A program made the position numbers and the translations under genes. The notes beneath the pieces were generated by a model that was not told where the DNA came from, did no database searches, and saw only the letters and a list, made by a program, of their open reading frames with translations. A stretch of DNA of 64,000 nucleotides from Owenia fusiformis (lineage: Eukaryota; Annelida; Polychaeta; Sabellida; Oweniidae). Each line of letters opens with the position of its first letter. Position 1 is the first letter of the stretch. The DNA is taken from the NCBI GenBank assembly GCA_903813345.2, contig CAIIXF020000011.1, positions 22,053,754 to 22,117,753 on the forward strand. The letters are read 5' to 3'. Positions 1-64,000 of this stretch are shown here, piece after piece.

Positions 1-170
1 TATTTCATTTCGCTGACATACTCAATTGGGAGTCGTGGTCATTTGTTGAATATTTTTATTCTGGTTATTCTGATAATAAATTTGAGTTGATTTTGTAAGC
101 TCTACATACTTAAAGGGACATTCCTGGCCAGACCATTTCTATCCTGATATGATAGCTATTATCATGTATA

Positions 171-634
171 TACTTTCCATATTTAGCAAAACATGGGAAA
201 ATGTTTTAATATAGTCAATATTTATTATATAAAAATGTAGTGCTCATTTTCTGTAAGCTGCCATCTTTTCAAATTTCACTCAGGAAGTGATGTCATCAAC
301 TCTCAACTTTCATAACCTTGCCTATAACAGTATAGGAAAGTAGCACAACATCACTGCTAGACAAGTGGTCCTTACCTTATGTGCAAAAATATTTTCAGAG
401 CTTGTCAACTTAGAAGGATAAATCATAGACAAAATTGAAAAAGAATATTCAACTGGTTTTGTAATTCTTATAGCTCCATACCTAATGCTAAATGCAAAGT
501 TGAGAGTCGATGACATCACTTCCTTGGTGAAATATTAAAAGATGGCAGCCTACCGTACTTGAATTGAGCACTACATTTTTATGTGATCAATATTGACCAT
601 ATCAAAACATTTTATGGTATTTTGCTAAACATCT
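171..634. repeat. Foldback element with ~145-bp inverted arms
   Basis: The sequence from about 171 to 315 is repeated in inverse complement at about 494 to 634. Shared landmarks are a TTTAGCAAAA block, ATAAAAATGTAGTGCTCA, GCTGCCATCTTTT and GAAGTGATGTCATC. The arms flank a spacer of about 180 bp. The right arm abuts the TA target of the mariner-like element at 641. Short open frames inside are by-products. Likely a palindromic MITE; superfamily unknown. Confidence 0.75.
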
Positions 635-640
635 AAAGTA

Positions 641-1653
641 CAGGGTGGGGCAAAAATGCCACTTTTTTAAAAGCTTTTTAATTTTGATCCTAATCATAAT
701 TTGCATACCAAAAGAAACTTGAAGATGTCATGAGAAATGAACAGAATATGCATAATGTACAAACTCAACTGATAAAGCCTGATGACCACCGAGCTAATAG
801 TCCTGATGTAAACCCCAGTGAGTATAGGGTATGGGAAGGTCTCCAGGAGATGGTATAGAGGTACCCTCAAAATAGGTATCTCAAAATTTGCTCAACTAAA
901 GCTGGCAATTATGACAGGTTGAAGGAAACTTAGTCAACATTTCATTGATACTGCTATATCAGCATGGGGACAAAGACTTAAGCCTCAAAGAGGGTGGCGG
1001 ACCAAGTGAACTCCTCTTTTAAATCAAATACAATCCAAGTTGAAGGACTTGTTACTTTACTTGTTATTTTATTACTTAGAACCCCTTGCACTATATAACT
1101 GCAACTTGGTAAATATATAACAGATACAGCGTGAAAAAGAATTTGATATGTGTTGTGTATAGCAGTAGCAGATATTGTATGCTGGGGTTTTACTTTTACA
1201 CTGCGTACAAATCTACATTTTGACTCGTTTACACTGCATACGATTTTTTTTTTAAATAAAAAAGAATTTCCCATTGAGAGCAATGTTAAATTAAAACAAT
1301 TTCACATATTTTGTAATACATCAGTATATCTTTTACCAAGATTTTTTTTCAGGAAAATCTGAATTGTAGAAAAAAAGCTGATACACTGTGAAGTAATACC
1401 TTAAAACATGTCTCTTGAGGGTTGTTTACAGGTTTCATGGATTCATCCTAAAATTTTAGAGATGTTTCTACGGAAAGTTTAGAACTGATTAGTTTTTAGG
1501 CAGTCTGGGTAAATGTTAAGGTGGCCATTTTGAATTTTCCACCCTGAAAAGTGTATTCTGTTCAAGGGTGCGATTCTGTTCACCGTATGGCTTATTAATT
1601 ATTGAAAAAGGTATTCCAAAATTAATGGGTGGCATTCCTTTTGTGTTACCCTG
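641..1653 (+). mobile_element. Degenerate Tc1/mariner (IS630-type) element
   Basis: The ends are inverted repeats: CAGGGTGGGGCAAAAATGCC on the left and, read inversely on the right, CAGGGTAACACAAAAGGAAT. Each is bordered by a TA dinucleotide (639-640, 1654-1655), the usual mariner target duplication. Around 780-990 on the plus strand, broken frames read DHRANSPDVNPSEYRVW and AISAWGQRLKPQRGWRTK. These match the C-terminal catalytic block (SPDLNP, then W, then a downstream RRL-type region) of mariner-superfamily transposases. Stops and lost N-terminal sequence make it inactive. It lies in the intron of the minus-strand secreted-protein gene. Confidence 0.8.
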
Positions 1654-1709
1654 TATTATGAGAAATGAATAAATCAAAACATAATTTCAGTGAAATTAAT
1701 CGTACTCAC

Positions 1710-1809
1710 CCTTTTCCTCATTTGCCTGAACAGGGAGAGGATCTGCTAGTGCTACTCCTAGGAGTGCAAAAAGGCTTATCATGATAATCATGTTCATTTT
1801 GATAATTGC
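1710..1809 (-). CDS. Signal-peptide exon of a secreted-protein gene (5' part only)
   Basis: On the minus strand a TTTTTAG acceptor precedes an exon whose ATG is at 1797-1795. It encodes MNMIIMISLFALLGVALA followed by DPLPVQANEEK, then leaves in phase 1 at a GTGAGT donor (1709-1704). The hydrophobic N-terminus with ALA before an acidic/proline start is a textbook signal peptide with probable cleavage after ALA. The first in-frame ATG was chosen; a second ATG two codons later is also possible. No further coding exon is recognisable between here and the left edge, so the mature domain, and therefore the function, lies outside the window. Confidence 0.75.
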
Positions 1810-2393
1810 CTAAAAATAAAAAGCAAATCTTTAAAATCCTAATATGAATTTACATCTTTGTTGGTATTCATATGAGGAAAATGCATTTAGCATTCCATGT
1901 GGATGCACAGAATCTTGTTTGAACTCGAATCTTGGGCAAAATAAATGTTACCACTTATAAGAGAATTCATATAAACCTAAAGGCTTTGAATATGTCATTT
2001 TACCATTTGATTTCATGTGATAAAAAAGTGTTCAAATTGTACATGGATTTTACCTGTTAGGTGTTGTTACGAGAAGTTTTGTGCTTCAACTGAATGAATT
2101 AATCAATTTTTGAATATAAAAAAAAGTTTTAGTTATCTTATTTAGCAACATGCAATTATATACAGGCTGAATTGTTTGAAATTTAAAAAAAAAATTTTTA
2201 TAACTTTTTATTTATTTTTTATTTCTGAAACATAAACGCAAAAGAATTTACAAATGAATACATGTATGTTAACAATTGTAATGTTAAAGAGGTATTTGCA
2301 GAGTAGTATAATAGTAGTTTACCATTTATATTAGAATATATAAACTAAACCTCATCTGATAAAAAATATGAATTGAACCTTACCTTTGTCTTG

Positions 2394-2486
2394 TTGAGAT
2401 GTGGCTGATTTTGCCGTTTGTCCACTGCTTGTAGCCAAGTAGAATGACATCTGTCGTATCTGAGATAGGATTATATGAGCAATGTT
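2394..2486 (-). other. 5' untranslated first exon of the secreted-protein gene
   Basis: On the minus strand, sequence downstream of the TATA box runs to GACAAAG followed by a GTAAGG donor (2393-2388). It has no ATG in a useful frame. The intron to the signal-peptide exon would be about 580 nt. The transcription start is inferred to be about 25-30 nt from the TATA box, near 2482-2486, and is not precisely visible. Confidence 0.55.
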
Positions 2487-2511
2487 CAGTCAAGGTCAAC
2501 ATCAGTCCTGT

Positions 2512-2519
2512 CTTATATA
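2512..2519 (-). promoter_or_regulatory. TATA box of the secreted-protein gene
   Basis: TATATAAG on the minus strand, correctly placed upstream of the untranslated exon with the donor at 2393. A strong TATA suits a highly expressed tissue-specific secreted product, which is inference. Confidence 0.6.
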
Positions 2520-4775
2520 TAATTCAAATCTCTCATTCTGATTGGCTGTCCATTTAAATGTTATTTTAATGTTTTTTTACTGTGTTAGTTAAGTTTGTCT
2601 TTTGTACTCTTATATCCTATAAGGGATGAATTGAGAAATCAATGAATAAAAATATTCTATTGAAAATGACAACTTTTCAAGGATGCCAACATGGCAACTG
2701 AATTCCACTTGTGGACTTGAGAGTCATAAAATGATTTAGAATTATTATGATTGATAATTAGTCTACCAGGCTTCTTTTTATTCATCCTAGTTTTGTCACC
2801 CCATTTCAAATCACTGCTTTCCTCTCCAGTTCATATCCCCAGTGGACAAATATTGTTCTCCACATTATCGTTATCAAAGATGTAGGCTTGTCATTTCCAG
2901 ATGCACTTGAAATCATATGGAAAGGAAGATTCTCAGAGTTACAACTCTTGTTCAAGAGACTTGCACAAATTCAGGTTCTTCCCCAGGGTCATGTGAGATC
3001 AGTTAGAACTGTGAATGACCTCATTTCTGAATGATTTCCTTTGAGAAAATCTGCGAAAATATTTACATCTGAGAAAGTTTTCTGTTTTATATTTTCATTT
3101 TTATGACACCACCAGAAGTGGTGACATTGTTATAGTCTCCAACTTTTTGTGGATGGTGTTCGGCAGTCAGTGTTTCGGGTTTAATATCCGTAAAAATTGT
3201 GTTCGGGGTTTGGAACAATTTGCAGTAACTTACAAGGTGGTGATATTTTGTCATGTTAATGCCTTGCTTGAGCATTGATATATGAGCATCAGGGTCTTCC
3301 ATCAGTATCTTCTAGACGAATCCATAGGGTAGTAAGAACACTAGTAGGTGTGTGTGGATTGTATTTGGGGTTTGTCATTTGGTGTTTTTAGATTAGGGTT
3401 AAATTGGTTATATTATTTTGCTGTGGCTATTGTAATTAATATAATATTCTAATGTTCAAGATTCTTAAATCAAAAGATAATAGATTAGATTTTGTAACCA
3501 TTTCTTATTTAAGAAATGGTAAAGTTTCAGTGGATATCAATGTCGTTGTCACAATGGTAGTTTAACAACGAGAGTCCTACAATGTGGGTGTGAGATATCA
3601 GTATGGAAATCCTGCCCTCCCCAATTTAGGTTGCTATATTTTTCATTCCAATAAATCCTAAGAGCATATGGAAATGTGTTCTGGCCATTTATGGGCGTTT
3701 CATGTTTGGTTCCAAGAATTTAGATTGTTTTTTACAATTTATAATCTCACTACTATGTTATTTTGTTATAGTTTGTTATAGTTAAGTTTGAGTGTTAGAT
3801 CCAACTAGGATAAAATTTGTCTTTGATTTAACATTTTTGTCAGATCAACTATTAACATTATGTTTGCATTTGTTTTTGTCACATGTTCGCCCATGTGAGG
3901 CAAAAACACACTCATAATAAAGGATATGCTGTTCTTCTGTTTTTTTGTTTTATAATTATAATATGTAATCCATTTCATTTTGACACTAGTCTTATTTTAT
4001 TTCAGATTTAAGTTTTAAAAATACACTTCATAATAACATATTGATTTTAAAAGATACACCAGTGCGTCATTGTGTATTTGTAAAAGAATTAAGCACTTTC
4101 ATTTTGACACAAATCTAATTTTATTTAGATAAACGATACACAGTTGTGCGATTATGAATTGTTTAATTAAAAAAAAAACAGACAACTGTTGATAAGAATT
4201 CAATTAACAATTTGTTAATCAATTACTAATTCATTTTTAAAATAAATCACAAGTACCCCAAATCATTAACATGTCATCGCTGAATATTAAACCTTTTTAA
4301 CCTTTAATTCTGACTGCATATTATGGGTACTGTACCTGTCTGGGTGACTTTTTACTTGAGGAAACAATGTAGTTTAAACTCTACATCTAGGATCACATCA
4401 AAGCCTCAGTTAACATACATCTGTAGCAAGGAGGATTGGCTCCCAGGATCGAAACTCTATAGAATGATTTTGTAATCATGACATGGCCATATATGGTAAA
4501 AATATTGATGTTGCTCTCTGGGAGCCAAACCTCCTTAGAACATAGCAAACATACAGAAATAAATATTTTCTTGAATAGATGGCAGTCTATGTGTTACTTA
4601 GAGATAAATGAAAGAATGTTTTCCAATGAATTCCAATTGCAATATTGAATAATAATTATACATATTTCAATTATATTTTAAGTCTCAGCAACCACTGAGC
4701 CCTAATATAAACCCATACTGTGGTTTTTCCCTTTGCTATTACATAACTTATTTCCAAACCTCTTTGTGATTCCAG
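2520..4775. other. Gene-free stretch
   Basis: No supported exon on either strand. It holds one copy of the GTGGTGACAT dispersed repeat (3100-3310) and AT-rich simple sequence. A signal-peptide exon for the EB-module gene might be expected here but I could not find one. Confidence 0.5.
3100..3310 (+). repeat. Dispersed repeat, GTGGTGACAT family, copy 1
   Basis: Begins TTTTTATGACACCACC, then AGTGGTGACATTGTTATAGT, TCTCCAAC, a TTTGTGGATGGTGTT segment and a GTGTTT-rich stretch, and ends near TGTTAATGCCTTGCTTGA. Related copies are at about 28131, 33415, 39180, 42470 and, inverted, 41700. No clear terminal repeats or coding capacity. Confidence 0.7.
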
Positions 4776-4898
4776 GTCCAAATATCAGACTGAACAGCCA
4801 GTGTGATGTTGATGATGTATGTGAAGACGCTAATGCGCAGTGCAGTAACAATAAATGCCAGTGTAAGGCCAGCTATACTGAAGACAATGGCATATGTG
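4776..4898 (+). CDS. EB-like module exon 1
   Basis: TTCCAG acceptor, GTAAGT donor, phase 1-1, 123 nt. It encodes a module with cysteines in QCDVDDVC, AQC, KCQC and GIC order, the family spacing. It is isolated: the next module is 10.8 kb downstream beyond oppositely oriented genes. It could be the first module of the receptor or a survivor of a separate related gene. Confidence 0.7.
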
Positions 4899-5181
4899 GT
4901 AAGTTTGATTTGATTCATATGGATAGCTCTATCAGTACAAAAAACTGGTCTTCCTAGACATGCTACAGGCGCGGTGATATGTTACAAGTATTTACAATAT
5001 TCACAATTAATATAAATGTTACCTATGAACAATTTTTGCATTCAGAATTCTAGAGTTTCAATGTTGAACATTGAAAGTTTTGAAAATATTTGATACAATT
5101 ATGGATAGTTGTATTATTGTAGTACTAAAATAGAAAATAGATGTTTGGGAAAACACAGATGGACTTCTAAAAAACAATTAA

Positions 5182-5929
5182 AGTGTCTCACATATTCAAT
5201 CAAAATTTGCCATGCAAACATGTTAGTCTACTTTACTGGCCCCCTTGCTGTAACAAGGAACACAAAACACATTAAAATGTAAACATAAACCAATTAGTCA
5301 GACGATCACTTCACTATGAAAGTTAGGGGTGTTCAAGGCAAATGTGTATTAGCAGAATACGCTGTGTGCATGGACTAACACAATGTCAGTGGTCATTTAC
5401 TGTGTCAACTTAGTAACCCTTGCATATCGTGCTCACTCAAGTATTGAATAATCTTTTTTATGATCTAAATGTTTGTGGTTTATAAAAAAATGTGATATAT
5501 TTTTTTTTAGTTGGAAATACATTAATAAATATATTCATCCAAACAGCACTAGAATGCGGGAAGAAAGAGCAATGGTGACAAAATGCAGACCGAATTTTCC
5601 GTAAGGGTTTCAAACATTTCTGGACACAATCATACATGTACTTCATGTGTACTGTTATTTTTAGTGCTGTATTTATAGATATAATTTCATGTATTAAAAT
5701 CATATTTTCCAGCAATGACTTCAAATTCGGAACCACCCCCATATCACATTTTCTTCAATAACTCCAAACATGTGTAAACATTGACCATGTGCATATAAAT
5801 TCAGATTTCACGAGCTCTTTCCTATTCGAGTACCTCATACACCCCTGCATGGATTTGAGTTGGATTCGCCTTTTATACGTGAGCCGGTACACATCGCAAA
5901 CGCTGATTGGATAAAGATTGCGAGAATCT
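5182..5929. mobile_element. TTAA-flanked non-autonomous transposon, copy 1
   Basis: 748 bp, bordered on both sides by TTAA (5178-5181 and 5930-5933). It is about 90% identical by eye to 33772-34479, which is also bounded by TTAA. Ends start AGTGTCTCAC and, inverse, AGATTCTCGC, a weak terminal inverted repeat. TTAA targets are typical of piggyBac- or Kolobok-type elements. It has no transposase; the open frame at 5458-5742 is not coding. Confidence 0.75.
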
Positions 5930-5933
5930 TTAA

Positions 5934-8309
5934 ATATGCAGAACTGAATTATTGTCCGTTTGATAGTTGGCTATTGATACTGATAGACTCAACTCTGACT
6001 TGACCCCGATTACAGTGCTGTACCCCCCCCCCAAACCTGTACCCCAGACTATTTTACCTATAATGTATTGTATCAATGCTCCTATTGTCGACTTATCAAG
6101 ATATATATTGCAGTGCTACATAATGTATCACTGGACTCCTAATAGTAATGAGGTTGTCGTGTAAAACATGCTCCAGTGAACATCTCTTTAAGGAATAGTT
6201 TTTCAAAAGGACCAATATTTTCAGAGGTGTTCTCTCATATAGGTTTTACAGTTCTGCCAGAAATTATTATCTTCCTGTCAGAAATCTGTATTTAGTTTTT
6301 TAATTGGCACACTCTGTAAGGAACACCAATCTAATTGTAATGAGCAACTGTGTTTTAAGGCAAATTCTGAAAATACATTGTCTACAAGGAACATGGACTT
6401 CACAACGGAAGATTTAATCTATCTAGCTATCTAGCTTATAGACTATGTTTTGAAAACTACTGAGTTACTCCCTGCTGAAGGACAGCGCCACATCCGCTGC
6501 TTCCACTCCATTGTGTGTCTAAGTGTTAAAGGCCAAGATGAATATAAAGAAATTAGGATAAGCCAGTTAACAGGATGAGACATTACACTTACATAATTTT
6601 CAAAATGTGTATTTCTATTGATTTATTATACATTTATATACATAAATATAAACATTTGATAAATAGTTTGAATATACAATACACATAATTCTTGGGCAGA
6701 TGTAGGATGTATATGGTGATAAGGGTTTTTACATCAGACATCACTTGATTGACAAGTTGTTTGGTTTGTTTATTGATATGATGTTTGAATGTTTGTTATT
6801 TTATTTATTGGTTGCATTATATCTAGTATAGTTATAAGCATGATAGTACATTAATGAAACATTTAGTTATATACACAGGGTTCTCACCAGGAAATTTTTA
6901 GACCCTGGATTTTTTACAGTATCACGACAACTTCTCCCCCATGTGAGATCAGAGATAATCTATTAGTACACTTTCAAAATACTACTTAAGATTTTCTTCC
7001 TATTTTGATCACAATATACATGTCTAAAAGGTTTTATGTATCTTCTCAAGAGTTTCACCACAAAAAATGTGACATAAATGTAAAATTAGACTCCGGAAAA
7101 AACACTTTAGACTCCAGAAAAGCTATTAGACTCTGGAGCAAGAGGGTCTAAAAGCCTAGTGAGAGAGCCCTGATACATGATAGTACATTGTATACACTGT
7201 ACTATATACTTTTATTGAAACACTGTTATCTTGCCCTACAACGTTCAGTCTAAACCATAATACCAGTAACCAAAGGCTGAACTTGTTCAGACTGTTGCAA
7301 TTTGGCCAAAGAACAATATAATAAATGAATAATATGAATAATATTTTGGCACAATTAAGTCTTGCTTTACAGCTCTATAGGCTACCATTTTTAAGGCAAC
7401 TGATATTTTTTTCTATAGTTAATATTATTCCTGTAGTTAATATTACACATATTGCTGATGTTGTGGCTGCAGTGAAGCAGTAATGTTGCAGTCTAACATA
7501 CTTATAAGCCACTAGTTGTCCAGCTATATTACATCCAATAGACCTCTACTATAGTTTTTCATCCATTTCTTGTTCAGCTGTTGTATTAAAGTGACCTGGA
7601 AGTACAGAAAACATTTTTGTGGCTTAAGTTTTTGTCAACTGTTCTTACATATCACATATCATGAAAACAATGCATTAACATGACAAAATGACAATACGTT
7701 GTAAGTTATTGGAAGTTGTAAGAGTTTAAGAATTTATCATAGATGCAAAACAACAACTGCCATCCACAAGTCGGAGAGGCCCTAGAGGGGTTCAGGACCT
7801 TCAATGAGGTATTATAAATCTTGGCTCCAAAGCAGTCAGAGACAGAGTTGAATTAATTTGATCCTTACTTCTGTGAATTTGCGATGGATGTACCACTGAT
7901 CATAAAACTGTTCATGATTTATCTAACAATATCAACCACTGGGACGACTGGGTCACCTTAGACTATATGTATTACATTCATTGCAGGAGAACAATATTAA
8001 TTACTTGGCATCGATACAAACCTGCGAATATCATAAGTTACATGGGTCTCATCACAGTTAAATTATAAGTTGTAGCCTACAGTTATATTTTTGGGGTAAA
8101 GTTTGTCATTTCGATCATACTATTTGTAGGGTATATATGATTCCTAATATGTGTACCTTTCTAGGCTATACATATATTCCTTTATATACACCTTTGCCAT
8201 ATTGCATACATTTATAAAATAATCCATATTAATTCTATCTGATCCATATTAATTCTATCTGACAGCTGATAGTGCTACATTAGTATATTCATCTTTTGCT
8301 GTTAACGGT
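5934..8309. other. Gene-free stretch
   Basis: No splice-flanked exon or family-like frame seen. It contains a short C-run near 6025 and a tandem 23-bp duplication around 8220-8262 (CATATTAATTCTATCTGA twice). The 65-codon open frame at 5967 shows no recognisable feature. Confidence 0.5.
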
Positions 8310-8687
8310 TTATTTTTGAAATTCATTCTTTTGCCATTTCTCAGTGTATATTTGATCTTGATACCTATGGCAAGGCATGACATTGGTGCTACCTAATCTG
8401 TATCCATGACGATGCACGATATTTGGTAGAGCATACTGAAGCAATATGACACCATTTCTTGGACATTTTTTCCTGCTGCATAGGTAGCATTTCACATTCA
8501 CTGCCCCTCCATAAATTGCCTCTTCCTTTGGGGATTTCTTGCTGCAGGAACTACATGTGACCTGAGGCATTTCACGGATTATGCTGTAAACAACTTCACT
8601 AGGCCCTATGATTCTAAGGTCCGCTCCACCGTAATATCCTTCATACTTTGCTGTGAGAACTATTACTCCATCTCCATAAAATGCCAT
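8310..8687 (-). CDS. Unrecognised 125-aa protein, tandem family member 1
   Basis: An intact 125-codon frame starting MAFYGDGVIVLTAK and ending EKWQKNEFQK. Two close paralogs follow upstream on the same strand. Shared features: a GDGxIVLxAK N-terminus, a GxSEVVYxII block, then CSSC-x8-10-EE and KCYxC-x4-C spacing around residues 48-78 suggesting a zinc ribbon, and a YRLGSTN block near residue 100. No signal peptide or membrane segment. The ATG has an AAG-ATG-G context. The family is unknown to me; conservation of frame and cysteines across three copies argues that it is a real protein. Versus the others it has YEGYYGGAD in the N-terminal loop. Confidence 0.7.
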   Translation of the reverse strand: MAFYGDGVIVLTAKYEGYYGGADLRIIGPSEVVYSIIREMPQVTCSSCSKKSPKEEAIYGGAVNVKCYLCSRKKCPRNGVILLQYALPNIVHRHGYRLGSTNVMPCHRYQDQIYTEKWQKNEFQK

Positions 8688-9069
8688 CTTGCAAGTTAGA
8701 TGGTATTAAGGCTTACTATTTAGATGAGATATAACTGTACTGTGGAAGCAATGTTTGCATTAATAAAACCAGGTCATGAACAGAAGTGCTATAGCTTTTT
8801 ATTGTGTACACGTTATTCACATGAAAGGTTTATACAAAACTTTTCAGTTGAAATTTTAAAGATAATATAAAGAACAGGTCACACTCCCATTAATGTAGTA
8901 GCCACCTTGCAAGTTTTAAACTTTGGTACTAAGGTCATTATTTTTACTGAAATGATCAGTTATATTCCTGGTAATGTAAACAAAGCCAATGCCATCAGCT
9001 GTGATAATTAGATAGCTACATATCTAGGGGTGTATTGCTTTGCTACCTACCTGTTGGATAGTTCTAGGT

Positions 9070-9447
9070 CTATTTTTGGAATTCGTTCTTTTGCCATTTC
9101 TCAGTATATAGATTTCCGTACGGAACACAAGGCAAGATGTTAGTACTTCCTAATCGGTAACCAAGGTGATGTAGGATGCTTGGTAGTCCATATTGAAGTA
9201 AAACTACCCCATTTCTCGGACATTTTATACTTTTACATGTATAGCATTTTACATTCACTGCCCCTCCATAAACTGGCTCTTCTTTGGGGGATTTCTTGCT
9301 GCAGGAACTACATCTGACTTCAGGCATTTCATGGATTATTTTGTATACAACTTCACTGGACCCCATGATTCTGAATTCATCTCCCCTATATATTCCCGCT
9401 TCCCATTTTGCTGAGAGAACTATTATTCCATCGCCATAGAATGCCAT
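9070..9447 (-). CDS. Unrecognised 125-aa protein, tandem family member 2
   Basis: The same length and layout as its neighbours: MAFYGDGIIVLSAKWEAG at the start, RCSSC and KCYTC-x4-KC cysteine pairs, YRLGSTNILP, and EKWQKNEFQK before the stop. Upstream, a TATTCAG followed by CTTGACATCACA looks like a 3' splice site shortly before the ATG; member 3 has the equivalent ATCCAG-CTTAGCATTG. The coding frame may therefore be the second exon after an untranslated leader. Just past the stop, CCAACAG followed by GTAGGT resembles a 5' splice site, so the 3' UTR may be split. Confidence 0.7.
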   Translation of the reverse strand: MAFYGDGIIVLSAKWEAGIYRGDEFRIMGSSEVVYKIIHEMPEVRCSSCSKKSPKEEPVYGGAVNVKCYTCKSIKCPRNGVVLLQYGLPSILHHLGYRLGSTNILPCVPYGNLYTEKWQKNEFQK

Positions 9448-9985
9448 CTTATGTATAAATGTGATGTCAAGCTGAATACTAAATTTTAGCCAAATGTACT
9501 GCTGTTATATTGATTTTGAATACAATCTGTACAGGTCATACATAAGGCCACGGTGATCTACCCTAGCAAAATAAGTCAAATGGCTACATGTCTCATGTTT
9601 TAATGCACCATTCAATGATTAACATGAGATCCCCAGTCCCCCACTCAATGTGGGGAGGTAATATGATACATTGTTTATAGTATTGTCTTGGGGTAGGATT
9701 TTGACAGAGAAATTTTCCAGGGAGTGGTGATTTTGAAAAGCATACAGTAAAACATTTAAAGGACGGGTTCCAATATTGAATTTTTTTATGTGTACAATGC
9801 TTATAAATAATACTTTGAAAAATATTTATCAGTGTTTGGACCAACATAGATATAAAAGGCTGAAGGAATGGAAGTTATCAAGTTACCATTATGGACACTT
9901 GAGTCTACAGGATTATACGACTATTTGATCTGCACCACTCCTATAGATTAGATACATACCTGGTGCTGGTGAAATATTTCAAGGT

Positions 9986-10363
9986 CTATTGTTGGAACTC
10001 ATTCTTTTGCCATTTCTCAGTGTATAGATTTCCATGATGAAGGCTAGGCAGGGTGTTTGTACTTCCTAATCGGTAACCAAGGCGATGTAAGATGCTTGGT
10101 AGCCCATATTGAAGTAAAACTACCCCATTTCTTTGGCACTTTTTATTTTCACACATATAGCATTTAACATTCACTGTCCCTTCATAAACTGGTTCTTCCT
10201 TGGGGGATTTATTGCTGCAGGAACTACATCCGACTACAGGCATTTCATGGATTATTCTATATACAACTTCACTGGACCCCATGATTCTGAATTCATCTCC
10301 CCTACAGCGTCCTCCTTCCAATTTAGCTGTGAGAACTATTATTCCATCGCCATATAATGCCAT
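9986..10363 (-). CDS. Unrecognised 125-aa protein, tandem family member 3
   Basis: Starts MALYGDGIIVLTAKLEGG at 10363, the position aligned with the other two. An in-frame ATG seven codons upstream (10384) would add MQHKIPK but is not conserved. Cysteine pairs GCSSC and KCYMC-x4-KC, then YRLGSTN and EKWQKNEFQQ. The stop is followed by CACCAG and GTATGT, a likely 3'-UTR donor. It is closest in sequence to member 2. A transposon begins 52 bp upstream of the aligned ATG, at 10416, so the original promoter may be displaced or supplied by the element. Confidence 0.7.
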   Translation of the reverse strand: MALYGDGIIVLTAKLEGGRCRGDEFRIMGSSEVVYRIIHEMPVVGCSSCSNKSPKEEPVYEGTVNVKCYMCENKKCQRNGVVLLQYGLPSILHRLGYRLGSTNTLPSLHHGNLYTEKWQKNEFQQ

Positions 10364-10415
10364 CTTAGGTATTTTGTGTTGCAATGCTAAGCTGGATTGA
10401 CCGAATGTTCAATAC

Positions 10416-13400
10416 CATACCTGCCAACCTAAGACCAAAATTTTGCGGTAGATTTTTTTTAAATTGCTGTATTTTTGCGGTAGATTTTTTCAAAATACGG
10501 TAGTTTTTGCGGTATTTTTCAACAAAATTGCAGTAGTTTTTGCAGTAGATTTTAGAAAAAACGGTAGTTTTTGCGGTAGATTTTAAAAAAAACGGTAGTT
10601 TTTGCGGTAGATTAAAAAAAATACGGTAGTTTTTGCCGTAGAGTTTAAAAAAATACTGTAGTTTCAGAGGTTTGGGGTAGATTTTTGAAAAAAGTGTAAT
10701 TTTGCGGTAAAATTTGAAAAAAGCGGTAGTTTTGCGGAAGATTTAGAAAAAATGCGGTAGTTTTACAATAGATTTTTAAAAATGCGGTAGTTTTTACGGT
10801 AGTTTTTTAAAAAACCAGTAGTTTTGCGAAAGATTCTGAAAAAATGCGGTAGTTTTACGGTAGATTTTGAAAAAATGCGGTAGTTTTTACGGTAGTTTTT
10901 TGAAAAACCGGTAGTTTTGCGGAAAATTTTGAAAAAATGCGGCAGTTTTATGGTAGATTTTGAAAATTGCGGTAGTTTTTACGGTAATTTTTTGAAAAAA
11001 CGGTACTTTTACGGAAGATTTTGAAAAAATGCTGTAGTTTTACGGTAGATTTTGAAAATTGCAGTAGTTTTTACGGTAATCATTTGAAAAACTGGTACTT
11101 TTGCGGAAGATTTGCCAAAATGCGGTATTTTTCGGTAGATTTTGAAAATGCGGTAGTTAAACCTTTATACAGTGCGGTTTTCTATATTAATACAATGTTT
11201 ACGTCACTCATATTGTTGTTAAATCAGAACTACTACCTGAGAATTATACGAAACTATTATTTTCAAGAAAAAATAGATATACTATTTTCAAAAATTAATA
11301 GACACTAAACACGTTTTATTTTTCATTTACCATGCCTACAATGGACTGACAGCAACTTTGGATTTTAATGTTTCAGCAAAATGTACATATCCCGGGGGGT
11401 TCACTATATATAAACCTTGACGGGGATCCTCGGCGCATGTGGGGTACCTTTTTCAACGTTTGGTATGGCAATGGACCCATATTTTAGGATTTGGTATGGG
11501 AATGCCCGGAAATTCCTGACTTCTGAGGTATGGCAATAGACGGACTTTTGCTCTTCTGGTATGAGAATGGTCGTTGTAGATACATTACCTAACATTCGTG
11601 GTATGGCATTGGTCCAGTAGTTGCAAATTTGTATGACATTGATCCTATATTTCATTTACTTTGAATTAAGGTATGGCATTGGTCCCATATTTAGACATTT
11701 GGTATGGCATTGGTCCTACATTTTGACATTTTGTATGGCATTGGTCCCATAATTGGGCATTTGGTATGGTATTGGTCCTATATTTGGACATTTGGTATGG
11801 CATTAGTCCTATATTTGGACATTTGGTATGGTCTTTGGGCATTATTTTGGTTGGTATGGGAACATATTGAAATTTGACAGATTGGTATGGGAACATATTG
11901 ATATTTGAGGCTTCAGCCTAGGACCCCCGTCGAGTTTTATATACAGTGAACCCCCCGGGGTACATATACAACTCTTTTACAATAAATCTAGATTGATTCA
12001 GAATACGAACACAATATTCATATCTCCACTTTTATTCACCTTCTAACCAGTTTTTTTAGATATCAGGATGTTTGGAAATACCAATGAAACATTTACTGAA
12101 ATACAAAATATGGATTTTACACGTTTTTACTCACCATCTTAGATGATCTATCACTTTAACGAATTGAAATGACAGACATAATGTTCATATAACATTGGAA
12201 TCATATGAATACGACGTCAGATACTGTACATCACGGCGTAACAGTGTAATTGTTCATTTTACCGACAAAATGCAAAGATTTACGCGATAAATATGCGCAA
12301 TGCTCCTCCAAGTAATTGCAAACGTTTTAATATTCGTGGAATCTTCTTAAAAACTTCAAGTTTTGTTCAGATTAGTGTGCGCTTCAATACAATTCTATAT
12401 TCAAAAAGGTTGTGTCACGATATACAGAATTAGAATCACCAGAAAGTAGACATTTCAAACCCTACCCGTTTTCTTCTTTGTCGCGCTTTTCGGTCCTGCG
12501 CTTTCGTTGTCGCACCGTCTTTCTAGACTCTTTCACAATGCCCCTTGTCATATTCAACTGATAAACACAGACGGGAAGATATTAAGGATTGTTAAATGCA
12601 TTATTTGTAATTTGGTATTAAATATTGCTTTGTTCACTCGCAAGTCTCTAATGATATCAACGTGTTTGTCTGGCACAAATAGAAAATAAGTACAGATCAA
12701 TTGTCTTTCAAAAATAATCTGTTATAAGCATTTGCTGAAACCTTTCCACTGAGACATCGTTCAGATTCGGATATCACAATACTAAAAGTATAAACCAGAA
12801 CTCAATGCTTTATTTTTTAATTATGTATTTGTTACTGATAAAATGTTCTGATGAAAAATACAACATTTTATCGTACTGTAAACAAATTGATTAAACTATG
12901 TATAATGTATATGTGGCGTTCATTACTGATCATAACAAATCAAACTACGCATATTTCATACGCTAAATATGCATACGCATTAATGATTTCCACTCATTTA
13001 TTTAGATGAAGCGCAACTAAAATCATATTTTTGTTGCATTCGGAATAAAGATCTGTGTACAAAAGGGTTTGGTTAACTACAAAAATCATGGCAGAAAGAA
13101 TTCTTTCTAGCTAGTGGTAGTTGGTGTTTGGACTGATTACACGCAAGCTTACTTATATAAATGCGCAATAAACTGATAACCACAGACCTGCCGATACCTA
13201 TTTATATTCGGGTTGTTGAAGGAATATTACAGGGACAGTACAGGGAGACTTCAATTTTTCAACATTTCCCAACGAATAACGGGAAATTTTACGGTAGTTT
13301 GAACAAAAATACTGTTGATTTGAGCAGAAATATGGTAGATTTTCGAAAATTTACGGTAGATTTTACGGCCGTTCTCATGGAATAAACGAGTTTTTTAAAA

Positions 13401-13561
13401 ATAAAATTTACGGTAGATTACGAAAAAAATACGATAGATTTTTTTACGGGCGTTTTTACGGGAAAAAATGGTATTTTTTTACGGTAGTTTGTCATTTTTT
13501 TACGGAAAAACGAAAAATTTACGGTAGATTCCCGTAAAAATACGGTAGGTTGGCAGGTATG
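10416..13561. mobile_element. 3.1-kb non-autonomous DNA transposon with CATACCTGCCAACCT ends
   Basis: Perfect 15-bp terminal inverted repeats (CATACCTGCCAACCT at 10416-10430; its complement at 13547-13561) are flanked by a 5-bp direct repeat AATAC (10411-10415, 13562-13566). Subterminal regions (about 10440-11160 and 13250-13545) are dense arrays of GCGGTAGTTTT / ACGGTAGATTTT units, a pattern seen in large non-autonomous elements. The middle (about 11970-13100) is non-repetitive with no convincing gene. A second element is nested at 11391-11959. No transposase seen. Superfamily not assigned. Confidence 0.85.
11391..11959. mobile_element. hAT-like MITE nested in the larger transposon
   Basis: Inverted ends CCCGGGGGGTTCACTATATA and its near-complement close a 569-bp element flanked by a perfect 8-bp duplication GTACATAT (11383-11390, 11960-11967). 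An 8-bp target duplication is characteristic of hAT transposons. The interior is about ten diverged copies of a roughly 30-bp unit containing TTGGTATGGCATTGGTCC. Open frames on the minus strand here are by-products of the repeat. Confidence 0.85.
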
Positions 13562-13566
13562 AATAC

Positions 13567-15340
13567 TGTGATAGTACACAAATTCTATCTTTGGATGAAG
13601 CAGTTTTGATCATGGACTTAATTATGCTGTACATATTGATCATGGTTATACAAATGTGATTTACCCTTGCAAAATATGGCACAGGGCCACATGTTCAAAC
13701 ATAACAGCTATTTGGAGATTTATATCCAATTTTGGGTGCAGGATATAAGAATTATACTGAGGCCAATGTAATGTATCTACTCTTCAGTTATGTCATAGAT
13801 TGATAATAATACATAATAGCTTCAGTTTTATTGATTATGACGATTGATGGCTTTGCGAATGGATGTTGGCCATTTGAATTGCCTATGGACAAGGCTGGAT
13901 TTCTTCTATCCCACATCATTTGTTTGAGACTGAATGTCCCTATCTTTGATGAGTGCTAGTATCTACAACTAATTTTGATGTAATGAGTATTGGCTTTCAA
14001 TTTTTCAACTTTTTTTCTTCAACATGTATTGTAATGACTTCGGTATGAATGAAATGTCCCTCGGTGTTCTGATCCTGGATTGTGATACTGACTCATTTGG
14101 AGGTGGGAAGGGGGTGTTAGACATTATTTCTTTTCACGTTAAATCATGGTTTTGGAATATACAATATATAGGATCTATTTTTATGACAGGTTTACACTAG
14201 GAGTTTACTTTTCTTACTAGGTTTACTGCAGTTTTTGGTTCTTTCCCTTTGGCATCTGTGCTTAGTTATTAATAGAGATTATCCTATATGAGGTTCAGGA
14301 TATGGAAATTATAACACTTCCAAAATAATGTATTTACTCTCTTTCTGTTATGTTATAGATTTGATAGTCATCAACAATATCAAAATAATATACTTTTAAA
14401 TGATGTGGAGGTGTATATATTTCTGAGGGTGTATTCAACGATGCCTGTAGGATGAGTTGAATACATCCGCATTTAGTTTCAACTAAGATATCAATCAAGT
14501 TTGTTGTTATGCTGTTAAAATTCACGATTTACGTCAGAGCCACTGGATAAAAAAATGGATTAGATAGATAAATTAATTTTGAGTATTTATATGATTCTGT
14601 AAACGTTTTCATGTTTGGAATTGACTTCTTAATGTTTGTGTAAACAAACAAAGATCATAACAGTCATTTTTAACCTTCCATAATTTAAAATCATCACTTT
14701 TCTGGCAATCCTATTACTGGTCTGGTCTGATGTAAAGTCCAAGAAACGAATATGTATAGTACATGAAGCTTCTAGCTCAATTTTGAAGGAAGTAACATCA
14801 ATTTTTGTAAAATTCAAGATAAATCTTATGCCACAACCTGACTGAAAACTGAAATTTTTTCTCATTTTCCTCATGAAATCAGATTCATTGAAAAATAGTT
14901 TTCTCCAAAAGCTGTGTTTTTCATGGTATCCTGGATAGTACTGACAAGCTTTGGACGAAGTAAATGTAAATTATATGCCGTTAAATATACAGTCCTACTT
15001 CAGGAAAGCCCATTGTTAGCTGGAAACCAATGAGGAAAACAGTTATTGCATAATTATATTGAATCTGTTGTTTAGTTTATAACAAATACAACAAAGTGCC
15101 TGTATTTTTCTGACTTTTATTGATCCATATACTTAGAAATGGCTGTTGTATCTAAAACATATTATGTAGGTTCAGAGCATTATTTAGGGGGGAGGGGTAA
15201 TGGTTAGAGCATGAAGTCTCTGTACCTTGTGTTTTTAAAGTAATGAAATAGTATATAGTATATAATAGTATATAAAATGAACTATAACATTATATATAAC
15301 ATATATATTTTCTAACACAAATATTGCTACTTTTGTTAAA
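13567..15340. other. Gene-free stretch
   Basis: No exon with both splice sites and a plausible frame. About 14766-14850 resembles 32588-32690 (shared TTCTAGCTCAATTTTGAAGG), so part is a dispersed repeat. A TATA-rich tract lies at 15250-15310. Confidence 0.5.
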
Positions 15341-15344
15341 TATT

Positions 15345-15587
15345 TCAGTCACCTTTGGGTGGGCCCAGAAAAAAAAATTGGGCCCAAAAAAGTGGGCCTT
15401 TTTGTGATAAATGAGCCTTCTAAGGCCTTATTTTGTTTTAATTTTAGGCCTAATTTTGAAGAAAATGGGCCTCAAAATTTCAAAATTTTGGCCCACTTTT
15501 TGGTTTTAGGGGCCCAAAATTTTTTCTCAGACCAAAACTTTGGCCCCCCCTTGTTGGTTCCCAGATCCGCCCCTGCAATAATACTTA
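15345..15587. mobile_element. MITE-like element with GGGCGGATC end
   Basis: The right end reads inversely CAGGGGCGGATCTGGGAACC, a MITE-like terminus. The interior is self-complementary stretches of GGGCCC, AAAATTTTG and TTTTTGGGCCC type. The left end is near CACCTTTGGGTGGGCCC and less certain. It lies just upstream of module exon 2. Confidence 0.5.
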
Positions 15588-15701
15588 TCTTCTGAAGAGC
15601 CACTATGATGATTGGTAAGCCCGATACTGTTATACATGTCACAATGGAAATGATGAAATAAATGGAATAATCTATTAAGAACATTTCTCTGTGTTTTCTA
15701 G

Positions 15702-15833
15702 CATCTGCAACTGGTCAGGGTTCAGCTGATGCCCAATGTTTACCTGGTCAGGTGTGTGTGGACAAGAATGCAATATGTGCCCAGGGGATCTGTAGATGTA
15801 CTAATCTATTCTTTGCTAAAGAGGGACAGTGTG
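15702..15833 (+). CDS. EB-like module exon 2
   Basis: TTTTCTAG acceptor, GTAAGA donor, phase 1-1, 132 nt. Encodes a short Ser/Ala/Gly linker (SATGQGSADAQ) then the six-cysteine module ending EGQC. First exon of the dense cluster. Confidence 0.85.
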
Positions 15834-16123
15834 GTAAGACTCCATTTCATTGCATTTTAAGGTCAAATGCCAGTGTTTTATCCTCAAGAAATGAACTGCC
15901 TTGATTATCATTTTACATGTTTACTAGTATGTGATATAGTGAAGCTTCATTTTTATTATACTTTATTCAGTATTTTATCCCTGGCTGGCAGCCAGGATTT
16001 CTCAATTTGTGTTCTACTTTTTGCGAAATTTTTAACCAATGAAATAGCACTGCACATGATCGCTAAGTATATATACCTGGGGTATTTCTTCTCTCATTAA
16101 TATGTGTATATATTTATATTTAG

Positions 16124-16243
16124 TGCCAAAGCCAACTCTTGGTTCTGTGTGTCCTGATGGTATATGTGAAGACAACAATGCTGTGTGTACAAGCAACAGA
16201 TGTGAATGCAGTGAGACATTCTTTGAGAGGAACTCTGTGTGTG
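16124..16243 (+). CDS. EB-like module exon 3 (root of the 75-bp array)
   Basis: TTTAG acceptor, first GTAAGT donor at 16244, phase 1-1, 120 nt. Module VCPDGICEDNNAVC, RCEC, NSVC; the first cysteine loop is one residue shorter than usual. The last 56 nt of this exon plus the 19 nt after its donor form the unit that is tandemly repeated downstream, so the exon may extend by any multiple of 75 nt. Confidence 0.8.
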
Positions 16244-17202
16244 GTAAGTGCAATGTTTCTAGTACAAGCAACAGATGTGAATGCAGTGAGACATTCTTTG
16301 AGAGGAACTCTGTGCGTGGTAAGTGCAATGTTTCTAGTACAAGCAACAGATGTAAATGCAGTGAGACATTCTTTGAGAGGAACTCTGTGTGTGGTAAGTG
16401 CAATGTTTCTAGTACAAGCAACAGATGTGAATGCAGTGAGACATTCTTTGAGAGGAACTCTGTGTGTGGTAAGTGCAATGTTTCTAGTACAAGCAACAGA
16501 TGTGAATGCAGTGAGACATTCTTTGAGAGGAACTCTGTGTGTGGTAAGTGCAATGTTTCTAGTACAAGCAACAGATGTGAATGCAGTGAGACATTTTTTG
16601 AGTGGAACTCTATGTGTGGTAAGTGCAATGTTTCTAGTACAAGCAACAGATGTGAATGCAGTGAGACATTCTTTGAGAGGAACTCTATGTGTGGTAAGTG
16701 CAATGTTTCTAGTACAAGCAACAGATGTAAATGCAGTGAGACATTCTTTGAGAGGAACTCTGTGTGTGGTAAGTGCAATGTTTCTAGTACAAGCAACAGA
16801 TGTGAATGCAGTGAGACATTCTTTGAGAGGAACTCTGTGCGTGGTAAGTGCAATGTTTCTAGTACAAGCAACAGATGTGAATGCAGTGAGACATTCTTTG
16901 AGAGGAACTCTATGTGTGGTAAGTGCAATGTTTCTAGTACAAGCAACAGATGTGAATGCAGTGAAACATTCTTTGAGAGGAACTCTATGTGTGGTAAGTG
17001 CAATGTTTCTAGTACAAGCAACAGATGTGAATGCAGTGAGACATTCTTTGAGAGGAACTCTATGTGTGGTAAGTGCAATGTTTCTAGTACAAGCAACAGA
17101 TGTGAATGCAGTGAGACATTCTTTGAGAGGAACTCTATGTGTGGTAAGTGCAATGTTTCTAGTACAAGCAACATATGTGAATGCAGTGAGACATTCTTTT
17201 AG
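16244..17202 (+). repeat. 75-bp tandem array of exon end plus 5' splice site (about 13 copies)
   Basis: Thirteen GTAAGTGCAATG donor-like sites occur exactly 75 bp apart from 16244 to 17144. Each unit is 19 nt of former intron start (GTAAGTGCAATGTTTCTAG) plus 56 nt of exon 3 end. Because 75 is 25 codons and the intron part has no stop, the array reads through as repeats of a 25-residue unit (GKCNVSSTSNRC, ECSETFFERNSVC). Every donor leaves in phase 1, compatible with the next exon at 17422. The last unit is degenerate and hits a stop (17200-17202). Several other frames are open across the array only because of its period. Confidence 0.9.
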
Positions 17203-17421
17203 AGGAATTAAATATAAATGCAATATCATGTCTATTTATCTGTATTTTCTTATGATTTTATAGTACTTTATGAAATTCATCTTCAGATTCAAATCAATAT
17301 AATAATTGAAAATCAACAGAGAATATTCACTTGACCAATGAGCTGTATATTAACTGTATTAGATATTATGTTTTGCCCATTTAGTATATAATGAACCATT
17401 AATGACGCTTCATTACTTCAG

Positions 17422-17544
17422 AGCGCAAAGGTCGTATCAGTACGCCTTGTATAGAGCCTGATATCTGCACTGATACTAATACAGTATGTACTGGAGGACT
17501 GTGCCTATGCAGACCTGGACATTTTATCAAAGAAGGCTTGTGTC
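17422..17544 (+). CDS. EB-like module exon 4
   Basis: TACTTCAG acceptor, GTAAGT donor, 123 nt, phase 1-1. Module TPCIEPDIC, TVC, LCLC, GLC. First clean exon after the 75-bp array and thus the common splice partner for its donors. Confidence 0.85.
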
Positions 17545-17885
17545 GTAAGTGCATTGTAATGTTTTTTGCAGGGGTGAGCCATTCATACCATTTTTTGCCC
17601 AAAGTGATCTTTTAAGGGAGGCAATTTTTTCTGAATCTCAGATATAATATTGTTGATTAAATCAATATCAGTAGCTTTTTTACTCTCAAAATCAATTTTT
17701 AATAACTCTGCCATAAATATTGATTTAGTCATAAAATCAAGAAATCAACACATGTAACATATGATTTGGAATCTGACTAAAAAATTCAAGGGGTACCTGC
17801 TTACTGGCAGTGTCTATTCATTTTTTAAATAAATGAAATTCAAATAATAAAACGGAATGAATTTAAATTTGTTATGTATTTGTAG

Positions 17886-18008
17886 GTCCCAAGTTGAATA
17901 TAGGAGAACAGTGTATAACACAAGATGTATGTGCAGACTCCAATGCCCAGTGTATTAATGGCAAATGTAGCTGCCAGACAGGCACTGTCTTACAAGAAGG
18001 ACAATGCA
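17886..18008 (+). CDS. EB-like module exon 5
   Basis: TTTGTAG acceptor, GTAAGG donor, 123 nt, phase 1-1. Module EQCITQDVC, AQC, KCSC, GQC. The final glycine of most modules is replaced: the codon split at the junction gives lysine. Confidence 0.85.
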
Positions 18009-18241
18009 GTAAGGAAATATCTATAACATTATTTTCCTAATCTTGTATAATAGAGTCTCTGAAATCCCCCCTTCTATATATAGTCTTGAAGCGGGACAAT
18101 CTGTGCTGTGATATTTATTCATTAGATTAATTATGTTTTATCGTGAAATGGTTGAAAAGATATTTGCTGAAAGTATTGAAATGGTAAAAAATATTATGAA
18201 ATGTTAATGAGTACATCATTATTAGTATATTCTTGCAATTC

Positions 18242-18482
18242 AGGAGGCCGTTTCTCGAAACTAATTGTTGTTAACGAATCGTGGATTCGTTTCTATGGAC
18301 ACCGCATCGTTAATGGAATAATGAGACCCCATTTGTACTTGTAAAATCAATCATGGATAATGAATAAATCATTAAAAATCATGACATCATCGCAAATCGT
18401 TAACTTTCGAGAAATGGAAAATCGTTATTAACAATGGAATTAACGATTCATTAATAACGAAACTTTTGAGAAACTGCCTCCT
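18242..18482. mobile_element. Small MITE with AGGAGGCMGTTTCTC ends
   Basis: The left end AGGAGGCCGTTTCTCGAAAC and the inverse right end AGGAGGCAGTTTCTCAAAAG match at 17 of 20 positions. The interior has inverted TTAACGAAT / ATTCATTAA segments. 241 bp in the intron between modules 5 and 6. Confidence 0.7.
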
Positions 18483-18529
18483 TGTAAATTAACATGATAA
18501 AAATAAAAATTAATCTCTATTTTTTCTAG

Positions 18530-18655
18530 AATTTGGTCTGTCAACCCCTACACCCCCATGCAGTCCCACTGGTCAATGTTCTGACGCCAATGCACAGTGT
18601 GTGTCTGGCCTTTGTCTGTGTACATTGGGGTACTTCTATAAAGCAGCCATATGTG
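18530..18655 (+). CDS. EB-like module exon 6
   Basis: TTTTTCTAG acceptor, GTGAGA donor, 126 nt, phase 1-1. Module PPCSPTGQC, AQC, LCLC, AIC with a Thr/Pro-rich lead (STPTPP). Confidence 0.85.
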
Positions 18656-18716
18656 GTGAGACACGTTCATTTTTGTATTGTTACATACAATTGGTGATCA
18701 GTAAGTAATGTATGGT

Positions 18717-18887
18717 CACAAAACTATTTTTTTCTTCTTTTCACAACCTTTATTTTACTAAACAGGACGTTTCGAATCCTGTCTGGATCTTTTTTTCAAC
18801 TGTATATTAACTCATGATCCAGACAGGATCTAAAACGTCCTGTTTGGTAAAATAAAGGTTGTGAAAAGAAGAAAAAAAAGTTTTGTG
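18717..18887. repeat. Near-perfect 72-bp inverted repeat (hairpin)
   Basis: The arms 18717-18789 and 18816-18887 are about 95% complementary, spanning CTTCTTTTCACAACC, TTTATTTTAC, ACAGGACGTTT and CCTGTCTGGATC, around a loop of about 26 nt. It lies in the intron after module 6. Probably a foldback MITE; a long intronic RNA hairpin would form on transcription. Confidence 0.8.
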
Positions 18888-19119
18888 ATTTAATAATCCA
18901 ACCTGAAGAACATGTTTAGGAGTAATGTATGGTGTTTTAGACAGATGCTTCTTAGTCTATTACTGCCATTACATGAGGTAGTAAAGCCTTCACCTGGTTG
19001 TACACCTGATCAGTATGGTATTAACCCAGCTTTCATCTAAACAAAATATAGCTATTTGGATCATTGCTATTTGATACATCCTGTATCAGTCTGTATAAAG
19101 TAGTAGCTGTATATCTCTA

Positions 19120-19268
19120 CATGTAATTTGAACACCTCAATGTGAACACTTTTTTCTGTCTCTAATGTATGACCTTCTTGTGTTGAATAACCTTTAAGTG
19201 TGAACACCTACCGACCTGAACACTTCTGGCTTGCCCCGGTGGTATTCATATTAACTGTTTTACTGTAT
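19120..19268. mobile_element. TACAGTAAAACC-type MITE copy
   Basis: Ends GTTTTACTGTA and carries the GTGAACAC / TGAACACCT internal motifs of this family. The left end is not clear. It lies just upstream of module 7. Confidence 0.5.
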
Positions 19269-19287
19269 GTTAATATTGTCATTTCAG

Positions 19288-19410
19288 TGCCAGTGATAAG
19301 CCTTAACTCGCAATGTGTAGAAGGAGACGTTTGTTCTGATGCCAACTCTGCCTGTAGGAATGGAGTCTGTCTATGTGCCAATGACTATTATGAGCATAGG
19401 GGGACATGTG
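19288..19410 (+). CDS. EB-like module exon 7
   Basis: ATTTCAG acceptor, GTATGT donor, 123 nt, phase 1-1. Module SQCVEGDVC, SAC, VCLC, GTC. Confidence 0.85.
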
Positions 19411-19644
19411 GTATGTTATTATATATAATTAAGCATTCCCTATGACTGAAGTTATAATACACTAATACATGTACTTGATAATACCTGAAGGCAGTGGGTT
19501 GCAGCACCTACTTGAGATTTTAAGAATATACTTCAATTTTTTGAAGAATTTTGAAAATGAAAATTCTGTACACACACTACCTCGAGGAAAGGATCCTTGA
19601 AAAAATAAGACTGTTCTGATAATGAGTGAAAATATATATTTCAG

Positions 19645-19767
19645 AGGTGAGGGGTAAGCAAGGCAGACCATGTGACACATTAGGGAGATGTCTGGGAGTA
19701 AACACCATGTGTAACCTTGGCCTTTGTACTTGTGCTAGTGGAACCATTGAGATTGATGGATTATGTG
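19645..19767 (+). CDS. EB-like module exon 8
   Basis: ATTTCAG acceptor, GTATGA donor (weaker), 123 nt, phase 1-1. Module RPCDTLGRC, TMC, LCTC, GLC with a basic lead EVRGKQG. Confidence 0.85.
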
Positions 19768-19924
19768 GTATGATAACATATTATTTTCTATAGTCTTGCA
19801 TCCAGACTCTGTGCATGCCCCCCCCTCCTTCACTTGGTCACAACCTGGTATAGGTAGAGGGGTTGGGTGCAAGATTATATTTTCTAAGGAATTTCGAATT
19901 TGAAATGTCCTTCTGAAGTTCTTG

Positions 19925-20350
19925 ATTATTGGCGAGTTTTTAGCTTACATGGTGAGCTATTATTATCGCCAACTTGTTTGTACGTCCATCTGTCCGTCTG
20001 TATTTATATATTTCAAGATGTCCGTCTGTCTGTCTGTCAACACATTGGCAGCTTATTCAAAATCCTCCACAATAATTGGAAAGGTTTCACTTTTAAAATA
20101 TGTCTATAAGGTCGGCAATTGTTCCATGAGTGGTGTCTCAAAAGCTTTTCTAAAATGTCGGCCAGGTTTTCAGCTTGTCTTTGGTCAAAACTCCATAAGT
20201 ATTCCATTAATTTGCTTGAAATTATACAGGACTTATTTCTAGATTATCAACGAAGTTTACAAGTTTCGGCAAAATATGCCGCAAAGAAACCTTCCCATGT
20301 GAGCGCAGTACCCATGGTACTATTTTTTAATATTATCTACCTTATTTGAG
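19925..20350. repeat. Dispersed repeat with GTCCGTCTGTCTGTC tract
   Basis: Contains GTGAGCTATTATTATCGCC and a tract of GTCCATCTGTCCGTCTG / TGTCTGTCTGTCA type. No coding sequence supported despite several short open frames. Exact ends not defined. Confidence 0.5.
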
Positions 20351-20667
20351 ATGATTGCCCTGACCTGAAATTGGATTATTGGCCTGTTTTGAGATTGTTG
20401 CATTTGAAAATGAAGCCCACAATGTAATATCAAAAGAGGCATTGTTTGCTTGTACTGTTTATTTCTAATTCATTCTGACATCTATTGAATTGAGTTGTGT
20501 TAGAATTACTGCATTTAGGAATGAGTACATCCATTTAAATTGCTTACAATTTCACTCAAACTTGATTTTACAGAGAAAATATGTCATCCATAACTGCAAA
20601 CAAATAAGTCACTGATAAATTAGCCTTCTGTCTTCATTCATGTCTCTGGACACATGTGAGCTTAATG

Positions 20668-21962
20668 CATGACTAACAAACACTTTAATTGTATGTAGTT
20701 GGTACATGACTAATGAACACTTTAATTGTATTCATTTGATACATGACTAATGAACACTTTAATTGTATGTAATTGGTACATGACTAATGAACACTTTAAT
20801 TGTATGAAGTTGGTACATGACTGATGAACACTTTAATTGTAGTCAGTTGATACATGATTTATAAACACTTTAATTGTATTCACTTGATACATGACTAATG
20901 AACACTTTAATTGTATGTAATTGGTACATGACTAATGAACACTTTAATTGTATGTAGTTGGTACATGACTAATGAACACTTTAATTGTATTCAGTTGATA
21001 CATGACTAATGAACACTTTAATTGTATGTAATTGGTACATGACTAATGAACACTTTAATTGTATGAAGTTGGTACATGACTGATGAACACTTTAATTGTA
21101 GTCAGTTGATACATGACTAATGAACACTTTAATTGTATGTAATTGGTACATGACTAATGAACACTTTAATTGTATGTAGTTGGTACATGACTAATGAACA
21201 CTTTAATTGTATTCATTTGATACATGACTAATGAACACTTTAATTGTATGTAATTGGTACATGACTAATGAACACTTTAATTGTATGAAGTTGGTACATG
21301 ACTGATGAACACTTTAATTGTAGTCAGTTGATACATGATTTATAAACACTTTAATTGTATTCACTTGATACATGACTTATGAACACTTTAATTGTATGTA
21401 ATTGGTACATGACTAATAAACACTTTAATTGTATGTAGTTGGTACATGACTAATGAACACTTTAATTGTATTCAGTTGATACATGACTAATGAACACTTT
21501 AATTGCATGTAATTGGTACATGGCTAATGAACACTTATTTGTAGTCAGTTGATACATGACTAATGAACACTTTAATTGTATGTTATTGGTACATGACTAA
21601 TGAACACTTTAACTGTATTCAGTTGATACATGACTAATGAACACTTTAATTGTATGTAGTTGGTACATGACTAATGAACACTTTAATTGTATTCAGTTGA
21701 TACATGACTAATGAACACTTTAATTGTATGTAGTTGGTACATGACTAATGAACACTTTAATTGTATTTACTTGATACATGACTAATGAACACTTTAATTG
21801 TATGTAGTTGGTAGTTGGTACATGACTAATGAACACTTTAATTGTATTCAGTTGATACATGACTAATGAACACTTTAATTGCATGTAATTGGTACATGAC
21901 TAATGAACACTTTAATTGCATGTAATTGGTACATGACTAATGAACACTTTAATTGTATTCAG
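20668..21962 (+). repeat. 37-bp minisatellite ending at a 3' splice site (~34 copies)
   Basis: The unit is 37 bp: ACATGACTAATGAACACTTT, then AATTGTATGTAGTTGGT or AATTGTATTCAGTTGAT. At least four unit variants (GTATGTA, GTATTCA, GTATGAA, GTAGTCA) recur in a partly ordered higher-order pattern. The last unit supplies TTTAATTGTATTCAG, the acceptor of exon 9, and its TTGGT runs into that exon. Many internal units hold the same AG in the same context. Confidence 0.9.
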
Positions 21963-22088
21963 TTGGTCAGGTTGTCCTAGGAGAGCAGTGTAGATCAACA
22001 GCCCAGTGCAAGACAGACAGGTCAGCCTGTACATCAGGGCTATGTAGGTGTATTGATGGATATCAGAGAAATCAGCTGAACATTTGTG
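21963..22088 (+). CDS. EB-like module exon 9
   Basis: The acceptor is the last unit of the 37-bp minisatellite (ATTCAG at 21957-21962); donor GTAAGA; 126 nt, phase 1-1. Module EQCRSTAQC, SAC, LCRC, NIC; the last loop has 11 rather than 10 residues. Confidence 0.8.
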
Positions 22089-23098
22089 GTAAGATATCAG
22101 GGGGAGGGGGGTTTACCATGGTGACTGAACTTTTTATAAAGTTGTTCATAGTTGTTTTGTTTGAACTGTGAGCTTTGCAGATCCTATTTTTAAAGTCACA
22201 CTAATAGGCTTACGTAAATCTGTATTTTTTCAACATTAAAACTACAAAGCATACAATTTTGGAAATACAATATAGATCTTTCTATTTTTTCTTATTTGAA
22301 AATTGGATTTATTGTTACAGTAAATTATATTTTTTCTAAATCATAGATATTGAGAACTATTCTTGAATGTCCACTTGACAAAGTACACGAAGTAAAATTG
22401 GCATATCAGTGCTCATATCATATATTGATAACCTGAGGCATGGTCATTTAAAGAACCATTTCCGAAGTCAAAATAATTCCTTTCCCAAGTCCATTGTTTT
22501 CTATGACATCATTTTATCCATCGTTGGAACAATTTTGGGAATTCTTAGCTTCATGTTTCTTGCAGTAACCCCAGAATAACCAGTTAAGATAATTATGAAA
22601 TGTGAATTATGAAATTCAACTTTGAGGTCTTTGAACTTTACAATCATGGTGAAAATCTATTAAAGTATGATATAATTTCATAAGAGACAATCTGTTTACT
22701 ATTGAAACAAACTGTTTTCATCACACAGATACTTTGTTGATGTTGTATTTTAGTCACAAATCCTCTTATTCACGCAGCTGCTGGTTGCAACTGTGACTCA
22801 TGTGAACTAATGTTTCACTTTATTATACAAAGTTATAAAAAAGTTTAAAACTTTGTACGATTAAGTGTATTAAAACTTCAATTTAGTGGCAATATAAATT
22901 CAGTTTTTCATCTTTGTTACATCACCATTCATACATTGTTTGATTATTTATTTAGTATTCATTATCAATATTCAAAGTAAGTTTAAAAAAGATGGGGATA
23001 TGCGTTGAAATATGTTTCATTCTGAGTATGTTCAAATATACACTGTGTTTGCCTCATATAAAGAAACATTGAAATTGTAAGATTTTCTTGTTCTTCAG

Positions 23099-23230
23099 TG
23101 TATGATGGTGAGGCAGGGTCTTTAGACGCTAAATGCCTACCAGGGAACATTTGCACAGAGGAGAATTCGTACTGCAACCAAGGGGTCTGTAAATGTGTGG
23201 ATGGGTATTTTGAAAAGAGCAGGAAATGTG
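23099..23230 (+). CDS. EB-like module exon 10
   Basis: TTGTTCTTCAG acceptor, GTAGGT donor, 132 nt, phase 1-1. Module AKCLPGNIC, SYC, VCKC, RKC preceded by a nine-residue acidic lead. Confidence 0.85.
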
Positions 23231-23522
23231 GTAGGTGTATACATAATGATGAACTGAAGGAATGGATAGAATTCTTTTTTATTTAATTCTTTGGCAATTT
23301 AGTTTAGTTTCAGTCCAATTGCTTCAAGTTCATGGCATAAAGGAACAGATCAATATTTCAATGTTAAATTGTAAAGAAGGAATGAGTATTGTAAATATGC
23401 ATTCTTGCACATAGCTCATACATTTAGTGTTTTGAAAATACATGATTGTATAGTATTTGTAAAACCTGTCAGAAATACATGTACATGTTTCACTGTAACT
23501 GACTTTACGGACTTTGTTTCAG

Positions 23523-23645
23523 CTGCTAAGATTGACCTAGGTGGACCATGTTCCAGTGGAGAATTCTGCACAGATAGCAACGCTGGCTGCATTCAGGGAA
23601 CATGCTCCTGTAAAACTGGATACTTCAACCAAAATAATCGCTGTG
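23523..23645 (+). CDS. EB-like module exon 11
   Basis: TTGTTTCAG acceptor, GTAAGC donor, 123 nt, phase 1-1. Module GPCSSGEFC, AGC, TCSC, NRC. Confidence 0.85.
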
Positions 23646-23957
23646 GTAAGCCAGAATAGTAAACCTAGAATAGTTACAGTTACAAAAAATAGAAATATTA
23701 AAATATTTGAATACCTATAATATAAATAGCTACTCATTTATTTATTTATGGGATCAAATCCATGTTAACAGTGATTACATGTACATCATGAAATATGGAT
23801 ATATCATACAGTATGTTCGTAATCTCTATGCTCTACACAGGGGTGTCCATAATGTCCCTTTACAATTACAAGACAAAGTCTTATGTAAAGCATAAAGAGA
23901 CGTGCTGTATAACAAAGACAGAAATGAATTGTGGAACTTGATGACCCTAGCTTATGT

Positions 23958-24166
23958 CAGGCCCGTAGCCAGGATTTGCCAAGGGGGGGTTCAGTTTTCA
24001 AAAATTTCCAGGGGGGTTCACATTTGACTATTTTGTCCCAAATATGACTAAAATCACTTGAGAAGTGCTCAAAATGGTGAAAAACTGCATGATTTTGAAA
24101 GAATTTTTGGCCAAGGGGGGCGGGCCCAAACCCTGCGAACCCCCCCCCCCCCTGGCTACGGGCCTG
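23958..24166. mobile_element. CAGGCCCGTAGCCAGG MITE, copy A
   Basis: Terminal inverted repeats of CAGGCCCGTAGCCAGG type, with C-run/G-run subterminal tracts, flanked by a direct repeat TATGT. 209 bp; it ends 46 bp before exon 12. It matches copy B at 27856. Confidence 0.85.
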
Positions 24167-24212
24167 TATGTTGTCATGGTATTGGTAATATTGTGTTTTC
24201 ATGGTATTCCAG

Positions 24213-24335
24213 TTGGTAGAGGTGGACTGGGACGGCCTTGTCTCCCGGACAATGTGTGTGCAGACTACAATGCCGAATGCAGATTCTCTCTGTGCATATG
24301 TAGGACCAATTTCTTTGAGCAGAATTCAATATGTG
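24213..24335 (+). CDS. EB-like module exon 12
   Basis: GGTATTCCAG acceptor, GTAGGT donor, 123 nt, phase 1-1. Module RPCLPDNVC, AEC, LCIC, SIC. Its acceptor tract lies close to a MITE end, so the insertion lies near the branch-point region. Confidence 0.85.
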
Positions 24336-24593
24336 GTAGGTTTTCTCTTCTTTTGAGAACTTAACATGTGAAAGCAGCTAACTCTGATTATTCCTCTTGT
24401 GTACTTTTGATGGGTCTTTCCATTCCGTTTCAAACCTTGGAAATATCTATGCTCTTGATAGGTACCACAGACAAACTGAGATTTAAATGTACACATGTAA
24501 TATGTAACTTTTTGTAAGAATGTTTCAAAATTATGAGTTGCACAAGAAGTTTTACAAAAAGTTGAGCTGACTTGAAATTCCATTATATTTCAG

Positions 24594-24716
24594 AGGCACG
24601 TGGTGTTCTGAACTCCCCCTGTATAGATGGCACTAGGTGTATTGGGGCAAACACTGTGTGTAATGCGGGGATTTGTGGCTGTATCGGTGAAGCCCTCAGT
24701 AAAGATGGAACCTGTG
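24594..24716 (+). CDS. EB-like module exon 13
   Basis: TATTTCAG acceptor, GTAAGA donor, 123 nt, phase 1-1. Module SPCIDGTRC, TVC, ICGC, GTC. Confidence 0.85.
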
Positions 24717-24953
24717 GTAAGATTGAGGAATACTTTTGCCAATACAACTACAGTACTACTCACTTTCTCTTAAATCGCATTGTCTGTATATCTGCAATAC
24801 ACTGCAATTTGAAAATGTCTTCTATATTCCTTAAATAAAGTATTTCATTATTTGAGCAATTGCAATGCTCAGTTATCTTGTAGTCCAAAAATGACATTTG
24901 AAATACTCTTATTGCTTTGCTATGTTTTGAAGCTTTGAAATAGTACATATACC

Positions 24954-26015
24954 AGGTCGTTCAATAAGTTCCCGGAAAAACGCTCTCATTTTGTTAGTTT
25001 GTGGTATTTTTTATTGAAATTTTCACAGTATGTGTAAAATATATTTAGAATTTATGTATAGAAATATTAGTATACAATATTTCATATTTATTAACTTATC
25101 CTTGATAACGTGACGTCATAAATGGGTATGCGGGGCACTATTTTGACGTTAAAATTACACAATTTTCAATTTATTCATCATATGTTCACATTTTTTGTAT
25201 TTGTTTTATTTCAACTGAATAAACAGTCCTATTGCCATGGTAACTATGTGACATCATATTACTGCTGTACAAGATGCAAAAATTCTTGGAATTGATGACA
25301 TCCTACATATTTGCATGACATCACACAACTAATGCATGACATCAGTCATTAGTCAGACACCAAAATGGCTAATGCAGGAGGGGATGCAGATTTGCTCAGA
25401 AAAGAACTCATTATGCAGATAAGAAGCTCTATCCGTTTCTGTGTCATGGACAATCTATCAAAAGAAGAAACTTTATTCACCCTATTCACCTGATACGGCA
25501 GTATTAGATTTCGCTGTTTTCAACAGATTGAAGGAAGCTCTGAGGGGGATTCGCTTTGGCTCAGTTGATGATCTTAAAGCAGGTGTTCAGAATTCACTAA
25601 AGGAGAAGTTTCATGCTGGGTTCCATGACCAATACAAGCAATGGGTTCAGAGACAGAGGCTATGAATTCAACACGATGGTTCATATTTTGAGCATTTAAT
25701 GTAGATGACAGTGGAGGACTATGTGAACATATAATCTAACAAGCATACAAAGACATCAAAGGCTGTTAAATATATCGTAAAATGTTACTAAAACGTTTAG
25801 ATTTAATGATCCAAACCGTAATACTAAACAGTGCCCCGCATACCCTTTTGTGACGTCACATGATGTTGGATAACTTAAAAACTGGTTAGACATTTTCAAA
25901 TTAATTTGATACAATGATTTGGAAATAAATTACACACATACTGTGAAAATTTCAATGAAAAATATTATAAACTAATAAAATGAGAGCGTTTTTCCGGGAA
26001 CTTATTGAACGACCT
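24954..26015 (+). mobile_element. Internally deleted mariner-like transposon
   Basis: About 1.06 kb with inverted termini of roughly 80 bp (AGGTCGTTCAATAAGTTCCC at both ends, with strong identity continuing inward). At 25365 a frame begins MANAGGDADLLRKELIMQ and RSSIRFCVMDNLSKEE, like a mariner transposase N-terminus. From about 25470 a different frame gives YSPYSPDTAVLDFAVFNRLK and RGIRFGSVDDLK, the C-terminal catalytic region. The middle of the transposase is missing. It could be mobilised only in trans. It lies in the intron between modules 13 and 14. Confidence 0.85.
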
Positions 26016-26061
26016 AACTAATGTGCTTCATCCTTTAATCCTGTATCATGCATTATTCCAG

Positions 26062-26184
26062 TGAGAAAGGTCCCACTGAAAGGTGTTTGTAAGAATGACT
26101 ATGATTGTCTGGATAGTGCTGCCATTTGTACCTCGGGGACTTGTTCATGCAGATCAGATTACACTCTGACTAACAATGTTTGTG
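26062..26184 (+). CDS. EB-like module exon 14
   Basis: ATTATTCCAG acceptor, GTAAGA donor, 123 nt, phase 1-1. Module GVCKNDYDC, AIC, TCSC, NVC. It begins only 46 bp after the mariner-like element. Confidence 0.85.
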
Positions 26185-26507
26185 GTAAGATTTGATATTC
26201 AGTGTAAAGTCTGTGACGATAGTGACAATACATGTATGAAAATGGATTTTTCTTATGTAATAGTAACTTAGATTAAATAAATGAATTTTCCTGGTACAGT
26301 CATAATTATTATGATTTTTTAAAGAATTGATTTTCCCTCAACAATAACATCAGACTATTTATAGTTTGTGGATAGGATCTGTTGCATTCTGTTAAAGGTT
26401 TTACTTGAGTAAACATATGGTACTGGTTGTATCAGATGTATATCTTTACCTATTGTGCAAAATGAACCCACAGCTTGTACATTTACCTCAAATGCTACTT
26501 CCCACAG

Positions 26508-26639
26508 TGTCAAGGCGTCAACCTGGTAGTATAGATGCCCCATGTACAGGACAAGGCTTCTGCTTATACGAGAACAGTCGCTGTGTAGATGGGATATGTA
26601 GGTGCCAAGAAGCCTTCTATGAAAGCAATGGAATATGTG
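26508..26639 (+). CDS. EB-like module exon 15
   Basis: CCCACAG acceptor, GTAAGT donor, 132 nt, phase 1-1. Module APCTGQGFC, SRC, ICRC, GIC with a longer basic lead. Confidence 0.85.
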
Positions 26640-26669
26640 GTAAGTTCTGACAAATTGGATGTAAGTTCA

Positions 26670-26787
26670 ACAAAACCTGTCATCTGAACGGCACTGGGAG
26701 ATTACAAAATTTGGAATGAAAGTGGTCACATAGAGAGGTGTGTTCAGATTACAGAGGTGCTGGTAATACAGGTTTTGATATACTGTA
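26670..26787. mobile_element. TACAGTAAAACC-type MITE, decayed copy
   Basis: AAAACCTGTCATCTGAAC at the left, TTCAGATTACAGAGGTG inside and CAGGTTTTGATATACTGTA at the right match the family by eye, with substitutions in the termini. Confidence 0.45.
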
Positions 26788-27311
26788 CTGAAACCTCAGT
26801 ATACAACCCTTCAATTGCAGCATACAGAAAATTATAGCTGAATTGAATAATATGCAAAATTTCCAAGACTTTTGGAAAAACCCTCGTATACATAAGATGT
26901 GTTATTTGATTTACTTTATTTTTGTTGATGAGGCAAGAAAAACTAATATGGTGCAAAAGTAACTGGCAGATGTTAGGGTCCACCTAGGGTTTAATGATTC
27001 AAAAATAGATATATGCGCAATCAAGATTATGTTTCTAGTCTATTTGTTTTGGTGACCAGTTGTCTTGGTGATGAGTTGTCTGGTTACCACTGAGATATAA
27101 CTCCTCCCATCAGATGAGATTGAATAAGAAAGTGTCTTAAAAGCAGAACATGTGGGCAGTGAAACAGAACAGAAAGATGTGATGAGATACATGAGGTTTA
27201 TTTACAGATCGATGAGCTTCGTTAAAGTTCGGATTAGTTAATGACTTTTTGTCCTAGCATACTCATTCTTCATAGCCTACTTTTAACTCAACACCTTTTG
27301 TTTGTGTTTAG

Positions 27312-27434
27312 AGAGGAGACTTCCCCTGAGTAGTAGATGTTCAGCAGAGGGTGTCTGTCTGGGTGAGAATACTAGATGTAGCGAAGGGAGGTGTAGCTGT
27401 CTTCAGGTGTTCTTCAACAGAAACGATCAATGCC
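27312..27434 (+). CDS. EB-like module exon 16
   Basis: TGTGTTTAG acceptor, GTGAGT donor, 123 nt, phase 1-1. Module SRCSAEGVC, TRC, RCSC, DQC; the codon split at the donor becomes leucine. Confidence 0.85.
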
Positions 27435-27600
27435 GTGAGTGAAATCTATTATTATTATTATGTAATAGGTCAAGAGTTCAAATAGAAAAAAACATTTTCA
27501 CTGCAAATTGAATAAAAATATTCATAACATTAAATTCTTGTTAAGTTGGTTTACAGTATGGGTATAAATTCATTTATGTGTATTAAATTGTGTTTTCCAG

Positions 27601-27723
27601 TTGCTAAGGGAGGATTGAATGCACCATGTTTCCCTGAAGGGGGTTGCCTTAGTAACCTAGCAACATGTAGCTCAGGCACCTGTCTATGCAGAAGTGGACT
27701 TGTGATCAGTAACGGACAATGTG
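27601..27723 (+). CDS. EB-like module exon 17
   Basis: TGTTTTCCAG acceptor, GTATGG donor, 123 nt, phase 1-1. Module APCFPEGGC, ATC, TCLC, GQC. The intron separating it from exon 16 is only 166 nt, among the shortest in the gene. Confidence 0.85.
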
Positions 27724-27855
27724 GTATGGGTAGCTTCTTTCTTATCAATTTTTATGGCCATCTGTACAAGTCTTATCCGAGTGAGTAGTGTGTACATCTG
27801 TAGATATATTCTGTACTATTGATGATTATTGTAATGAATTATTGTAATAATTACG

Positions 27856-28060
27856 CAGGCCCGTAGCCAGGATTTGCCAAGGGGGGGTTCATTTTTCAAA
27901 AATTTCCAGGGGGGGTTCACATTTGACAATTTTGGCCCAAATATGGCTAAAATCACTTGAGAAGTGCTCAAAATGGTGAAAAACTGCATGATTTTGAAAT
28001 AATTTTTGGTCAGGGGGGGTTCGCCCGAACCCTGCGAACCCCCCCCTGGCTACGGGCCTG
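27856..28060. mobile_element. CAGGCCCGTAGCCAGG MITE, copy B
   Basis: 205 bp with the same termini and interior as copy A at 23958, flanked by TTACG on both sides. The two different 5-bp flanks (TATGT and TTACG) show that the family makes a 5-bp target duplication. Confidence 0.85.
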
Positions 28061-28130
28061 TTACGAGTACGAGTATTACAATATGTAAAAATGGCACTTT
28101 ATTTCAGACTATACTTTTGAAATGAAACTG

Positions 28131-28275
28131 CATTTTTATGTCACCCAACACCACAAGTGGTGACATATTGTTAATAGTTTCCAATTTTTTTGTGAATGGT
28201 GTTTGGCGGTTGATGTTTGGCCTTCAATGTATGTAACAATGACAGGTGATGGCATTTTGTATGTTAATGCTTCAT
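28131..28275 (+). repeat. Dispersed repeat, GTGGTGACAT family, copy 2
   Basis: TTTTTATGTCACCCAACACC, then AAGTGGTGACATATTGTTAA and GTTTCCAATTTTTTTGTG, closely like the copy at 3100. It ends shortly before exon 18. Confidence 0.65.
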
Positions 28276-28297
28276 ATAATTTTGTTTTCTCCTTCAG

Positions 28298-28435
28298 TTC
28301 TGGGAAACAACCAGGTGGGTCAGCTAGGTGGGGCTTGTTTAACGGATGGCAACTGCTTTGTCACCAACTCCAGGTGTGGTCCACAGGCGATATGTATGTG
28401 TGCAATCAATTATATACAACAGGGAAATATATGTG
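28298..28435 (+). CDS. EB-like module exon 18
   Basis: CTCCTTCAG acceptor, GTAAGT donor, 138 nt, phase 1-1. Module GACLTDGNC, SRC, ICMC, NIC. From here on four modules have five rather than four residues between cysteines 3 and 4 (GPQAI here), a subfamily within the array. Confidence 0.85.
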
Positions 28436-28793
28436 GTAAGTAATACAAACATATGTATTTATAGCATGTGTACTGGGGCATTCCATTTATGCTGAAATAA
28501 TTTTCAGAGCCCTAGAGTTGATTTTTCAACGTTGACATTTTTGGAATAATGCCCTCTACCCTGTCATTTTCCAAATCTCCCCTGCCACACAAGTGGTTTG
28601 GCACATGTGAATCCCGGATGTGAATTCATTATAAGTAGGAATAAATGATAAAAGGTACAGCAATTCCTTAAAGGATCATTCATGAAATAAATTGTGCACC
28701 CAACCATGTTTTTTCTTTATGAGCTTTTGTTACCATGTTCAAATCCTTTAGTCTAAATATAATATATTCATATAAATTAAAATTATAAATTAG

Positions 28794-28928
28794 CTCCCTC
28801 TGGTGGCCTGGGCCTACTAGGAGGTGCCTGTGGCGCAGGTGGGACATGCACAGATCTACAGGCTGTGTGTGATGTGAGCAATATATGTGGATGCAGATCT
28901 GGCTATGAGGCTATCAATAACATCTGTG
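28794..28928 (+). CDS. EB-like module exon 19
   Basis: ATAAATTAG acceptor (weak polypyrimidine tract), GTAAGA donor, 135 nt, phase 1-1. Gly-rich lead GGLGLLGG, then module ACGAGGTC, AVC, ICGC, NIC. Confidence 0.85.
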
Positions 28929-29178
28929 GTAAGATTATCATTTACAACATCATGTATTAGTGGAAATGAATGATTCAAAACAATTGAGAAAATCAGATTT
29001 TTTGTAGGATTTACTGTCAGTACATACATATATAGATTTGACTTCATGACTTCATGACTTTAATCTAGAACTCAATGTGCATTACAAATATTCCATTTTA
29101 AAATATGTTTGTTCCTTGTATATATATTTTGTATATATCTTTAAATCAATATATATATTCAAGTACTGTCTGTTTCAG

Positions 29179-29304
29179 TTGTAAAGCCTGGAATATTAGG
29201 TGGCCCATGTGGAGTAGGTGGGAAATGTCCTATTAATGCCATCTGTGATAGCAGCAACATTTGTGTGTGTAATTCAGGATTCTCAGTCAGTGACAATGTG
29301 TGTG
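29179..29304 (+). CDS. EB-like module exon 20
   Basis: TGTTTCAG acceptor, GTAAGT donor, 126 nt, phase 1-1. Module GPCGVGGKC, AIC, ICVC, NVC; the second loop has five residues. Very similar to exon 21, indicating recent duplication. Confidence 0.85.
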
Positions 29305-29334
29305 GTAAGTTGGTGTTTGAAGAAGTAAGGCCTA

Positions 29335-29514
29335 TACAGTAAAAGCAGTATTAGTGGGACACCTTTAGCACCTCAAAACAGTGTTCCATTTGAGAGATGT
29401 TCTATCCAGAGGTTAATTTTGCAGTGACTTAATGGATAGTTGGACTTTGAAAAGTGTTCCACTTATGGAGGTGTTCTATTTACAGAGGTGTTCCACTTAA
29501 TAGGTTTTACTGTA
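29335..29514. mobile_element. TACAGTAAAACC-type MITE copy
   Basis: Begins TACAGTAAAAGCAGTATTAG and ends AGGTTTTACTGTA, 180 bp. Internal GTGTTCCACTT / GAGGTGTTC motifs recur in the other copies. Confidence 0.75.
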
Positions 29515-29821
29515 GTTTCTTTGATTTTTTTCTGAATTGCATACTTGAAGATATCTCTTGAATTCCCAAAATGTTTTGAAAGTTTACATAACAAGAAGAA
29601 TAGTGCATCATAAGGTTGTCAGAACGACTCTCCAGAATTAGATTGTAATCCTATTTTCCTCAACATGCTAAAAATAATTTTTCGGAATCTCAAGAAAATA
29701 GTGATGACAAGAAATGGTATGCCCTAACAAGATCAATACATTGATACAAATTGTAAAAAATACAAAATATGTTTATTAAGTGCATTTAAACTGAAACTTT
29801 CCTTGTTCATTTCCATTCCAG

Positions 29822-29950
29822 TTGAGCTAGGAGGCACACTTGGAGCTGCTTGTGGCGTAGGTGGGATATGTCGCTCTAGTAACACAATATGCAACAGCAA
29901 CAACATTTGTGTTTGTGATGATGGCTTTTACGTTAATAACCTTTCATGTG
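29822..29950 (+). CDS. EB-like module exon 21
   Basis: CATTCCAG acceptor, GTAGGT donor, 129 nt, phase 1-1. Module AACGVGGIC, TIC, ICVC, LSC; shares GVGG and NNICVC with exon 20. Confidence 0.85.
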
Positions 29951-30091
29951 GTAGGTGAACATTTATTAGATCCTTAACAATAATGGATTGATATGAAATG
30001 TAGACATTTTGGCAAAATTTAATTTGAACATTTATCACAAATAATTTGTTCTTGTGTTAATAAGTGTTTCACCATTCTGACTATTTTTTGA

Positions 30092-30182
30092 GTGATTTTT
30101 GGCCAAATTTGCCAAAGCGAATCCCCCTAGAATTTTTTGGAAAAGTGAACCCCCCCTTGGAAAATTCTGGCTACGGGCCTGC
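30092..30182. mobile_element. CAGGCCCGTAGCC MITE, truncated copy C
   Basis: Only the right part remains: GTGATTTTTGGCC through TTCTGGCTACGGGCCTG. The left end is missing and the sequence has diverged. Confidence 0.65.
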
Positions 30183-30319
30183 ATACATAGCATCTGTAAT
30201 CCTTTAGATTTAAAGAAATTACATTTTCATCAAGGCAATGCTCTTGTCATTGTTCAGTCTATGAGCATAAATAAAGTCAACTTTGCTGGCTCTCCACTTT
30301 CCACCATCCTTTGTTTCAG

Positions 30320-30442
30320 TGCCTACATTAGTATATGGTGCAGCATGCTCCACTGGTGATACCTGCAGAGGGGAGTTCTCTATATGTAAAGGTGGGACCT
30401 GCCAGTGCCTCTATGATTATGATGTGGAGAACCAGATATGTT
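30320..30442 (+). CDS. EB-like module exon 22 (last module)
   Basis: TTGTTTCAG acceptor, GTAAGT donor, 123 nt, phase 1-1. Module AACSTGDTC, SIC, TCQC, QIC. The split codon after the last cysteine becomes leucine rather than glycine, leading into the juxtamembrane exon. Confidence 0.85.
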
Positions 30443-30772
30443 GTAAGTTGTAGTGTCATTCAATTTCTTCCAATGTTGTTGTCAGTTCTGAAGAACAAAG
30501 CTATATTGATATTAAAATCATATTTGTTCTTACATAGTGTCTTTCGATGTTTTGTTATATCTAGAGATCAAATAAGGTCGATGTCATCCATGTATATCAT
30601 TATACATGTCTTCCAATATTGTCCTCAAGTCTAGTGATTTCATATCATGCCATATTGATATATATGTATTGTGATCCAATTGATGTCATGTCTGTTTATC
30701 TCATTTCTTCTCTATTGATGCCATGTCTTGCCATGACAAAGTAATATTTAGTCTAAATTTTCTGTGTTCCAG

Positions 30773-30814
30773 TGGCAGGGGGTGCAGCCCAGGCAGCAGG
30801 GATAGACTGGATAT
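30773..30814 (+). CDS. Juxtamembrane linker exon
   Basis: 42-nt exon, GTGTTCCAG acceptor and GTAAGT donor. Encodes AGGAAQAAGIDWI, an Ala/Gly-rich spacer that runs directly into the transmembrane helix. Phase 1-1, so it could be skipped in frame. Confidence 0.75.
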
Positions 30815-31074
30815 GTAAGTGCATGTTTACCTCTCACCTTAACATTAGTCTGAGAGAAAAATTTGAAAAATAGTGAAAAAACTGCAGAAAAAACCTTGAA
30901 TGTCCATCTTCATGAAATTACTTAGGACCCTCTGTTATTATCTGATTTGGCCTACATATAATTATAAAATTATTGGAACAATGTAGAATATAATAAAAGA
31001 TCTTTCCTATCATTTTTAATCATTTGAATCATTTCAGTTTCATCTATATACATATACATCTTGTTCATTTGCAG

Positions 31075-31156
31075 GGATTGTTATAATTGTTGCTGTGCTT
31101 GCCCTACTGTTGCTTCTGTGTCTACTGTTGTGCTGCTTGCTCTACTGGTGGAGAAG
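31075..31156 (+). CDS. Transmembrane exon
   Basis: CATTTGCAG acceptor, GTAAGA donor, 82 nt, phase 1 to 2. Encodes about 23 hydrophobic residues (VIIVAVLALLLLLC then LLLCCLLYWW) followed by arginines that continue in the next exon as RRRNKKK. This is a clear single-pass helix with a basic stop-transfer signal. The paired cysteines at the cytoplasmic edge could be palmitoylated. Confidence 0.85.
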
Positions 31157-31260
31157 GTAAGACATCTCACGCATGTTTGACCAAATCACCATATAAAGGG
31201 AAACTGTATAATAGAAAATGTTGAGGATTTTAAAGTGAGAATTGCATGAACTGAAGCAAA

Positions 31261-31430
31261 AACAGTAAAAACTTTCTACCACTTGGACCAGCCAAAAGCG
31301 TTCAGGTTGGCTGGGGTTCACATTTCAAAGTCTAAACATGGATGTCTTTGGGACTAAAAGCAATCGCATTGAGAGGTTTTTAGATTAGAGAGGTATTTGG
31401 ATGGTGTTTGGATATACAAGTTTTACTGCA
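31261..31430. mobile_element. TACAGTAAAACC-type MITE copy
   Basis: Starts AACAGTAAAAACTTTC and ends ACAAGTTTTACTGCA, about 170 bp. Lies in the intron between the transmembrane and tail exons. Confidence 0.6.
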
Positions 31431-31604
31431 GATTTAATGTCCATGTGTCTATACAACCGTATGCATCAAAATGTTATTTTGCCAAAATCATCTTCACAAA
31501 TACATTGTGTATGTCTTAAAGTTGTCACACTAGGCAATGTTATGTTCTTTGTTTTTATATTTTCTTCAGTTTGCTACAATTTAGAAAATTTCCTTACATT
31601 ACAG

Positions 31605-32286
31605 GAGGCGGAACAAGAAGAAGACTGAAAAGATGCTGTTGGAACAGAAATCAGAAACTGTACAAATTACTCAAGAAAATGGCAAAATCAATGGACTCTT
31701 TGTTAAGGACTCCACTGGCAATGGTACATTACAATCAGAACATATTGAGAAACATGAGGAAATCCCTATGCATACCATGAGCACTATGAACGGTGGAGTT
31801 CTTATGAATGGCCATGGTGGGTATGTAAACGGAGGGGGTGGAATTCCCAGGGTGCAAGATCTAAATGGGGAGGAAGTCCATAGTATAAGTGAAAGTCTTC
31901 TGGGGAGTGATATAGGGAGTGAAATGGATCAGCATGATGGCTTTTACGCTAGTCCTACATCCCCAAGCAGAAATCGCAAAATAAGCACTCAAAGTATACA
32001 ACGTCAGCTGGCCATTGAAGCAGCACGCAAACACAGCTCTGGAAGCCTGGAGCGCCACCTATCACCAAATTTCGAAACCCAGTCATTACAGTCGTACCCG
32101 ACGGGAACACGACGTATTTCAATCATGAATACGAGTGGATATGAGACACCAATTTCACCGAATCCCGCAACACAACGTCGGGTCAGTGCGTTTGGAGAGA
32201 TTACAGTCATGCCAGTTGGAAATGATGCGTCATCTGATAGACAGATAATTGTTGAGGAGGAATTTGTGACTACAAGTGAAGTATAG
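31605..32286 (+). CDS. Cytoplasmic-tail exon and stop of the EB receptor
   Basis: CATTACAG acceptor; runs to a TAG at 32284-32286 and encodes about 226 residues. It begins RRNKKKTEKMLLEQK, has a low-complexity MNGGVLMNGHGGYVNGGG segment, then Ser/Pro/Arg-rich stretches (SPTSPSRNRKIS, SSGSLERHLSP, GYETPISPNP, RRVSAFGE) with many candidate basophilic and proline-directed phosphosites, and ends IVEEEFVTTSEV. I see no ITAM, TIR, death or kinase domain. The C-terminal TSEV fits a class I PDZ ligand (S/T-x-V). Signalling by phospho-dependent adaptors and PDZ partners is inferred. Confidence 0.85.
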
Positions 32287-32894
32287 ACTGCCAAATATGT
32301 GTATACATACAAAATTTATCAACCAAAACTGTTGATTCATGGTATTCACCATTTAGTGTTATTTTGTTAATTAAGTCGCATTTAAGTAAAAACATTCATA
32401 AAAACAAAAACAAACTACGACTATGTAATGTTCCAGATTGCTTTTTTCTGCAATTTGAAATGTTTCGTTTGAAAGTAAAAATATGGTATATGATACCATA
32501 GGCGTAGCATCCCCCCCCCCATAACCAATAAAAATAAAATAAAACCATGAGATAGAAGAAAAGAGCTTTAAAATGCTTTTTATTTGAAGATTCTAGCTCA
32601 ATTTTGAAGGAAGCATCAATTTTTGTAAATTCTGAACAATCTTATTTTTTGGCTTGTTCATGCCAAAATCGCTTCCCCCTGACTGAAACCCACACACCCC
32701 CTTTCTGAAAGCTGGGTACTCCCCTGGATACTAGCTATATGTGTACACTACTTGTTGATATTTAATATTATGAGTTAAATCTAAATGATCAAAATGTTGC
32801 AATGCATTATCTATATACTGTAAGGAGCTGAATGAGAGAGAAGAGCGTAATTATGTACTATTAAAAATCTAAAATGCCCATCATTACACATGTA

Positions 32895-32900
32895 AATAAA
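32895..32900 (+). terminator. Candidate polyadenylation signal of the EB receptor gene
   Basis: AATAAA about 610 nt after the stop. Earlier A-rich AATAAA-like tracts at about 32525 lie in a repeat-like region, so the true site is not certain. Confidence 0.35.
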
Positions 32901-33180
32901 TGGATTATTTTTGTATTCCAAATAAGGATGACTGAATTATTATCAAAATTAAAATGTAATGATAGTTGTGAAATAGTTTCTGGAAAAGATAAAAAGGTGT
33001 CATCAAATAATCTTAACATTGCTCCAAGCTTATTATGAAGTGTTGTTATTTATGCATTATAGTATTTGTTTTATTCTTCGCTTCGCTCTCACACATGACC
33101 CACATACAATCTAAATGGGTAGTGGAGAGTTTTTGTAAATATTTATGTTGCACTTTATTTTAGTATTCATTATGCAATAT

Positions 33181-33310
33181 ACCCATGGACTTTAAAACTT
33201 CATTTAAAAGGACCCATGGACTTTAAAACTTCATTGTAAGGGACCCATGGACTGTAAAACTTCATTTAAAGGGACCCATGGACTGTAAACTTCATTTAAA
33301 GGGACCCATT
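33181..33310 (+). repeat. 31-bp tandem repeat, about four copies
   Basis: The unit contains GACCCATGGACTTTAAAACT and TCATTTAAAGG. It lies downstream of the EB receptor gene. No coding sense. Confidence 0.85.
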
Positions 33311-33414
33311 CAACATTGTACAGATGCTGATAATATATGTCAGATTATAATCACAAAATAAACATGAATGTACATTAATCACAAACATACTGTATATTAT
33401 TTTTATTTCTTATA

Positions 33415-33560
33415 TCAGCACTTGAAGTTATGACAAATTGTTATAGTCTCCAACTTTTTTGTGGACGTTGTTTGGGAGTTGGTGTTTGGCATTCAGGGGT
33501 TTGGTGTTTGGTGTCTGTAACAAATGACAGATTGCACATTAATGCCTCACTTGTACCCTG
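33415..33560 (+). repeat. Dispersed repeat, GTGGTGACAT family, copy 3
   Basis: CACTTGAAGTTATGACAAATTG, TCTCCAACTTTTTTGTGGAC and the GTGTTTGGC tract match the other copies. Its 3' end reaches TTAATGCCTCACTTG. Confidence 0.6.
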
Positions 33561-33771
33561 AACCCTGATGCTTAGAGCCAAGTACATTAGATGCATATGA
33601 AAGTCTCTTCAAACTATTCCAAGGAGTAGTTTGTTTGGTGTGAAATACTGATATAATGTCCCAACTGGACCTTATTATGCTCAGCCTAGACAGGTTCAAA
33701 TGCAAAACCTTAAGTAATATGATTTTTTTTTATCATGAAGCTGTTTAAATTTTCCACTTGGACATCTTTAA

Positions 33772-34479
33772 AGTGTCTCACATATTCGATCAAAATTTGC
33801 CATGCAAACATGTTAGTCTACTTTACTGGCCCCCCTTGCTGTAACAAGGAACCCAAAACACATTAAAACGTAAACATAAACCAATTAGTCACTTCACTAT
33901 GAAAGTGAGGGATGTACGCTGTGTGCATGGACTAACACAATATCAGTGGTCATTTACTGTGTCAACTTAGTAACCCTTGCATATCGTGCTCACTCAAGTA
34001 TTGAATAATTTTTTTATGATCTAAATGTTTGTGGTTTATAAAAAAATGTGATATGTTTTAGTTAGAAATACATTAATTAATATATTCATTCAAACAGCAC
34101 TAGAATGCGGGAAGAAAGAGCAATGGTGACAAAATGCAGACAGAATTTTCCGTAAGGGTTTCAAACATTTCTGAACACAATCATACATGTACTTCATGTG
34201 TACTGTTATTTTTAGTGCTATATTTATAGATATAATTTCACGTATTAAAATCATATTTTCCAGCAATGACTTCAAATTCGGAACCACACCCATATCACAT
34301 TTTCTTCAATAACTCCAAACATGTGTAAACATTGACCATGTGCATATAAATTCAGATTTCACGAGCTCTTTCCTATTCGAGTACCTCATACACCCCTGCA
34401 TGGATTTGAGTTTGATTCGCCTTTTATACGTGAGCCGACACACTCGCAAACGCTGATTGGATAAAGATTGCGAGAATCT
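33772..34479. mobile_element. TTAA-flanked non-autonomous transposon, copy 2
   Basis: 708 bp bounded by TTAA (33768-33771 and 34480-34483), a second copy of 5182-5929 with a few small deletions. Minisatellite units lie immediately on both sides, which fixes the insertion boundaries well. Confidence 0.8.
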
Positions 34480-34690
34480 TTAAATGTTCCACTTGGACTA
34501 GTTCAAATTTTCTACTCGGACCTGTTCAAATGTTCCACTTGAACCAGACAAATTCAAATGTTCCACTTGGATCAGTTCAAATGTTTCACATGGACCTGTT
34601 CAGATGTTCCACTTGGACAAGTTCAAATGTTTCACATGGACCTGTTCAGATGTTCCACTTGGACACGTTTAAATGTTCCACATGGACCTG

Positions 34691-35519
34691 TATGGTGTTT
34701 AAACTGCTTCTTTATTCGGTACATTAATATTCCATAAATACCAAATAAAACAAACAATTTACCAAACCTTTACCCAATCTATCGCATGTTTTTTATTTTA
34801 TCAAATGTAATAATCTATACAATTTATATTCGCTAAATAGTTTCACTTGTTCTTTGTATTGACATTCACATTTGATATTTATACATGTATTTGTGTGATG
34901 CAGCGAATCAATTTGTTTTCCTTAACGTGCGTATAATTCAATTAATTATTTGTACATTCGGTATTTAAATTATTTATATTCGGTAAATACCGAATGCCAC
35001 ATTCGATAAATTTCGTTATTTTTCGATAATTTACGAGACTTTTAGCCACGTGATATATTTGTACGATGTAGAATAGCTGCGCGGCCATTTTGCAAATCTC
35101 GAAGTCACGTGACAAGATATCGAACAACAACGCAAGTTATCGAATATTACTTTATTGCATTCGGTAAATAGCAAATTAACTTTCGGTAAAATGCATTAAC
35201 TATGTCATAGAAAAATAAACCATTTGGTAAATATAGGCAAACTTATTTCGGTAGGGTTCAAATAGAAATTCAATATTGTGCATATAATGTGTTACTCTTA
35301 AGGAATACCATAACAATTTACGCAAAAATATCATTCAACGAATGAAATCTGTAATTTAATGCACATAGTATTAAGTGATTGGCTATTTTGAAAACTTAAT
35401 TTGCTGTAACAAACATATAAACGTTTTTCCCGAATGGAAAAATGATTTAGCGAATATAAATGTTTCATATATCGAATATATTTGAATTTAATGAATAAAG
35501 AAGCAAAAATAATGCCATA
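34691..35519. mobile_element. 829-bp transposon with TATGGYRTT and GCTTCTTTATTC termini
   Basis: Inserted in the 23-bp array with a direct repeat GACCTG (34685-34690, 35520-35525). Left terminus TATGGTGTTTAAACTGCTTC-TTTATTC; inverse right terminus TATGGCATTATTTTTGCTTC-TTTATTC. The interior is rich in ATTCGGTA motifs, including the palindrome ATTCGGTAAATACCGAAT (34979-34996). No coding capacity. Superfamily not assigned. Confidence 0.75.
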
Positions 35520-36230
35520 GACCTGTTCAGATGTTTCACTTTGACAAGTTTAAATGTTCCACTTGGACAAGTTCAAATGTTCCACTTGGACAAGTTCAAA
35601 TGTTCCACATGGACCAGTTCAAATGTTCCATATGGACCTGTTCAGATGTTCCACATGGACAAGTTCAAATGTTCCACATGGACCTGTTCAGATGTTTCAC
35701 TTGGACATGTTTAAATGTTCCACATGGACCTGTTCAGATGTTTCACTTTGAAAAGTTTAAATATTCCTTCATGGACTTGTTCAGATGTTCCACTTGGAAA
35801 AGTTCAAATGTTTCCCATGGACCTGTTCAGATGTTCCACTTGGACAAGTTCAAATGTTCCACATGGACCTGTTCAGATGTTCCACTTGGACAAGTTCAAA
35901 TGTTTCACATGGACAAGTTCAAATGTTCCACTTGGACAAGTTCAAATGTTCCACTTGGACCAGTTCAAATGTTCCACATGAACCTGTTCAGATGTTCCAC
36001 TTGGACAAGTTCAAATGTTTCACATGGACCTGTTCAGATGTTCCACTTGGACAAGTTCAAATGTTTCACATAGACCTGTTCAGATGTTCCACTTGGACAA
36101 GTTCAAATGTTTCATCTGGACCTGTTCAAATGATCCACTTGGACAAGTTCAAATGTTCCACTTGAACCAGTTCAAATGTTTCACATGATGCAAATGTTTC
36201 ACATGGTCCTGTTCAATCTTAGCACTTTGC

Positions 36231-36934
36231 ACACATCACATTTTTATTCAAACACATTCTACCCAGATAAGTCTTGCCAGAAAATAAAATTCTGATTTAA
36301 AAAAACTTTGAAAGTTTATATCGAAATGCAAAACTACAATGTGACACACTTTGATGACACCCAAGATGTATACGATCCACCAGATGTGTGTGTGTGTGAA
36401 TGTCTTGAAGACAACATGGAAGCAATATGTTACTAAAGAAATGCTCATCACGTTGCTCTATCCATATGTTCATAAATAACTTCATGTTTCAGTGACCCTT
36501 TCTTTATACAAACCTATTACATATTAGAGTTATAACAACCGTGAAAAACAACATTATGTAGCATCAGTTCAGGTGATGATTTTCAGCATATTATTTGGTG
36601 CTTGTTCACAATCACAAAATAGATTTTAAAGGTTTTGAGTTTTCATTCATAAATATTGTCTCGAGTAATTGATGGTTAGGTTTATGTATTGTATATGATT
36701 TTGCCTTCAGGCTTGTGTTCTGATCTGACTGGAATACTGATTACTTTGTAAATACAATAGTAATTAATTTAATTTCAGTTTAAATTAATTGAAGCTCAAA
36801 TATGGTCATTGTGAATGCTGCATTTATGACAAATGGTGATTTATTGTGGACAGAGTAGAACTAATGCTACATACATGGGATACTTATTGTTTAGGCGATG
36901 AATAGTTTTTGTTGTTTACTGGACATGACATAAA
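36231..36934. other. Upstream region of the SUEL/CUB gene
   Basis: No exon seen. It presumably holds the promoter and 5' UTR of the following gene, but no clear TATA box or initiator could be assigned. A short TG repeat is at about 36386-36398. Confidence 0.4.
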
Positions 36935-36995
36935 ATGGATATTATTTATGTGATTTTTGGATTAACCTGCCTGATCCCAGGTGGGAAAACAACAG
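36935..36995 (+). CDS. Signal-peptide exon of the SUEL/CUB protein
   Basis: ATG in a TAAA-ATG-G context; encodes MDIIYVIFGLTCLIPGGKTT and leaves in phase 1 at GTATGT. The hydrophobic IIYVIFGLTCLI core is a good signal peptide. Confidence 0.8.
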
Positions 36996-37731
36996 GTATG
37001 TTGAGATTATTATTTTTGTTTATTTATTTATTTATTTAAATGTGATTCATTTACAATTTTTAAATTATTTTTCATTCCTCCTCATTCAACCAATTGAGTA
37101 TTCTTATTGACTCATTACTATTATACAAATGTTCAAACAAATTTGTACATCATTACTCCAATTAATTTAATAAATAAATGAATGTGCATGTTTTGAAAAA
37201 AAGTTTTATGATCTCAATTATACTATTTTATTATCTTTGTATTTTAACCCCAAAACTGTTATTTATTAGTGCTTCAGTATTAATTTGATGTACATATCAT
37301 CTATTGATTAAAACGTATATTCAATTGTAATTACACAACAATCTACATTTAGCTAAATGCCTGGGGTCTGGCTCATGTGATATCATTTCGAATTCATCAT
37401 TGTATGAGTGATCAAAATCATGATCATTATCAATTTCATTAATATAAATAACACAATTACATTCAATAGCATTTTTATGTCACCACCAAAAAGTGGTTGT
37501 TGTCAAATGGGATTGCATTGTTTCAGGATTGATTGAAACAGTGAGCAAATCAATTATTTCCTTTATATAAAATAAATAAATATTGCATAAATTGTATTAT
37601 CAAATCTGTCAAACTTCAAAATCAAGAAAGCTGAGAGAGTGGTTGCTATGGTGAAAATCAAAATATCAAATGTAACTAGGATGGAAAAGTGTGATTAAAT
37701 GAAATAAACAAAGCATTATATTTTTTCATAG

Positions 37732-37901
37732 ATCTGACGCTACATGAAGTTAGTGGTTGCTATGGTGAAGCCAAAGATGTCATATGCAATGAAGGGGAGA
37801 TGATACATGTCATCAGTGATTTCCATGGTAGCAGTGACTCTGGTTGTAGGTACATGCCCACAGACAAGTGTAAAATACCAAACTTTGGATTTACCACAGA
37901 G
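37732..37901 (+). CDS. SUEL domain 1, first half
   Basis: TTTCATAG acceptor, GTTAGT donor (weak), phase 1 to 0. Encodes SGCYGEAKDVICNEGEMIHV-ISDFHG then the DSGCRYMPTDKCKIP segment, typical of the N-terminal half of galactose-binding lectin domains (C-x-EGEMIHV core). Confidence 0.8.
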
Positions 37902-38180
37902 GTTAGTTAAGAAAGATAAAGGTAGTAATTTGAGTCCATGTGGCTTACACTATTGGCTTAAAATGTACATGTATGTGTCTTCAGACAAGTGTTAGGCTTA
38001 TAAAAATGAAACCTATATTTCACTCGAAACCACATGGATTGTTCTGTTGACTATAAATGTAACAAGGCTCATAATTTTAATATTCTTAGTTTTTGTGGTA
38101 TGATTCAGATGTAAAATTGTAAAATTATTAATACCTTTGATCAAATACAATATAATGTTTGTTTGTTGACTGTTCTCTAG

Positions 38181-38307
38181 GTGAAACTAATGTGTAATGG
38201 GAAGAGCCACTGTGTCCACACGGCGGATGACAAAACCGCACGACAATTTTGTTCCCCAGTGAATGTTTATACTAACTACCAGCAGATAGAATACAAATGT
38301 GTACAAG
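38181..38307 (+). CDS. SUEL domain 1, second half
   Basis: GTTCTCTAG acceptor, GTACCA donor, phase 0 to 1. VKLMCNGKSHC and NYQQIEYKCV match the closing strands. The usual DPCxGTxKYL ligand loop is replaced by SPVNVYTNYQQIEY, so canonical rhamnose/galactose binding may be lost. Confidence 0.8.
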
Positions 38308-38703
38308 GTACCAACACCTTTAATGGATCATTATGCATGTTATCAAAAATTCACTGTTCAAAGTGACAAAGATAGATATTGCGACTTGAACTATTCAAAA
38401 AGCTTTTCTATTTTCAAGTCACACATGTTTTTCAACCAAGACATGTGATGCTTTAAATTATCTCTTTGTAACATTTTTGTACTTTTTTAACTCAATCAAA
38501 ATTGTCTGACTGGTGGTCTTCAATTCTCTGTAATGGATAATTAAAAGCATTTTTGTTTCTATCATTTATTTTACTACATTTTTGTTTCGTTGTTCATTTT
38601 GTTGCTTTACACATATTTCTTGAATTTTTTTTATGATTTTCCAATGTTACCTCTTGTACTATTTGAAGAGTTAAGAACAGATTATGATTTTTCGTGTTTT
38701 CAG

Positions 38704-39036
38704 AATCAGTGGTCTTAGACATCTGTTCATCAAATGAGGTATTACTAGAATCAGGTTATATCTCATCCCCAAACTATCCAAATGGTTACCTAAGCAACAG
38801 TGAATGCTATTGCAGCATACATACTGAACGTTCTGACCTCGTTCACCTTGAAGTTCTTGACCTTGACCTTAGCAGTGGGATTCCTTGCTCTGATTGGCTC
38901 GAAATAGACACTCTAACGGGACATCCCTACAGATTATGTGGATCATCTTTTAACGAGTTTACAGCAACTAACTTGACATTGAGCTTCAATAGTCAAGAAA
39001 AGACACCACATAAAGGTTTCTGGTTGTATTTTAGGA
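38704..39036 (+). CDS. CUB domain 1
   Basis: GTGTTTTCAG acceptor, GTAAGT donor, 333 nt, phase 1-1; one whole CUB domain. ISSPNYPNGYLSNSECYCSI, CSDWLEI, YRLCGSSF and FWLYFR mark its landmarks. In the C-x-W position there is C-x-C, adding a cysteine. NLTL is a potential N-glycosylation site. Confidence 0.85.
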
Positions 39037-39179
39037 GTAAGTATGACATGTTTTGTAGAATTTATAAATGTGAATGAACATTGGTCCATTAGTAAAAACA
39101 AAGAACAACTTGTGTGATGTACCTGTATTTTTACTCATATGGTGAACATATGGAATTGCCCACCCATCCATTTGTTAGC

Positions 39180-39275
39180 ATAAGTGTTGACATATTGATA
39201 TAGTCTCCAAGTTTTTTGTGGATGGTGTTTGACGGTTGGTGTTCAGTGTTTAATGTCTAACAAATGGAAGGTGGT
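39180..39275 (+). repeat. Dispersed repeat, GTGGTGACAT family, fragment
   Basis: GTTGACATATTGATATAGTC-TCCAAG then TTTTTTGTGGATGGTGTTTG; a short copy in the intron before the second SUEL exon. Confidence 0.55.
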
Positions 39276-39471
39276 TTGAAATGCTTACCGATCAACGTTA
39301 TTGTTTTGAGTTCACTGTTTACATACATTTAGTTGTATCTCACTGTATATAAGTGCTACAGCAAATCAATTAGGATTGCAATAAAAATGATAGTGTTTGA
39401 ACAACAAAGTAAATCTCATGAATGAACACCATTAAAGATGTCTCTTAAGTTGAAATTATTGTGTATTCCAG

Positions 39472-39942
39472 CAATCCGTAACTCAAAGGCTCTTATAAAA
39501 TGCAAGCAGATACCCAAAACAACAAAAGCAACAACAACATCATCAACAACTACAACAACCATTGCAACAACTACAGCAAAAGCAACTACCCTTGGTAGAA
39601 CCAAACAACCTAAAATTGATAAATCTGTCCAAACCATACCCTATAATGGAGCAGGGATCCCGTCAAAGTATATGGTACATGGGTGTTTTGGAGCATTACT
39701 CCATTTTGAATGTGGGCCTAATGAAATGATTCATATTGTCCGTGATGTTTATGGGGTCTCTATGGATGACAGCCGATGCACATTTGATGAGTCTGATTGT
39801 TCAATAGAGGCTAAAAATCAACACAGTTTAGTAACAAAAGTCTGTACTGGGAAACAACAATGTCCAAACTTTATCGTGAATCGAATGTTTTGTGGGACAG
39901 TCACAACAAATTATCAACATGTGGAATATGAATGTGTACCAA
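39472..39942 (+). CDS. Thr-rich linker plus SUEL domain 2
   Basis: GTATTCCAG acceptor, GTGAGT donor, 471 nt, phase 1-1. A tract of Thr/Ala/Lys repeats is followed by a full SUEL domain in a single exon: HGCFGALLHFECGPNEMIHI, VRDVYGVS, KVCTGKQQC, FCGTVTTNYQHVEYEC. Domain 1 is split by an intron and domain 2 is not, so one has gained or lost an intron. Confidence 0.85.
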
Positions 39943-40336
39943 GTGAGTAAAGCGAAAACAATTTTTTTGCAGAGATTTTTACATGCACTTTATGATATCA
40001 AGACAAAAAAGCTTTGAATTCATGGTTCATGGGTCAGAACAGAATTATTTTGATTTCTTCAGTCAATTTAATCTTAATTAAGAACAATGGTGTCTATTAT
40101 ATATATATATATGTGTATATTACAGTTACTTTATACTATTATAAACAGAAACGAAACAACGTCATTCACATTTTGAATGATATCCTATATTTTATTCAAT
40201 GGAAGCTTTTCAATGGAAGTTTCTAAAACTCATTTTTACAAATACTGTTTATATATTTTTTATAATGTTATGCAGGAGATATAAAAGGAAATACTTTAAG
40301 AGTACAAGTATCCATTTGAGACTGTTCTACTTCCAG

Positions 40337-40669
40337 GAGCTTGGACGCCTAACATCTGTAGCGAATTTCTCTATAAATCCACCACATCTTACATCCGAAG
40401 CCCCGGGTACCCAAACCCATACTCCCACAATGCAAACTGTTCTTGCATAATCACCAGTGACAATGCACAGGAAATCAAACTCTCCTTGACAACATTCAGT
40501 CTCTATGACAACGATGAGAAGTGTCTTGATTGGCTGGAGATGAGCTATGGAGGAGAGGGACATAAATTATGTGGGACAAAGTTTGGACATGCAGTTTCAG
40601 ATAGCTACATGTTGAACTACCACACGGATGAGCAAAATTCAGGACCTGGCTTTATGTTGCTCATAACAG
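40337..40669 (+). CDS. CUB domain 2
   Basis: CTACTTCCAG acceptor, GTGAGA donor, 333 nt, phase 1-1. IRSPGYPNPYSHNANCSCII, CLDWLEM, HKLCGTKF and GPGFMLLIT. It shares the unusual C-x-C with CUB 1, supporting block duplication. The start is inferred from splice consensus and frame; 19 coding residues precede the first SPGYP motif. Confidence 0.85.
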
Positions 40670-40912
40670 GTGAGAGTAAAGGCTATTAGACTAGCATTAA
40701 GGTAGACAGGGTGGAATAAATGGTGAGACTAAATGAATAAGTACAGATGTCATGCATGATTAGTCTGACAGTTGATCCAAATGGCCCGACTTAGTTATCC
40801 AAGAACCCCTTTCATTAAGTTCTCTCATCCTGTGTATTTATATCAGGAGATGTTTATATTTATTTTATTTACTTATTTTTATTTGTTTATTTTTCATTTA
40901 TCTTTATTTCAG

Positions 40913-41526
40913 GAGGAGATGGTTATAATGTGACAGTGACTTGTAATGTAAAACAAAGAGCCCCAACCACCACCACCAGCACAACCAGTACAACAACCAC
41001 CACCACCACCCCAACCAGTACAACAATGACACCTACAACCACCACTACAATACAAACCACACCCACCACCAAAGCAGAACCAACCACCACAAAGCCCAAG
41101 CAAGACATAAATATAGATGAAGGATCACTTACAGTTGATGAGGATGATAACAACAAAGATGAACATGACATTGTATTTACAGATATTAAAAACTTTGCAC
41201 ATAACATCAATCTCAACATTGGCCATGATGAAACCACGGAGAACCCTGATTGGATGAAGCATACAAGTAGCGTGTTCGAACCGCCCAGACGAACAACCAA
41301 TAGGATTCTAGGTACACGAAGTAGGCCAAGAGAAACCACCAAAAACATGAGACATATTGAGGCAGAGCTCAAAGTGTCGCCAACATATGCCAGTAAGAGG
41401 CCGATGAACAGAGACAATACACGCAGAACTTCTACTGCTGATAAGTTAACTAGTTCAGGAATTGACTTGAGAAATTTTGGATTAGTTAAATTGCTAGCTT
41501 TATGCATAATATTCCTCATTTATTAA
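40913..41526 (+). CDS. Mucin-like stalk and GPI-type C-terminus
   Basis: ATTTCAG acceptor; stop TAA at 41524-41526. Begins DGYNVTVTCNVKQRAP (the last CUB strand), then about 45 residues dominated by Thr with Pro (dense O-glycosylation candidate), an acidic DEDDNNKDEHD region, a basic stretch, and ends TSSGIDLRNFG followed by LVKLLALCIIFLIY. A short hydrophobic end with no cytoplasmic tail fits a GPI-anchor signal; a C-terminal membrane helix is the alternative. Confidence 0.8.
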
Positions 41527-41585
41527 AGGCTTATTTTTGTATACAATTTTTTAAACTGTTCAATAATGCTTATTTTATGTTGATG

Positions 41586-41591
41586 AATAAA
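41586..41591 (+). terminator. Polyadenylation signal of the SUEL/CUB gene
   Basis: AATAAA 60 nt past the stop codon, with T-rich sequence around it. This gives a very short 3' UTR. Confidence 0.6.
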
Positions 41592-41699
41592 TATTAATTT
41601 GGTATACTGTAAGCTATCGTTTCAAAAACCATAGTCAGCCATTTCACCACATTATAATGCAGGAGTCAACCATGTACATATGCTTGGATTATGGTAATA

Positions 41700-41820
41700 T
41701 GCAAAGTGTCACCACCTGTCATTTGTTACAGACACCGACCACTGAATGTTAACCCTCTTCAACAAAAAAATTGGAGACTATGACAATACATGTATGTCAC
41801 TTCTTGCTAACATGAAAATA
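41700..41820 (-). repeat. Dispersed repeat, GTGGTGACAT family, inverted copy
   Basis: Read on the minus strand it has GACATACATGTATTGTCATA-GTCTCCAATTTTTTTG, the GTTAACATTCAGTGGTCGGT segment and GTAACAAATGACAGGTGG-TGACAC. Confidence 0.6.
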
Positions 41821-42469
41821 TTTGAATTCAATACCATCTAGGAAGCGTATTCTTGACCAAAGCTTATATGTCCTCAAGACATACACATATAAAATCTGAA
41901 CTAAATCGGTCAACTGATATTTGAGTTTACGAAAATGATGACATAATCATATTGAAATGTAGTTGTGACTATTGCCCTTACTTCATAGTTGAGGACCAAG
42001 GATGATTGGCTCCCAACATGCTTTTGTGGTTTCTTTTGATTCTGATGGTCCAATATGGTAATATTACTATGATGTTCATATCCAGACTAAATGCCTGGTC
42101 TGGAGACCAAAATGGACCCTGCCAGTCAAGAGATTATGGCAAAAGAATGATGGGAGGCAACCCTTCTTGGTTTGGGTGTAGACATAAGTCTATTGTTGGA
42201 AACACCAATGTTCAACAGTTGTTCTATTTAAGAGTATTTACTGCAACAAACAGGATTTTCTTTCAGATTTGATAACTTGTAGATTTTCATAAAATACCAT
42301 AGAAATTTGGATTCTCATATCAAGCCCTTCTACCTCCCTACTCCATGTACTGATCTCCAGTAAGGGGAGTACATGTATATTGGGGAGTTCAAGAGATCTG
42401 ATGCAAGACTGAAATATTTGTCAATCTTCTTTAACAGTGGGTTGGGTTCCATTCCCAGGGTGTCATTTT

Positions 42470-42640
42470 TTTGTCACCACCACAAGTGGTGACATTGTTA
42501 CAGTCTCCAATTTTTTTGTGTTTGGCAGTTGGTGTTCAGTGTGTTTGGGAGTTGGTATTCTGCTGTTGATGTTTATATCAAATGGCAGGTAGTGACATTT
42601 TGCATGTTAGTGCCTTGTTTATTACTCTTGATAGGGAATG
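42470..42640 (+). repeat. Dispersed repeat, GTGGTGACAT family, copy 4
   Basis: TTTTTTGTCACCACCACAAG-TGGTGACATTGTTACAG then TCTCCAATTTTTTTGTG and GTTAGTGCCTTGTTTATT. The most complete copy besides 3100. Confidence 0.65.
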
Positions 42641-42712
42641 ATGGGTTCAGATTCTTCCTACAATTCAACTCACAATAAACAAAACTCAAATGATTTGTTT
42701 TTTCTGTAAAAC

Positions 42713-42718
42713 TTTATT
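42713..42718 (-). terminator. Candidate polyadenylation signal of the LIM gene
   Basis: AATAAA on the minus strand, followed by a T-rich tract (GTTTTACAGAAAAAAC context). It would give a 3' UTR of about 2.5 kb for the LIM gene and leave about 1.1 kb to the convergent SUEL/CUB gene. Other AT-rich candidates exist between here and 45265. Confidence 0.3.
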
Positions 42719-45264
42719 GCAATAGGCAAGTATGCTCAGCTAAAACAAAGCAGGTGACTATCCATAATTCCCTAGTGTCCAATCATCTCACAGCCTCCGA
42801 GTATGCTGCATTGTGGGATACAAATACATGATTTGTATGCCATCAACACAGCAAAATGTGAGATAAATGGAAACATTGTTATTCTACATTTTTATTACAT
42901 GTCATGGATAAGAACCATTTTATAATAACAACTTCAACACTCCATATAGGTGCTTGTCTAGATCGCTGAAGGTCAGGTTTATCATTTTCCCAAACTTTTC
43001 GAAACTTTAAAACTTCAAATATTCAGTAATTTAATATGATTTTCAGTTTACTCTATGCAAGAGTAATTTGTGTTTTTGTGTTGACATATCCTGTATTCTA
43101 TGAAGTGGAAAAAGTACAAACTTGAATCTCAGCAAAGTAATATCTCACAAGTGATCACTAATTCATCATATATCACAAATCTGCTCAAAACAAATCACTA
43201 GATTTACAGTAAAATATATACAATGTTAATATAAAATACATGATTTAAATAATAATAATAATATTTAGTTAAATAACAATTTGTATGATTTGAAATTTCA
43301 AAATCAAACAAGTATTTTGAATTCGATCTTCCAAACCGAAATCCTAACCCTCAATTTTTTTAACTCATTTAATAAACTGGGTTTGGATATTTCTACGTTA
43401 TACAATATGGCCACGATAATTTATATTTGCAAGAAAAGTAATGTCCTAGGAAATCTGGGTCTATTAACTTGACTTTTGGGATATATATTAGATATATTTT
43501 ATAAGCTATAGGTTATTGAGTACCTCTTTGAGTATGCTTCGGAAACTATAATTCCTAGTTATTTTATATACACTATTAAACAGCAGTTTAGACTAATTGA
43601 CAACATTTATGTCAGCACTTTTAGGTGTTACTTGTTCAATTTGTCACCATTGGTCAAGTAATCTCCAAATGGCATAACCGATTGTGATGTCATAATTAGC
43701 ATAAAACAGCGCAGTTTGGTTATCTTGTTTCCGTCTAGGCTGGTTTGCATCATAAAGGTGGCGCTGAATTAAGCTAATTGTGAAAAGGTTATCGTAAAAT
43801 CGAACCTGAAAAAAATTGATCCCTCTTAAAATTTCCCAGGCTGTATTTTAGGACATAAGGGACATACAGAGAAGTTCTGTTCTTAAATGTAACACTTAAG
43901 GTCTCAATAACCTTGAACCTTAAAAGGCAGTTATTAACATGTATGCTATTATTCACACTTTAAGTGTTACATTTAAAATGAAGCAAGTGACTATGAAAGT
44001 TCGTTTGAATATTATTAAATATTTTTGTTGTCATTTTTTTTCATTTTCGACTTTTTTACTAAAACAAGTTAGTGGTGCATAACAAATTAGCATGCATGCT
44101 ATCATAATAAATATTTTTGTACAGAATATTTCATATTTTCTAAAGTTCAACTGATTGAGTACAGAACACTCCTTTCAACAAATACACAACACTTTATAGT
44201 GTGCGATATGTTTTGATATAACTAAAATATTACAATACTTTAATGACTATCGAAAACTCAATTCTCTGTTCCCATACTCCAAAATGCTTTTGTAAATTTT
44301 TCAGTTTTCAAATCTCTCAAATAACAATATTAAAATTCGCCTAACATCATTATATCTTGTATATAATCATTTTAAAATTCATTTTGTAAAATTCTTGTAT
44401 AAAATTCCTCATTTTGTTCATACTAAAAAGATGATAACATGAAAGAATAACGTGATGATACAAAACAGTTTGAATAAATTACAAACAAATTGACATAAGG
44501 GTTGCAAATATTCATTATAGTCTCTACAGACCAATAGCATAGGTTTTCACACAAACATCTTTACAGATTTTCTAAAAAGAGCTCTAAAAATTGACAGAGA
44601 CTGAATATTGAATCTAACATTACATACAAGTATATAGTTTACTATATCTTTAACTGGCAGTTGCACTATTTTATTTTGAATTAATCTATTGAAATTCTGA
44701 TCCCTGAATCGTCTGGACAAATATTAGAAATTTTTGATGACATGCAAAATGATTCTCAACAATGTTTATTGTACTTCTACAATTTTTATTGTATGTACTC
44801 AACAAAGTTTATTGTAAATACAGGCCATCCAGGGAGGGTACCTAATGCCTTTTAAATGAAGTGTATTATTAACTTCATGAAGATTCAATTATGATAATAA
44901 GTTCACAATTTTTTATATCTACAACTACTTTTTTTTAAATGAAACCATAAACTAAAAGTTTCAATAAGTTGTTTTTATAAGTGAAATTAAAAAGGTAAAT
45001 AAAATCTTAGATTTAACCTTTTTGAAGTATATAACCCTAATTACTATATGTAAGTAATCTAATAAGTCTCAAACGAAAAAAAATTAAATGCAGTAGAGTT
45101 TGCACAACCATGTTTGTTTGTAAACCAATCGTAATTGTGAAAAATAACATGCACAAAACTCAGTCGCTTTTTTAAAGAACTCATAAAGTCATTTTTGAAC
45201 AGAAGAGTTAATAAACAGTGCTGGGATCAGGCATCAGTGTTGCCTAGTTACGACTTCTTGTTGC
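42719..45264 (-). other. Probable 3' UTR / downstream region of the LIM gene
   Basis: AT-rich, no coding exon. A short inverted repeat TTAAATGTAACACTTAAG (43884-43901) with its partner at 43960-43978 can form a hairpin. A 12-bp duplicate TGCCTAGTTACG (45241-45252 and 45262-45273) spans the stop codon. Confidence 0.4.
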
Positions 45265-45413
45265 CTAGTTACGGCCGCATTCGGGACACAAGATTTCCTC
45301 GGAGTCAGTCAGGAAGCCCTTGCCGACCAAAGAGATGTTGCAGCGATAGCAAACAAAGCAGTCGCTATGCCAGTGGCGTTCCTCAAACGAAATAAACTTG
45401 GTACCACCCAATC
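45265..45413 (-). CDS. Lmpt: LIM gene, terminal exon (LIM5)
   Basis: TTTTCAG acceptor at 45416-45414, phase 1 entry, stop TAG at 45267-45265. Encodes GLGGTKFISFEERHWHSDCF, CYRC, LVGKGFLTDSEEILCPECGRN, the canonical FHL C-terminus. Its first zinc-binding pair (CCRC) comes from the 51182 exon. Confidence 0.9.
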
Positions 45414-48400
45414 CTGAAAATAACATTTCATAAAAGAATTTAATAATCTAAAATTGAGCTCTATCCAATACACTGAATAAGATAATCATAAAATGGCCAT
45501 TATTATTTTGATTCCTATTTTAGACATCACATTCATATTTTACCTTCTTTTAAACTTCTATTTATACAAAAATAAATGTTAACATAAATAATTTACAAAA
45601 ATAAATGTTAACATAAATAATTTACAAAAATAAGTGTTAACATAAACAATTTACAACATAATTTATTAATTTGTATCTCTAATCAGTGTATGTCTTAATT
45701 TAAGACAAAAGATATGAGAAGAAAAATCATACTTTAGACCAAAACAATTTTAATGTTAGCATCTGTGCATATATATTCAATACAAATGTGTTGTCAAAGT
45801 TAAGAGAATGTGAAATCAAACACTGCACCATTGTTGAAAGTTCACCAATTGAGAAAACAGATAATATGTATTACATTTTTTTGTGTCACATTATAAAGAA
45901 AATCAAGATAAAAGTCAATTATATCTTAAACTGACAATATTTCAGTCAATGAGTTACACCACATGAAGAAAAGGTGTACCAAAAGATTATTACATCATCT
46001 GGTACACCCCTCAAAGATGTTGTGGTAACCATGGTAACACAAATACATTAATCAACAACAGGTGGTTAGGGTTAGGAATACAAGGTTCCAGGAACAAACA
46101 CTTTATTAGCATGTAACCCAAGGAACAAAGATGTGTCATGATGTGTCAAATAATGTGTCAAACTTGAATGATGTGTCATCAATTGTGCTATGAACTATGT
46201 TGTAATAACAGTATGCGATCTATGCATGATGTGCAATAATTGTAACATGGCAGAATGAGATGTGCTATCAACATAATAACCAATGTATATAATCAGTCAA
46301 TGCAAAGAAATAGCTGGAAATAGCTTGAACATAACATATAGCTAAAAGAACTACATTTTATGGAATATTTCCTCGATATAGTTTCAAAAATTGTTCGTAG
46401 TCAAAACTCAAACTATTAATCGAAATCAAATTTCATTTCTACTTCAATTCACATTGAAAAGATTTTTAAATAAAATAAAAAAATCAGATCAAATCATCAA
46501 ACTATAATATATGAATAACATATAAAATCAGTAGAGTAAATCTTGTTTACTTCTAAGAGAATGTGTCATACAGATTCTAAACCTCTAAATATATTAATTT
46601 TTGACTATGAGATATCCCATGTCATTTAGAGCTGTTACATAACACCTTGTTGCGTTAAAACACACGTGGAAGATGGAGCCATAAAAGTTCTCAATTTTCA
46701 AAAAAATTGATGATTATGTCATACACTGACTTCAATAAACTTGTCAATGTTATTTTTTATATGATTCTTAAATAAAAAAAAATAGACAAAGGGTTGAGGG
46801 TTGTCAACATAATCTGATATCCATCCCAAATCATTGCCAATAACGTATTTAAATCTGAACATTATGAAACATATTGAGAATGTTTTAGGCACCACCTTTT
46901 GAAATGTTATGTGCTTATATAAGGTATCCCAATATTAGTACCTTCGCCGGTGAAACCTAAAATCAGCGAAAAAATATTTTGAAAAATATTTGCACACATT
47001 TGAATATATACATCAACTAAATCTTACTGATATTTGTTAATTATAAAATAATAATAATTTTATTGAAATAATTTCAGAAATAAATTTTTTGTTTTAGATG
47101 CGTAAACAATGAAACATAAAGTAGGAAGAAGTACTTCATCATCATATAAATATTCTTAAATAGTCTTATTTATAAGAATACCAAATTCAAATATGCACAA
47201 ATTGTGTATCTATATTATAGGTAATACACATTCGCATAAGCAAAGAAAGCCTGTGAATAAACATGGGTCGAAATAGAATCATACATTTGTTTCTGAATAC
47301 CCATACTGGAATTAATTTAAAACTGATTGTAAATCTAAACTTGATCATTTTGCCAATGGACAGATTTTGATAAGTGCAGAAGATATCACTTATTGCATTC
47401 ATATCCGCATTGTGTTGACTCTTATGTTTATACATGTACAAATATCTTTTGTCATTCCCCAATATGTGGGGCTTCCAGTTGCATTGCAGGGGTGGAAAGT
47501 TCAGTGTTGGTGTGTGTTGATTGGTCGAAGAAAGCATCATAAGTGGCCATGCTCAAATGCAGGGTCAACACACTTGAAACTAACATGCAAAAGACAACCA
47601 GGTCGACCAATAGTTTAATTCAAATCTTTCCCCTTTATATTGGAATACAATCGATAAAACTAGATTATCACCCTGGTTATTTTGCATGTGTCTGAATGAA
47701 TACACAGAACTCATAAACATATTGAACGTCACACAATTTTTAGCGAAGCATTATATCAGCCACAACTTGGTGTACACAGAACTGCAATAACCTAGAATAA
47801 CATAGTTGAATATGTAACAAGTTTTTATAATTGATCGGATTTGAATTTCAATTGATTTTATCATAAATGATCTTTAACATCACAATATGAAAGCCTTGTT
47901 GAAAAAATGTGAGGCTGCCTGAAACTGCGTTGAATGACAAATATCTGCATTTCAAGCTTACTCATGAACTTATTTAAGAGCCCATTAAACACAATTAAAC
48001 ATTTAAACACTTTAAATATTTCTCTCATTCCCATTAGCCACATATATATTATATGAGTTACTGTAATACTATTGTATGAGATTTTATTATGCTATTTATT
48101 TTTAATTTTCATCAATCAATCTTTAAATTTTAATTTTATGCACTAGATATAGCGACATCATGAAAATAATCTAAAATTTTTATGAATATTATGTTACATA
48201 ATCAACTGGGCATTAAAACTGATGTAAAATATAAAATGAAGCAGCAGAGAATTTAGTGGAGTTGTACCCGATGAATTTTCTGTTGAAAGTAAACTTTTAA
48301 CATAATAGTAGAAACTTAGAATGAATTTGTAATTTCTTATTTAGTTTTAGTTCCCCCATCTTACGTTGAGGTAATCACATACTTTTGATGTAATTTATTC

Positions 48401-49640
48401 CATACTTTTAGGGATCAGTAGAATATCAATTTCTACATGATTTGGGGTGGAAGTACTTTCAAGAGAAAAGTAGTCAATTTTGGTTTTAAGGTGGCTTGAG
48501 GGTGAAATACAAAATGATGCTGTTGTCTTCTCGCCACATTTGAGTTGTGATAAAACTTTTATCAACCAACTTACATGTTCTGTGGTACAAATGATTGTGC
48601 TACACTGTATTGTGTTGTAATACAATATACAATACTGGCACTATGATACGTATATCAATTTCACAATATGTTGAATGTACTATATTGTATAGGATGACAA
48701 TATATCATTATACACTGTACAATACTTCACTGCACTACACATCACAATTCCTTGTGCTAAGTGTGACATTGCAAGGTCAAATTGCTTTATTACAAAAGTA
48801 CAAAATCTTTCATTTGTCAAAATTGAACTCTGCCATGTAACAGGTACAATTAATTGTACTGCAGAACTCGTATCATCTATAAATGTTTTAAAACAACAAT
48901 GCGACGGGGTACCATTTTGTAAATCAACCACACTTTCGCTGGGGACTGTTTTTTGAAAACATTGTAGATTATGACTCCTGCATTTCAGTTGCCTGTCATG
49001 TAACCATGGCAATTCAAATGTCTATAATGATGTAACCATGGCAACAGCATGACGGCTTTTGAATACCATGAACCTTAATTAACAACATTTTCAAAAATTA
49101 GGCTCCAAGATGAGAAAATAAGCCACTGGAAGATGTGTCCAAGAGAAGCTGAAGATGAAGGGTCATGAAAGAAACATTCATTAACATCAATCATCTTTAA
49201 CATAATGGTGAAAACAGCCATGAATGTGACATCAATAAATGCAATAGGCCCATGCTGAGCTCCATGTAAAAGAGTATACGAATTACAGTAAAACCTGTCT
49301 TAGTGAACACCTCTCTCTAGTGAACACCTGTCCCTAGTGGACACCCTTCCTACGCACATAGTCCACTGACTTCTGTATAAATTACCCTCTCTCTAGTGAA
49401 CACCTACCTACAGTGAACGTTTTTTCTTGGCAAAAAAATGTTCACTATACACAAGTTTTACTGTAATGCATTTTTATCAATGTGTATTAAAAATTTCAAC
49501 ATGCGCCTTTTTAAGCTTCAAAAATGTCATTCGAGGCAATACTCCATCATTTGAATTAGATGATATGATATCAAGATTCATTATTCAGCTTCAGTTACAT
49601 TGGACCACATCCATAATTGATGAATATTAACCAGTAAAAG
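45414..49640 (-). other. Long intron before the terminal LIM exon
   Basis: No exon seen on either strand. AT-rich with small direct repeats (for example AAAATAAATGTTAACATAAA units near 45570-45650). Short open frames at 47187, 48395 and 48680 have no recognisable features. Confidence 0.5.
49284..49465. mobile_element. TACAGTAAAACC-type MITE, best-preserved copy
   Basis: TACAGTAAAACCTGTCTTAG at the left and CACAAGTTTTACTGTA at the right, 182 bp. The interior has three TAGTGAACACC / TAGTGGACACC units. Confidence 0.8.
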
Positions 49641-49643
49641 GTA

Positions 49644-49895
49644 TTATAACATACCTATGATGATGTATAGTACAAAGTGTACACAAGACAGCGGGCCAAT
49701 ATAAGTTTTGAAAAGCCCGCGCCCGCTAACTTTCTGATTGGTCAAGGCGCTGACGTCATAACCAATCAATCGAAGATAAAACTGCGCGAGCAATTTTTCT
49801 AAACTCATGTCAATCATTTTCAAACCATTTGTTTGTCAATTCTATAAGAAAACGGTACTCTCTGACCAGTCTACATCATCATAGGTATGTTATAA
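49644..49895. mobile_element. MITE with 24-bp perfect-type inverted ends
   Basis: TTATAACATACCTATGATGA-TGTA (49644-49667) is repeated inversely at 49872-49895. Inside are a TGACGTCA (49751-49758), an ATTGG (49736-49740) and a CCAAT (49762-49766), matching CRE and CCAAT-box motifs, and GC-rich GCCCGCGCCCGC. Confidence 0.8.
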
Positions 49896-49900
49896 ATCGT

Positions 49901-50013
49901 TTATGTCACTATCGTGGCACATATGCCCTCGGTTCTCAGAGATCAATGTCCCTCCCAAGGTCGGGCCATATATCACTGAGACCACGGGCATATATGCCAC
50001 GATAGTGACATAA
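49901..50013. repeat. 33-bp arm inverted repeat
   Basis: Arms 49901-49933 and 49981-50013 match at about 30 of 33 positions (TTATGTCACTATCGTGGCA core). It directly follows the 49644 MITE and sits 70 bp past the stop of the alternative last exon. Confidence 0.75.
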
Positions 50014-50082
50014 CCTCTAAATATGGCTCATTCCAGTAAACAGCCTGGCCATGCGTACAATGTATACCTATCTAGTCCGAAA

Positions 50083-50645
50083 CTAGTGTACACGCTGTGG
50101 ACCCCTTGCTGGGATTACAGTGGGGCCATGGGCCTGAGTGGGCACCTTAGTGGGCTTTGGGGCAGTTGGGGTATAATGTTGCCCCTTGGGTGGTATAACA
50201 GTGGATACTTCAACACGGCTTGAGTGAGTTGATTTCTGAATTTGACTAGAAGATTGATGTTGGGTTTGGATTTTTTGAGGGCCCCTTGCTGGAATTACAG
50301 TGGGGGTGTATATTTCATGTTGAATGGGTACAATCTGGGGGGTATGGACATTAGAAGGCTGTGATAATCGCCTGGCTGGGATAACAGTTGGCGTATGAGT
50401 TGCAGTTGGGACTACTTTTCTCCCCTCAGGGGGTCCAGGATCTTGATCCCTGGGGGAAAGGGCTTTCTGGGCTTTACTGGGCTGGTAGAATATTGACCGG
50501 CTATTACGCCTGACCATATTAACGGCAGGGACTGATTGGCGACGGGCTTGGACATAAACTTCAGACCATGGCACTATAAGATTGTATTTTAGATGGACTG
50601 TCAGAGAGGCCTTGTAAAAGTAGGGGTGCATGTGGTATGTGGTAT
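50083..50645 (-). CDS. Lmpt: LIM gene, alternative Pro-rich last exon
   Basis: A strong acceptor (TACTTTTTTTCCACAG, ending 50646) and phase 1 entry match the donor phase of the LIM4 exon. The frame runs 187 codons to a TAG at 50085-50083. It replaces the LIM5 core with YKASLTVHLKYNLIVPWSEV, basic/Ser-rich sequence and four spaced copies of a TVIPARGPQ-type motif (TVIPARRLSQ, TVIPARGPQK, TVIPPKGQ, TVIPARGPQR). No LIM cysteines. LIM4 to this exon keeps the frame exactly (1095 nt from LIM2). Probably a muscle-type scaffold tail; function unknown. It could have an internal donor that I missed. Confidence 0.7.
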
Positions 50646-51181
50646 CTGTGGAAAAAAAGTATAAATAAAATTCAATTAAACTACAACTAAGTTTTCAAGT
50701 TTGGATCAAGACAACCAAGAAAGTCCGCAAAATTCAAATTATTCAAATCATCTGTCTTTATAACAATATCTAAATATAAATTCATTGAAATAATAATCAA
50801 CCTTGGTTGTATGGATCATTTAATTAAATAATAAAATTAAATAGCGAACAGCCACTATAAGTAATTCAAACCTTAACGAAATATCTACAACATACGTACA
50901 TATATTAAAGCATATCAAAATCTGTCCTTTGGGTATTTACGAATACAGGATTCTATCAGAACTACACAAAAGGAATTTTTATATTTGACGAATTTCTAGA
51001 CGCAAAATTTGCTTTCAATAAACACCTTACTGGTAGTATAACAGCGGTGCATTATCAAGCTCTCCAAAATGCCATAACAAAATTATCAATATAATCCAAC
51101 TCCAAAAATTGCCGATTTTACCGATGCAGTTAGGGGGGATGATGAAGGTAACATGCAGAAGCGCTACCTATGTGTACTCAC

Positions 51182-51368
51182 CAGTAATGGGGGCAGTGCA
51201 ACGGCAACACTTCTTAGCGAACAGCTCTCCAAAGCAGTTAGCGCAGTAGGGTTTCTCATCACGGGAGGTGAACTTCTCGCCCGCTAGCTGACTTTGGCAG
51301 TTGGTGCACGTGAAGCATTCACGATGCCATGGGGCTTCCTTGTAGGTAACGCCACCTTTGTTAATAAC
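51182..51368 (-). CDS. Lmpt: LIM gene, LIM4 exon
   Basis: TGTTTTAAG acceptor, GTGAGT donor, phase 0 to 1, 187 nt. VINKGGVTYKEAPWHRECFT, CTNC, SRDEKPYCANCF, AKKCCRCTAPIT. It is the common downstream partner of all three LIM3 alternatives, and its donor leads either to the Pro-rich exon (50645) or the terminal LIM exon (45413). Confidence 0.9.
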
Positions 51369-51814
51369 CTTAAAACACATCAAACAATATGAAGATATCG
51401 AACTCGCGATTCAAAAACTATATTTTTCGAACAAAAATAGATTTACACTTTTCATCTCATATATACAACATATCTTCATGATTGTGACTTTTCAATGCTT
51501 TTAAGGTTAAAATGTTTAATAATAATTAGTTTCTTGCAGATAACCACATATTAAAAGGTAATTCAATGATATGAAGCAATGACTCCAGATATCCTAGTAC
51601 ATATTTCAATATATATGATAAAGCACAACACGTAATTCACAAAATATTTCATGCAAAGCTTTAAACTCATCTGATTCATCTAACAAAAATGTGATTTATT
51701 TTGACATTCCATTGTAAAATCTATTGATAATTGTTGATACAAGCCCTGAGTTAGAAACCTCTTTTTCACACATATAATGCTCGTATAAACATCTCGGACA
51801 ACACAGCGTCATAC

Positions 51815-51984
51815 CTTCCCGCATGCTTTACACTTATCAGCGAAGTGTTCCTCATAACAAGGCATGCAAACAACTTCTTTCTCCATGGGAACGAAGCGTT
51901 TTTGTCCAATAGGCTCATCACACTGCTTGCATCTAAAACACTCTTCATGCCAGTGCTTGCCTTTATGCTCGAACTTTTTCTTGC
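51815..51984 (-). CDS. Lmpt: LIM gene, LIM3 alternative exon c
   Basis: TACATTAAG acceptor (weak), GTATGA donor, 170 nt, phase 1 to 0. KKKFEHKGKHWHEECFRCKQ, CDEPIGQKRFVP, EVVCMPCYEEHFADKCKACGK. The most divergent of the three versions: no MKKY start and CKAC instead of CxKC as the first finger of LIM4. Confidence 0.85.
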
Positions 51985-52461
51985 CTTAATGTACAAAACA
52001 TGCAAGCTTAATTAGTATAGCATACATTTACATGCATTTTAGGTTATTGAACAGGGGTAGGGTCCAAATAAAGGGAAGAGGATGGGTAATGTCCAACTTG
52101 TTTTATTTTAATGAATTGAATGCCTTTACAGCATCATCATCTGCTGATTGTTAAGCGCAGCAGTTAATGACAGTTATTTAATACTCAAAAAAGCTGAAAA
52201 ATAACCTTAAAGAAATAACTCAAAAATCTTTAAAAAAAAATTTTAAAATAACAATTTGACAGCTATAAAGGTTTTCAATTTCCGATATCATTTCATAAAC
52301 AAGTTGTTCATTTTATTAATTACACTGCAACAATATGAACTTATACGAACAACAAATTGTTATCTTAAGAGTATTATTCAGTCAGTACAATGTCAGTTTC
52401 ATCCACATGCACCTAAACAATATAAAATGAAACAAACATGCTTAATAGTTAAGGTTGGACC

Positions 52462-52482
52462 GGGGGGGGGGGGGGGGGGGGG
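52462..52482 (+). repeat. G21 homopolymer
   Basis: Twenty-one consecutive G residues in an intron between LIM3 exons b and c. A G-quadruplex-prone tract, on the non-template strand relative to plus; C-run in the LIM pre-mRNA. Confidence 0.9.
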
Positions 52483-53144
52483 TAAGGTGTGTTCATTAGT
52501 ATAGAAACAAGGTGTTTGTTGGAATTAAATGGATAAAAACAACAATTAAGCAAAAATATTTTGTTCCTCACAGAACTTGGATCTCCATGCTTCGCTGAAA
52601 ACTGAGTTTGATGTTAGAATTAAGCTCAGGACACCAGTCTTGCATCATTGGTTTCCTACATCATTCTCCATATCCCATAGCAGAAGACATGATGCAAGTC
52701 CAAATAATCATGGGTTTTCAAAATAGAAAGCCCATGGTCCATTACAGTGGTGGGGTGTATAATATGGGGACTTATTTAACATATAAACCATGTGGTTTCA
52801 ATAGAAAGCCCATGTATAAACAAGGGGGTAGGTATAGTTGAATTATGGATTCTATTGTAATAGCTGGATATAGTAAACGATGCGGGCTCAAGGATTCACA
52901 TTTAGTTGATTTTGTATAAGTCCTTCTTCCCTAACTGACTCGTTTCTACTGTTCAAATGATGATCTAATATCCCTATAACTCAGTGTCTAATGAGGGGTG
53001 ATACTCCTATGCATCAGTTATGACACAATGCGTTGAATTTTTTCAAGAATCCATAATTTAGCTTAAATATCTTGGGTACAGTCCTACAATGTGATATAAA
53101 TACACATGCAATGATTAATACACATGCAATGAGCGTGCTATTAC

Positions 53145-53314
53145 CTCATTACACTTCATGCAACGTTGGGCAAATTTTTCCTCATAACAAGGCACGCAAA
53201 CAACTTCGTTGTCACGTGGGATGAAACTTTTGTTTCCGATTGGCTGAGTGCATTCCTTACAGCAGAAACACTGTTCGTGCCATTGCTTGCCTTTGTATTC
53301 ATACTTCTTCATTC
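53145..53314 (-). CDS. Lmpt: LIM gene, LIM3 alternative exon b
   Basis: CATTCTAG acceptor, GTAATA donor, 170 nt, phase 1 to 0. MKKYEYKGKQWHEQCFCCKE, CTQPIGNKSFIP, EVVCVPCYEEKFAQRCMKCNE. Sequence between a and c; aligns with them without gaps. Confidence 0.88.
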
Positions 53315-55389
53315 CTAGAATGTTAATAGTGGTGGTGTTACACAGGGAGGCACTTTAGGTGTGTTCTTGTTTGTCGCAACTCCATATAAGGGTTTGATTT
53401 GGGTTTCATTTTAGGAACCATACTGAGCAGGGTATGGAGAAGATTTATCAGGGTATTTACTAGACTGCACTAGTCTTATTTTAAGGGAGATTCAGAAAGT
53501 AGGGTGTACATTTCATATTGGAGGGTTCCATGTTTTATAACTCGAATATGGGAGGGGGGGGGGTCTGTCTGATCTGGGCTTTTACTGAATGGTTTTCTAT
53601 TTGGAAGAATTTGTAACCCATTTTAGGTTAATGATGTTATAAAATGCAGAGATGATATAAAGTTAAAGGGATTAAAAAATTAAAATAAGTAGATGCAAAA
53701 AGCATATATATTATTTATACTGGTTAATAAAAACACAGAATAAAATCCTGTGCTTTCAGTTGATGTTATAGATTAAGTATCAGTCATTCATATTACATAT
53801 CAATTGATAATAGGTTATAATGTTGAGAAAGGTAAGGCTATTCATTGGTTAACATACTCAAGACAAGATAATATTTTAGGGAGTCAGGGTTGGGTAGAGG
53901 GAAAATAGAATAAATTGATTGAGGCCTAATTGGTTACAATCCTGTGATGTATCTTCTACAAGACCATATGGTTAGTACATCAAGCAGCTACATTTGCACT
54001 GATTGCCTTATATGGACATTTGTGTTGATTTCCTTATATGGATGACTATATATTGTATGCTTTGAGGATTATATGAACGTGTAAATCTAGCTGCCTCAAT
54101 ATTAGTACAGTATTAATTGTCAAATCACTTGGTGTTACCCAGAACATAAGGACCTGGATCTGTCTGAATTCCCCAAATCAAAATTTGCCCTGCATATTGC
54201 TCAAGTCAGTTTCCAACTCATAGTATATGATGATGAAGAAGTCGAGGATATATCTGTATGGCTATATCGCTATTCTAGAGTATATTTCATGCAGTGCACT
54301 TGATCTGGTAATAAAGTATCTTTTTTAAGTCTATTTTAGGGTCGTTGTGATAATCGTTAAATCAAGATTTAGTAAATTACGATAATGTTGAGAGCTAAAG
54401 CTAAATTGAGTATTTCTGGCTTGGGCAAGCTTTATTTAAAGTACAATGTATATATCGCCATTTTGTCCAGATATTTAGATTCTGGGTAAAACAAGTGATT
54501 TGTCAATGTTTAGTGTATAGTAGTAGTTCATAACCATGTGAGCAGTCACAAGCACATTGGCATCTCCTGAAATGTCTGAAACAAAGCAGCAGTGTGCAGT
54601 TAGCACCCCTAGTAACAGTAACCATAGAAACGGGTCTATTTCCATGACAAAGCAAAATAAGGAACTCACTGTTTTTATAAGGAGTATCAATTTAAAATTC
54701 CAAGTACATGTATTCAATCAAAGGACATGTAATTGGAAGTCCATATTTTGCATCATAAAAGTATAGAACTATTTCTTCTGGCGGACTGTTATAAGGATGT
54801 GTTAGGGTGCACTTAGGTTAGGTGCACGCATGGGCATGCAGTTGTCTCATTCCGCCAACATCATGTGACATTTACTAGATTCTAACAGCCAATGAAAACA
54901 AAGCAAACTCCACAGCATATCTCTGGGTGCATTACACAGCACAACCATATCATAATATCTACAGGGATGGTATAGTGTGACATATGTGATATTTAGAGAA
55001 ATGTGTACTAAACTATATTCAACTTTGAAGAAAATTTTGATCATGTTGATAACATTGACCATCTTGATATTATGAAGAGGTATTCCAGCCACACACGTTT
55101 TCATTGCTTGTTTGAAAAATCAGCTGTAATCACCCATTGTTCTGTCAACCAATCAAACAATTGATTGTTCATCCAATCAATTTATTGATGAATGAACCGT
55201 TTAATCAACAGAACTTTTAAAATGCCTATACTGCACATGTAATTTAAACGAGGACACATTTTCCTCAATACATGTACTGTACATGAATTTTGCTAAATTC
55301 AGCAAATGTATTAATAACATGGGTGAATTAGCCATCGTCACATGATGTTACAGCACAATGAGGTCTCGGAGACATGTACGCATTAGTAC

Positions 55390-55559
55390 CTCGGTACATT
55401 TGAGGCATCTTGGTGCAAATTTCGCCTCATAACAAGGTATACAGACAACTCCGTCCTCCCTGGGGATGAAGCTCTGGGCCCCAATGGGGTTGTTACACTC
55501 TTTGCAAGTGAAACATTGCTCATGAAATTGCTGGCCTTTATAATCATATTTCTTCATTC
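55390..55559 (-). CDS. Lmpt: LIM gene, LIM3 alternative exon a
   Basis: GTTTTCAG acceptor, GTACTA donor, 170 nt, phase 1 to 0. MKKYDYKGQQFHEQCFTCKE, CNNPIGAQSFIP, GVVCIPCYEAKFAPRCLKCTE. The usual tryptophan before the zinc histidine is phenylalanine here (QQFHEQC). It is the first version after LIM2. Confidence 0.88.
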
Positions 55560-55889
55560 CTGAAAACATCAAGATTTCATGAAATTGGATGGACATAAAT
55601 AGATATTCATTTTCAGAATACATACACCTTAAATATAAATATACTGTTCATAGAATATACAAAATATATTTGTGAATTCCTTCCTTCAAAAAACATGTAT
55701 AAAGGATAATATTTTTAGATTTGGAAATGGATCAATTACAATCTAAAATAATTGCATGATATCACTATTAACGAATTGTCATAAATAATATCTTAGAATT
55801 TTCATTATTATAAGAAAATATATTAATATTTTGATAATCCCCATATCAGTATACATATCAATTATGACATCATAAATCATGTGACATAC

Positions 55890-56064
55890 CTGCTCTAAAG
55901 ATGTCACCACATCCATCACAGCGAGCGGCAAAGTTCTGGTCGTGGCACTCGGCACAGAAAAGTTTCTCATTCTTTGACGCGAAAGGCTGATCGACCAATG
56001 AGACATCACACTTGGAGCAGTGGAAACACTTCTCATGCCAATGTTTCTCTTTGTAGGAGAGATC
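55890..56064 (-). CDS. Lmpt: LIM gene, LIM2 exon
   Basis: TTTTCTAG acceptor, GTATGT donor, 175 nt, phase 0 to 1. DLSYKEKHWHEKCFHCSKCD, LVDQPFASKNEKLFCAEC, ARCDGCGDIFRA. The split glycine codon at its donor continues as GMKKY or GKKKF in each LIM3 alternative. Confidence 0.9.
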
Positions 56065-56705
56065 CTAGAAAACATGGATGACAAATATGTGAATTTATGA
56101 CATACTTTTCCTTTTTTTCAGATTGCTTTCTATATTAATATACATTTTGAATCATTGATTTCTGTTTTGTGTTTTATGTTCATGCCAAAATGAAATAGCT
56201 AAAATTGGTTGGTAACTACAAATGGTTTTGGTCTTAAGAACTGGGCAGTATTCACCAACAAGTATTGCTGGTTCAACCTCTCTATAGTGAACACCTTTAT
56301 GATGACATATAAGTGGACACACTGACAGTTTCATAAAGGAGAGGTCCTGGTAACATGGGCATCAATGGGGTTGTAACCAAAAAGGGACAAAATGGGTTAA
56401 CATTTCCATGTGTTCATTTTAGATAGGTGTCACTGAACTGAACTGGATCATAGTTCTGTTAAAACAATTCAATTCGTCTTATTTTATACTTGTATACGAC
56501 ATTGATTGACATGAATAAGACATATATTACACTTTATGTAAAACCACATTTCATTAGCAGGTACTGGATTTCATCTTGGAACTCGCCCCTTACAACCCTA
56601 AGGTTAGGAAGTCCAAAATGAAGTAAAAAAAACACTCAAGACTCAATAAAAGTCAGAAATCAGCGATACAAAATATAGTAATTAATAAGCAAGAGACCAG
56701 TTTGA

Positions 56706-56786
56706 GCACAGGCTGTGTTATAAAATAGGCACCCCCTCTACTCTTACTATTAAGTGTAGAGGGGGTAGTATTATACAGCCTGTGGG
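56706..56786. repeat. Imperfect 80-nt hairpin
   Basis: CACAGGCTGTGTTATAAAAT and ACCCCCTCTAC on one arm pair with GTAGAGGGGGTAG and ATTATACAGCCTGTG on the other, around a small AT-rich loop. It is intronic to the LIM gene. The size fits a miRNA precursor, but a MITE remnant is equally likely. Confidence 0.6.
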
Positions 56787-56989
56787 CCTGTGGGCCTAAG
56801 GGATAGTAGACAGTGGATCCGAAAATGGCCTATGGTAGTTTCCGATAAAAGCATAAAATCTAAAAACAATTACTTGGGTGGTACAAACTTGGGGACTGAA
56901 AAACATCAAAACAAAAATTACAATTACAACTCAAACTTTTTGATATAAAACGGGGTTGGACGTGAATTTCAAATTGGCAGTATTGTCAC

Positions 56990-57031
56990 CTGACCCGCTG
57001 GTCCTCCATCTTTGGCCTTGTGTGCAACGCT
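56990..57031 (-). CDS. Lmpt: LIM gene, 42-nt microexon between LIM1 and LIM2
   Basis: ATATTTTCAG acceptor and GTGACA donor enclose 42 nt in phase 0-0, encoding SVAHKAKDGGPAGQ. Both neighbours also meet at phase 0, so inclusion adds 14 residues within LIM2 between its first two cysteines (CEEC) and the zinc histidine (HWHEKC), lengthening the finger loop. The donor is weak, fitting a cassette exon. Support is splice sites, frame and composition only. Confidence 0.6.
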
Positions 57032-58264
57032 CTGAAAATATCAGAGAAAATTTGTTTTAATGCCCAAATCCCAGATTAATTACTGATGAGAAATACCTTA
57101 TATATAAGGGACTACATGAGGTATATATGAAGTCTATATGAAGTTTATCCAATGTCTACCTGAGGTCTATGTGGTAATACACTGAAAATGATGAGCTTAT
57201 AAGAAACATTGCCAAAATAGCAATGCCTAAACAGTATGCACTTGGCTTGTTTTAGCTCTTAAAGATGTTGCATAAAAACAAGGCATTCCTTGAGACCCAT
57301 GAGTTCAAATTGAGGAGAGGAAATAAATGCTACAAACATTTTTTGGTATTTTGGGTGATCTTAGGTTATACAATGATTAAAGACTGGCATTTAAAACAAT
57401 TGAAAAACAAATATTTTCGTGATGCAACCAAGACTGCCTAAAAGGATCTAGATCTATTAAACTTCCAATAAATCTCAAATAGATCGTTAACAGTTACATA
57501 GGGCTATATCAGAATGCAATTATTCATTCTTATTTTAAGATTGACCTATACAAAACTGGCATAAGAATCCTATATGCTGAAGACTCGCTAAGTAAGATCA
57601 TAATCTCCTTCGATCTTGTATAATAGGTCTTATTTTAGTTAAAGTGTTAAAGTTAGTTTCTATATAGGAAATGGCAGACAGATTTACTGCTAAAAAACTG
57701 GAGATTGGCTCAGAATCCCTAGGCCTTCAACGGTAAAATATTGCGGCAAGTAAAGATTACCTGTGGTAAAGTAAGTTACGGAAGCAAAACCATCTTGTAG
57801 CTAGTTACGCATAGTTTGATCTCAAATGGATGAAATTTCCTCTGATGTTCTTCATACTTGCTTACAAGTTGGGAAATTAAAGATGGATGTACCTTTCAAT
57901 AGAAATATCTTACAATTCCACTCATCACTTGAATATTCCTTTTAAATCTGAAAAATGCTGAAGATATTGATAATCTATTTGTTTATCACATTTTGTTTAT
58001 CACATTTTACACAGTGATCTCCCATGAGAGCAAGTGGGCGCAGCAACCAGTTGAAAATCTGAAAATTATATGCCCCCCTCCCCCGTCAGTTGAAAATCTC
58101 TGCACCCAGCCAAAAGTGTGAAATATTGAGATATTTTGACCAAAAACAGATAGAACGAGGATATAGCACCTAGATGAGAAAATATCCGGAGAGATCCCTG
58201 TAACGCCATTTTACCCTATACACAGAGCAAGCCAGCTTTTTTTTGTTTTACCCGGCCAACATAC

Positions 58265-58465
58265 CTTGGAATCAGTGCCGATGGTAGCTTTGCACTCCTC
58301 ACACGTGTTAGCGAAGGTTGCCTCGTAACATACAATACAATATGGCTTCTCCTCACGCAGGATGTAACGGTGACCTGTTAACGATTTCTCACACTTGATG
58401 CAGGCAAAATGGCCCTGATGGAAGTCTTCATCCATGGCTTTAGTATACTCCCCAGAGAATATCAA
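58265..58465 (-). CDS. Lmpt: LIM gene, LIM1 exon
   Basis: TATTTCCAG acceptor, GTATGT donor, 201 nt, phase 0-0. LIFSGEYTKAMDEDFHQGHF, CIKCEKSLTGHRYILREE, KPYCIVCYEATFANTCEEC, KATIGTDSK. The last CEEC pair starts LIM2. The first finger of LIM1 must come from an upstream exon right of the window or not recognised here. Confidence 0.9.
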
Positions 58466-59201
58466 CTGGAAATACACAATATGTGAAGATAAATAATCAA
58501 GTCCATATGTATATCTAGTACATATTAAAATCACTTAAATAGTGTATGTAAGAGTGACAAAGGCGCCCAAATAATCTATGTGAATAAAATGAAAATATAC
58601 ATTTTCCTGGTTTGCTTTGAAACATTTCCTCAATGACATTTTACATATCCCTAATAATTGCAATCGCCTGACTAAAAGATCGTGATAGAACAACATATAA
58701 TACATGAACATATATGAGAACCTAATAAACAATACCATGACATGCCAATTATCTAGTTCAAAATGTCCAATTTACTGTAATATGTATTGTGAAAGAGTTT
58801 GGTTTAGTATTCCATTCTGTCAAATGATACAGCTAGCTTCCTTAATTAATCTGCAAAATCATGCTAATCAAAGTTTGCTAATTTCAAAATTACATATTAT
58901 ATTATTCCGAGTGTTAAAATATGATGTTTTACCTTTAATTAAAATCCAACTGTACGGAGTGATACTCTAAACATATTTTTTATCACATTTATTTATCATT
59001 AACTTTCAAGGGCTTGTTTCATAATCATATATTATTTAATAATTGAAGTTTCCAATGAGAATATGTATGACAAAAAAGGAACTTTAAGTTTAAAGCCCAC
59101 ACCCAACATGTTCAGAATTTACTGATCTCAAAACATTGGAACAAAAAATAATGAATTCAAATCTACATATATTACATAATCATGATTTTAAGTATTTTCT
59201 T

Positions 59202-59577
59202 GACATTGTCCCTTTAACATACTCAGTGACGAGTCTATTCCAAATAAAAACACACAGGTAGTACATGATTGCAATCTGTATATATATTTGATTAAATTTT
59301 TTTACCAATTTGACCTAGACAGTCAAGCAGTCTAACAGGAGTGTTTATTTAGATTACAACACATTTAACATTATATTCCAGCCCTAAAACACATTGTCCC
59401 TTTAACATACTGAATGACGCTATATTCCAAATAAAAACATATGGGTACTTGATTGCAATCTGTATATATATTTGATTAAATTTTTTTTATCAATTTGACC
59501 TAGACAATCAAGCAGAGGAACAGGAGTGTTTATTTAGATTACAACACATTTAACATTATATTCCAGCCCTAAAACAC
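59202..59577. repeat. Tandem duplication, two copies of about 187 bp
   Basis: CATTGTCCCTTTAACATACT starts each copy (59202 and 59389). AATCTGTATATATATTTGAT and ACAGGAGTGTTTATTTAG recur in both, with small indels. Confidence 0.85.
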
Positions 59578-60071
59578 CTCATGTCATCTACTACAAATAC
59601 TTCCACATTCCAAACATGTGTATGTCAAATTTCAATTAAAGGGCCTCATCCCATAATGCTGATACTAAAGCAACCAAAGTTCTGAACACAATGATCTGGA
59701 ACATTTAGTTTATCATTTAATTGTTGACTTAGTTAGTTTGAGACTATCTTCATCACTTGTTTTTATAGATAATACACATACATGTATACTATATATTTAT
59801 TATATAATAAACTGGTAAATTGTTTTTGAGCTAATGAACTAATCTTATAATAGCCTTAGAGAATGAAATGCTACAAAATGACTCATAATCAAATATATTT
59901 TTGGCTCTATAAGTTTAGAGATAACATATTGAGGAAATATGTTTGAAATATGTATAAACAGTTAGTTGGGAAATGAAAATATGTGTTCAACTGTGAACAT
60001 GCAGTAACCATGTGCTTCTGTAGATAATATTATAGTAAGTGTTGTGTAGATATCGGATTATTTTGTATTTG

Positions 60072-60262
60072 TACAGTAATACCTGTCTAAGTAGAACACA
60101 TTTGGTACTTCGAAAGTGTTCCACTTGGGAGATGTTCCGCATATACATATATAAAAGGTTAAAGGTTCATTTATCATTCATTCATGTTAAAGGTTCATTT
60201 ATCATAAAGTCAGTTTGTCTTGGGACTCTGAAAAGTGTTCTAGTAACAGTGTTGCACTACTA
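60072..60262. mobile_element. TACAGTAAAACC-type MITE, decayed copy
   Basis: Begins TACAGTAATACCTGTCTAAG with GTGTTCCACTTGGGAGATG inside. The right terminus is eroded. Confidence 0.5.
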
Positions 60263-61029
60263 ATTGTAGACTTTCTTCATTAACTCTTCAAAACTTAAAG
60301 GGTATTAACTCTTAATCAGAGTACAAAGCTCTCCAAGCTCTTGAAAAGGGTATCAGATGCACTCTCCAATTTCATAAATCTCCTAAATCTCATCTACCTG
60401 GTTAAATTTAGATTCCACACAGGAAGATACAAAGAGTGCCATAGATCATGATGACTAATCGTATTTCACCTTGAAGGGTCTGCTGGATGAACTGAATTGT
60501 GGGTTCTATATACTATTTTCTCTCAGAACGAGAACAGAGACTCCCACCATAAGATCCAGATAAAGAAACAAGAGAAGAGGAAATGGCTTTTGCCAACTGC
60601 CTCTCAAAAGGGGGCTTCAACTGATATTTTACCGAACTAAGGATTGACAAAATAATGTTAAAGTAACTACTGAAATTAGTCAATCCAAACAAATAATTCC
60701 TGGACTCTATGTTGGTAGTGTTTACTGCTTACTTCTGGGATTTGTGGTAAAAAGGGAAAAGAAGGATGGGCTCAATAGGCAAGTTCCTCTGGAGTGTTGG
60801 TCAATAAAGATTATTATAGGCAAAAGTATTCATGGGGAGACCTATCACAACAAGGTAGAATGCCCATTCTGATTCATCAGAGTCTCTCAAAACATAGGGA
60901 AAATGCTCTCTATATAACAATACCTCCATGAGAGTTTTTAAAACACGTGAAATGGCAAATATGTTGATTTCCCATTATGATAGTCATTACATCTCCTTTA
61001 GTGTTGCTTCAAGAGCCTGGCCCCCTTAT

Positions 61030-61068
61030 CTACTTCAACAACTCTTGTTGAAGTAGGGGGGGGGGGGG
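61030..61068. repeat. Perfect 12-bp hairpin followed by G13
   Basis: CTACTTCAACAA and TTGTTGAAGTAG form a perfect stem with a CTC loop (61030-61056), directly followed by a run of 13 G (61056-61068). Confidence 0.85.
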
Positions 61069-61831
61069 TTACATCTCCTTTATTGCAATGAAAAACATCA
61101 GATTCTCTTGATTGCCAATTTTCAAAATCTCCGATCAGAACCAGTCTTCAACTCAGAGAGTGCAAGACATACTGTAGGATATAAAGGTAATTTGGCAAAT
61201 ACAGGTATGTGTGAATTAACTGATAGACACAACATTAAATACTGCAGACAGTCCGCAGAATCCATCCCTAGATTCCAGGCTGAAGTATAGTGGTGATGCA
61301 ATGTTCGTATGTTTCCTTGAAATATGTTGATAAATTGAAAGACAATTACAACCATCAAGCAACAAACCATTCCTTTTCCTCATAATTTCTAATTTTACCC
61401 ATTATTCATTCCTCTTTTTAGTTTATCAAACAAGAAATGATCTAACCACATCAACATTTTTACTTGGGCTTATGAATAGTGCTGCAGCTAGAACTTAACC
61501 TTGGGTATCAGAGACTAGTATACGAGAAGAAGGTGAAGCTCTCTTTTGAAGGAGTAAAACCAAACTACTGAAAAGGATAAGTTAGAACCTACTTGTACAA
61601 GATTCAGGTAAATCAAAATAAACTTAGAGTTAATCAGTTGGAATTACCTCATTAGATTCTTCAAAATGTCAATTATGCCATAATTGTCTAGAAATCTTGC
61701 TTTAATATTTCCTTTATATGAATGATAATTCAAAGTAGTTGTAGGAATTATGAGAACAGAAAATTAGAGGTTGTTGAACTGGAAATCTAAAGCAAATACA
61801 GAATTTATTATGTCATATGGAATCATATATA

Positions 61832-62026
61832 TGCAGTAAAATCTGTCTAATTTGAACAACACTGGGACAGCTAAATCTGTTCAGATTGACAGGTGTTCAC
61901 TTTTCGATTTTTTTAACATAGAAGTCTATAATTAAATTTGTAGATTGCAAAAATCAGACCAAAATAAAGTGTTCACAATGAAAGGTGTTCTGATTTGACA
62001 GGTGTTCAGATAAAGGTTTCACTCTA
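61832..62026. mobile_element. TACAGTAAAACC-type MITE copy
   Basis: Left TGCAGTAAAATCTGTCTAAT, inner TTCAGATTGACAGGTGTTC twice, right AAAGGTTTCACTCTA. About 195 bp. Confidence 0.6.
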
Positions 62027-63210
62027 ATGTCATTTTTTACACTGCATGCATGACTTTACATACTGTAGATCAACTTAATAATACTCTGAAATCCAGTATA
62101 CAATATATTGCCAATGATCTAATTAAAGGAATATCACTAAAAATGGAATAAAACTAGTAGCCCATCTCATAGCCCAGAGTCTCAATTCAAAAACACAAAC
62201 GTTTTAGGATATACAACATGCAGAACCAGGTATTCTACGATAGATTGGCTCAACACTTAGTTCACAATAGTAGAAAAAGGTTGATGTGGCGTGTATGAAG
62301 ATAATAATGCACTTTGCTAAGCTGTTCCACTTACATTTACCAAACCGCAGCCAAAAATATCTTACAAATCTCGGTCAGATTCAGAAAACTCACAATTCAT
62401 CAGTTTCACTATAAATGGCTATAGCTGCGGATTTGTAATTTCTATTCAGCTATCTTGTTCAGTACAAGATGTGTGATTTGTGGACAATCTTTACTCCCAA
62501 GCAAAAATAAAACATTAAGACAAATCATTGGAAAGTCTGATCATTAATCAATATGGACTTATTCATTCATGGTAGTGCAAAGTGATGCCATAATTGCACC
62601 AACAAACTTCAAGAAATAAAGATTTCTGGTAGATATTCACTGAGATATTAAATAAATAAAAAAACCTGGTTCTACCCATTGTGATACACACAACCACTTT
62701 GTCTGGAACGTCCCAAAGAGTGGTAGATATGTTTAACATTATTGCTTTCATAAGAGTGGTCTTGTAAACCAGAATGGGTTCTACCCTTAAAATGCCTCTG
62801 GTAACTAGTCTATGGTCCAGGTAAAATACAGTTAAATCTATAAATCTGAACACTCTCTAATCTAAACATCTCTCTATGTCTTTTTTCAGCCCAATTTTTC
62901 CAATCTACAGTGGACTGCCATTTCAAAAACCTCGAAATGTGAACGCCTGCCAATCTGGATCGTTTGGTCCCAGAACAGTTCAGATTAGACATGTTTTACA
63001 GCACTTACTTTACCTTAATTTGCTTATAGAAAGCTTCTTAGCTAATACTACAACTTTGATAAGATGAACAGTCCCTACATACAATCTTTCCATACCAGTC
63101 TACTCTATTAACAGATCTTTCATTAGCAAATTGAGTGATTTACATTCTTGGACTTATGGAATATAGGTAACCTTCTATGCTTCAAACACCACTTCACCAC
63201 TTTTAATGCG

Positions 63211-63300
63211 AGTGGAACACTGAGATCAAGTGAAACACTGAGATCAAGTGGAACACATAGATCAAGTGGAACACTGAGATCAAGTGGAACACATAGATCA
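63211..63300 (+). repeat. 18-bp tandem repeat, five copies
   Basis: The unit AGTGGAACACTGAGATCA, alternating with ACATAGATCA endings, is followed at 63332-63355 by a GATGAT microsatellite. The open frame through it is incidental. Confidence 0.85.
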
Positions 63301-63983
63301 TTTTCTTCAGTGACTGTTGCTTGCTTAACTAATGATGATGATGATGATGATGATGAATGCCATTTCTGATTTAAGTTTCAATTGTTTGACTACTGAATAT
63401 AATTGAGAGAAATGGCACCATGTAAGTGGAACATCCTTAATTCTGCCAAAAATGTTCTACTTGCAAGCTGTTCCATTTACTGAGGTTATGACCCAAGTAT
63501 GTACATGGATTTCAGTTTCACTTTTTGATCAATTGACTTTCTAATTCCGTACTGTTTACCTCTCTTTATTTTCAAATTCACTATTTCATGTCTCATTTTG
63601 GCATGTAACAGTAACACTAACACTAACAGTAGCAGTACATAACCCATCTGTGATAACATACCATTTTTTACATATAATACCTGGAAGTCTAATGCACGAC
63701 TTCAAAAAACTCCTTGATCGGAGGCAACATAGCAATCCATTTACTTTACATTTTCTTGAGCTGTGCGATGGGTTGAAGATGGAATGTATATGCACTAACA
63801 TTGTATCTAATAATACTTGCCAGTGGTAGTACTAAAATTACATGTGATATCATTTAGTCTTGTATGAAATGTTTCTTTTATATTATTTCATGTTAGATTT
63901 GATTTCTCAGTGCCAACTCAGTAACAGTGTTCTGTCATAACATTATTTCACAATAAATGATTCATAAAATAAACAAATACAAG

Positions 63984-64000
63984 GGCTGATCAAAAAGTTT
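63984..64000. mobile_element. Possible mariner-type terminus cut by the window edge
   Basis: GGGCTGATCAAAAAGTTT resembles mariner inverted-repeat starts such as the GGTCGTTCAATAAGTTCC terminus at 24954. Only the first bases are in the window. Confidence 0.3.

Follow-up and report, generated by a model that had tools for sequence, protein, structure and literature searches.

How many proteins may one gene yield when an internal exon lies in it three times over, and what would keep the copies apart in the transcript? This question is raised by a 64,000-nt stretch of the genome of the annelid Owenia fusiformis (hereafter, the window), in which three adjacent exons, referred to as a, b and c, encode versions of one LIM segment. 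We consider it probable, at about three chances in four, that they form a frame-locked, three-member mutually exclusive cluster in a single Limpet/FHL gene, with a switch between b and c that Rbfox is predicted to operate.

By the definition of Kollmar and co-workers, a mutually exclusive exon cluster is a set of homologous internal exons that adjoin one another in one gene and agree in length and in border phases (PMC3228551, PMC5740500). The sections of these reports that concern human genes give exon lengths not divisible by three for 377 of 629 clusters (60%), and 283 of 1,399 exons sit in clusters of three to ten (PMC3228551, PMC5740500). FHL1 is named among the human genes with such a cluster, in a passage that does not specify the exons (PMC5740500). 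The Owenia exons are like these clusters in homology, length and phases, and are known here from sequence rather than from junction reads. Frame-locked mutually exclusive exons are well known as a kind, to which the triple LIM exon cluster, well supported at the level of sequence, would add. To our knowledge, there is no triple LIM exon at such a place in the Limpet/FHL/lim-9 family, and among the open-licence papers listed for exclusive exons in LIM/FHL, Limpet or FHL1 genes, and for isoforms or splicing in Owenia, none dealt with this triple exon.

Gene identity and exon anatomy

Most of one LIM-protein gene lies on the minus strand of the window (Table 1). The initial annotation had given exons a, b and c one length, with entry in phase 1 and exit in phase 0, between an upstream exon (E2) that leaves in phase 1 and a downstream exon (E4) that enters in phase 0, and it had pointed to the motifs QQFHEQC, KQWHEQC and KHWHEEC around the zinc sites; lengths, coordinates, phases and motifs all hold on the minus strand. 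The three adjacent internal exons are homologous and share their border phases. An AG precedes and a GT follows each of them, and the splice sites are intact in all three. Each variant exon encodes the second part of one LIM domain together with the first CxxC of the next, and with a, b or c alike the zinc ligands of both domains are complete. The earlier naming needs correction in two respects: the segment called LIM3 is LIM2 in FHL numbering and LIM4 when counted from the PET end, and the exon carries just the first CxxC of the following LIM domain, not the whole first finger.

Table 1. Positions in the window of the exons of the LIM gene and of nearby sequence motifs, in the order of transcription
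Feature	Position	Strand	Remarks
E1, LIM exon ("half LIM" of FHL; LIM2 from the PET end)	58265..58465	-	201 nt, phase 0 to 0; contained in P0126
E2, LIM exon (FHL LIM1)	55890..56064	-	175 nt, phase 0 to 1
Variant exon a	55390..55559	-	170 nt, phase 1 to 0; weak donor GAG/gtacta; E2-a junction also in P0126
AATAAA	55181..55186	-	203 nt beyond exon a; possible signal for the read-through product
Variant exon b	53145..53314	-	170 nt, phase 1 to 0; ancestral-looking sequence
UGCAUG	53123..53128	-	17 nt into the intron after b
UGCAUG	53105..53110	-	35 nt into the intron after b; shares an 18-nt tandem unit with the site at 53123..53128
UGCAUG	52031..52036	-	starts 52 nt before c
UGCAUG	51999..52004	-	starts 20 nt before c, with a TACTAAT branch-point-like site on one side and the acceptor on the other
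Variant exon c	51815..51984	-	170 nt, phase 1 to 0; apparently the most derived
E4, LIM exon (FHL LIM3)	51182..51368	-	187 nt, phase 0 to 1
UGCAUG	51152..51157	-	25 nt into the intron after E4
T, candidate alternative last exon	50083..50645	-	acceptor, matching phase 1, open frame to a stop
E5, last LIM exon (FHL LIM4) with stop	45265..45413	-	ends the 293-codon frame that runs from E1

The donors of a, b and c scored 3.9, 6.0 and 7.5, and those of E1, E2 and E4 scored 9.0, 10.1 and 11.3, by an approximate matrix, so that a is the lowest of the six. Donors weaker than those of their neighbours are common for alternative exons.

The identity of the gene comes from an annotated protein, P0126 ("unnamed protein product, partial [Owenia fusiformis]"), which was found by a search with the a isoform and whose locus is on contig C11. 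P0126 holds the 182 residues of E1-E2-a exactly, and upstream of E1 it carries a PET domain (listed as PF06297) and, by eye, one LIM domain. For this reason the gene is taken as a PET-LIM protein of the Limpet/FHL kind. Within the gene, five stretches match the profile PF00412, and LIM_FHL2-3_N matches at 84.6 bits against a cut-off of 35. No PET exon turned up in the window or in the 30 kb next to it. The order of LIM domains and, through P0126, the PET domain are shared with the PET-LIM proteins Limpet, FHL and lim-9.

The whole genome (498 Mb, 525 contigs) was searched with exon b, and all 21 of the 21 candidates were scored. Nine matches resulted: three strong ones, all at the a/b/c locus, and six to different LIM domains (32-37% identity), including E2 and E4 of the same gene. 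No further copy of the variant exon or of the neighbouring LIM exons occurs within the window. Judged by sequence, the gene is a single-locus PET-LIM relative of Limpet and FHL, in agreement with the initial proposal of a single FHL-like gene. With one locus in the genome, the idea that a, b and c are separate genes is ruled out.

Two other features of the gene region were recorded. The tail encoded by the candidate last exon T has 187 residues with four TVIP(A/P)(R/K) repeats and would replace the last LIM domain; its acceptor is good, it matched no Pfam family at E 0.1, and it gave one match in the own-genome search. Upstream of E1, at 59203-59577, a 185-bp unit stands in two tandem copies with 91% matches.

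Reading frame and the age of the exon

The reading frame admits one variant exon at a time. When the eight possible subsets of a, b and c are joined between E2 and E4, the three that contain exactly one exon reach the natural stop, 293 codons from E1, and the five with none, two or all three stop early. The initial claims on this point, that any single exon fits, that the a-b joint gives GAA TGA at once and that b-c shifts the frame, are all borne out: the a-b joint reads GAG/GAA TGA, and both a-c and b-c are out of frame and meet a stop 82 nt into E4, which is 105 nt short of the last junction. Over the failing subsets, the early stops lie 105 to 524 nt ahead of the last junction, a distance at which nonsense-mediated decay is usually expected.

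It was further claimed that phase enforces the exclusion. This stands as far as the frame kills the wrong products in five of the eight subsets; phase, however, does not choose among the exons and was probably inherited. The frame does not select an exon, it merely renders the other products non-functional. As the phase is probably inherited, the frame argument taken alone is not a demonstration of regulated exclusion. Considered together, the frame, the homology, purifying selection and the presence of three copies at one locus make the mutual exclusivity of a, b and c well supported at the level of sequence.

Homology and selection were assessed from the pairwise comparisons. Identical residues number 41 of 57 for a-b, 34 of 57 for b-c and 29 of 57 for a-c, with tblastn E-values of 2e-30, 1e-26 and 4e-22, respectively, and the nucleotide differences fall mostly at codon position 3. 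In the three exon pairs pS is 0.80-0.89 and pN is 0.16-0.28. The saturation of synonymous sites together with the low pN indicates that a, b and c are old and that all three are under purifying selection. An assembly or allelic duplication as the source of the three exons is ruled out by the same saturation.

Exon b looks like the ancestral type, and a and c look derived, because 216 of 223 aligned segments are nearest to b and because b sits in the tree at branch length 0. The segments were drawn from 226 database proteins plus one own translation, with P0006 counted twice. Four segments are ties, and three are nearest to a, of which one is P0126 itself and two are nearest by a single residue. 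At positions conserved at 85% or more elsewhere, c departs at four, a at one and b at none. In the tree, built on 57 columns from 104 distinct segments plus a, b and c (115 of 120 listed proteins kept, 5 dropped), a and c have long branches of 0.52 and 1.2 and the forks are poorly resolved; 57 columns cannot place a and c reliably. No candidate for a c-like exon in other animals emerged, but this negative is weak, since some of the database proteins collected share four or five words with c. The protein collection was clustered at 90%, and isoforms differing in the variant exon alone would be merged or unseen in it; the homologues were the best 120 of 428 matches and the best 120 of 540 matches.

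The borders of the variant exon may be followed beyond the annelid. One report describes human FHL1 (KyoT2) and fly Limpet as having their introns at the same positions (PMC6337844). A sturgeon protein model, P0006, repeats a 58-residue unit whose ends are those of the variant exon. In two insect proteins, P0060 and P0075, the E2/LIM2 border, which in Owenia lies just ahead of the variant exon, carries insertions of 132 and 76 residues; these extra segments perhaps represent an alternative exon of insects at this junction. The borders thus look old, and for this reason the phase lock was probably inherited from an ancient asymmetric exon.

UGCAUG sites and a predicted Rbfox switch

The hexamer UGCAUG is the motif of Rbfox, which activates inclusion of an exon when bound downstream of it; muscle and neurons are the cells expected to be rich in Rbfox. 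The 60-nt flanks of the exons contain five UGCAUG (the two after b form one 18-nt tandem repeat and hence are not independent) against 0.30 expected (P 1.7e-5), the expectation being drawn from 230 kb of the Owenia genome in 23 stretches, both strands. All five lie beside b, c or E4, and a, E1, E2, T and E5 have none at this distance. TGCATG ranks third of the 602 hexamers present in the flanks, behind GCATGT, which represents the same five sites, and TGTGTA, which does not. Two or more UGCAUG are found in 0.04% of 60-nt stretches. Sliding the exon pattern along the window recovered the double arrangement at 3 of 6286 places on the strand of the gene, all three being the true place within 11 nt, and at 0 of 6286 on the other strand.

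UGCAUG is also present inside exon b (53162, minus strand) and inside exon c (51868, minus strand). Hexamer clumping over 2 kb is not counted as evidence here, as it is not rare in the window: of the 1268 hexamers that occur 15-45 times, 136 attain 9 copies in a span of 2006 nt.

The genome encodes an Rbfox-type RRM, split over three exons in order (C9:4003500-4009000). A family search for the other Rbfox domain, Fox-1_C, was without match, and control genomes were equally silent. The parts of the literature that treat RBFOX describe its control of mutually exclusive exons through UGCAUG in worms and mammals (PMC3585155, PMC2880598). In egl-15 and FGFR2 an upstream UGCAUG represses the exon, and in unc-32 a site in intron 7b is required for selection of exon 7a (PMC3585155, PMC2880598). 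UGCAUG is found beside the competing exons in egl-15 and unc-32 of C. elegans, in mammalian FGFR2 and in Owenia; the repressed exon of egl-15 and of FGFR2 has it on the upstream side, as c has in Owenia. In contrast to these three genes, which have two competing exons, the Owenia gene has three and belongs to a different gene family, and the action of Rbfox on it is predicted. By the rule that downstream sites activate and upstream sites repress, Rbfox would favour b and block c.

A mechanism of the following kind is proposed. Each of a, b and c would be spliced to E4, and transcripts with none, two or three variant exons would be destroyed or would yield dead proteins. Rbfox downstream of b would switch b on, and upstream of c would switch c off. 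As a result, b would be used in Rbfox-rich cells, expected to be muscle and neurons, and c by default elsewhere. Exon a, whose donor is the weakest and whose 60-nt flanks lack UGCAUG, would need another factor or be left to read through. The swap would change a protein-binding surface of the molecule, with both zinc modules kept.

Competing readings and wider meaning

The annotated product suggests another role for exon a. After this exon P0126 runs through the donor for 13 residues, VLMRTCLRDLIVL, and then meets a stop (55348-55389, minus strand); this ending is known from P0126 alone, the representative of a 3-sequence cluster. P0126 likely derives from the Owenia annotation, which used RNA-seq and, in the relevant section of its report, has 99.29% of transcripts supported (PMC9977687), so that the read-through is perhaps genuine, in which case exon a may serve in part or entirely as a last exon. 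In the full form of this explanation, only b, and perhaps c, joins E4, whereas a is a composite last exon with a skipped donor and intronic poly(A), giving a PET-LIM protein that is shorter and breaks off within the following LIM domain. The ending of P0126, the AATAAA behind exon a and a donor weaker than in the other five internal exons scored all speak for it, as does the shortened variant with another C-terminus, KyoT2/FHL1C, that FHL1 is described as making (PMC6337844). We nevertheless hold it to be unlikely: exon a retains a CxxC that is meaningful only if joined to E4, it keeps its GT, its length and its phase despite saturated synonymous sites, and P0126, which is labelled partial, may reflect a retained intron or a model cut short. 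Still less credible is the notion that b is the working exon and that a and/or c are relic copies, rarely used. The closeness of most database segments to b and the departures of c and a at conserved positions would suit relics, but all three exons are free of stops and indels, with splice sites and ligands intact, and in all three pairs pN is far below pS; a relic so old would have decayed.

There is likewise little probability that competing intron RNA pairings, by a docking site and selectors, set the exclusivity in place of Rbfox. Such pairings had been suggested for examination at the outset, and tests on this one sequence gave them no clear support. Between the E2-a and c-E4 introns the top ungapped pairing outscored 59 of 60 shuffles, and a separate scan made without shuffles gave a duplex of -19.6 kcal/mol for the same introns; among the four positions tested for docking, the site in the b-c intron was marginal, with 3 of 60 shuffles doing as well. 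However, the E2-a/c-E4 pair is one of six tested and would loop out all three exons instead of choosing among them. The remainder was unremarkable: for the other five intron pairs, 20 to 50 of 60 shuffles were as good, and for docking placed in the introns E2-a, a-b and c-E4 the numbers were 11, 44 and 8 of 60, respectively.

The preferred reading remains a mutually exclusive cluster of three with an Rbfox switch between b and c. A broader history can be offered tentatively, with somewhat less than even confidence: an old LIM exon of phase 1 to 0 would, by its inherited phases, frame-lock any tandem duplicate from birth, and this annelid lineage would then have built on it a three-way, Rbfox-switched choice of one module in a cytoskeletal LIM protein, by which cell types tune one binding face of the entire Limpet/FHL protein. 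Vertebrates possess several FHL genes. If the cluster is as proposed, the worm would diversify this protein by a one-exon swap within a single gene, much as happens with the muscle myosin heavy chain of insects. The cluster would offer a clean natural test of which LIM surface sets the choice of partner, and a test of whether the placement of UGCAUG predicts exon choice in a spiralian. It would also illustrate how a duplicated exon can become exclusive immediately by virtue of its intron phase.

Two features on the plus strand of the window lie outside the gene. At 40300-41526 there is part of a CUB-domain protein, with a Thr-rich stretch that is weakly mucin-like, below the Pfam cut-off. At 16354-17181, found as a by-catch of tblastn, are tandem repeats of a cysteine-rich unit, CSETFFERNSVCGKCNVSSTSNRC.
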